Below are positions 1 to 30,569 of a stretch of 30,569 nucleotides of DNA, in pieces. The position numbers were made by a program, and so were the translations under genes. Position 1 is the stretch's first letter. Each line of letters begins with the position of its first letter. The notes beneath the pieces were generated by a model. That model did not search any database, had not been told where the DNA came from, and worked only from the letters and a program-made list of their open reading frames with translations. Source of the stretch: a virus; the IMG/VR virus record IMGVR_UViG_3300025949_001136, positions 1-30,569 of that record; one strand, given 5' to 3'.

Positions 1-489
1 CTAAAGTAGGTCCGCCAGCGTCGTCACCTCACCAGCGCATGCCACCGCGGCGATCGCTTGCCGAACGCTGATATTGGCGAGGAAATTGGCATCCCATCGC
101 ATCATCGACATCGTTTCGCCTGGCTGGCCGTCGGGCACCGGAACCTGCGTGGTCTGCTCTCCCAGCACGGCGAGGACATGCTCTTTCGTGAGCGCGTCGG
201 CGCCATAGTCCTGGATGTCCTTCTGCACGCTGGCGGTGCGCACCTCGATCACGATCTCTTTGCCGGCCACGCATAGCTTGGTGCTTCCGTCGGCGTTGAT
301 GAGCCGCGCCGACGTGTAGAAAGCCAACCCGGCGTTGTTTTCCTGCCACGTCCGCTCGACGTAGACAGCCACGTATTCGCCGGTATCCAGCTGCACCGCG
401 ACTTCGCTGGGATAGAGGCCCGGCGCGCCGATGTCACTGTTGTCGGGGTCGCGTGGCTGCGGCTGTGGGGAAACCTTGGTGTAGCTCAT
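1..489 (-). CDS. Hypothetical tail-region protein (162 aa)
   Basis: Complete gene: the TAG stop is the first three bases of the window and the ATG at 489 is preceded by a good Shine-Dalgarno (GAGAGGA). I do not recognise a family. There is no signal peptide, membrane segment or cysteine motif; the protein looks soluble and mixed alpha/beta, with a Pro-rich N-terminus. It lies 9 bp downstream of the FN3/Hint tail protein and is probably co-transcribed with it, so a role in the tail tip or fibre (for example an accessory or fibre chaperone) is inferred from position only. Confidence 0.6.
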   Translation of the reverse strand: MSYTKVSPQPQPRDPDNSDIGAPGLYPSEVAVQLDTGEYVAVYVERTWQENNAGLAFYTSARLINADGSTKLCVAGKEIVIEVRTASVQKDIQDYGADALTKEHVLAVLGEQTTQVPVPDGQPGETMSMMRWDANFLANISVRQAIAAVACAGEVTTLADLL

Positions 490-498
490 GCGATCCTC

Positions 499-2853
499 TC
501 AGGTCGGTTTGAGGTTGTGGTGGCCGATGTAGCGGCCGCGCGTGCGGCCGGCCAGGAAGACGCTGTTCTCGCAGGTGATATGGATGATTTCGCGCTCGCC
601 GATGTCTTCGACCGCGATGACGCGCTCGTGACGGTGGTCGCCGAAATCGCTTACCGGGATCAGGTGCCCGACCAGTTCCGGCGCCAGCACCAGCGATTCG
701 TCGCTGCACAGGATCGGTGCACTGGTCGAGCAGTCCAGGGAAATGCCGCTCTCGGTGATGATCCGCACGCATGGCGCCAGCTTCCGCACGGCGTAGGTCA
801 CCCTGCCCGCGCGGCGCCGGAACGTCGCGGCGTCCACCACCAGCTCCAACAGATCGTCCACCGCGATCGCGCCGGCCTCGCCGTGGCCGGGCAGCCAGGA
901 GTCGACCGTGACGCAGGCCCCGCCACCCGAACCGCCGCTGCTGCCGCTGGTGGGAAACACCACCGTTGCTGTACCCAGCAGCAGGCGATTGTTGTTCGCC
1001 ATCGCGGTGATGTTGCTGGTGGTGGCCTGCAGGGTCTGGCTGCCGCCAATAAGGTTCGGATCGTCGTAGTACAGGTAGAACTTGACGGTAGCGCCAGCGG
1101 AGCCGGTGACACCGACGGCGGATGCGTTATACGAAATCGTGTCGTTGCCCGCCTGCAGGGTCGCCGCAGTAGCGGTGATGGTCGCCGCGGTAGGCGTGGC
1201 GTTGTAGCCGAACGACAGGCCGATCCAGCCGCTACCGTAGTTTCCGAACGAGACGGTGGGCAAGTTGCGTTGCGTGCTGAGCGTACCCTTCACCTCATTG
1301 GCAAGGCTGCGCAAACGAGACAGCCGGACGCCGTCGAACGCTGACTGCGAGCCGGCCGGACCGTTGTTCTGCAGGTAGAGGCGGAACGAAATCGCCCCCG
1401 CCGGCGCCGTCACCTGCTGCTGGTAGGTATTCCAACTCGCGGACGTGGTCGACGGACCACCCGATCCGACCACGCCGCCGTTCTTGTCGAAGAACACCAG
1501 CTGCGCGAACGTGGGACCGGTGTTGATCCAGTTCACCATGGCCGCCGAGATCAGGAACACGTCGCCCGGGCTGCAGGGATACACGCGGTTGCTGACCGCC
1601 GCACCGTACTGCTGCGCCGTGGTCACAGCGAGGCTCTGATTGCCGGCAAACGCTGCGCCGGCGGTGGCATAGGACAGGTTGGCGCTGCCTCCCGTCCACC
1701 CGGGCACAGGGTTCGAGGACGTGCTGGCCTCGAAGTCGGCGTTATCCACCAGCTCAGCGACGGACGACTGGATGCCGCGCGTATAGACCGAGCTGTCGGG
1801 AACTTCATCCAGGCTGCTGGGCTGAATGTTGATCGTGGCACCGCAGTAGGTGAAATACCCCGAGGTGTGCGACACCGCGGCCAGCTCGCACACGGCGTAG
1901 ACCGCGTTCGCCGGCGCCGTCGCCACGACCTTGGTCACGCATTGCGTGTAGGTGCCCGTGCCGGCCGAGCCGCAACGCGGATAGGCCGTGCTGCCGTCCG
2001 GCGCCGAGGTCGACAGCTCGGCGTTGTTGATGTCGCGCCAGGAAATGCGCGCGTAGGCCAGCGCGCCAGCATTCGGCGCGCCGATCGCCTTGACGCAGCA
2101 CGTAGCCACCACCTGCTGACCTGGCCGAACGTTGATGTGGTAGCTGTTGCGGAGGTTGTCGGTTGCCGTCGATCCCGCCAGCGCCGTGCTTCCGGCGTGC
2201 ACCACGTAGGTATTGAACATCGGATCCGGCTTGTTGCCGGCGCCCGTCTCCCAGTACCAGCCCGGCGTGTGGTCGGGAGTCCAGTTCGACAGGTCTTTCA
2301 GGAAGTACGGATTGCCGACGTTGATGCCGGTCTGCTGGCCAGTGACATCGGCGCCATCGGCGGAGGTCTTGCCGCGGCCGCTGACGATCGGCGAATAGGC
2401 GCCCGCCACGCCGGCGAAGTTGATGGCGCGCACCTTGTACCAGCGCGTCACGCCGTCGGTGATGCCGTCGGTGTAGCTCAGCGTGCGCGCGCGGTTCAAC
2501 AGCGCATAGGTGCCGCCGCTGGTGTCGCTGCGCCACACCTCGTACTCCACGCCAGCCGGCGGCGTGGTGGACGTGGTCCAGGTCAGCAGCACGCCGTCGG
2601 AAACCGACTGGGCGGCCAGCGTGGCCACCGCCGGCGGCGCCGACGAGTTCGGCACGCTGTACCCGCTCGGCACCCACACCGATTTCGCACCGCACGCCGA
2701 CACGGCGCGCACCTCGAAGTCGTAGTTCTTCGAGCGATCGAGGCCAGTCACGACCAGCTCGGCCGTCACCGATGCCGTGGCGACCTTGCTCCACTGCAGC
2801 GTGCCCGTCTCGCGCCAGCGGATTTCATATTGGACGGGGGCGGAAGCGGCCAT
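499..2853 (-). CDS. FN3-containing tail tip/fibre protein with C-terminal Hint domain (784 aa)
   Basis: A structural tail protein, probably at the tip where the receptor is contacted. The N-terminal ~170 residues resemble two fibronectin type III repeats (YEIRWR...WSKV...Y.FEVRAVS and YEVWRSD...YKVRAINFAG). The first one lacks its initial strands and starts almost directly at the YEIRWR strand. The middle (~170-620) is rich in Gly/Ser/Thr/Asn and looks beta-sandwich or fibre-like. After a Gly/Ser linker, residues 647-784 form a Hint-like domain: first residue Cys647, a VDSWLPG block, a CSTSAPI block, and a terminal GRYIGHHN followed by only four residues. The ATG overlaps the stop of the TipJ gene (TAATG), so the two are translationally coupled. 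The Hint call rests on motifs and on its similarity to the Hint region of the upstream gene. Confidence 0.75.
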   Translation of the reverse strand: MAASAPVQYEIRWRETGTLQWSKVATASVTAELVVTGLDRSKNYDFEVRAVSACGAKSVWVPSGYSVPNSSAPPAVATLAAQSVSDGVLLTWTTSTTPPAGVEYEVWRSDTSGGTYALLNRARTLSYTDGITDGVTRWYKVRAINFAGVAGAYSPIVSGRGKTSADGADVTGQQTGINVGNPYFLKDLSNWTPDHTPGWYWETGAGNKPDPMFNTYVVHAGSTALAGSTATDNLRNSYHINVRPGQQVVATCCVKAIGAPNAGALAYARISWRDINNAELSTSAPDGSTAYPRCGSAGTGTYTQCVTKVVATAPANAVYAVCELAAVSHTSGYFTYCGATINIQPSSLDEVPDSSVYTRGIQSSVAELVDNADFEASTSSNPVPGWTGGSANLSYATAGAAFAGNQSLAVTTAQQYGAAVSNRVYPCSPGDVFLISAAMVNWINTGPTFAQLVFFDKNGGVVGSGGPSTTSASWNTYQQQVTAPAGAISFRLYLQNNGPAGSQSAFDGVRLSRLRSLANEVKGTLSTQRNLPTVSFGNYGSGWIGLSFGYNATPTAATITATAATLQAGNDTISYNASAVGVTGSAGATVKFYLYYDDPNLIGGSQTLQATTSNITAMANNNRLLLGTATVVFPTSGSSGGSGGGACVTVDSWLPGHGEAGAIAVDDLLELVVDAATFRRRAGRVTYAVRKLAPCVRIITESGISLDCSTSAPILCSDESLVLAPELVGHLIPVSDFGDHRHERVIAVEDIGEREIIHITCENSVFLAGRTRGRYIGHHNLKPT
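502..915 (-). other. Hint (intein/hedgehog-like) domain of the FN3 tail protein
   Basis: Domain of 138 residues encoded at the 3' end of the FN3 gene. Block A starts with Cys (TGC at 915-913) and contains VDSWLPG and an AVDD turn. The block B region reads SGISLDCSTSAPI; where inteins have a T-x-x-H motif, Ala stands in place of His. The end reads VFLAG...GRYIGHHN, the position of the catalytic His-Asn pair in inteins. Residue +1 is Leu, not Cys/Ser/Thr, so standard splicing is not expected; N-terminal acyl shift and cleavage remain possible. Assignment is by eye. Confidence 0.65.
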
Positions 2854-5675
2854 TAATCGACCTCGGCAGAGCGCTTGTTGTGGTGGAGGATGTAGCGGCC
2901 TGGCTCAGCGCCAGCCCAGAAACAGCCATCGTTGACGGTGATGTGCTGCACGACCTGCATGCCGATGCCGCGCAGGCGCGCCACGGCCTCCCAGCGCACG
3001 CCATCGCCGTCCTTGACCGCCACGCTTCGGCCGGCCAAGTGCGGCGCCAGTACCACGCCGGAGGGCGTGGGGATCGGCGCGGAGGTCGAACAGCGCAGCA
3101 CCGCGCCCGAGACGGTGACGATCTCGACGCAGGGCTGCAGCTTCGGTTCGCTGTAGGTGACCCGGTCGGTGCGGTCGGCCAGCGTCACCTGGTCAGCCAT
3201 CTGCAGGTAATCGCCTACGGCCACCTCGCCGGCCCGGCGCATGTCGGGCAGCAGCGAATCGGTGACCACGCAGCCGCCGGCGCTGATCGGCACGCGGTAG
3301 ATGCCAGGCGCAGGCGCCCCGGAGACGCCCGGGCTGGCCTGGACCACGCCAGCGTCGTCCGCCGCGCTGTCGCCGGCCCGGATGGTCACCACCGGCGGGT
3401 CCGGCGGCGCGCACCAGGACACGCCCGTGATGTCGCTGACGAAGGGCGGCGGCGTGCCGGCATCGGCCGTCAGCACGTCCGGCGCGGCGTCGACGCACAC
3501 CAGCTGTGCCGACAGGTCGTTAGACGGCAGGACCGACTTCACGATCAGCTCGGCCACGGTGCGGTTGACCTCACCCAGCACGAACAAGTCGCCAGGCGCG
3601 CCCGCTGGCGTGCTGCTGAGGTTGAGCGAAATCCAGGCGCCGGCCCCGTTCGTCACGTTCGCCGTGGACTCGGTGCCGTTGGCGCCGCGGATCCGCACCT
3701 GGTAGCTCTTGCCCGACTCCAGGGTCACCGGGCCATCCAGCGTGATGGTGCTACCGCTCATCGCCTTCACCCGGCCCCAGGCCAAGCCCCAGGCGATGAT
3801 GTCGTGCGCGACGTGCACCAGGTCGCCACGCTCGCAGACCATGTGCTCGATGTCGGCGCTGAAGGTGTAGGTGGTCGGTCGCTTCCAGATCACGGCCAGG
3901 TGGTAGCGCCCGAGGCGCCAGGCGGCGTCCGGGTCCGTGACCATGCGCAGGTCCAGTTCCTCGAACCGCGTGGCGTTGGTGGCGTTGTAGCCGTCCCAGT
4001 AGACGACGCGGACGTCCTGTTGCCAGCTCGCCTCCGGGTTGGTGAATTTCACCCGCAGCGCGTGCGGCGGATTGCTGAACACGCGGGCATAGCTGAAGCC
4101 GTAGCTATTCACCGGCGTGAACATCTGCACCGGAACGGTCTGCGGCAAGTCGCGCACGCCGCTGTACCGGCCGTTGCGCAGGCCGAAGCTGGCCCGGCCG
4201 GCGGCCAGCACATCGCGGACCACGTCGCCGAACGCGCGGGAGCTGTCCATCACGAAGCCGATCTGCAGCCCCTTCGTGTCGCACTCGCTGGCCCAGTCGG
4301 CGATGCCGTCCAGATCCAACCGCGAGTCCGCCAGCCGACGCATGACGGCCGGGCACCGCGTCATCAGCCAGGCATAGATCCACGCCGGGTTGTTGGTGGC
4401 CACGGCGGGCAACCACGCCTGCGCACCCTTGTCCCAGCGCGGGATCTTCTGCGAGGCCAGCACGGACAGGTTCTGCACCACGCCTTGCAGCTGGTCGGTG
4501 GCCTTGATGCGAACGGCCAGTTTCAACGTGCCGGTGGTGCTTGGCAGCTGCGGGTTGATCGAGCGGATCACCGACCACGCGGCCGCACTCTGCGCGAACT
4601 GGATGCTGCCAAAAGCCGTCGTGCCGCGCGTCACCTTCACGTCGTATTGGCCGATAGGCACCGTCCAGCGGATGCCCGTGCGCAGCGTCTGCTTGGCCGA
4701 ACTGGAAATGTTGAAGGTCGAGCCGCCATTCGTCAGGCCGCCGGTGAGGCTCAGCCCCGTGGCGCCGTTGGCGTAGGACCAGGTGCCCGACCCAACCGGC
4801 CGATACTGCACGGTGAAGCTGGTCGAGCCGCTGACGGTGCGCCCCTTGTTGTCGACGCCGTAGAAGCCGCCACTGAACACCACGTCGAGCGATATTTCCG
4901 TAGTGCCGGTCTGCGTGGTGCGGGTGTCGTTGTCGCCGCTGTTGTTAAGCGCGGTGCCCACCGCGGCCTCGAAAATGTCCTGCGAGAACAGCGTGGGCGT
5001 GGTGCTGATCTGCCACTCCACGTCGTCATAGCTCTCGATCGGCGTCGAGCCGATTTGGATATCCGAGATATCCAGGTCACCGTAGCCTAGGTCCAGCAGC
5101 ATCCGCAGGTACTGGTCATTGCCGCTGATCTCGGTGTAGGGCAGCGCGGCGTGCGGCGGGAACATCCGGTAGGAGCCGACCACGCACGGAATGACGTTGT
5201 ACGGCGCGGCCTGATTGCTCGTGCCGGTGATCGTAGCGAGCTGGTTGAAAGGATCGCCACCGCCGCCGGAAACCTTTGGCGTTGGAGGCGGAATCAAAGC
5301 ATTGATAAGCAGCGAGCCGACTGCCATTACCAGGCCCGTCGCTATGGCGGACGACACGCCAAGCGTAGGCGCAATTGCCAAGCCGATACCCGGCGCAAAA
5401 ATGGTTAATGCGACAATCGCAGCAATGCGCAGAATCTTTCCACCATTCCCGCCCTGTGGAAAAACCACGACATGCACATATTGCCCAGCGCGCGGCTTCA
5501 CCTTCGCCCACATCGCGCGCGGCACCGGGTAGCCGCCGATCTGCACATCGCAGGCTTGGCTGGCGAACTCACCGAGCATTTCGGAAATCGACTGGCCTGC
5601 CTGAAACTGGGCAAAAACTCGCTCTTCGCCGTTCATCACGTTCGGCTGAGCAACAACGGTGCATTCGTTGGTCAT
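2853..5675 (-). CDS. TipJ-family host-specificity tail tip protein with C-terminal Hint domain (940 aa)
   Basis: Central tail tip (gpJ-like) protein that would form the tail hub and contact the host receptor. The N-terminal part has the family pattern: a small N-terminal domain, two hydrophobic helices (about residues 75-120, ILRIAAIVALTIFAPGIGLAIAPTL and the following segment), then the ITGTSNQAAPYNVIPCVVGSYRM and DLGYGDLDISDIQIG motifs. The middle has the FSADIEHMVCERGDLVHVAHD segment usual for this family. The last 139 residues are a Hint-like domain beginning at Cys802. I chose ATG 5675 because a start at 5714 would lie inside the upstream terminator; GGA lies 6 nt before this ATG. The 3' end couples to the FN3 gene by TAATG. 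Confidence 0.85.
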   Translation of the reverse strand: MTNECTVVAQPNVMNGEERVFAQFQAGQSISEMLGEFASQACDVQIGGYPVPRAMWAKVKPRAGQYVHVVVFPQGGNGGKILRIAAIVALTIFAPGIGLAIAPTLGVSSAIATGLVMAVGSLLINALIPPPTPKVSGGGGDPFNQLATITGTSNQAAPYNVIPCVVGSYRMFPPHAALPYTEISGNDQYLRMLLDLGYGDLDISDIQIGSTPIESYDDVEWQISTTPTLFSQDIFEAAVGTALNNSGDNDTRTTQTGTTEISLDVVFSGGFYGVDNKGRTVSGSTSFTVQYRPVGSGTWSYANGATGLSLTGGLTNGGSTFNISSSAKQTLRTGIRWTVPIGQYDVKVTRGTTAFGSIQFAQSAAAWSVIRSINPQLPSTTGTLKLAVRIKATDQLQGVVQNLSVLASQKIPRWDKGAQAWLPAVATNNPAWIYAWLMTRCPAVMRRLADSRLDLDGIADWASECDTKGLQIGFVMDSSRAFGDVVRDVLAAGRASFGLRNGRYSGVRDLPQTVPVQMFTPVNSYGFSYARVFSNPPHALRVKFTNPEASWQQDVRVVYWDGYNATNATRFEELDLRMVTDPDAAWRLGRYHLAVIWKRPTTYTFSADIEHMVCERGDLVHVAHDIIAWGLAWGRVKAMSGSTITLDGPVTLESGKSYQVRIRGANGTESTANVTNGAGAWISLNLSSTPAGAPGDLFVLGEVNRTVAELIVKSVLPSNDLSAQLVCVDAAPDVLTADAGTPPPFVSDITGVSWCAPPDPPVVTIRAGDSAADDAGVVQASPGVSGAPAPGIYRVPISAGGCVVTDSLLPDMRRAGEVAVGDYLQMADQVTLADRTDRVTYSEPKLQPCVEIVTVSGAVLRCSTSAPIPTPSGVVLAPHLAGRSVAVKDGDGVRWEAVARLRGIGMQVVQHITVNDGCFWAGAEPGRYILHHNKRSAEVD
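2856..3272 (-). other. Hint (intein/hedgehog-like) domain of the TipJ protein
   Basis: The last 139 residues of the TipJ protein. It starts with Cys (TGC at 3272-3270) in GGCVVTDSLLP and has the AVGD turn typical of Hint block A. It shares RVTY, PCVEIVT, the unusual CSTSAPI, VLAP, HIT and the terminal GRYILHHN with the Hint region of the downstream gene. Seven residues follow the Asn and the +1 residue is Lys. Both copies replace the block B His by Ala, so this is a shared feature of the pair rather than random decay of one copy. Confidence 0.65.
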
Positions 5676-5685
5676 GATGGTCCAT

Positions 5686-5711
5686 AAAAAAAGCCCGCAC
5701 GAGGCGGGCTT
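5686..5711 (-). terminator. Intrinsic terminator upstream of the TipJ gene
   Basis: On the minus strand an 8-bp stem AAGCCCGC/GCGGGCTT with a 5-nt loop is followed by a run of seven T. It lies after the lipoprotein gene and 11 bp before the TipJ start codon. The stem is identical to the one at 11431-11452. Confidence 0.85.
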
Positions 5712-5734
5712 CAAAAGAAAGTTGTTTTCGCCGG

Positions 5735-6139
5735 CTACATTCGGCAGGTAGGTGTTCCAGTCACAATCGACTGCTTTGCAGCTTCCATCTCTCGCTCATC
5801 CCAAATACCAGTGCCCCAAGCGGTCACGGTCACGGATGCGCCATCGCCGTCTTTGGCAATGTCAATGCGCTCTAGATCTTTCCCGGTTCCAGGCGCGGAA
5901 ATTCGCACAACGCCCTTTTCGGTATCCGTGAAGAGATCTCCGCCAACGTCGAACGACTCCCGGAGGATGTTCGTACTGGTTCGGCAATGACGTGCATATG
6001 CACCGGCGCGCCTATAGGCTTCCTGGTACGTGACTGGCGCCGAGAACTGTGCCTTGAGAGAACCCACGTCGCCATCCTTAATTCCGACGGAGCACCCCGC
6101 CAACAGGCAGACGCCAATTCCAAGCAATACGTGTCGCAT
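5735..6139 (-). CDS. Phage-encoded lipoprotein (134 aa)
   Basis: Predicted outer-membrane or periplasmic lipoprotein. It has a short basic N-terminus (MRH), a hydrophobic stretch and a clear lipobox, LLAGCS, with Cys16 as the lipidation site. The mature part has YQEAYRRAGAYARHC and further Cys near the C-terminus (TCRM). It may belong to the BPTD_2524-like phage lipoproteins, but that is from memory and weak. It sits between the NlpC/P60 hydrolase and the terminator before TipJ, in the position where some T5- and lambda-like phages place superinfection-exclusion lipoproteins. That role is an inference from location and lipidation only. Confidence 0.75.
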   Translation of the reverse strand: MRHVLLGIGVCLLAGCSVGIKDGDVGSLKAQFSAPVTYQEAYRRAGAYARHCRTSTNILRESFDVGGDLFTDTEKGVVRISAPGTGKDLERIDIAKDGDGASVTVTAWGTGIWDEREMEAAKQSIVTGTPTCRM

Positions 6140-6149
6140 CGTCGATCCT

Positions 6150-6560
6150 TCATTCCCCAGTTCGGCCGATACGATATACCCCTTCGATCCGGCGCGCCCA
6201 CTGCGGGGAATCCAGGCGCTCGATGCAGCTGGTGGCCCTGGGCGACCAATGCAGGAACCGATCTGCCGTAACCATAATCCCGCAGTGCCACGGGCGGCCG
6301 GCGATGCGCAGGATCAGCAAGTCGCCGGCCGCCGGCGCCGAGACCAGCTCCCAGCCGGAAGCCAGGCCCGCCGCCACCGCGCCAGCCACCGCCACCCGAT
6401 CCTCCGCCGAGGGGTAGGCGTCGCCGTAGTCGGGCAGCAGCACCCCGAACACCTCCGCCAGAACCAGCCGCACGCCGCCCCAGCAGTCCGCGCCAGCGCG
6501 CGTACGGCCCTTGTCGGCGTACGGCAGGCCGACATAGGGGCCGGCCCAGGCGGGGATCAC
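6150..6560 (-). CDS. NlpC/P60-family tail-tip peptidoglycan hydrolase (136 aa)
   Basis: Tail assembly or tip cysteine peptidase, like the hydrolase part of lambda gpK, expected to cleave peptide stems of peptidoglycan during DNA injection. Catalytic motifs are clear: Cys26 in RAGADCWGGV, His92 in RPWHCGIMV and a likely third residue, His104, in RFLHWSP. The start is GTG at 6560, which overlaps the stop of the DUF1833 gene (GTGA). The frame stays open further upstream, but that part is a shadow of the DUF1833 gene. Length fits the stand-alone phage version. Confidence 0.9.
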   Translation of the reverse strand: MIPAWAGPYVGLPYADKGRTRAGADCWGGVRLVLAEVFGVLLPDYGDAYPSAEDRVAVAGAVAAGLASGWELVSAPAAGDLLILRIAGRPWHCGIMVTADRFLHWSPRATSCIERLDSPQWARRIEGVYRIGRTGE

Positions 6561-7033
6561 AGGAACAGCCCGGGGCTGTTGGTGGGCAGGTACTGCTGGC
6601 CCGGGCAGGCCTGGGAGAAGACGTCCTCTTCGTAGGCCAGCGTGCCGGTGATCGTCTCGGTGGTGGCGGTGATATCGGATAGCGAGAAGGCGAACGGCCC
6701 GGCCTCGATGGTGTTCGGCTGGCTGGCCAGCACCACGTCCAGCGTGACCGACGGCATGCCGGTGAGGTCGCGGATCGCGGAGTTGATCGACAGGTCCGTA
6801 TTGTCGAAGGTAACGGTTACCTGCGGCACTTGGTCTTCGCGCTGATCCGGCAGATTCACCTGGAAGGCGAACGGCAGATAGCTGCCGTCCGTGCGGGTGA
6901 CCGTCTCGGTGTTGTGGGCAACGCGGATCGGCAAGGCGAAGGACGGGTGCTCGACCTTGAGGCACGGGATGAACACCTCCGCGGTCTGCGGCGCCAGCAT
7001 CGCCTGCAGCGCGCGTGTGGATACCTGGCGCAT
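6557..7033 (-). CDS. DUF1833 minor tail protein (158 aa)
   Basis: Minor tail protein of the DUF1833 family, functionally near lambda gpL (tail tip assembly). It has the family core: an FIPCLKVEHPSF-type first strand, ALPIRVAHNTE, YLPFAFQVNLPDQREDQVPQVTVTFDN, SVTLDVVLASQPNTIEAGPFAFSL, and an end close to PG..YLPTNSPGLF. Its ATG overlaps the stop of the preceding gene by one base (TAATG), and its stop overlaps the NlpC/P60 start. The order TMP, gpM-like, DUF1833, NlpC, TipJ is the usual one. Confidence 0.88.
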   Translation of the reverse strand: MRQVSTRALQAMLAPQTAEVFIPCLKVEHPSFALPIRVAHNTETVTRTDGSYLPFAFQVNLPDQREDQVPQVTVTFDNTDLSINSAIRDLTGMPSVTLDVVLASQPNTIEAGPFAFSLSDITATTETITGTLAYEEDVFSQACPGQQYLPTNSPGLFL

Positions 7034-7389
7034 TACGGTTCCTTCATCAGTTCGAGATCAACACGCCATAGCCTTTCGGCGCTGGCCACGTATTGCTCGC
7101 TCGGCGTCTTCAAGAACACGTACGTTGCCGCGGTGCCGTCCCGGAAGTCAGTCCAGTCGAACGGCAACGTGTAGCTGAGCGTGGTCTTGACGAACGCCTG
7201 CAGCGTCGCCAGCTGCGCCTGCGTCAACATCACCGAGCAGGTCAGCTTCTCCGGCAGCGCGGTGAAGCGCCGCCGGGTCTTCATGGCGCCTTCCATCTGC
7301 GTGGCCAGGATGGGGTCTACCAGCGGTGCGTAGTTGATGTTCGCCACCAGCGGCGTGGGAAGGCCCGCCGGCCAGGTCGGATTCGACAT
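7033..7389 (-). CDS. Minor tail protein, gpM-like by position (118 aa)
   Basis: Small soluble beta-rich protein between the tape measure and DUF1833 genes, the slot of lambda gpM. Visible features are a Pro-rich start (PTWPAGLPTP), TRRRFTALPEKLTCSVMLTQAQLATLQAF and LPFDWTDFRDG, a pattern common in short phage tail proteins of this slot. The assignment to tail tip assembly rests on order and this pattern. It starts 2 bp downstream of the tape measure stop and ends in a TAATG overlap. Confidence 0.75.
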   Translation of the reverse strand: MSNPTWPAGLPTPLVANINYAPLVDPILATQMEGAMKTRRRFTALPEKLTCSVMLTQAQLATLQAFVKTTLSYTLPFDWTDFRDGTAATYVFLKTPSEQYVASAERLWRVDLELMKEP

Positions 7390-7391
7390 GT

Positions 7392-10187
7392 TCAGCCACC
7401 TCCCACCGAAACGCCGCGGCGCTGCACGCCGAATCGCTGCTGCATCGCCTGCGCGGTGCGGCCGCCCTTGTTGATGTCGCTGGCGACCGCGTCCAGGACC
7501 ACGTCGATAATCACCGTATCGCCGTCACGCCGCGCGCCCGTCTGCTGCGCCTGCACGGGCTGGCCGTTGTTGGTGACGTTGACCTGGACATTGACGTCGC
7601 CGTCGCCGCCACCCTGCGTACGCACGCCCAGGCGGCCATCGCTGCCGCGACGTAGGGGCAGGATCGCCTCCGGGCCGGCCTCGCCCATCAGGCCCGCGCC
7701 GTTGGCGAACTTGAACATGGTCGGGTTGCTCACCACCTGGCCGGAGAACCGAGACAGGCTGGCCGAGTTGTAGACGCCGCCCTTGGCATTCACCTGGCTG
7801 ACGAAACCCTGGCTGTTGTAGCTGAGGCCGCCCTGCCCGTTCGTGCCGCCGAAGCCGCCGCTGCCGAAGATCGAGGTGAGCACCTGCGATGCCAGGATGC
7901 GCAGTTCCATCTTCACCAGGTCGGCCACGAACGAATCCACGAGGCTCTTGAAGCTGATCTTGCCCGTGGTGACGAAGTTGGCCAGCGCGTCCGTCCAGCT
8001 GTTGAGCTGGCCGGTGACCAATTCCTCGGTCTGCTTCGATACGTTGCCGGCCTGGTCGGCGAAATTGAGCATGGCGCGCTGTGCGCCGCGGCTCCAGTCC
8101 TGCTCCGCCTTGAGCATCGTCGCGTCGGCATCCTGCGCCGCCTGGACGCGCTCCGCCTCGTACTTCTTGATGAGCGCCAGCTTCTGGTCGTACTCCTGCT
8201 GGGTCATCTGGACCCGGTTGCTCGGGTCGTTGAGCTTGGCCAGCTCCGCCTCGCTCTCGCGGTGGATGTCGATCAGCTGACGTTCCAGCGCGATCTGGCG
8301 ATCGCTCATGCCAAGGGCGGCCACCTGCAGGTCGAGCGCCTGCTTGTCGGTGGCCAGCCGCTGGTCCATGGCCGACTTGTATTCGTTGATCCCCTTCTGG
8401 GCCTGGCTGATCTGGCGGTCGTAGTACTGGTTCGTCTGGTCGATCGCCGCGCCCAGCTTCTTCTGGACCTCGATGACGGGCGCGCCGCCGGCGATAGCCT
8501 TGCCGCCTTCCTCCGCCAGCTTGCGGATCGCCTCCACGCGCTTGTCGACGATCTTGTCGTCGGTGCCCATGTTCTTGGCGAAGGCTTCCTCCACCAGCTT
8601 GTTGAACTGCTCCAGCGCGGTATTGGCTTTCTTCACGCCAGCGGCGAAGTCGGCGCCCAAGTCTTCCCGGGTGTCTACCGTGGGGATCTTCGGTAGCGGC
8701 GCGGCTGCCTTCTTCTTGGCCGCCTCCGCGGCGATCTCGTAGTCGGCCAAGCCGGTGGTGTTTTCGTGGATAGCCTTGATGTTCTTCTCGGCCTCCGCGT
8801 TGATGCGCGCGACCGCGGCGGCGAAGTCGTCGGCGGCGGCCGTGGCCGGGCGCAGGCGCTTCTCGACGTCGCGCAGCTGGTCGACGCGGCCGCTCTGGAA
8901 CGGCAGCTTGTCCAGCAGGTCCGCCTCGCTGCCGGCCAGGTCCGCCAGCATGGTGCGAATCGTGTTGAACGACCCGACGGCGCCGGCCTTGATGGCCTCC
9001 CAGGCGATCAGTGCGCCGGCCTTGATCTTCTCCCAGCTGGTCAGCAGGCCGTCCACGAGCGCGATGCCGGCCAGGCGCACCTCGAGGAACTGGTCCCGCA
9101 GGTAGGAACCGATCTCCCAGCCCACGAAGCCTGCCGCCAGCAGCTTGAACGCCACGCCCAGCAGGCCGACCTCCTTGATGGCCGACGAGAAGCTGGCCGA
9201 GGTCACCGCGCCCCACTCGGCTTGGGCCACCACCAGCGCCTTGAGCGCCGCGAGCTGGCCGCCCATGCTGGCGATCCAGCGCGCGCCGTTCAGCAGCAGG
9301 TTCTGCGTGTACACCGCCGCGGCGATCTCGCCGAGCCGCGTCACGGCGTCGATGATCGCGTCGAAGTTGTCGACCACCGCCTGCGCGCCGGCCGCGATCG
9401 TATCCAGCGTCGCCTTCCATTGGTCGCCGCGGAAGAACGTCGCGGCCTTGACGGCGATGTCGGCCAGCACCGGCCCGAGCACCGTGGCGAGCTGGTTGGC
9501 CACGCCCTTGCCGACGAAGGACAACTGCTCCATCGCGTCGTTGAAGCGCTCCGCCGTCGGCGCCGCGTCCTTGCTGACGATCAGGCCGAAGTCCTTGGCC
9601 ATCTTGATGTAGTCGTCGAGACCGGCCTTGCCGCCATTGAGCAGCGGGATCAGCTGGGCGCCGGATTTGCCGAACAGGTCGGTGGCCAGCGCGGTCTTCG
9701 TCGCGCCGTCCTTGAGCTGAGAGAAGCGATCGGCCACCTCGCCGAACAGCTGCTCGGTCGACTTCATTTTCCCGCTGGCGTCGGTGACCGAGATCCCGAG
9801 CGCCTTGAACTGGGCGATCTGCGCTTTGTTGCCGGCCGCCGCCTTCGTGGCAGCCTGCTCCAGCTTCACCATCGACTTGTTGAAGCCCTCGCCATCCACG
9901 CCGGCCTGCTGAGCCGCCAGGCGCCAGCCAGATAGGGTTTCGGTGCTGACGCCCACCTTCTGCGACAGCTTGCTGATCTCGTCCTGCACGTCGAGTGCGG
10001 ACTGCACGAAGTGGGCGACGGCGCCGACGCTGAACGCGCCACCGATCGCGGTGGCGATGCCGGCCAGCGTGCGGCTGATTTCCTTGGCGCGTTGCTCGGC
10101 AATGCGCGCAGCACGCCCCAGGTCGGACTCCAGCTTGGCGATGCGCGCCTCCAGGTCAATGGAGACGGTGCCGACGTTGTTAGCCAT
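7392..10187 (-). CDS. Tail tape measure protein (931 aa)
   Basis: Sets tail length and passes through the tail tube at injection. The N-terminus is a helical coiled coil (DLEARIAKLESDLGRAARIAEQ) followed by the tape-measure core (VQDEISKLSQKVGVSTETLSGW, LFGKSGAQLIPLLNGG). Hydrophobic helices lie about residues 290-380 and long charged helices follow. The C-terminal region has the lambda-type ending: WTDALANFVTTGKISFKSLVDSFVADLVKMELRILASQVL, a Gly-rich stretch, then GEAGPEAILPLRRGSDGRLGV. At about 0.15 nm per residue the length suggests a tail near 140 nm. It follows the chaperone genes, as expected. Confidence 0.95.
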   Translation of the reverse strand: MANNVGTVSIDLEARIAKLESDLGRAARIAEQRAKEISRTLAGIATAIGGAFSVGAVAHFVQSALDVQDEISKLSQKVGVSTETLSGWRLAAQQAGVDGEGFNKSMVKLEQAATKAAAGNKAQIAQFKALGISVTDASGKMKSTEQLFGEVADRFSQLKDGATKTALATDLFGKSGAQLIPLLNGGKAGLDDYIKMAKDFGLIVSKDAAPTAERFNDAMEQLSFVGKGVANQLATVLGPVLADIAVKAATFFRGDQWKATLDTIAAGAQAVVDNFDAIIDAVTRLGEIAAAVYTQNLLLNGARWIASMGGQLAALKALVVAQAEWGAVTSASFSSAIKEVGLLGVAFKLLAAGFVGWEIGSYLRDQFLEVRLAGIALVDGLLTSWEKIKAGALIAWEAIKAGAVGSFNTIRTMLADLAGSEADLLDKLPFQSGRVDQLRDVEKRLRPATAAADDFAAAVARINAEAEKNIKAIHENTTGLADYEIAAEAAKKKAAAPLPKIPTVDTREDLGADFAAGVKKANTALEQFNKLVEEAFAKNMGTDDKIVDKRVEAIRKLAEEGGKAIAGGAPVIEVQKKLGAAIDQTNQYYDRQISQAQKGINEYKSAMDQRLATDKQALDLQVAALGMSDRQIALERQLIDIHRESEAELAKLNDPSNRVQMTQQEYDQKLALIKKYEAERVQAAQDADATMLKAEQDWSRGAQRAMLNFADQAGNVSKQTEELVTGQLNSWTDALANFVTTGKISFKSLVDSFVADLVKMELRILASQVLTSIFGSGGFGGTNGQGGLSYNSQGFVSQVNAKGGVYNSASLSRFSGQVVSNPTMFKFANGAGLMGEAGPEAILPLRRGSDGRLGVRTQGGGDGDVNVQVNVTNNGQPVQAQQTGARRDGDTVIIDVVLDAVASDINKGGRTAQAMQQRFGVQRRGVSVGGG

Positions 10188-10190
10188 AGA

Positions 10191-10813
10191 TCACCCGCGG
10201 GACTGTCGGCTGGAAGAGACGAAGGCCTGGACGATCTCGATGTCGAGGCCGGGGACGTCCGCGGGCGGATCGCCGTCGAACGCGGTTGCGGTTTGCACGG
10301 GGCCGATGGGCGCCTCGACCAACGGGTACACCCGGGCGAAGGCGAGCCAGCTGAAAAACTCCGAGCGGGTCATGCGACGGCGCAGCTCTGCCACTGTCGC
10401 ACCCATTCGGAGGGCGAGGACATGCCATAGGAAGTCCTCGCCGCCCCGGCTCAGTTTTTTACGTGGTCCTCGACGACCGCGGCCTGGTCGGCGCCATAGC
10501 CGTGGATGTCCAGGACTTCCTTGATGAGGGCATCCAGCAGCGGGCGCCGGAACGCGCGGGCCTCGGCATAGCTGATCGGGGAGCCATCCTCGCGGGTGAC
10601 GCTCGCGGCGACCGCACGGGCGGACAGCGTGGCGACCTTCTCCGGGTCGCGCACGCCCTTGCCATTGGTGGTGTCGAATACCTTGGTGCACTCGGCATCC
10701 GACAGTTCGGTGATGAAGTACTTCCGCGACTTCTCGCCGATGGTGATGGTGCGTTCGTAGCCGTTGGGCGCCTCGAAATCGTCGAGGACGACCGACTTTT
10801 TTTCGTTCGTCAT
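10191..10813 (-). CDS. Tail assembly chaperone GT fusion made by -1 frameshift (207 aa)
   Basis: Long product of the chaperone gene pair, equivalent to lambda gpGT. Ribosomes start at 10813, slip back one base on the heptamer A AAA AAC (10460-10454) just before the TGA stop, and continue to the stop at 10191-10193. The T-like part (87 residues, with MGATVAELRRRMTRSEFFSWLAFARVYPL) resembles the 'GATVAEL..RMT..EF..W.AF' ending of GT proteins in many HK97-like phages. The T-like region has no convincing start and Shine-Dalgarno of its own. The frame relation (-1) was checked from coordinates. Confidence 0.85.
10451..10813 (-). CDS. Tail assembly chaperone, G-like (120 aa)
   Basis: Short product of the pair, ending at the TGA right after the slippery site. 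It would bind the tape measure protein during tail assembly and is absent from the virion in lambda. The sequence (VVLDDFEAPNGYERTITIGEKSRKYFITELSDAECTKVFDTT) is the family's usual small N-terminal beta fold plus helices. It lies between the tail tube and tape measure genes. The Shine-Dalgarno before ATG 10813 is weak. Confidence 0.88.
   Translation of the reverse strand: MTNEKKSVVLDDFEAPNGYERTITIGEKSRKYFITELSDAECTKVFDTTNGKGVRDPEKVATLSARAVAASVTREDGSPISYAEARAFRRPLLDALIKEVLDIHGYGADQAAVVEDHVKN
10454..10460 (-). other. Programmed -1 ribosomal frameshift slippery site
   Basis: The minus-strand codons are GTA AAA AAC TGA, giving the canonical heptamer A AAA AAC immediately before the stop. A back-slip of one base opens the T-like frame. 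I could not convincingly identify a downstream stimulatory structure, although the following region is GC-rich. Confidence 0.88.
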
Positions 10814-10900
10814 GGGAAATCACCGTTGAACAGATAGGTGCCGCCGACGCGCGGGCCGCGCCACGGTGGACAACGCGGTGTCTTCCCGCGCGCCAGCGAC

Positions 10901-10925
10901 AAAACGTGGGCCACCGCTACGGTGG
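10901..10925 (-). terminator. Hairpin directly after the tail tube gene
   Basis: Minus strand: CCACCG, a TAG loop, then CGGTGG, one base after the tail tube stop codon, followed after six bases by a TTTT run. The T-run is short and detached, so it may be a weak terminator or a hairpin that protects the 3' end of an abundant mRNA. Confidence 0.5.
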
Positions 10926-10926
10926 A

Positions 10927-11391
10927 TCAGGGCGTTTTCTGCGAGAGCGTCCAGGCACCCGAACGCTGGATCACCAGCTCGAACTTCCAGACGTTGTTCG
11001 CTTCGAGCTGCCAACTCACGTCGGCCACGTAGCCCTTGAAGCTGATGCCGGTACGGCTGGTCGGCGGCGTCAGCACGCTACCGGTGACGGTCGGCGGCGC
11101 GGTGCCGTCGGAGCCGCCGACGTACCACTGCACGACGGCGCCGGATTCCTTGAGTTCCACCAGCGTCTCGAACACGGTGTCCGCGGAGTCGTAGGCGCCG
11201 CCGATGGTGACCTGGCCCGGCGTGGCCATGCCGGCCTCGTATTCGCGTTCCTGCGAGCTGAAACAGGTGACGTCCACCTGGTCGCGCGGGCCGGCCAGGC
11301 CGCTGAACGACATCACGCAGGCGATCTTGTCGACGGCCGTGCCGTCCGGGCTGACGTAGACGTCGGTGCCCTGGGTCTTGAGCTTGCCCAT
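10927..11391 (-). CDS. Major tail (tube) protein (154 aa)
   Basis: Forms the tail tube. The sequence has the usual tube pattern: GTDVYVSPDGTAVDKIACVMSFSGLAGPRDQVDVTCF, then EAGMATPGQVTIGGAYD, and a C-terminal strand set with SFKGYVADVSWQLEANNVWKFELVIQRSG. I chose ATG 11391, which has GAGGAAA 8 nt upstream; a TTG/GTG-type start at 11427 would lie within the upstream terminator. It is bracketed by hairpins on both sides, fitting a highly expressed separate mRNA segment. Confidence 0.88.
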   Translation of the reverse strand: MGKLKTQGTDVYVSPDGTAVDKIACVMSFSGLAGPRDQVDVTCFSSQEREYEAGMATPGQVTIGGAYDSADTVFETLVELKESGAVVQWYVGGSDGTAPPTVTGSVLTPPTSRTGISFKGYVADVSWQLEANNVWKFELVIQRSGAWTLSQKTP

Positions 11392-11421
11392 GGTGTTTTC
11401 CTCAATAAGGGTGGGTTTCGG

Positions 11422-11456
11422 GCACAAAAAAAGCCCGCGCGAGGGCGGGCTTGTGC
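11422..11456 (-). terminator. Intrinsic terminator upstream of the tail tube gene
   Basis: Minus strand stem AAGCCCGC/GCGGGCTT (8 bp) with a 6-nt loop and seven T after it; flanking GCACAA/TTGTGC could pair as an alternative outer stem. It lies between the DUF3168 gene and the tail tube Shine-Dalgarno. Confidence 0.88.
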
Positions 11457-11493
11457 GGCGTCCGGCGTGCCAACCGGGCGGCTTGGAGGTGGT

Positions 11494-11847
11494 TTAGCGT
11501 TCGTCCCAGAACGACCAGTCGAAGCCGACGCGGAACAGCTTCGTCTCCGGGTCTCGGTCTTCGATGTAGCCGCCGGCCATGTAGCCGAACGGGTCGAGCG
11601 CCGCGCGGCACGCGGCCGAAATCGCCGCCGCGGTGTCGAAGTCTTCGGCCCAGGCGTGTATCTGGACGCGGTCGTAGTCCACGTCCGGCGCCCGGTTGAG
11701 GTAAACGATCGGCTCAAGCGCCACGCCGCCGAACACGACATACGGCGCGGGAGTGCCTTGCGGTGCCACGACGCGATGAATGCCATCGCCGACCAGGGCT
11801 ACCACACCGGCATCGCCAGCCAGGATTGGATAGGTCTCGGTGATCAC
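11494..11847 (-). CDS. DUF3168 tail completion/terminator-type protein (117 aa)
   Basis: Tail terminator or neck protein of the DUF3168 family, capping the tail and joining it to the head. Family pattern: short helix at the N-terminus, DGIHRVVAPQGTPAPYVVFGGV, then DYDRVQIHAWAEDFDTAAAISAACRAAL, ending in FRVGFDWSFWDER. Its ATG overlaps the stop of the HK97-gp10-like gene by 4 bp (ATGA). The terminator at 11422-11456 follows. Confidence 0.9.
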   Translation of the reverse strand: MITETYPILAGDAGVVALVGDGIHRVVAPQGTPAPYVVFGGVALEPIVYLNRAPDVDYDRVQIHAWAEDFDTAAAISAACRAALDPFGYMAGGYIEDRDPETKLFRVGFDWSFWDER

Positions 11848-12347
11848 CCACCACCTCCCCGCTTCGCCAGCTCAACCGCGGCGGCCACATCCTGGTGCAG
11901 GCTTGCCGCGAACACGTCGACCGCCGAGGTCTTCTTGTTCTCGAAGGTGGGCCGCAGGAACGGATATGCCGGCATGCGCGAGGTGCCGAACTCCAGGAAC
12001 TTGCCGTAGTACGCGTTACCCCAATCCGCGAAGCGCGTCCCAGCGCGCTGCAGGCGCTTGTTAACGCGGCTGTGGGCGTACTTGCGCCGACGCGTGCGCA
12101 TCGTGACGGTATAGCGCTCCGCCGCGCCCGATGCCGCTGGATTGCGGTCGCGCCGGATGATGATGTTGTCGTGCAGGTTCCAGGTGCGGTGGCGCACGCG
12201 CTGCCGCGCTTCGTCACGGAACGGCTTCGCCGCGGCGAAAAGCGCCTTACGGATCGGCCCGCCATTCTTGCCCGATAGCGCGGCCGGCAGCGCGCGGAGC
12301 GCCGCGATGGTGTCGTCCAGGCCGGTGATTTTCAGCTCATCAGCCAC
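11844..12347 (-). CDS. HK97 gp10-family head-tail morphogenesis protein (167 aa)
   Basis: Neck or tail completion protein of the HK97-gp10 family. Typical features: the DDTIAALRALPAAL helix, a helical KALFAAAKPFRDEARQRV region, and the conserved YYGKFLEFGTSRMPAYPFLRPTFE block near residues 112-134. The protein is very basic. It overlaps the head closure gene (8 bp) and the DUF3168 gene (4 bp), so the whole connector set is tightly coupled. Confidence 0.92.
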   Translation of the reverse strand: MADELKITGLDDTIAALRALPAALSGKNGGPIRKALFAAAKPFRDEARQRVRHRTWNLHDNIIIRRDRNPAASGAAERYTVTMRTRRRKYAHSRVNKRLQRAGTRFADWGNAYYGKFLEFGTSRMPAYPFLRPTFENKKTSAVDVFAASLHQDVAAAVELAKRGGGG

Positions 12348-12681
12348 GGTTTACGCCCTCGCTCACCGGCAGCGTCAGATACCGGCGCTGCGTCTTGGTG
12401 TCGGGTAGCGCGCCGGCGATGTTGTAGATCTGGCCGGTCAGCTCATCGCGCAACCGCATGTTCGCCTTGATGCCGTCCATCCAGCGCATGACGATCTTTC
12501 CGGTGATCTGCGACTGGGCAGCCTGAGCAGCGATGAACTCGCGCGCCGTGAGCGCCGACTTCTCCGCCGGGATGCCGCCCTGCACCAGCTCCCACGTCTC
12601 CACCGTGCCGCCACTGGTCGGGTTCTTGGTTTGCACCGGCCGCTCCAGCGCCAGCCGCATTCGAAGGCGCCCGGACCTCAT
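12340..12681 (-). CDS. Head closure (head-tail adaptor) protein (113 aa)
   Basis: SPP1 gp16/HK97 gp7-type stopper protein that closes the connector after packaging. Family pattern: GRLRMRLALERPVQTKNPTSGGTVETWELV, then IPAEKSALTAREFIAAQAAQSQ, IVMRWMDGIKANMRLRDE and YNIAGALPD. Length is normal. It overlaps the connector gene by 4 bp. Confidence 0.9.
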   Translation of the reverse strand: MRSGRLRMRLALERPVQTKNPTSGGTVETWELVQGGIPAEKSALTAREFIAAQAAQSQITGKIVMRWMDGIKANMRLRDELTGQIYNIAGALPDTKTQRRYLTLPVSEGVNRG

Positions 12682-13346
12682 ATGGTCACCACTTTCGCCA
12701 GCGAGATCAGGCGGTCGAAGGCTGGGTTCTCGATCGCTACGCCGGTGGTCATGGTCGACTCGCTGTTCTCGTACAGGTCGGCCACCAGCATCAGCACCGC
12801 GGCGCGCAGGGCCGGATGCACGTTAGCGCCGTAGTCTGGTTCGGGCGGGTTGCCCACCATGGCCGGCTCCGCGCCGACGTCGTAGGTCACCGAGACCGCG
12901 CCGGGCACGGCCTGAGTGCAAGGCCACGGCTTGTGCGGGGCATGCGCGACGCGGCCGGGTACGCTTTCCGCATCCGCCGCGTACAGCGCCGGGTCGAGCG
13001 TCTGGCGCACGCCGTCGCTGTCCAGGTAGGTCACGCTATGCACGGCAGCGACATCGCCACCGGGAAGGCGCAGCGGTGTTTCGAAGCGGTCGTAGGTGAC
13101 ACGCCAGGTCTGCCGCACCAGCGCGCGGTTGGCCGCCGCCTCGACGATCACGCGTGCCGCGGCGATCTGCAGCGCTAGCAGTTCGTCGTCGTCGGTGCTG
13201 ATGAGGCGAAGCTGCTTGCGCGCAAGATCGACCGTCACCGGCTCCCCTGCAGGGGGCGTGACGACCACGACGCTCCGCACGTTGTAGGGCATGCGGACCG
13301 ACGACGGCGTCGGCAGTCCGAACAGGGGGCCGGTGTATTCGTACAT
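12678..13346 (-). CDS. Head-tail connector protein, phiE125 gp8-like (222 aa)
   Basis: Adaptor that docks under the portal. The N-terminal region (about 31-70) is the helical DNA-packaging/connector motif (VTVDLARKQLRLISTDDDELLALQIAAARVIVEAAANRALV), followed by the beta region with TWRVTYDRFETPLRLPGGDVAAVHSVTYLDSDG. The C-terminal helix has HPALRAAVLMLVADLYENSES. ATG 13346 has GGGGAAG upstream; a start at Met19 is possible but less well supported. Confidence 0.88.
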   Translation of the reverse strand: MYEYTGPLFGLPTPSSVRMPYNVRSVVVVTPPAGEPVTVDLARKQLRLISTDDDELLALQIAAARVIVEAAANRALVRQTWRVTYDRFETPLRLPGGDVAAVHSVTYLDSDGVRQTLDPALYAADAESVPGRVAHAPHKPWPCTQAVPGAVSVTYDVGAEPAMVGNPPEPDYGANVHPALRAAVLMLVADLYENSESTMTTGVAIENPAFDRLISLAKVVTI

Positions 13347-13349
13347 GCG

Positions 13350-13583
13350 TTACTTCCCCGGGTTCGCCGGCTTCTTGTTAGGCACCGGCGGAGGCTCGAC
13401 CGCAGCGCCATCTTCTTCGCCGATCACGCCGTCCCACGTCTCGGCGTCCGGAACCTCTTCCGCCGTGACCTGGTCGTCCAGCGCGCCCTCCTTGAGCCCA
13501 TCTTTCAGGGCGCGCCCCACCACTTCCGCGAACACCCCCGACGGCACGCCGCGGAAGGCGCGCAAGACTCGTACCTGTGCCAT
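13350..13583 (-). CDS. Small hypothetical phage head-region protein (77 aa)
   Basis: Between the major capsid and connector genes. N-terminus MAQVRVLRAFRGVPSGVFAEVVG, an acidic middle (AEEVPDAETWDGVIGEEDG) and a Pro/Lys-rich end. Short proteins of this shape are common at this place in HK97-like phages. TGAGG lies about 8 nt before the ATG. No function assigned. Confidence 0.7.
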   Translation of the reverse strand: MAQVRVLRAFRGVPSGVFAEVVGRALKDGLKEGALDDQVTAEEVPDAETWDGVIGEEDGAAVEPPPVPNKKPANPGK

Positions 13584-13599
13584 ATCGATACCTCAATGC

Positions 13600-13634
13600 T
13601 GAGAGAAAGAGACCGGGCGGCGTGACCGCCCGGT
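13600..13634 (-). terminator. Hairpin after the major capsid gene
   Basis: Perfect 9-bp stem ACCGGGCGG/CCGCCCGGT with a 5-nt loop, 18 bp after the major capsid stop, followed on the minus strand by a pyrimidine run (CTCTTTCTCTC). It could be a partial terminator or an mRNA-stabilising hairpin. Confidence 0.7.
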
Positions 13635-13652
13635 CAAGATGACGCGCGACGC

Positions 13653-14918
13653 TCAGGTCGCGGAGTTGGCGTAGTACTTCACCGGGCCGCCGGTATCGAT
13701 CAGGTTGCCGCCGGAGCGCATCCAGCACAGGAAACCCACCTGGCCCTTGGAGGTGTAGACAGAGTCCGTGAATCGGAACAGGGTGATCTGCATCGCGTCG
13801 CGGATCTTGTAGTTCGTGAAGTCGCCGAAGAGGATCGACTTCGCGTTGGCGGCCATGGTGGCCACGTCCTGGTTGATGGTGAACGGCCGGCCGAGCAGCG
13901 TGTCCGGGATGCCCATGGCGATGCCGTTGTCGTAGTAGCCCGGCAGGAAGATCGGGCGACCCTGCTGGTCCTTGAGCTTGCGCAGCACCGCCAGCGTGTT
14001 GTCGTGGAACATGAAGCGGGTCTTGCCGCGCTTGCGGTAGGCCGGATCCACCGAGTGCTCCAGGTCGACCAGGTCGTCGTAGGTGACGGTGCCGGTCTGT
14101 CCGGTCGCACCCACCTTGCCCGATGCGGCGCCGGTGACGATGCCGCGCGGCTGGCTGCTGCCGGTGCCGGTGGTGAAGTACTGGTTCTGGATGCGGCCCA
14201 TGCGCGTGGACAGGCGATTGGCCAAGAACGCCTCGATGTTCACGCTGGAGTCCTGCAGCAGCTCGAACGGCACGGTGATGATCTTGGAGCTGAACTTGTA
14301 CACGTTCAGGCCCACGGTGCCGAACGAGGCATCGAGCGCGGTGGCCGTGGTGTTCTCGGGCACCAGCTCGCCGACCTCGGACGTACCGTCCGACGTCGGG
14401 AAGTTCATCGGGTTGCCGCTTTCGGTCTGGAAGACCTCGGCCACTTCGCGCATGCCACCGAAGTCCTTGAGCGCTTCGGTCACCGACGCGACGATGTCGG
14501 TCTGCACGGTGTAACCGCCCTGGCCGCCGTTCGCCGGATCGCCGGACATGGTGTTGCGGACGATCTTGAAGCCGTTGTTCTCGGCGGTCATGAGCTGACG
14601 GGCCTGCGCCCAGTCGTCGTTACTCATGCCTTCGGTGCCGTGGCGAAGCCACTTGTTGACGGCGCGCGCCGGGGTCAGTTCCTCGGTGTCGTGCTCGCGG
14701 ACGCCGGCATCCTTGAAGGCGCGCGCGGCGTCGTTGTCGAGGATCTTCTGGTTGCGGGTGATCTCGCCGTCGACGCGTTCGATGTCGGCGTTGAGCTTGT
14801 CGAACTGTTCGGTGTGCTCGGGCTTCCACTTGTCGCCCGGGTTCTCGTTCACGAGCTTGCGGGCTTCGTTGGCCAGCGCATTGCGGCGCTCCCGCAGGGC
14901 CAGGATCGGCTGAGTCAT
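13653..14918 (-). CDS. HK97-family major capsid protein (421 aa)
   Basis: Forms the head shell. The N-terminal ~100 residues are a helical, charged scaffold-like delta domain (LALRERRNALANEARKLVNE...IERVDGEITRNQKIL), which the head protease would remove. The rest is the HK97 fold: GGYTVQTDIVASVTEALKDFGGMREVAEVF, an E-loop region with PTSDGTSEVGELVPENT, FGTVGLNVYKFSSKIITVPFELLQDS and AFLANRLSTRMGRIQNQYFTTGTGSSQPRGI. I chose ATG 14918 (AAGGAAAG upstream); the open frame further upstream is a shadow and crosses the terminator. It is bracketed by hairpins on both sides. Confidence 0.95.
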   Translation of the reverse strand: MTQPILALRERRNALANEARKLVNENPGDKWKPEHTEQFDKLNADIERVDGEITRNQKILDNDAARAFKDAGVREHDTEELTPARAVNKWLRHGTEGMSNDDWAQARQLMTAENNGFKIVRNTMSGDPANGGQGGYTVQTDIVASVTEALKDFGGMREVAEVFQTESGNPMNFPTSDGTSEVGELVPENTTATALDASFGTVGLNVYKFSSKIITVPFELLQDSSVNIEAFLANRLSTRMGRIQNQYFTTGTGSSQPRGIVTGAASGKVGATGQTGTVTYDDLVDLEHSVDPAYRKRGKTRFMFHDNTLAVLRKLKDQQGRPIFLPGYYDNGIAMGIPDTLLGRPFTINQDVATMAANAKSILFGDFTNYKIRDAMQITLFRFTDSVYTSKGQVGFLCWMRSGGNLIDTGGPVKYYANSAT

Positions 14919-14939
14919 GTGTGCTTTCCTTGGGGCAAT

Positions 14940-14963
14940 AAAAAAGCCGCCCGGAGGCGGCTT
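14940..14963 (-). terminator. Intrinsic terminator upstream of the major capsid gene
   Basis: Minus strand stem AAGCCGCC/GGCGGCTT (8 bp), 4-nt loop, followed by TTTTTTA. It sits between the head protease stop and the major capsid Shine-Dalgarno. Confidence 0.85.
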
Positions 14964-14986
14964 GGTTGGCTGCGTGCGGGAGGCCG

Positions 14987-15799
14987 TTACGCAGGTGTCG
15001 AGCCGAGCAGCCGGAGCAGGCGGCTCGCGCGTTCGTGGTCGTGATTGGCCGGGGCCGCCGGCGGCGGGGCTGGCGCGGCGGCCGGCGCAGGGGCTGGAGC
15101 GGGTGCCGGCGCAGCAGCGACGGCGGACAGCTGTTTCGGTACGCGGGCGAACGGCAGGCCTTCGAGGTTCCACTGCTTGGCGCGGTTCTCGGCGGATCCA
15201 TCGCCAGCGCCCTGCTCTTCGCCGTCGTCACCCTGCAGGCCATCGGCCAAGCCGGCGGCCACGGCTTCCGTGTCGCTGAACCAGGTCTCCGCGGCCATCC
15301 AGGCCTTGGCTTGGTCGACGGTAACACCCGATTTCGCCGCGTACTGCTCGGCGATCTGGTTGTCAATCTTGTCCAGCAAGCTGGCCATCGTGGTCAGGTC
15401 GGTGCTGTTGCCGATCGCGACGGTCCACGCCTGGTGCACCATGAGCATCGAGCCCTTGGCCATCAGGGTCTTGCCGGCAGCCGTCGTGAGGAACGTGGCC
15501 GCACTGGCGGCCATGCCATCGACGTAGGCAACAGTCTCGCCCTTGAAGTCGCGCAGCGCCTGCGCCATGGCGACGCCCTCGAAGACGTCGCCACCAGGGG
15601 AGTTGATGCGGACGTTGAGGCGGCCCGCGGTGGACTGACGGACCGCCTTGACGAAGTCGGAGGCCGGCACGCCGTCGCCCCAGAAGTCCGCCCCGATCAC
15701 GCCATACACGTACAGCGTGTCCTCGCCGTCGCCCTGCACAAGCTCGCAGCGCGTGGCGGTGCCGGGCTTATTTGCCCGGAGTAGGTGGATCTTGTTCAC
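14987..15799 (-). CDS. ClpP-type head maturation protease (S14; 270 aa)
   Basis: Cleaves the scaffold domain from the capsid protein during head maturation. Motifs: YVYGVIGADFWGDGV, NVRINSPGGDVFEGVAMAQAL, the nucleophile Ser in DGMAASAATFL (near residue 100), His in GSMLMVHQAWT (near 122), and an acidic residue in LLDKIDNQIAEQYA (near 146). A Pro/Ala-rich linker precedes a short C-terminal helix. I prefer GTG 15799 because a full GGAGG lies 6 nt before it; ATG 15811 is in frame but would place the GGAGG inside the gene. It overlaps the portal gene by about 32 bp. Confidence 0.92.
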   Translation of the reverse strand: MNKIHLLRANKPGTATRCELVQGDGEDTLYVYGVIGADFWGDGVPASDFVKAVRQSTAGRLNVRINSPGGDVFEGVAMAQALRDFKGETVAYVDGMAASAATFLTTAAGKTLMAKGSMLMVHQAWTVAIGNSTDLTTMASLLDKIDNQIAEQYAAKSGVTVDQAKAWMAAETWFSDTEAVAAGLADGLQGDDGEEQGAGDGSAENRAKQWNLEGLPFARVPKQLSAVAAAPAPAPAPAPAAAPAPPPAAPANHDHERASRLLRLLGSTPA

Positions 15800-17081
15800 T
15801 GCTGCCTCCATTGGGCGGGTCGTTGGGGCCTTTCGGCTGCGGCTTCGCGAGCTCGTCGCCGCCCGGCATGGGCGGCTGGTTCTCCAGCTTGCGAACCTGG
15901 TTGGGTGTCATCCATGCGGGGTTCTGCGTGCCGCCGAGGGCGGACTTGTAGTAGTTCGCGCGCGCCGTGGCGTCGCCGCGCATCAGGCCGTCGACGTTCC
16001 AACGCAGGAACGTGCCGGCGCGGCGAAAAAGCTTCCGGTTGCATTCGTTCTCGATGCGCCCAAAGTGCGGGGCCAGCGTGTAGTTGATGAGGCCCTGACC
16101 GAGCTGCTCCAGACCCGAGCCGAAGGACGTTGCCTTCTCGGTGACACCAATCAAGTGCGGCGGGACGCCGAACGCCCTGGCGATGTCCTCGATCTGCCAC
16201 TTGCGAGTTTCGAGCAGCTGAGCATCCACCGCCGACATGGTGAGCTGCTTGACGTCCATGCCCTCAGTGAGGATTAGGGGAACTCCATTAGGGCCATTGC
16301 CCGTGTACTTCGCCACCCACGCCGCGCGCAGCTGTTCCTGCTGCTTGTCCTCCATTTTCTTGGCGGTCGTGATGGCGTGCTGCGGCTGCGCACCCTGTGA
16401 GAAGAACTTGCCGGCGAACTCGTCAGCGCGAATCGCAATACCGATGCCGTTACGCGCTCCCCACTGGATGACCGACAGCGACGTCATGCCGTTGAAGCCC
16501 AGCCCGGGGAAATGGAGCATGTCTTCCTGCTCCACGCCGAATGCGCCATCGGGGGTAGTGACGTAATAGACCAGACGTGGCTGCTGACGCGGATCCTTCG
16601 GCGCAACGCGCTCCACGATCACCTGCTCGCGACGCAGCGGAAGGAACGACTCCGGCGCCAGCGTGCGCGGATTACGCACGATGTAGACGAAGGCATCACC
16701 GCGCAGCAGCATCTGCGAGACGATGAATTCCTTGAACGCGGTGGAACTGAACTGCGGGCTGGCCGATTCGTTGAACAACCACCATAGATCGTGGTTGTGC
16801 ACCGGCATCGAGTTGCCATCGGAATCGCGCTTATAGATGTCAACCGGCAGCGCGCCAATGGCGCCAGCGATGAGCCTCACGCAGGCATACACAGCAGAGA
16901 CGCGCATGGCGGTCCCGCTGGTAACCACCGCGCCGGCGTCGGTGGGCATATCCATGAAGAGGCGGAGCATGCCTTCGCGGTCGGAACTGACCACGACGTC
17001 GCTAACGTCGGCCATGTTTCCAATGACCGGATCCACGCGATCGCGCGCCGGCTCCACATTGCGGCGTAGCCAGTTCATCAT
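15768..17081 (-). CDS. HK97-family portal protein (437 aa)
   Basis: Dodecameric portal through which DNA is packaged and ejected. Family features: VSAVYACVRLIAGAIGALPVDIYKRD near residues 64-90, LLRGDAFVYIVRN, YYVTTPDGAFGVEQEDMLHFPGLGFNGMTSLS, the GAQPQHAITT stretch and AFGVPPHLIGVTEKATSFGSGLEQLGQGLINYTLAPHFGRIENECNRKL. The C-terminus has the Pro/Gly-rich tail often found here. It starts in a TGATG overlap with the terminase gene. Confidence 0.95.
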   Translation of the reverse strand: MMNWLRRNVEPARDRVDPVIGNMADVSDVVVSSDREGMLRLFMDMPTDAGAVVTSGTAMRVSAVYACVRLIAGAIGALPVDIYKRDSDGNSMPVHNHDLWWLFNESASPQFSSTAFKEFIVSQMLLRGDAFVYIVRNPRTLAPESFLPLRREQVIVERVAPKDPRQQPRLVYYVTTPDGAFGVEQEDMLHFPGLGFNGMTSLSVIQWGARNGIGIAIRADEFAGKFFSQGAQPQHAITTAKKMEDKQQEQLRAAWVAKYTGNGPNGVPLILTEGMDVKQLTMSAVDAQLLETRKWQIEDIARAFGVPPHLIGVTEKATSFGSGLEQLGQGLINYTLAPHFGRIENECNRKLFRRAGTFLRWNVDGLMRGDATARANYYKSALGGTQNPAWMTPNQVRKLENQPPMPGGDELAKPQPKGPNDPPNGGSSEQDPPTPGK

Positions 17082-18823
17082 CAGTCGATCACCACAAAGG
17101 CCTGCTCATGCACGTCCGGCTCTTCCGCCGGGCCCAGCGACACGCCTATGGCCATGAACAGCGCCACCATGTCGTCGATCTTGTCGGGCGACCGTTTCTT
17201 GTCCGGCGCCTGGTTATTGTTGCTGTCCTTGCGCGCCACGACGTTCGACGCATTCCAGGTGAGCAGCGGATCGCCGCCGTGCACCAGCTTCCCGCCCACA
17301 TAGGCGATCTCCACCGCCTGCATTGCAGGCTGGTAGCTCTTCGTTCCCTGGATGAACTGCACCATCGGCAAGCCTTGCGTGACTAGGCGATTCACCAGGT
17401 CCGCGGCGTTCCACGAGTCGTAGCCGATGGCGAGCGGCTGGAACCGCTCCCACGCAGCCACGATGTCGGCCTCTACAACGGCGTAATCGACGACATCGCC
17501 GGGCGTCTGCTTGAGCAGGCCTTGTTCTACCCAGGAGGCATAGGGCACCGTCGCGCGCTCCGTGCGCACCTTGACCTGATCCTCGGGAACCCAGCGCCAC
17601 CCATAGGTGTAGTACACGCCGTCCACCAGCCACACGAGGCGGAAGGCGGTGATATCCATCGTGCTGGACAGGTCGAGGCCACCCCAGCAGGGATGTCCGG
17701 CCAACCAATCCAGGTCGACCTTTCCGCCGCAGCGTCGCCATTTCGTCAGGTCGATCCAACCTGAGGCGGTGGACGCCGGACGGTTGAGCCGCTTGATCCG
17801 AAACTCGGACAGTTTCGACGGCATCCGCTTCGCTTCCACCCATTCCTTGCGGATGGCTGGAATCAGATTCGGGTTTGCGTCATGCAGCGGGTTAGCTTTG
17901 CGCCAAGCCTTCTCGTCGTGATCTTCGTCCTTGTCGTCCACCGCAAAGAACACGGCGAGGAAGTGATCAGCCTCCTGACCGAACACGCCCTTGAGCAAGT
18001 CTTTCGCAAACTTGCGCAGGTCTTCCCATGGGCCAGGGTTGAGATAGCCCTCGGTGGTGGTGAAGAGGAACAACGCCGCGCGCCGCGCGCCAGCCGCGGA
18101 CTGCAGCACGTTGAGCAAATCGGGAGTCTTGTGTGCGTGGATCTCATCCAGGCCAACGTGCGACGGGTTCAAGCCGTCCTGCGTACTGGCCTTAGCATGC
18201 AGTGCCTTGAACGAGCCGGAGATTTCCATCCGGCTGATGGCCTTGGCCCACACACCCAGGCCAAAATAGTCGCGCAGGTCCGGCGTCTTCTGCACCATGG
18301 CCTGCGCCAGCTTGAGGATGATCGCAGCCTGGCTATACGTCGTCGCCGCGGTGATCACCTGGGCGCCTGGCTCATCCTCGCAGCAGAAGCAATACAACAG
18401 GATCGCCGCGGCGAGCGTCGACTTCGCGTTCTTGCGCGCCACGGCGAACAGCGCCGACGTGAATCGCCGCGTACCGTCATGGTTGCGGAACCCGAACAGC
18501 TGAACGACGAAGAAGACATGCGAGCGGTGCAACTGGATCGTTGGCGTTTCCCATACGCCCTCGATGTGCGGCAGCTTTTCGATGAAGTCGCACGGGTCGT
18601 TGGCTTGCCACTCATCGAAGATGAAAGGCGCCCGCTTCGTCTTGGCACGCTTGAGGTCCGCGAGGAAGCGCTTAGCCGCCTGCTGGATCAGCAGGCCATG
18701 GTGCTCTCGCTTCTTGTCGGCCAGGACTTCGTTGGCATAGTCGATGGCTATGCCAACGTAATCACCCTCCCTTCGCTTTGGCGCCGTTGCGCGCGAACTG
18801 GTTGGCTTTCGGTTTTTCGCCAA
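17081..18823 (-). CDS. Terminase large subunit (580 aa)
   Basis: Packaging ATPase and nuclease of the HK97-type TerL family. The ATPase has a deviant Walker A, ARKNAKST (residues 129-136), and Walker B HVGLDE (223-227). A TTTEG motif follows, like coupling motif III. The nuclease half has acidic residues in GGLDLSSTMD, AIGYDSWNA and KIDDMVALFMA. The start is TTG 18823 with GAGG about 5 nt upstream, giving a 62-bp overlap with terS. Adjacent HNH endonuclease and terS genes fit a cos-type packaging module. Confidence 0.94.
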   Translation of the reverse strand: MAKNRKPTSSRATAPKRREGDYVGIAIDYANEVLADKKREHHGLLIQQAAKRFLADLKRAKTKRAPFIFDEWQANDPCDFIEKLPHIEGVWETPTIQLHRSHVFFVVQLFGFRNHDGTRRFTSALFAVARKNAKSTLAAAILLYCFCCEDEPGAQVITAATTYSQAAIILKLAQAMVQKTPDLRDYFGLGVWAKAISRMEISGSFKALHAKASTQDGLNPSHVGLDEIHAHKTPDLLNVLQSAAGARRAALFLFTTTEGYLNPGPWEDLRKFAKDLLKGVFGQEADHFLAVFFAVDDKDEDHDEKAWRKANPLHDANPNLIPAIRKEWVEAKRMPSKLSEFRIKRLNRPASTASGWIDLTKWRRCGGKVDLDWLAGHPCWGGLDLSSTMDITAFRLVWLVDGVYYTYGWRWVPEDQVKVRTERATVPYASWVEQGLLKQTPGDVVDYAVVEADIVAAWERFQPLAIGYDSWNAADLVNRLVTQGLPMVQFIQGTKSYQPAMQAVEIAYVGGKLVHGGDPLLTWNASNVVARKDSNNNQAPDKKRSPDKIDDMVALFMAIGVSLGPAEEPDVHEQAFVVID

Positions 18824-19181
18824 GCTGCCTCACCTTGCCTTGCGCAACGGGCGTCATGCCGAAGTCGTTCACCATGTTTCGGTACTGCGCCAACATGTGG
18901 CCGGTCGGTGCGACGCCGGCGGCGTACTGCTGGACGATCTGGCCGTGGAGTGCGCAGAGCACACCGAGAGGACCGAGGCTCACCTCGGTAAGCAGTCGGT
19001 TCGCCAGCAAGATCGCGGACAGGCGCTCCCATTCCTTCTGCGCGTGGATGTTGGGGAGCCAGTCGGGCGGCAGCGGAGCGATGTCGATCAGCGGCATTTC
19101 CACCGCGTCGCGCACGAGGCGGTCAGCACGGTCGGTGCCGCCGATCACCTTCAGGTTGTGGGGCTTCCGGGGAGTGGGCAT
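18762..19181 (-). CDS. Terminase small subunit, P27 family (139 aa)
   Basis: DNA-recognition subunit that brings TerL to the packaging site. It begins with the family signature MPTPRKPHNLKVIGG, followed by PLPPDWLPNIHAQKEWERLSAILLANRLLTEVSLGPLGVLCALHGQIVQ and a basic C-terminus. I chose ATG 19181 on this signature, although no Shine-Dalgarno is visible. A TTG at 19214 would add 11 residues but abuts a T-tract. The palindromes at 19276-19362 lie just upstream and may be its binding site. Confidence 0.9.
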   Translation of the reverse strand: MPTPRKPHNLKVIGGTDRADRLVRDAVEMPLIDIAPLPPDWLPNIHAQKEWERLSAILLANRLLTEVSLGPLGVLCALHGQIVQQYAAGVAPTGHMLAQYRNMVNDFGMTPVAQGKVRQLGEKPKANQFARNGAKAKGG

Positions 19182-19212
19182 CGCAAAAACCGTTTTTCTG
19201 ATGTGACGGTGC

Positions 19213-19262
19213 AAAAAAAAGGTTGGGCGCCCGGTGTCCGGGGTGGTTGCCCTCCCAACTTT
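19213..19262 (-). terminator. Structured terminator-like element upstream of terS
   Basis: Minus strand: an outer stem GTTGGG/CCCAAC (extended by A-T pairs) encloses an inner hairpin CCCGG/CCGGG with a 3-nt loop; eight T follow the outer stem. It would terminate transcripts from the HNH gene just before terS. It could instead be part of the cos region, since it lies between HNH and terS. Confidence 0.6.
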
Positions 19263-19275
19263 TGATCCCCCCGGT

Positions 19276-19314
19276 TGTTAAATGAAACTGAACGGCGTTC
19301 AGAATCACTTAACA
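19276..19314. repeat. 39-bp nested palindrome, copy 1
   Basis: Outer arms TGTTAA and TTAACA, then six bases on each side, then inner arms CTGAACG and CGTTCAG around one central base. The outer 6-bp and inner 7-bp arms are perfect inverted repeats. It lies between HNH and terS in non-coding DNA. Confidence 0.85.
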
Positions 19315-19323
19315 ATCGCCGTT

Positions 19324-19362
19324 TGTTAAGCCAATCTGAACGTGATTCAGATTCTCTTAACA
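19324..19362. repeat. 39-bp nested palindrome, copy 2
   Basis: Same layout as copy 1, displaced by exactly 48 bp: TGTTAA, six bases, CTGAACG, one base, GATTCAG, six bases, TTAACA. The outer arms are perfect; the inner right arm matches at 5 of 7. Its right half runs into the last codons and stop of the HNH gene. Confidence 0.85.
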
Positions 19363-19697
19363 TTTGCGGCTCGGGCCGCCTCGCGCGCCGTCTTGTCGCG
19401 GTGGCACGGCGTGCGGCACAGGGTCTGCAGGTTGTCCAGGTCGTCCGTGCCGCCTTCCGACACTGGCTTGACGTGGTCGGCGTCCAGCTCGTGCTCGCGC
19501 CCTACTCGAGCGCACACCTGGCAGGTGTACAGATCACGCTCGAACACTTCGATACGCAGTCGCCGCCATGGCCTGCCGCCGCGCCCCTGTCCCCATCGTT
19601 CCACCGGTGCAGCGGGCGCCAGCGCTGGACTGGGAGCCACGTAGTGCACGGGCGTCACAGGACGGCGGACACGGAACGTCGGTGGCTTGGTAGGCAT
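19347..19697 (-). CDS. HNH endonuclease (116 aa)
   Basis: Zinc-binding HNH nuclease, which in HK97-like cos phages works with the terminase in cutting the packaging site. Motif residues: C59-x2-C62, D74-H75 in LDADHVKPVSEGG, N89 in DDLDNLQTLC, C94 and C98-H99. The basic N-terminus is Pro-rich. Its start overlaps the preceding stop by one base (TGATG). The 3' end overlaps palindrome copy 2. Confidence 0.92.
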   Translation of the reverse strand: MPTKPPTFRVRRPVTPVHYVAPSPALAPAAPVERWGQGRGGRPWRRLRIEVFERDLYTCQVCARVGREHELDADHVKPVSEGGTDDLDNLQTLCRTPCHRDKTAREAARAANVKRI

Positions 19698-19933
19698 CAG
19701 TCTTCGATCAGCGAGCCGTCCATGTAACGCGGCCGGCTGTCCACTTCGGGCTGGTCTTCGACCGGCGCGGCAATGGCATCGGCGAGTGCATGCAGTGCCA
19801 CAGCCTGCGCCTGCACTGCCTCGGCCAGTGCCACCATGCCGGCCATGACGTCGCGCATCATCGAAGCCAGCGCGACCATCGAATCCGCATCCGTGATCTC
19901 GCTATCAGCCTGCCGATTCGTCTCGCTGCTCAT
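19697..19933 (-). CDS. Small hypothetical helical protein (78 aa)
   Basis: Alanine-rich helical protein with a coiled-coil-like centre (MVALAEAVQAQAVALHALADAIAAPV) and an acidic end. I chose ATG 19933, which has GGAAGGA 11 nt upstream; an earlier GTG at 19960 would put that site inside the gene. No family recognised. It overlaps the gene before it and couples to HNH. Confidence 0.65.
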   Translation of the reverse strand: MSSETNRQADSEITDADSMVALASMMRDVMAGMVALAEAVQAQAVALHALADAIAAPVEDQPEVDSRPRYMDGSLIED

Positions 19934-20114
19934 CGCTGACCATTCCTTCCTGTGCCGCACGCAGTTGGTCCGCGCACATGCGCGCTGCCGCCGCCATTCC
20001 GATTCGTAAGTTGCGATCGCCTTCGTGGCATCGACCGCGGTTCATGCGAGCAGCCTGGCTATCCCAGAACTTGGCCTTGGCTTCCCACTCACGCGCCAGC
20101 GACTCAACGTCCAT
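19905..20114 (-). CDS. Small hypothetical phage protein (69 aa)
   Basis: Short, mostly helical and charged protein (MDVESLAREWEAKAKFWDSQAARM..., then RIGMAAAARMCADQLRAAQEG). Similar small proteins lie near lysis and packaging genes of many phages. Its start overlaps the Rz1-like gene by 11 bp and its end overlaps the next gene by 29 bp. Function unknown. Confidence 0.6.
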   Translation of the reverse strand: MDVESLAREWEAKAKFWDSQAARMNRGRCHEGDRNLRIGMAAAARMCADQLRAAQEGMVSDEQRDESAG

Positions 20115-20436
20115 TGCTCGCCGCCTGCAGCTGCTTGCACTCGGCCGCTGGCTTCTCGTGGTTGGCGGTGGTGATCCACCAGGCCAGGCAGCGCATTCGC
20201 GCGGCGCAGGCGTTGTACGCCGTGTCGGCGCTGATCCAGTTGTCTTTCATGTCTCGGACCAGCTTGGTCTGGACATAAGCCGGTGCGTCGCACAGCGCCA
20301 GCAGGCCATCAGGTGGGCGCTGGGGGACGACTTTGGTTTCCGTCATGACCACCGGCACCTTGGCAGGGCCGACCGTCGAGCAAGCAGCCAAGCTCAGCAG
20401 GCACAGGGGTATCAAGCAGCGCGCGTGCATCCGCAT
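20104..20436 (-). CDS. Rz1-like outer-membrane spanin lipoprotein (110 aa)
   Basis: Outer spanin subunit that joins the inner spanin to fuse inner and outer membranes in the last step of lysis. Signal peptide MRMHARCLIPLCLLSLAACS with lipobox LAAC, then a Pro-containing stretch (VGPAKVPVV..VPQRPPDG). I chose ATG 20436 with GGAGAAG just upstream. It starts inside the Rz-like gene in another frame (128-bp overlap), the classical Rz/Rz1 nesting. The Cys-containing C-terminal part makes it longer than lambda Rz1. Confidence 0.8.
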   Translation of the reverse strand: MRMHARCLIPLCLLSLAACSTVGPAKVPVVMTETKVVPQRPPDGLLALCDAPAYVQTKLVRDMKDNWISADTAYNACAARMRCLAWWITTANHEKPAAECKQLQAASNGR

Positions 20437-20836
20437 TGTTCTTCTCCAGCTCAGCAATGCGCCGGCGCAGGCTTTCGCCCTTCTCGCCAGCTTTGTTCAG
20501 TTCGCCATGCAGCGAGGTCAGCGCCTGGTTGTCGACGTCGCGCAGGCGGCGCAGCTCAGTCAGAGCCACATCCTGCTGACGATTCACGTCAGCCTGCTCC
20601 GTCACCGTGCCGCTAAGCGTGCCGACGGTGCCGCTCAGCTTGGTGACCTGTTGCGCCAGCTCGCGCCGCTGCAACCAGATCGCCAACGTGAATCCCGCGA
20701 GCGAAACCACGACTGCGATCAGCGCGTATTCGATGATCAGCCGCGCCTTGCCGGTGATCCACGACCACGCCGTCGTGCCAACCGTCGATCCAGCGGCCTT
20801 CACCGCGGCGAACGCGTTACTTAGAAGGGTCATCAT
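20309..20836 (-). CDS. Rz-like inner-membrane spanin (175 aa)
   Basis: Inner spanin. One N-terminal transmembrane helix (about residues 33-54, LIIEYALIAVVVSLAGFTLAIWL) is followed by a long periplasmic coiled coil (QRRELAQQVTKLSGTVGTLSGTVTEQ ... LRRRIAELEKNNADARALL). The Rz1-like gene is nested at its 3' end. The start overlaps the holin gene end by 20 bp. Confidence 0.85.
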   Translation of the reverse strand: MMTLLSNAFAAVKAAGSTVGTTAWSWITGKARLIIEYALIAVVVSLAGFTLAIWLQRRELAQQVTKLSGTVGTLSGTVTEQADVNRQQDVALTELRRLRDVDNQALTSLHGELNKAGEKGESLRRRIAELEKNNADARALLDTPVPAELGCLLDGRPCQGAGGHDGNQSRPPAPT

Positions 20837-21179
20837 CCGGATTCCTGTTCAGGCCAAGACGACCCCAAATGAAGCGCTGCAACATCTGGATACTCGCCGA
20901 GGCGCCCAACCAACCGCTGACGCCGACTGTTACCGCCGTCATCGGCTGACTCCAGTTGCTCGCCTGGCACATCCACATGGCGAACAGACCAACCAGACCT
21001 GCACCGAGAGCCTGGACTACCGTTTCCCGCAGGCGCACCGGCTTACCGGCGTCCATGCGCGCGAAGATGTGGCCTAGCGCGCCAGCGAAAGACGCCAGCA
21101 GCAGATAGGCCGCACCCTGCAACCACGCAGCAACATCCATCAGGTGGATGGGCTTCTGCGGATCGTTGTCACCGAGCAT
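20817..21179 (-). CDS. LydA-type phage holin (120 aa)
   Basis: Membrane protein that opens the inner membrane for the lysozyme. Hydrophobic helices are seen near residues 19-37 (LQGAAYLLLASFAGALGHIF), 57-71 (LGAGLVGLFAMWMC) and 80-95 (MTAVTVGVSGWLGAS). The FARMDAGKPVRLRETVVQALGAGLVG region resembles LydA/phage_holin_2 proteins. Its place between lysozyme and Rz supports the call. Confidence 0.8.
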   Translation of the reverse strand: MLGDNDPQKPIHLMDVAAWLQGAAYLLLASFAGALGHIFARMDAGKPVRLRETVVQALGAGLVGLFAMWMCQASNWSQPMTAVTVGVSGWLGASASIQMLQRFIWGRLGLNRNPDDDPSK

Positions 21180-21206
21180 GCCGCGCTCCCTGTGCTGAGT
21201 GAGCCG

Positions 21207-21659
21207 TCACGAGCGGCGACTGAATAGGTCCGCCTCATTTGCGCGGCGGTTAACGAGACCCTGCAGCACGCGGCCGGCGGAATAGACGTAATCGCCGAAT
21301 CGCGCCTGCGCGCCGGTGTAGTCGCCTGCATTCAATGCGGACAGCAGACCGGGGTAGCCGCGCGGACCGACGTTGTACGTAAGGCTCACGAGCGCGTCGT
21401 ATTGGTTCTGGCTGATCGGCACACGCACGTTGAGGCGTACCGCCGCTTCCGCCCACGCCAGGTCTTCCTTCAAGAACTGCTCGGCCTGGGCGCGGGTGAT
21501 GGTCTGGTCCGGCTGCACGCCCTTGGTGTGGCCGTAGCCGATGGTCCACGGCGCGCCGCCGGTGCCCGGGTCGGGATACGCAGTAGCGCTGTAACCCTCG
21601 AAGCCTTCGATCATCTGCACGCCGTTCTGGCTGATGCTGAGAGTTGCCGCGCTTGGCAT
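21207..21659 (-). CDS. Phage lysozyme, GH24 muramidase (150 aa)
   Basis: Endolysin that cleaves the glycan strands of peptidoglycan. GH24 signature: the catalytic Glu in MIEGFEGY, then AYPDPGTGGAPWTIGYGHTKG with the Asp and Thr of the T4-lysozyme triad, followed by NQYDALVSLTYNVGP. There is no signal peptide or SAR helix, so export should depend on the holin. I chose ATG 21659 (TGGAG upstream); the open frame beyond it enters the terminator. Confidence 0.93.
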   Translation of the reverse strand: MPSAATLSISQNGVQMIEGFEGYSATAYPDPGTGGAPWTIGYGHTKGVQPDQTITRAQAEQFLKEDLAWAEAAVRLNVRVPISQNQYDALVSLTYNVGPRGYPGLLSALNAGDYTGAQARFGDYVYSAGRVLQGLVNRRANEADLFSRRS

Positions 21660-21676
21660 ATCGAACTCCAGAAACG

Positions 21677-21697
21677 AAAAACCCCGCAAATGCGGGG
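21677..21697 (-). terminator. Intrinsic terminator upstream of the lysozyme gene
   Basis: Minus strand stem CCCCGCA/TGCGGGG (7 bp) with a 2-base loop followed by five T. It ends less than 20 bp before the lysozyme start codon. Confidence 0.85.
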
Positions 21698-21752
21698 AAT
21701 GGGATTACCGCGCCAGATGCCAGGGTCCGCTCAGCGGATTGCCACTTCCTGG

Positions 21753-21959
21753 TTATCGACCTACGGGCACCGCGGTAATGATGATCGCGACCCGGACAAG
21801 CTCGGTGGTCCGAGCTTCCGGAAGGATGTTGTGCTGGGCATCGAGCAACGCCTGCGCTTCCGCCTCGGACTCGCACAGCGTGGCCGAACAGAACTCCAGC
21901 GTTTCGGGGTCACGCAGCACCCAACCGGTGCGGGTACTGGCATCAGCTCGCAGTTGCAT
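21753..21959 (-). CDS. Small hypothetical protein at the start of the late operon (68 aa)
   Basis: First gene after the Q-like antiterminator. ATG 21959 has a perfect GGAGG 5 nt upstream. The sequence (MQLRADASTRTGWVLRDPETLEFCSATLCESEAEAQALLDAQHN...) is soluble with a hydrophobic C-terminal strand (VRVAIIITAVPVG). No family recognised. Confidence 0.7.
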   Translation of the reverse strand: MQLRADASTRTGWVLRDPETLEFCSATLCESEAEAQALLDAQHNILPEARTTELVRVAIIITAVPVGR

Positions 21960-21976
21960 CGTGCCTCCAGAAAAGC

Positions 21977-22001
21977 AAAAAGCCCGGGCGGGAGCCCAGG
22001 C
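21977..22001 (-). terminator. tR'-like intrinsic terminator after the antiterminator gene
   Basis: Minus strand stem GCCTGGGC/GCCCGGGC (8 bp, one G-T pair), 4-nt loop, then TTTTTGCTTTT. It lies in the 96-bp gap between the Q-like gene and the first late gene, matching the site of lambda tR'. The late promoter should be in the same gap; GTGACA near 22029-22024 on the minus strand is a possible -35, but I see no good -10. Confidence 0.8.
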
Positions 22002-22055
22002 CTCTTTTCATCATCCACGCGATGTCACGGTGCCCATTCTCGACAGAAAAATTAA

Positions 22056-22478
22056 TTAATCAAGCGATGTCACGAATTCGAGCATCGCCGCCTGCTCATC
22101 GGGCGGCAGCGGCTCGTCGAACGGGATGCGCAGCCAACTGGCCACGTGGATCCTGCCCGCCCGGAGCAACTGGCTATAGCGCACTGTCGACAGCTGCAGC
22201 CGGCGGAGCCTGCGCTCCCTTGGCTCGTGAGACATATAGTGTGCGCGTAGCACCTCAGCCATCTGCCGGCCTGCAGGCTGGACTTCCAGGAACTGCACTG
22301 CCGCCTCGACTTCATCGGCCTCCGTGTCCGTCGAATCCTGGCCGAGACCGGAAGGCGCACGCCCGTGCCAGCGAATCAACGAAGCCAGCCACGAACCACC
22401 GCTGCCCAGCACCACCTTCCGGCTGTACTCGTTACCCCAATATTTCAGGCGGTCGTCCAGCTCGCGCGATCGGCTCAT
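22056..22478 (-). CDS. Antiterminator Q-like protein (140 aa)
   Basis: Probable late-gene antiterminator of the phage_antitermQ type, which would load on RNA polymerase and let it read through the late terminators. The N-terminal RELDDRLKYWGNEY resembles the 'R.V...LE.WG.W' start of the family. The C-terminal half (EVEAAVQFLEV...MAEVLRAHYMSHEPRERRLRRLQLSTVRYSQLLRAGRIHVASWL) looks like its sigma70-region-4-like helix-turn-helix. I chose ATG 22478 (GGAGG upstream, ATGA overlap with the DUF1364 gene). The family call is by pattern; position and the terminators downstream support it. Confidence 0.62.
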   Translation of the reverse strand: MSRSRELDDRLKYWGNEYSRKVVLGSGGSWLASLIRWHGRAPSGLGQDSTDTEADEVEAAVQFLEVQPAGRQMAEVLRAHYMSHEPRERRLRRLQLSTVRYSQLLRAGRIHVASWLRIPFDEPLPPDEQAAMLEFVTSLD

Positions 22479-22909
22479 ATGGCCTCCGCCGGCCGCATGC
22501 CCTTCACCGTGATGATGCCCTTCGCAACCATCCGCAGCTGCGTTCGAACGATGGCGCGCAGGGCATAGAAGTTGCGATCTGCCTCGTATTGCAGGCGGTC
22601 GGCGGTTTCGGCTGGCGTGGGGCTGTCGGTCCAGCGGTTGCATTCCGAGCACGCGTAGACCGCCTGCAGGTCGGTCGGCTTCATACCCGCGCCACAGTCG
22701 CCCAGCCAGCGCAGGTGCGCCAGCACGACGGTTTCGGGCCGGCCGCTGCAAACGCGGGCGACCTGCAGCGCGCAACCTTCGCCGGCAGCAGACTGGCGAA
22801 CGGGCGTCGATTTCGTGCGGCTGCGCTTGATGGGCACACGGGCCTTGTTGAGCCCCTTGTCGGATACCTGGCGCAGCGCGGTTTTGCGCTTGAGGGGCGT
22901 TTGCTTCAT
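22475..22909 (-). CDS. DUF1364/YbcO-family putative nuclease (144 aa)
   Basis: nin-region protein of the YbcO/DUF1364 family, HNH-like nucleases with a role in phage recombination. Basic N-terminus (KQTPLKRKTALRQ) followed by the family core GEGCALQVARVCSGRPETVVLAHLRWLGDCGAGMKPTDLQAVYACSECNRWTD, with Cys and His residues for metal binding. A helical end (LQYEADRNFYALRAIVRTQLRMVAKG) follows. It overlaps both neighbours by ATGA. Confidence 0.9.
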   Translation of the reverse strand: MKQTPLKRKTALRQVSDKGLNKARVPIKRSRTKSTPVRQSAAGEGCALQVARVCSGRPETVVLAHLRWLGDCGAGMKPTDLQAVYACSECNRWTDSPTPAETADRLQYEADRNFYALRAIVRTQLRMVAKGIITVKGMRPAEAI

Positions 22910-23328
22910 GGCGTCAGCACCTTAATCGGGTACACCGCCTCGATCTCCCGCTTCTTGATGCGGAACACCTCGGTCACCTTGCCCTTTACGTCGACATACT
23001 CCGGATCACGGTGCGGATCACGAAAGAACACGAGGAAGTCGACGACATAGCGCGTGCCGCCAGGCAGGTGCATGGGAACCTGGCGGAGCCAGTAGCGGAC
23101 CTCGCCAGTGGCGCGCCGAATCTTCAACTGCTCGTAGTAGCGAGCCTCTTTCTTTGAATCGAAGCGGATGCCGTCCACCGTGGTCGGGTGGTTGTTGTAC
23201 TTCGACGCGCGCGCCTTGTTTTCAGGCTCACGCGCCCCGCCCTTCCCTTGCGCCTCCACGGCGGCACGCAGCGCAGACGGCATTGCCGGAATGCTGGAGA
23301 ACCGAAGCGCGCGATTACGGCCGGGCAT
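22906..23328 (-). CDS. DUF1064-family nuclease-like protein (140 aa)
   Basis: Small phage protein of the DUF1064 family, with an endonuclease-like fold and possible Holliday-junction or recombination role. Core: KYNNHPTTVDGIRFDSKKEARYYEQLKIRRATGEV, a strand with YVVDFLVFF and EYVDVKGKVTEVFRIKKREIEAVYPI. The E in KKEARYYE, D in VVDF and the DVKG motif form a PD-(D/E)xK-like pattern. I chose ATG 23328; the open frame upstream is a shadow. Confidence 0.88.
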   Translation of the reverse strand: MPGRNRALRFSSIPAMPSALRAAVEAQGKGGAREPENKARASKYNNHPTTVDGIRFDSKKEARYYEQLKIRRATGEVRYWLRQVPMHLPGGTRYVVDFLVFFRDPHRDPEYVDVKGKVTEVFRIKKREIEAVYPIKVLTP

Positions 23329-23605
23329 AGCGCAGATACCTTTCCAGCGGGAGACCACCGATCGCAGTGGCGCGCATGTAGACGGCGTGCTTGTCCTGGT
23401 TCGCCGGATAACCAAGCTCGCGCTCGGCCTGATCCCACCATCCATCCTCCGCCGCGCACGCCTTGCAGCGTTTCGTCCCCATGTGCCCGAGCCGGGTTAC
23501 GCCATAGGCCTCGAACCTGACCTTGTGGAAGTCGCACACCTCCCATCGGGATTTCTTCCCGAGCTGGTTCATGCGGTACTGATGGCGGCTCTTGATGTAG
23601 GTCAC
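23315..23605 (-). CDS. Small putative zinc-ribbon phage protein (96 aa)
   Basis: GTG 23605 overlaps the previous stop (GTGA). A possible metal site is formed by C-D-F-H near the start and C-K-A-C about 20 residues later. The C-terminal part (ERELGYPANQDKHAVYMRATAIGGLPLERYLRYARP) is helical. No family recognised; nin-region genes often encode such small zinc proteins. A start at the internal ATG (MNQLGKKSRW) is also possible. Confidence 0.65.
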   Translation of the reverse strand: MTYIKSRHQYRMNQLGKKSRWEVCDFHKVRFEAYGVTRLGHMGTKRCKACAAEDGWWDQAERELGYPANQDKHAVYMRATAIGGLPLERYLRYARP

Positions 23606-23874
23606 TTGCTGATTTCCGTGGCTCGATGGTGGCGACCGGCTTGCGTCAATGCGAACAGCTGCGGGAAGTAACGGCGCGGGATGGGGCCGTAATCTTTTTT
23701 CTGCCAGATCACGCGATGCCGAACGAATCCGTGGCGCCGGACGAAGCCCTGATCGATCTGCGTGTTGAGGGCGGCCCGCGCGCCCTCGTCGGAAGCGCAA
23801 AGGCACGTGGCGAGCTGCTGAATGGTCATCGGGCGAAGCGCAAGCGCGCCGACAATTCGGTCACCCAGGTTCAT
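23602..23874 (-). CDS. Small putative winged-helix protein (90 aa)
   Basis: The sequence MTIQQLATCLCASDEGARAALNTQIDQGFVRRHGFVRHRVIWQKKD resembles a helix-turn-helix followed by a beta wing. It could be a small DNA-binding or regulatory protein of the replication region. ATGA overlap with the P-like gene and GTGA overlap with the next. No named family. Confidence 0.65.
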   Translation of the reverse strand: MNLGDRIVGALALRPMTIQQLATCLCASDEGARAALNTQIDQGFVRRHGFVRHRVIWQKKDYGPIPRRYFPQLFALTQAGRHHRATEISK

Positions 23875-24545
23875 GCGGTCGCCTGCGCTTCCGGTATCTG
23901 CGCCGCCAGCATCGCCGCGATCTCGGCGAGCGACGCGCGTGCCGTGGCTTCGCTCGCCGCCTTCGGCTTCGCCGGCTTCTGCCGCTGCAGCAGCGCGGAG
24001 ATAGGCGGCGGCAGCTGCTTCCCGCGCATGACGTGCTCGCAGGTCAGCTCGTAGGCTTCGTTCACGGCGCGCTCGCAGCGATATTCGTCGCCAGACTGGT
24101 ACTCAGCCGTGTTGAGGAAGCTCCAGAACTGACGCATGAAGGGCGAATGCTCATCGCCGGGGTGCGCCATCTGGTGGCGAACCGCGGCCATGCTGGGAAT
24201 GCCCATGCACATGGCGCGGAAGCGCGGCGCGGACGGCGGCCATTCCCGTCCCGTCGCCAGCGTAGCCTGCAGGCCGATGGCGATATGCTCGGGCGACAAG
24301 CCGGCGAGCGCAGCGGACCAATCGTCAGCCGCACCACCGGCTGGATCCACGCCGTACTGGCTGACCCAGGTGTTGCCGAACATCCGCGCCATCTTGAGCC
24401 AGAATTTATCCAGCAGCGGCTGCGGTGTACGTGCCTTCGATGGTGTCGCCTTGGTCTTCGCCTGCATCGCGGGCGTTTCGCTCGTCGATGGCGCGCTGGA
24501 CAGCGTCGCCAACCCCTCCACCGCTGCGAGATGGACGCGTTTCAT
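23871..24545 (-). CDS. Replication protein P-like helicase loader (224 aa)
   Basis: Probably brings the host DnaB helicase to the phage origin, like lambda P. The pattern LLDKFWLKMARMFGNTWVSQYGVDPAGGAADDWSAALAGLSPEHIAIGLQATLATGREWPPSAPRFRAMCMGIPSMAAVRHQM is typical of phage P-like proteins. ATG 24545 has a perfect AAGGAGG 6 nt upstream, so the gene truly starts 140 bp inside the O-like gene, in another frame. Confidence 0.8.
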   Translation of the reverse strand: MKRVHLAAVEGLATLSSAPSTSETPAMQAKTKATPSKARTPQPLLDKFWLKMARMFGNTWVSQYGVDPAGGAADDWSAALAGLSPEHIAIGLQATLATGREWPPSAPRFRAMCMGIPSMAAVRHQMAHPGDEHSPFMRQFWSFLNTAEYQSGDEYRCERAVNEAYELTCEHVMRGKQLPPPISALLQRQKPAKPKAASEATARASLAEIAAMLAAQIPEAQATA

Positions 24546-25245
24546 GCTTGCCTCCTTGGGGAACGTTCTTGGGTGCGTACAGGCCGCGCCAGCCGAGCTT
24601 GATGGCGTTGTCGATCACTTCCTTCGGCGTCCAGCCCTCGGCGCGCAGCTCGGCGAGCGCGTCCAGCGACAGCTCCGCGGCACGCTGCGTCAGCGGAAAG
24701 CGGCGCTCCTTCCGATCTCGGACCCAGGATTCCCACAGCGGCGGGTCCAGCCAGGGAGGCAACTCGACGACGATCTCCGCGGCGGGTGCGCGCTTCCTCT
24801 GAGGGTTGCTCTTATTGACGGTTAATGACGGTTCTTGACGGTTAGTGTCCGCCTGGCGGACTTCGAAATCCGGCTGGCGGACTTCGTCGTCCGGGAGGCG
24901 GACCTCGTTATCCGCCTTGCGAACTAGTACGGGAGGCGGACTAGTTGGCGTGCCGGACTGGTTGCCTTGGTCACCACCGGCCTTGGGTGCAAAGCCGGCG
25001 GGCGTCAGGATGTACGTCGTGCGATAGCGATCGGTCCGGTCTGCTCGGAGCGCGCCAGCATCCTCCAGCCACTTGATCGCCTCGATCACCGCGGTGCGGC
25101 CGAAGCATGTCCGCTCGCTGATCTTGGTCAGCGACGGCCAGCAATAGCCCTGATCGTTGGCGTTGTCGGCCAGCGAGATCAGCACGGCCTTGGGCGTGGG
25201 CGGCATCTTGAGCGGCCAGCACTGCGCCATCAGCAGCGTGCTCAT
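24406..25245 (-). CDS. O-like replication initiator with N-terminal helix-turn-helix (279 aa)
   Basis: Binds the origin to start phage DNA replication. N-terminal winged-helix domain (KAVLISLADNANDQGYCWPSLTKISERTCFGRTAVIEAIKWLEDAGALR). The middle is a repeat-rich linker (about 108-137, with VRKADNE, VRLPDDE, VRQPDFE, VRQADTN) that is encoded by the iterons. The C-terminal domain has LPPWLDPPLWESWVRDRKERRFPLTQRAAELSLDALAELRAEGWTPKEVIDNAIKLGWRGLYAPK. ATGA overlap with the upstream 67-aa gene; the last 140 bp are shared with the P-like gene. Confidence 0.87.
   Translation of the reverse strand: MSTLLMAQCWPLKMPPTPKAVLISLADNANDQGYCWPSLTKISERTCFGRTAVIEAIKWLEDAGALRADRTDRYRTTYILTPAGFAPKAGGDQGNQSGTPTSPPPVLVRKADNEVRLPDDEVRQPDFEVRQADTNRQEPSLTVNKSNPQRKRAPAAEIVVELPPWLDPPLWESWVRDRKERRFPLTQRAAELSLDALAELRAEGWTPKEVIDNAIKLGWRGLYAPKNVPQGGKHETRPSRSGGGVGDAVQRAIDERNARDAGEDQGDTIEGTYTAAAAG
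24815..24948. other. Candidate phage replication origin: three decamers and four to five iterons
   Basis: Inside the O-like gene. Plus strand: three tandem decamers of TTGACGGTTA type (24815-24844), then four 21-bp iterons beginning TCCG (24848, 24869, 24890, 24911). A fifth copy is offset to 24928. Several iterons are self-complementary (TCCGCC, T, GGCGGA). This matches the lambda design: iterons in the O linker region next to a lower-GC stretch. Confidence 0.75.
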
Positions 25246-25445
25246 GGCGTGCCGCCCTCCGCACTAGGAGCAGCGAGGTCGATACCAAGCCACACCGGAT
25301 CGCCTTCTGGCAGTCTGAGCTGCGCCGGTGCCATAGCTACCAGCAAGCCGACGACTAGGTCAGCCGTCGTCGCGTCCTGGCAAGACACCGCGGCGCGAGC
25401 CGCTTCCATCTCGCCGAGCAGCCCGAGCGCCCTGAGCGTCTTCAT
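25242..25445 (-). CDS. Small hypothetical early protein (67 aa)
   Basis: ATG 25445 overlaps the CII-like gene stop (ATGA). Sequence MKTLRALGLLGEMEAARAAVSCQDATTADLVVGLLVAMAPAQLRLPEGDPVW...; largely helical with one hydrophobic stretch. No family recognised. It links the CII-like and O-like genes in one early operon. Confidence 0.65.
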   Translation of the reverse strand: MKTLRALGLLGEMEAARAAVSCQDATTADLVVGLLVAMAPAQLRLPEGDPVWLGIDLAAPSAEGGTP

Positions 25446-25894
25446 GCGCTCGGCTCCAGGCGTCCGGACTTCTGCGTGGCAAGCCGCGCCATCGTCAGCA
25501 AGGCGGCCTGCACGTCGGCGCAAAGCGCATCGATTTCGCGGCTCGCGTTCTTGGTGATCTGCCCTTTGACCAGCACGCCATTCAATGCAGTCGACATGGC
25601 TCCGCTCGCCCCAAGGAACGCCAGCACGCTGGACATCAGCGAGCCATCCACCGCGGGCAGCTCCGTTCGGACGAGTGCGTAGCCGTGCTGGGCGGCTAGC
25701 GCCTGCAGAATGCGGTGGTCTCCCGTCAGCCCCATCATCTCGTCGGCCTCGGCCAGCGTCAGGTGGTGCGTGCTGCTATTCGGATTGACCTTGTTGCGCA
25801 GGACGCCAGGTTTCATGTCCATGCGTACGGCGAGCACGTCGCAGCCGCCGGCGCAGCCGTGCGCCGTCTTATGGGCGGCGTCTAACACGTTCAC
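25442..25894 (-). CDS. CII-family phage regulatory protein (Phage_CP76; 150 aa)
   Basis: DNA-binding regulator of the lysis/lysogeny switch. The start NVLDAAHKTAHGCAGGCDVLAVRMDMKPGVLRNKVNPNSSTHHLTLAEADEMMGLTGDHRILQALAAQHGYALV matches this family closely, with the HTH in the GVLRNKVNP region. The C-terminal part is a helical effector-like domain. GTG 25894 overlaps the small upstream gene. It lies after the Cro-like gene, as CII does in lambda. Confidence 0.9.
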   Translation of the reverse strand: MNVLDAAHKTAHGCAGGCDVLAVRMDMKPGVLRNKVNPNSSTHHLTLAEADEMMGLTGDHRILQALAAQHGYALVRTELPAVDGSLMSSVLAFLGASGAMSTALNGVLVKGQITKNASREIDALCADVQAALLTMARLATQKSGRLEPSA

Positions 25895-25998
25895 GGCGCC
25901 ACCATTTGCACGTAGAACCCGTGGTTGGCGGCCGGTACCGTGGCTGCCATGGAAGCGATAACTGCATCGAACGGAATGACGATATCGGGGCGCGCCAT
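25891..25998 (-). CDS. Very small hypothetical protein (35 aa)
   Basis: MARPDIVIPFDAVIASMAATVPAANHGFYVQMVAP, encoded between the Cro-like and CII-like genes. A strong GGGAGGGGA lies 8 nt before ATG 25998, its stop overlaps the CII-like start (GTGA), and it follows the Cro-like stop closely. It may be a real small protein or serve for translational coupling. Confidence 0.5.
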   Translation of the reverse strand: MARPDIVIPFDAVIASMAATVPAANHGFYVQMVAP

Positions 25999-25999
25999 A

Positions 26000-26221
26000 T
26001 CAGCTGTCCCCTCCCGCAACCGCGTCCGCGGTACTGGGCTGGCCCGCGCGTGCCAGCTCGACCAGCTTGCGGCCAAGCTCGTAGTCGCAGCCTTTAATGC
26101 GGCCGCGGCGCAGCCGGCTGATGGTGGACTGGCTGGTGCCAGCCAACCGGGCGATTGCGGGGTCCGATTGCCAGACCTTGTACAGGGCTTGTACGGCTTC
26201 GCGTGGCGTCATGGCACGCAT
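26000..26221 (-). CDS. Cro-like HTH repressor (73 aa)
   Basis: First gene of the leftward early operon, divergent from CI. HTH in ALYKVWQSDPAIARLAGTSQSTISRLRRGRIKGCDYELGRKLVELAR, with DPAIARLAGTSQSTISRLRRG as the DNA-reading unit. Starts at 26221 or 26212 are both possible. There is no Shine-Dalgarno and the operator O1 begins 2 bp from the first start, so a leaderless or very short-leader mRNA is likely. Confidence 0.85.
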   Translation of the reverse strand: MRAMTPREAVQALYKVWQSDPAIARLAGTSQSTISRLRRGRIKGCDYELGRKLVELARAGQPSTADAVAGGDS

Positions 26222-26222
26222 T

Positions 26223-26262
26223 TAGGCATGAACGCCTAGACAGGTCAAGGCATATGAGCATA
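26223..26262. promoter_or_regulatory. oR-like operator pair between cro and cI
   Basis: Two 16-bp sites 24 bp apart: O1 is TAGGC, six bases, GCCTA (26223-26238); O2 is an imperfect copy, AAGGC, six bases, GCATA (26247-26262). A half-site TAGGC lies at 26282. On the plus strand TAGACA (26236-26241), 16 bases and CATAAC form a fair promoter toward CI. On the minus strand TTGACC, 18 bases and TAAATG would serve cro. The same module recurs at 29240. Confidence 0.8.
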
Positions 26263-26313
26263 ACCTCTATCCACGGGCGGTTAGGCGTCGCTAATGCGCG
26301 GCACCATAGGCCG

Positions 26314-26991
26314 ATGACCCTCGCGCATAAGAACCTCAATTTCCTCATTGGCTCCCTGTCGGCAAACCAGCTCGCTGAACTAGCTGGCACGGACCAGACA
26401 ACCATCAGCCGAGGACTCAAGAATCCAAGGTGGAGCCCAGGACAGAGGATTGCCACGGGGATTTCCAATGCCCTCCGCGTCACAACCTATGACTTCCTGT
26501 ACGTCGACCTTGAGGCCAGGGCCAAGATGGCCGGCGGTGAGGCGATCAAGCCACTGCAAGGTGGACTGGTTCATATTCGGCAGCTTGAGGGGTTTGAGAT
26601 TCCGCCCAACACGCCGTTAAGCCGACATGATGCGTTCGATAGCGCATTGGTCGTCAAAGAAGAATGGTTCCAGTTCAACGTGGGGATTGATGCCAAGGAT
26701 GCCCGCTACGCGGTCCAGCGGGACGACTCCCTCAAGGGCGAGATCGACCTCGGCTCCGTGGTCATTTTCGACACGTCCGCCAACAACGTCGAAGAGCTTG
26801 GAGAGGGCATTTATGCGTTTACTTACTTTGGTATCAACCACATAAAGCTGATCCAGATACCTCGCCGCGGAACGCTTCTTTTTGCTGGCACGAAGCGCAG
26901 CCTAAATGCCATCATGGCGGAGGGGAAAGAACTGGAAGGTCTGCAGGTGCATGGCCGCGCCATGCTCTCGCTTCATGGCAAGAGGCTGTAG
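26314..26991 (+). CDS. CI-like repressor with S24/LexA-type C-terminal domain (225 aa)
   Basis: Lysogeny repressor. N-terminal HTH: LIGSLSANQLAELAGTDQTTISRGLKNPRW (11-40). The C-terminal domain has Ser139 in RDDSLKGEIDLGSVVIFD, where most family members have GDSM, and Lys178 in INHIKLIQ, spaced like the LexA Ser-Lys pair. I chose ATG 26314 because it starts the HTH region; no Shine-Dalgarno is visible. No Ala-Gly or Cys-Gly lies about 35 residues before the Ser, so RecA-triggered self-cleavage is doubtful. A MASE1-type gene follows 30 bp later. Confidence 0.85.
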   Translation: MTLAHKNLNFLIGSLSANQLAELAGTDQTTISRGLKNPRWSPGQRIATGISNALRVTTYDFLYVDLEARAKMAGGEAIKPLQGGLVHIRQLEGFEIPPNTPLSRHDAFDSALVVKEEWFQFNVGIDAKDARYAVQRDDSLKGEIDLGSVVIFDTSANNVEELGEGIYAFTYFGINHIKLIQIPRRGTLLFAGTKRSLNAIMAEGKELEGLQVHGRAMLSLHGKRL

Positions 26992-27021
26992 CGATTTCTC
27001 AAGGGGGATGGGAATAGCGGT

Positions 27022-28662
27022 ATGGAAAAGCCGGGGAAGATCGCGAAATGGATTGGGGCGGCCGCCTTATACATCGTTGTTTGCTATGGCCTGAAGCAAG
27101 TCCCCTTCTACACTGACTTGGCGTCGGGCCTGCGGCTCGCGCTGTTGCTGTTGCTGCCAATGCGCCGCTGGCCGCTGTTGCTCATCTGCGATGCCGTCGC
27201 ACTGACGCTGTTCACGGTCCCTCGGTTCGGCGTGCCGCCATTTACGACGCTGTCGGCCCTGATTACGATATTCGGATACCCCTTAACCAGCGTTCCGGCC
27301 GCACTCCTTGCGCGCCGAATCGGGCTTGATCTTTCACACCACGCTCCGCGCCAGATTTTCAACCTTGCAGCAGTGGCTGCACTGGCAGCGCTCGTCGGCT
27401 CGGTGCTCGGCATTGCGTACGTTCTGAGCTGCAATATGCCTCTGGGCGCGCAGCAAGTCACGATTCCAAGCCTGTTCGAGACGTACGCCATAGGCAAGGT
27501 GCTGGGAGTGTTCGCCGTGGTTCCCGCCGCCTTCTGGATCGCGTCGATGTTCAATGCGTCGAAAGCGATCACGCGCGCCAGGCTGGCTAAAGCGTTCACG
27601 GATCTCTACACCTGGATCGGTGCGACCAGTGGCGTCCTGCTCGTTGCCACCGTGCTTGCCAACTCGGTCGGGCCGGGGCGCCTGCTGCTACCGATTCGAC
27701 TAGCCATGTTTATGGCTCTCGTCGTCTGCGCGCTGCGTCATGGCTCGCGCGGCGCGGGCATAGCTGTCCTTCTGGTCAATATTGCTCTGGAGTTGACACA
27801 GCAGATCCAACCACGGGAGCCCGACCTGGTTACCGTCCATGAGATCGGCGCCCTATTCAGCATAATCGGGCTGCTGGTCGGCACACATGTGTCGCGGCAC
27901 CAAGCCGAGGCCCTGGCCGCAGCTGCGGAGAAAGATCGGCTGATGGCCGAATCCAAGCTTGCGGAGTTAAACAAGGGCACTCTGCGCCGCTTGGCGCAGA
28001 ACCAAGCTGATCTGCCTCAGCGGCTGCTTGATGCACAAGCCGGATTCCTGGATGACCTGCTGCTGGACTTCGCTCCGATAGAAAATCAGCTACGAGATAA
28101 GAGCGTCGACCGCGAAGATGCTCAACTGCTCTGGTGGCGCCTTAGCTCGCGAACCTATCAGGAGATTCGGGCTCGGCGTGCAGCCATCAGGCCCGAGCTG
28201 CTGGACAGTCACGGGCTACGCGCGGCGCTGGCGAGTGGCCCGATCGCTGCGGCTCTTTCGGATTCGGGCATTTCTTTCCACGTACGGCTCACTGACAACT
28301 TGAGCAATGTTCCGAAGGCAACGCAGTTCGCCGTATATCAGTTGGCCCACGGAAGTATTGCGCGCTTCCTGCAAGTCGGCGTGGCCGGGTGCGTCACCCT
28401 TCGCGTACGGACTGGCCGCTTAGGCGTGCGAGAGTGGGTCGCCGTGCATGTAAACGTAGCCCTGAATTCTGATATTGAGCAGGATCTGGAAAGGGGCGCA
28501 GATATCAGTCGATCGCTCATTCTGCTGGCACAAGCGTATGGCGGTCGCGCACGTGAAAAACCGCTGAGAGTCGGTCGTTACGACTTCTCAGCGGTTTTGT
28601 TCAACGAGGACATCAACGCCTTGCTGCATCCCGATTCGGATACTCAGCTCGCCAGCGCCTAA
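27022..28662 (+). CDS. MASE1-like membrane protein with degenerate histidine-kinase-like C-terminus (546 aa)
   Basis: Residues 1-290 hold about eight hydrophobic helices with the arrangement of a MASE1 sensor domain. A short coiled coil (291-320) follows. Residues ~330-470 resemble the dimerisation and N-terminal ATPase parts of NarL-type kinases: YQEIRARRAAIRPELLDSHGLRAAL, then FAVYQLAHGSIARFLQ. The phospho-accepting His, the N-box Asn and the Gly-rich ATP lid are not seen, so this looks like a pseudokinase. It lies 30 bp after cI on the same strand and is probably expressed in the lysogen. Function is unknown; sensing, superinfection exclusion or host signalling are guesses. A terminator-like hairpin lies within codons 512-526. 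Confidence 0.72.
   Translation: MEKPGKIAKWIGAAALYIVVCYGLKQVPFYTDLASGLRLALLLLLPMRRWPLLLICDAVALTLFTVPRFGVPPFTTLSALITIFGYPLTSVPAALLARRIGLDLSHHAPRQIFNLAAVAALAALVGSVLGIAYVLSCNMPLGAQQVTIPSLFETYAIGKVLGVFAVVPAAFWIASMFNASKAITRARLAKAFTDLYTWIGATSGVLLVATVLANSVGPGRLLLPIRLAMFMALVVCALRHGSRGAGIAVLLVNIALELTQQIQPREPDLVTVHEIGALFSIIGLLVGTHVSRHQAEALAAAAEKDRLMAESKLAELNKGTLRRLAQNQADLPQRLLDAQAGFLDDLLLDFAPIENQLRDKSVDREDAQLLWWRLSSRTYQEIRARRAAIRPELLDSHGLRAALASGPIAAALSDSGISFHVRLTDNLSNVPKATQFAVYQLAHGSIARFLQVGVAGCVTLRVRTGRLGVREWVAVHVNVALNSDIEQDLERGADISRSLILLAQAYGGRAREKPLRVGRYDFSAVLFNEDINALLHPDSDTQLASA
28557..28598. terminator. Strong hairpin with A- and T-tracts inside the MASE1-like gene
   Basis: 13-bp perfect stem AAAACCGCTGAGA/TCTCAGCGGTTTT, extended inward by GTCG/CGAC with one bulged T and a 7-nt loop. 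The A-tract and T-tract make it a bidirectional terminator by shape. It is about 65 bp before the stop codon, in the coding region. Confidence 0.75.
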
Positions 28663-28679
28663 TAGCGCCAGCGCCCTGA

Positions 28680-29183
28680 TCACTTACCGCAGGAAACCGG
28701 ATCGGTGCAAGTTTCATCGGCCGCCATCGCGGCCGGCGGAGGCGCAGATATGGCACGCAAGGTCGTCACCTTGCCGCACTCGACGGGATCCCGACACTCT
28801 TCCTCGGCCGCATAGGCCACTAGCGTTCCGGCGCTCGGACTGCCCGTGATAACGAGCTGCCCATCGTCATAGACGACTTGCCCGGCAGTCGTTACAGGTC
28901 TGGCGTCCAGCACCTGCACCGTGTCCGGGTTGCCAATGGGCAGCACCAGAACCTGGCGCCCCGCTACGGCCAGAGCGGCCACGGGGCTACCGGCCGAGTT
29001 GTTGATCTGCACGTACTTCACCCCGTTGGCATCCCAGCGGTACGCATGGAATTGCACAGAACGGCTTACATCAGCGGCGTTCGGCCAGGTCGCGCCCAGC
29101 CCCCTCAAGTCCGCGGCATTGGCTGCAGCAGGCACGCCTAAGACGATGCCTAGAACTGCCGTGATTACTGACCCAAGTCTCAT
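28680..29183 (-). CDS. Exported protein with duplicated Cys motif (167 aa)
   Basis: Signal peptide at residues 1-24 (MRLGSVITAVLGIVLGVPAAANA) with an ANA-A cleavage site. The mature part is beta-rich with no membrane helix. The C-terminal third has a duplicated motif, EEECRDPVECGK and DETCTDPVSCGK, where two Cys are five residues apart; both could form disulfides in the periplasm. GGGAG lies 6 nt before ATG 29183 and TATATT (29211-29206) could be its -10. It converges with the MASE1-like gene (17-bp gap) and is divergent from the 29311 operon. No known family; likely lysogenic cargo. Confidence 0.78.
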   Translation of the reverse strand: MRLGSVITAVLGIVLGVPAAANAADLRGLGATWPNAADVSRSVQFHAYRWDANGVKYVQINNSAGSPVAALAVAGRQVLVLPIGNPDTVQVLDARPVTTAGQVVYDDGQLVITGSPSAGTLVAYAAEEECRDPVECGKVTTLRAISAPPPAAMAADETCTDPVSCGK

Positions 29184-29239
29184 GACTTACTCCCTGGCGA
29201 CCGTGAATATAAATGGTGCCTGAACGCAAATATGCCATT

Positions 29240-29279
29240 TAGGCATCAAAGCCTAGACTGACATAGGCGTGTGCGCCTA
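29240..29279. promoter_or_regulatory. oL-like operator pair upstream of the rightward operon
   Basis: Two perfect 16-bp sites of TAGGC, six bases, GCCTA (29240-29255 and 29264-29279), again 24 bp apart. The block from TTTAGGC to AACCTCT aligns with 26221-26267 with the same spacing. It lies between the divergent exported-protein gene and the 29311 gene, so CI and Cro should act here as at oL of lambda. Confidence 0.82.
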
Positions 29280-29310
29280 ACCTCTCTCCAACACCTGAGG
29301 GGAGTGTGCC

Positions 29311-29745
29311 ATGCCGACCGAAGCCAGCAAGTCCCACAAGCCCTACACGGACAATTGTGTAGGAAATGCGAAACCTGTGGATGCGCAGGCCGCCCCCTCG
29401 GACGGCAGTGTCAGACCGGAAGGTCTCGCCGGCTGCGACGGCATCATGGGTCAGCACCCGAAGGTGACGCGCAGGCAGGCCGCGCATGCGGTGCTGGTCA
29501 GCGCTGTATGCGACTACCTGCTCCAGCAACTGGTCCGCGGGGAAGCTATCTGGTGCAGCAGCAGCCCCATTCACGGGCGGCGCCAACGGGATGTGGCCGA
29601 ACGCCTCGTATCGCGTGGCCTAGCGCGAATCATTCCGCGCGGCGTCGACAGCGTCGACCAGATCTACGTCGTGATCCCGCCGAACGCCGAGTGGGATTAC
29701 CAGCGCGACCAGATCCGGGTTGCTGGAGGCGCCAGCCATGGCTGA
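29311..29745 (+). CDS. Hypothetical early rightward protein (144 aa)
   Basis: First gene behind the oL-like operator; GAGGGGAG lies just before ATG 29311. The N-terminal 50 residues look disordered; the rest (HPKVTRRQAAHAVLVSAVCDYLLQQLVRGEAIWCSSSPIHGRRQRDVAERLVSRGLARIIPRG) may be a winged-helix-like fold. No family recognised. By lambda analogy, genes in this slot act on host functions or recombination. It overlaps the next start by 8 bp. Confidence 0.7.
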   Translation: MPTEASKSHKPYTDNCVGNAKPVDAQAAPSDGSVRPEGLAGCDGIMGQHPKVTRRQAAHAVLVSAVCDYLLQQLVRGEAIWCSSSPIHGRRQRDVAERLVSRGLARIIPRGVDSVDQIYVVIPPNAEWDYQRDQIRVAGGASHG

Positions 29746-30001
29746 CCTTCGTGCCAGTGGCGGCACCTACTACCTGCGCCCGGTCCGCGGCGAAGCCGCC
29801 GCGCTCCACACGCATGCCTCCAACGTCCTTTACTTGAAGCGGCGCCGGCACCGGCTCGCCAGCCCGGTCCCTGTCCCCGGCGAAGACGGCACACCGCAGA
29901 GCGGCAACCCCTGGCTGTTCGTGCTGGTGGTGCTGATCGGTGCCGGCGCCGCCGCGATGTTGATCGCCAACATCGTCATCGCCTCGCGGTACCCGTCATG
30001 A
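29738..30001 (+). CDS. Small single-pass membrane protein (87 aa)
   Basis: MADLRASGGTYYLRPVRGEA..., followed by a basic stretch (YLKRRRHRL) and one C-terminal transmembrane helix (NPWLFVLVVLIGAGAAAMLIANIVIA). The N-terminus should face the cytoplasm if the helix is a tail anchor. GGAGG lies 9 nt before ATG 29738. It couples with both neighbours (8-bp overlap; ATGA). Function unknown. Confidence 0.72.
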   Translation: MADLRASGGTYYLRPVRGEAAALHTHASNVLYLKRRRHRLASPVPVPGEDGTPQSGNPWLFVLVVLIGAGAAAMLIANIVIASRYPS

Positions 30002-30207
30002 GCTACGCCGCCCTGTCTCCCGTTGAGCAGCGCGCGGCGGATTTCCAGCTGGCTGCGCTGCAGCGAATGCTGGTCGTCCGCAAGGCTCGCCTTCCCCTTT
30101 CCGTTTTGCCGGCCCCGGCGTCGCTCCCCTCCCCTTCGACGCCAGCGGAGCACGCCCCTGTTGCTCCCGGGGCCGGCCCTTCTTTCTCCATGGAGACCAT
30201 CGCATGA
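29998..30207 (+). CDS. Small hypothetical protein (69 aa)
   Basis: Starts in an ATGA overlap with the membrane protein. A helical N-terminus ([27 protein letters not shown]) is followed by a Pro/Ala/Ser-rich tail. No family recognised. The overlapping starts and stops on both sides support it as a real gene. Confidence 0.62.
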
Positions 30208-30569
30208 AATTCGAGATCCGTAATCGCTGGTCCGGCGCTGTGCAGTACACCTGCGAGCTGTCCGCGGAAGTTGCCGACAAGTCGTATTCGGTGCAGCTCG
30301 GCTTTGCCGTCAAGAAGGCCATCGCCGAGAAGGCCAACCTGCGCGACGCCGACCTGAGCGCCGCCAACCTGAGCGCCGCCAACCTGAGCGCCGCCAACCT
30401 GCGCGACGCCGACCTGAGCGCCGCCAACCTGAGCGCCGCCGACCTGAGCGCCGCCAACCTGAGCGCCGCCGACCTGCGCGACGCCGACCTGAGCGCCGCC
30501 AACCTGAGCGCCGCCAACCTGCGCGACGCCGACCTGAGCGCCGCCAACCTGAGCGCCGCCAACCTGAGC
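30204..30569 (+). CDS. Pentapeptide-repeat protein, partial (first 122 aa; runs off the window)
   Basis: ATGA overlap with the preceding gene. The 43-residue N-terminal part ([19 protein letters not shown]...) precedes an array of five-residue units of type A(N/D)L-x-x, which should fold as a right-handed square beta-helix. About 16 units are visible, in only three spellings ([11 protein letters not shown](N/D)LRD). Phage proteins with this start are common; in other pentapeptide proteins (Qnr, MfpA) the fold mimics DNA and binds gyrase, but that is not shown here. The 3' end is outside the window. Confidence 0.88.
30333..30569 (+). repeat. 15-bp tandem repeats of the pentapeptide array
   Basis: Near-perfect 15-bp units such as GCCAACCTGAGCGCC with variants GAC for AAC and CGCGAC for AGCGCC. 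At least 15 complete units, continuing beyond the window. Very low divergence suggests recent expansion. Confidence 0.92.

Follow-up and report, generated by a model that had tools for sequence, protein, structure and literature searches.

What could an intein-like domain do at the end of a phage tail protein, and does it matter that two adjacent tail proteins each carry one? These questions are raised by the virus record IMGVR_UViG_3300025949_001136, of which a stretch of 30,569 nucleotides was analysed (the ‘window’). Its minus strand holds a lambda-like tail module, comprising a tape measure gene (7392–10187), minor tail protein genes, and the two genes considered here, J1 and J2. J1 (2853–5675, minus strand; ATG at 5675, TAA at 2853–2855, although the open frame reaches 5714 with a TTG start) encodes a 940-aa TipJ/lambda gpJ-like tail tip protein that matches the profiles phrog_31, central tail fiber J (E=4e-106), NCBIfam attach_TipJ_rel (E=7e-59) and Pfam FNIII-A_GpJ. 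J2 (499–2853, minus strand) encodes a 784-aa FN3-containing tail protein that matches Pfam fn3 and, again, phrog_31 (E=4e-22). Together the two proteins cover one gpJ profile in order (phrog_31 positions 100–890 in J1, then 902–1282 in J2), and J2 is, on this profile evidence, the equivalent of the gpJ portion that follows J1. The stop codon of J1 and the start codon of J2 overlap (TAATG). Between the upstream tail gene and J1 sits the gene of a small protein (5735–6139, minus strand) with a lipoprotein-like signal, LLAGCS, and no match in Pfam or PHROGs; its position suggests a surface or superinfection-exclusion lipoprotein. A 162-aa protein is encoded downstream of J2 (1–489, minus strand); it is kept in the related locus L008, and Pfam and PHROGs searches with it gave no match.

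Both J1 and J2 end in a Hint domain, as the initial annotation had proposed. That of J1 comprises 132 residues (2877–3272, minus strand) from Cys1 (codon 3270–3272) to a terminal Asn (codon 2877–2879), and that of J2 comprises 134 residues (514–915, minus strand; Cys1 codon 913–915, Asn codon 514–516), with a Gly-rich linker, GSSGGSGGGA, directly upstream (916–945, minus strand). The domains share 46% identity over 138 aa (E=3e-34), and all of the motifs previously listed as common to them were found in each: the first Cys, DS-x-LP, CSTSAPI, VLAP, HIT and GRYI-x-HHN. Position 10 of block B (B:10), occupied in inteins by a catalytic His, was correctly reported as Ala in both proteins, at 3078–3080 (minus strand) in J1, on alignment to the gp41-1 and DnaB inteins, and at 718–720 (minus strand) in J2. 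The residue before Cys1 is Gly in J1, where a Gly-Gly pair is present, and Ala in J2, where it is not. Beyond the terminal His-Asn there remain only a short tail of seven residues in J1 (KRSAEVD; 2856–2876, minus strand) and one of four in J2 (LKPT; 502–513, minus strand), so that Asn is followed by Lys and Leu respectively, also as first described. One premise needs amending: inteins and hedgehog proteins had both been said to use the Cys and the His-Asn, which holds for the Cys in hedgehog but not for the terminal His-Asn, which hedgehog does not use.

Profile libraries gave no hint of this assignment. No Hint or intein match to either domain was obtained in Pfam, NCBIfam or PHROGs, even at permissive thresholds, and the Pfam intein/Hint models matched none of eight family members at E≤5, whereas the same library found a true DnaB intein. 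A profile built from eight homologues and compared with PDB sequences had the gp41-1 intein as its top match (E=3.6e-4), nearly all weaker matches also being inteins, and the weak matches of the family profile in genomes include true DnaB inteins. AlphaFold2 models, built from alignments of window and fetched sequences, had a pLDDT of 93.0 for the J1 domain and 92.3 for the J2 domain. Foldseek gave a match to the Ssp DnaB intein (E=8e-8, TM 0.81), and VIA-align gave Z scores for the J1 and J2 models of 18.9 and 18.3 with that intein and 18.5 and 18.1 with hedgehog, compared with 15.9 for a BIL. In structural alignment, Cys1 and Asn of J1 were the first and last aligned residues, paired with Cys1 and Asn440 of the Mtu RecA intein. 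Both models are of high confidence and agree with Hint structures from end to end, so that chance is not a credible explanation, and the Hint fold of the C-terminal domains of J1 and J2 is not in doubt.

In all, 42 copies of the domain were collected, their sources being prophages, siphophages, and myophages of T4-like and jumbo type. Every copy forms the very C-terminal end of a tail or virion protein, most with a Gly-rich linker ahead of them, and the proteins that bear them belong to several unrelated families or to no family. By tblastn the domain was found in just 7/50,697 phage records (Stenotrophomonas T4-like phage DLP6; Xanthomonas phages Xhv-12/15/16, LucasX and XacN1; Erwinia phage Ep032), as the last domain of tail or virion proteins, VrlC-like ones among them. 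IMG/VR and bacterial genomes yielded further siphophage and prophage copies, including those of Rhodanobacter glycinis (on both J1 and J2) and others of its family; plasmids were searched for the domain and none was found. Although the named hosts are nearly all Xanthomonadales, limitation to phages of that order was rejected, two genomes (G631 and G1048) apparently representing another order. The full-text literature describes Hint domains in phage terminases and reductases, with no account found there of Hint domains on tail proteins.

Several individual loci merit description. The bacterial genome G631 carries six Hint-bearing tail genes or fragments (loci L036–L041, L047–L049, L055–L057) representing a set of related prophages; a decayed domain end, in which HK replaces HN, occurs once in this genome and once in G1048. 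In Xanthomonas phage PhiXhv-12 (L004, 25549–26016), the gene directly following that of the Hint-bearing tail protein encodes a stand-alone, degenerate Hint-like protein lacking Cys1 and His-Asn (XYR92700), conceivably the remains of a decayed copy or else a partner. In DLP6, an open frame that carries a Hint domain and lacks annotation extends into the start of the record (L007, 3–1652); the gene was probably missed owing to how the genome was cut open. The Erwinia phage Ep032 record (L010), which is marked unverified, differs hardly at all in this region from three Xanthomonas phages.

Conservation was concentrated on a small number of residues. Among 24 sequences with a mean column identity of 34%, only four columns were invariant: Cys1, one Gly, and the terminal His and Asn. 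Across the family Cys1, the position 1 nucleophile required of the HINT superfamily, was kept in 42/42 copies, as was His-Asn; B:7 was Ser in 41/42 (Thr in one) and B:11 was Pro in 41/42. The His of block B was found in 0/42, being replaced by Ala in 26 and Thr in 16, and the block F Asp (F:4) was likewise found in 0/42, this position being His, Lys, Arg or other, but never Cys. A canonical +1 nucleophile (Cys/Ser/Thr) was seen in 2/42, and the remaining 40/42, including both window copies, combine a terminal His-Asn with the lack of a +1 nucleophile, which is the trait of A-type BILs (PMC7765530, PMC7664689). At −1 most copies have Gly, Ala or another small residue, and a few have Trp. The +1 Cys/Ser/Thr and the Pfam intein/Hint match expected of a class 1 intein are thus both lacking in the window copies, and ordinary splicing is unlikely, as had been anticipated, since the +1 nucleophile is absent and both the His of block B and the Asp of block F have been lost. 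A class 3 intein (WCT motif) was rejected on the presence of Cys1 in 42/42 and the lack of Cys at F:4, and a Hedgehog Hog domain on the lack of a sterol-recognition region, just 3–19 residues following His-Asn. Between the window and L008, dN/dS was 0.05 and 0.11 in the two domains, which are, by this measure, under purifying selection. That Cys1 and His-Asn have been kept under such selection makes self-processing likely, in line with the initial annotation. An apparent compensatory swap, between Ala or Thr in block B and the residue before His-Asn (His, Ser or Thr), was perfect in 26 sequences; it is not evidence of coupling, however, since it reflects a single branch of the tree and has an exception in L094.

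The feature overlooked in the initial annotation is a lysine in the tail after His-Asn. These tails are 3–19 residues long and variable in both length and sequence, with Lys-Pro endings common, yet Lys was present in 42/42. The count was 31/31 in the first set of copies, and clustering of all 42 at 50% identity left 21/21, compared with Lys in the last six residues of 32/119 (27%) other proteins from the comparison phages. At this control rate the chance of the result is approximately 1e-12 for the 21 clusters, a figure that shared ancestry weakens, kinship having been handled by identity clustering only. As the pattern had been spotted after the first set was assembled, further copies were fetched using queries that stopped before His-Asn; Lys was found in 11/11 new distinct copies held out in this way. 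The Lys lay at +1 to +6 in 38/40 copies (clustered at 90% identity), and its position shifted between groups although the residue itself was always kept, being +1 in 5/6 J1 copies (as in the window), +2 in many J2 copies (as in the window) and +3 to +5 in most myophage copies. Arg was not enriched in the tail (5/25 observed, 6.2 expected), and the enrichment of Lys without Arg favours amine chemistry over mere charge. By analogy with known systems, two roles for this Lys are attractive, as an acyl acceptor or as a substitute for the His of B:10. The last four residues of the J1 model had pLDDT <50, and with the tail so poorly ordered the position of Lys cannot be read from the models. As judged from these sequences, and from a comparison with BILs that was by fold and covered solved BIL structures only, the copies appear to form a new BIL-like Hint subfamily on phage tails, with Cys1, His-Asn, a tail Lys and loss of the block B His as its signature.

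Natural homologues without the domain indicate where it was attached. Hint-less J1 homologues (L043, 47% identical; L064, 67% identical; L065, L066 and L068–L070) run colinear with the window J1 until a few residues from Cys1, where they end, 11–15 residues beyond the J1 core match, which is the position of Cys1 (31 residues in L068, where the match ends earlier). L043, for example, ends in GIYRMPVTFGGNGRSVAMR, compared with GIYRVPISAGG-Cys in the window. In SOVA965 the J1/J2 split exists without any Hint domain, and J2 ends in a Gly-rich stretch where the Hint domain of the window J2 begins. As the Hint-less proteins stop at the position of Cys1, the domain is best regarded as an add-on, the removal of which would leave a protein of natural length. 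Hint domains on J1 have been gained or lost freely: J1 homologues 53–68% identical to the J1 of the window lack the domain in L064, L069 and L070 while their J2 keeps it, and L009 has it on J1 only. On J2 it occurs in nearly every complete protein of the group. J1 copies cluster together in the tree, apart from J2 copies, and the two Hint domains of the window are therefore old paralogues rather than the product of a recent duplication. Ligation of J1 to J2, prompted as an idea by the splitting of gpJ exactly at the domain, was rejected as a general function on the split without Hint in SOVA965, the seven loci above in which J1 has no Hint, and L009, and obligatory pairing was rejected because many loci have a single Hint domain. 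The initial suggestion that the pairing itself matters, as a sign of a processing or joining step, is not supported; pairing is, as far as these loci tell, common but not required.

The reading we prefer, with a probability of roughly 0.55, is that of a BIL-like autoprocessing domain that removes itself, with the tail Lys as acyl acceptor or His substitute. That Cys1 and His-Asn have both been retained points to action at the two ends of the domain, and hence to its release. For the chemical steps, their timing and the role of the Lys, we infer the following sequence by analogy. Once the tail-tip or baseplate protein to which it is joined by a Gly-rich or short linker had folded, Cys1 would capture, as a thioester, the acyl group of the residue before it (Gly in J1, Ala in J2), and the terminal Asn, aided by the penultimate His, would cyclise and cut the domain from the short tail. 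The amine of the tail Lys would then either accept the acyl group, so that a short peptide joined by an isopeptide bond caps the tail protein, or else would have replaced the missing block B His in activating the first bond. The net outcome would be departure of the 14 kDa domain, with a tail protein of approximately the length of its natural Hint-less homologues. There is precedent for the parts of this scheme: BILs that lack the +1 nucleophile for the most part cleave (PMC7664689), A-type BILs cut their own C-terminus through Asn (PMC7765530), and Tetrahymena BIL2 forms a Lys isopeptide bond and links its N-extein to lysines in other proteins (PMC8616854). Two inteins have been reported without the block B His, of which one is a pseudogene and the other, Tko CDC21-1, uses a Lys instead (PMC4031507). 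Self-removal is weakened, however, by the small −1 residues of most copies, given that the Ssp DnaB intein fails at the first step when its block B His is lost in combination with Gly(−1), a defect that bulky −1 residues rescue (PMC6333167). A bolder proposal, tentative and held with well under even confidence, is that the domain transfers the C-terminus of the tail protein onto the Lys in its own or a neighbouring subunit's tail, yielding an isopeptide-capped or cross-linked tip with neither enzyme nor cofactor, through a lysine-acceptor form of splicing that dispenses with the block B His.

Were only the C-terminal bond cut, Asn cyclisation would free the Lys peptide and the domain would stay in place, with a C-terminal succinimide able to react with amines and with Cys1 serving, for example, as a redox switch. 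Such an arrangement would account for the invariance of His-Asn where the His of block B and the Asp of block F, which belong to the N-terminal reaction, are gone in 42/42, and it is what A-type BILs do at their C-terminus (PMC7765530); but Cys1 is just as invariant, and the colinearity of J1 with Hint-less homologues up to Cys1 fits removal at that point better, making this reading unlikely. We consider it unlikelier still that the thioester is used in trans, attaching the protein to another tail subunit or, during adsorption, to a host-surface amine or hydroxyl. The location at the tail tip, the GG before Cys1 in J1, the occurrence of the domain in both siphophages and myophages on tail proteins unrelated to one another, and the conjugation by Tetrahymena BIL2 of its N-extein to other proteins (PMC8616854) are all consistent with attachment of this sort, yet an acceptor Lys in the domain's own tail makes an external one needless, no conserved partner was found, and J1–J2 ligation is not general, the pair being non-obligatory and the split existing without Hint.

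The domain might instead be folded but non-catalytic, acting as a structural cap, receptor-binding module or chaperone, with Lys guarding against tail-specific proteases or adding charge. Although the missing His of block B and Asp of block F, and the frequency of Lys-Pro endings, would suit such a role, three of the four invariant columns are the catalytic Cys1, His and Asn of inteins, and charge alone fails to explain Lys enrichment without Arg; we regard it as improbable. Least credible by far is the idea of an intein remnant in decay where a gene was split. It finds some encouragement in the match of J1 and J2, in order, to one gpJ profile and in the degenerate stand-alone copy of L004, but one would not expect of a remnant dN/dS values this low, active residues kept in 42/42, or Gly-rich linkers and a C-terminal position in a number of unrelated proteins, and splits also occur without Hint.

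The family is an unrecognised intein-like subfamily carried by tail proteins of the virion in several unrelated types of phage, for which natural homologues without the domain provide a ready control. If the preferred reading, self-removal with participation of the tail Lys, is true, self-processing would be added to tail-tip maturation, as trimming or covalent capping of tail proteins; there would be another natural way for a Hint domain to work without the most conserved His of inteins; and a compact domain would be available for making Lys isopeptide bonds or for clean C-terminal release.

Among known systems, A-type BILs (e.g. the Clostridium thermocellum BIL, 2lwy) share with the phage domain the Hint fold (Z 15.9), Cys1, the terminal His-Asn, the lack of a +1 nucleophile and a location outside any conserved enzyme active site, but the phage domain differs in having no block B His, in its place at the extreme C-terminus with a Lys-containing tail of 3–19 residues, and in being carried on phage tail proteins. 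The Tetrahymena BUBL BIL2 (6y75, 6tmm) is alike in fold (Z 16.3–16.4) and in the Gly-Gly before Cys1 of J1, and its Lys isopeptide is the proposed analogue of the product envisaged here; BIL2, however, is flanked by ubiquitin-like domains and retains a His, H69, for which a catalytic role is proposed, whereas the Lys of the phage domain is in a short tail. Mini-inteins (gp41-1, and the Ssp and Npu DnaB inteins) are the closest matches in both fold and sequence (Z 18–19; gp41-1 found by profile, as above), although the phage domain has few C-extein residues and neither a +1 nucleophile, a block B His nor a block F Asp. The Tko CDC21-1 intein also lacks the block B His and activates its N-terminal bond with a Lys, the alternative proposed for the phage domain, but there the Lys is inside the intein (Lys58), which is a splicing one. 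In the Hedgehog Hog domain (1at0, 6tyy; Z 18.0–18.5) a C-terminal Hint domain processes the protein preceding it, as is proposed in phage; Hog uses the Cys1 step alone together with a sterol-recognition region, whereas the phage domain has an invariant His-Asn and is followed by no other domain. Peptidase S74 C-terminal self-cleaving chaperones of phage tail fibres are also removable C-terminal domains of tail proteins, of a different fold and chemistry.
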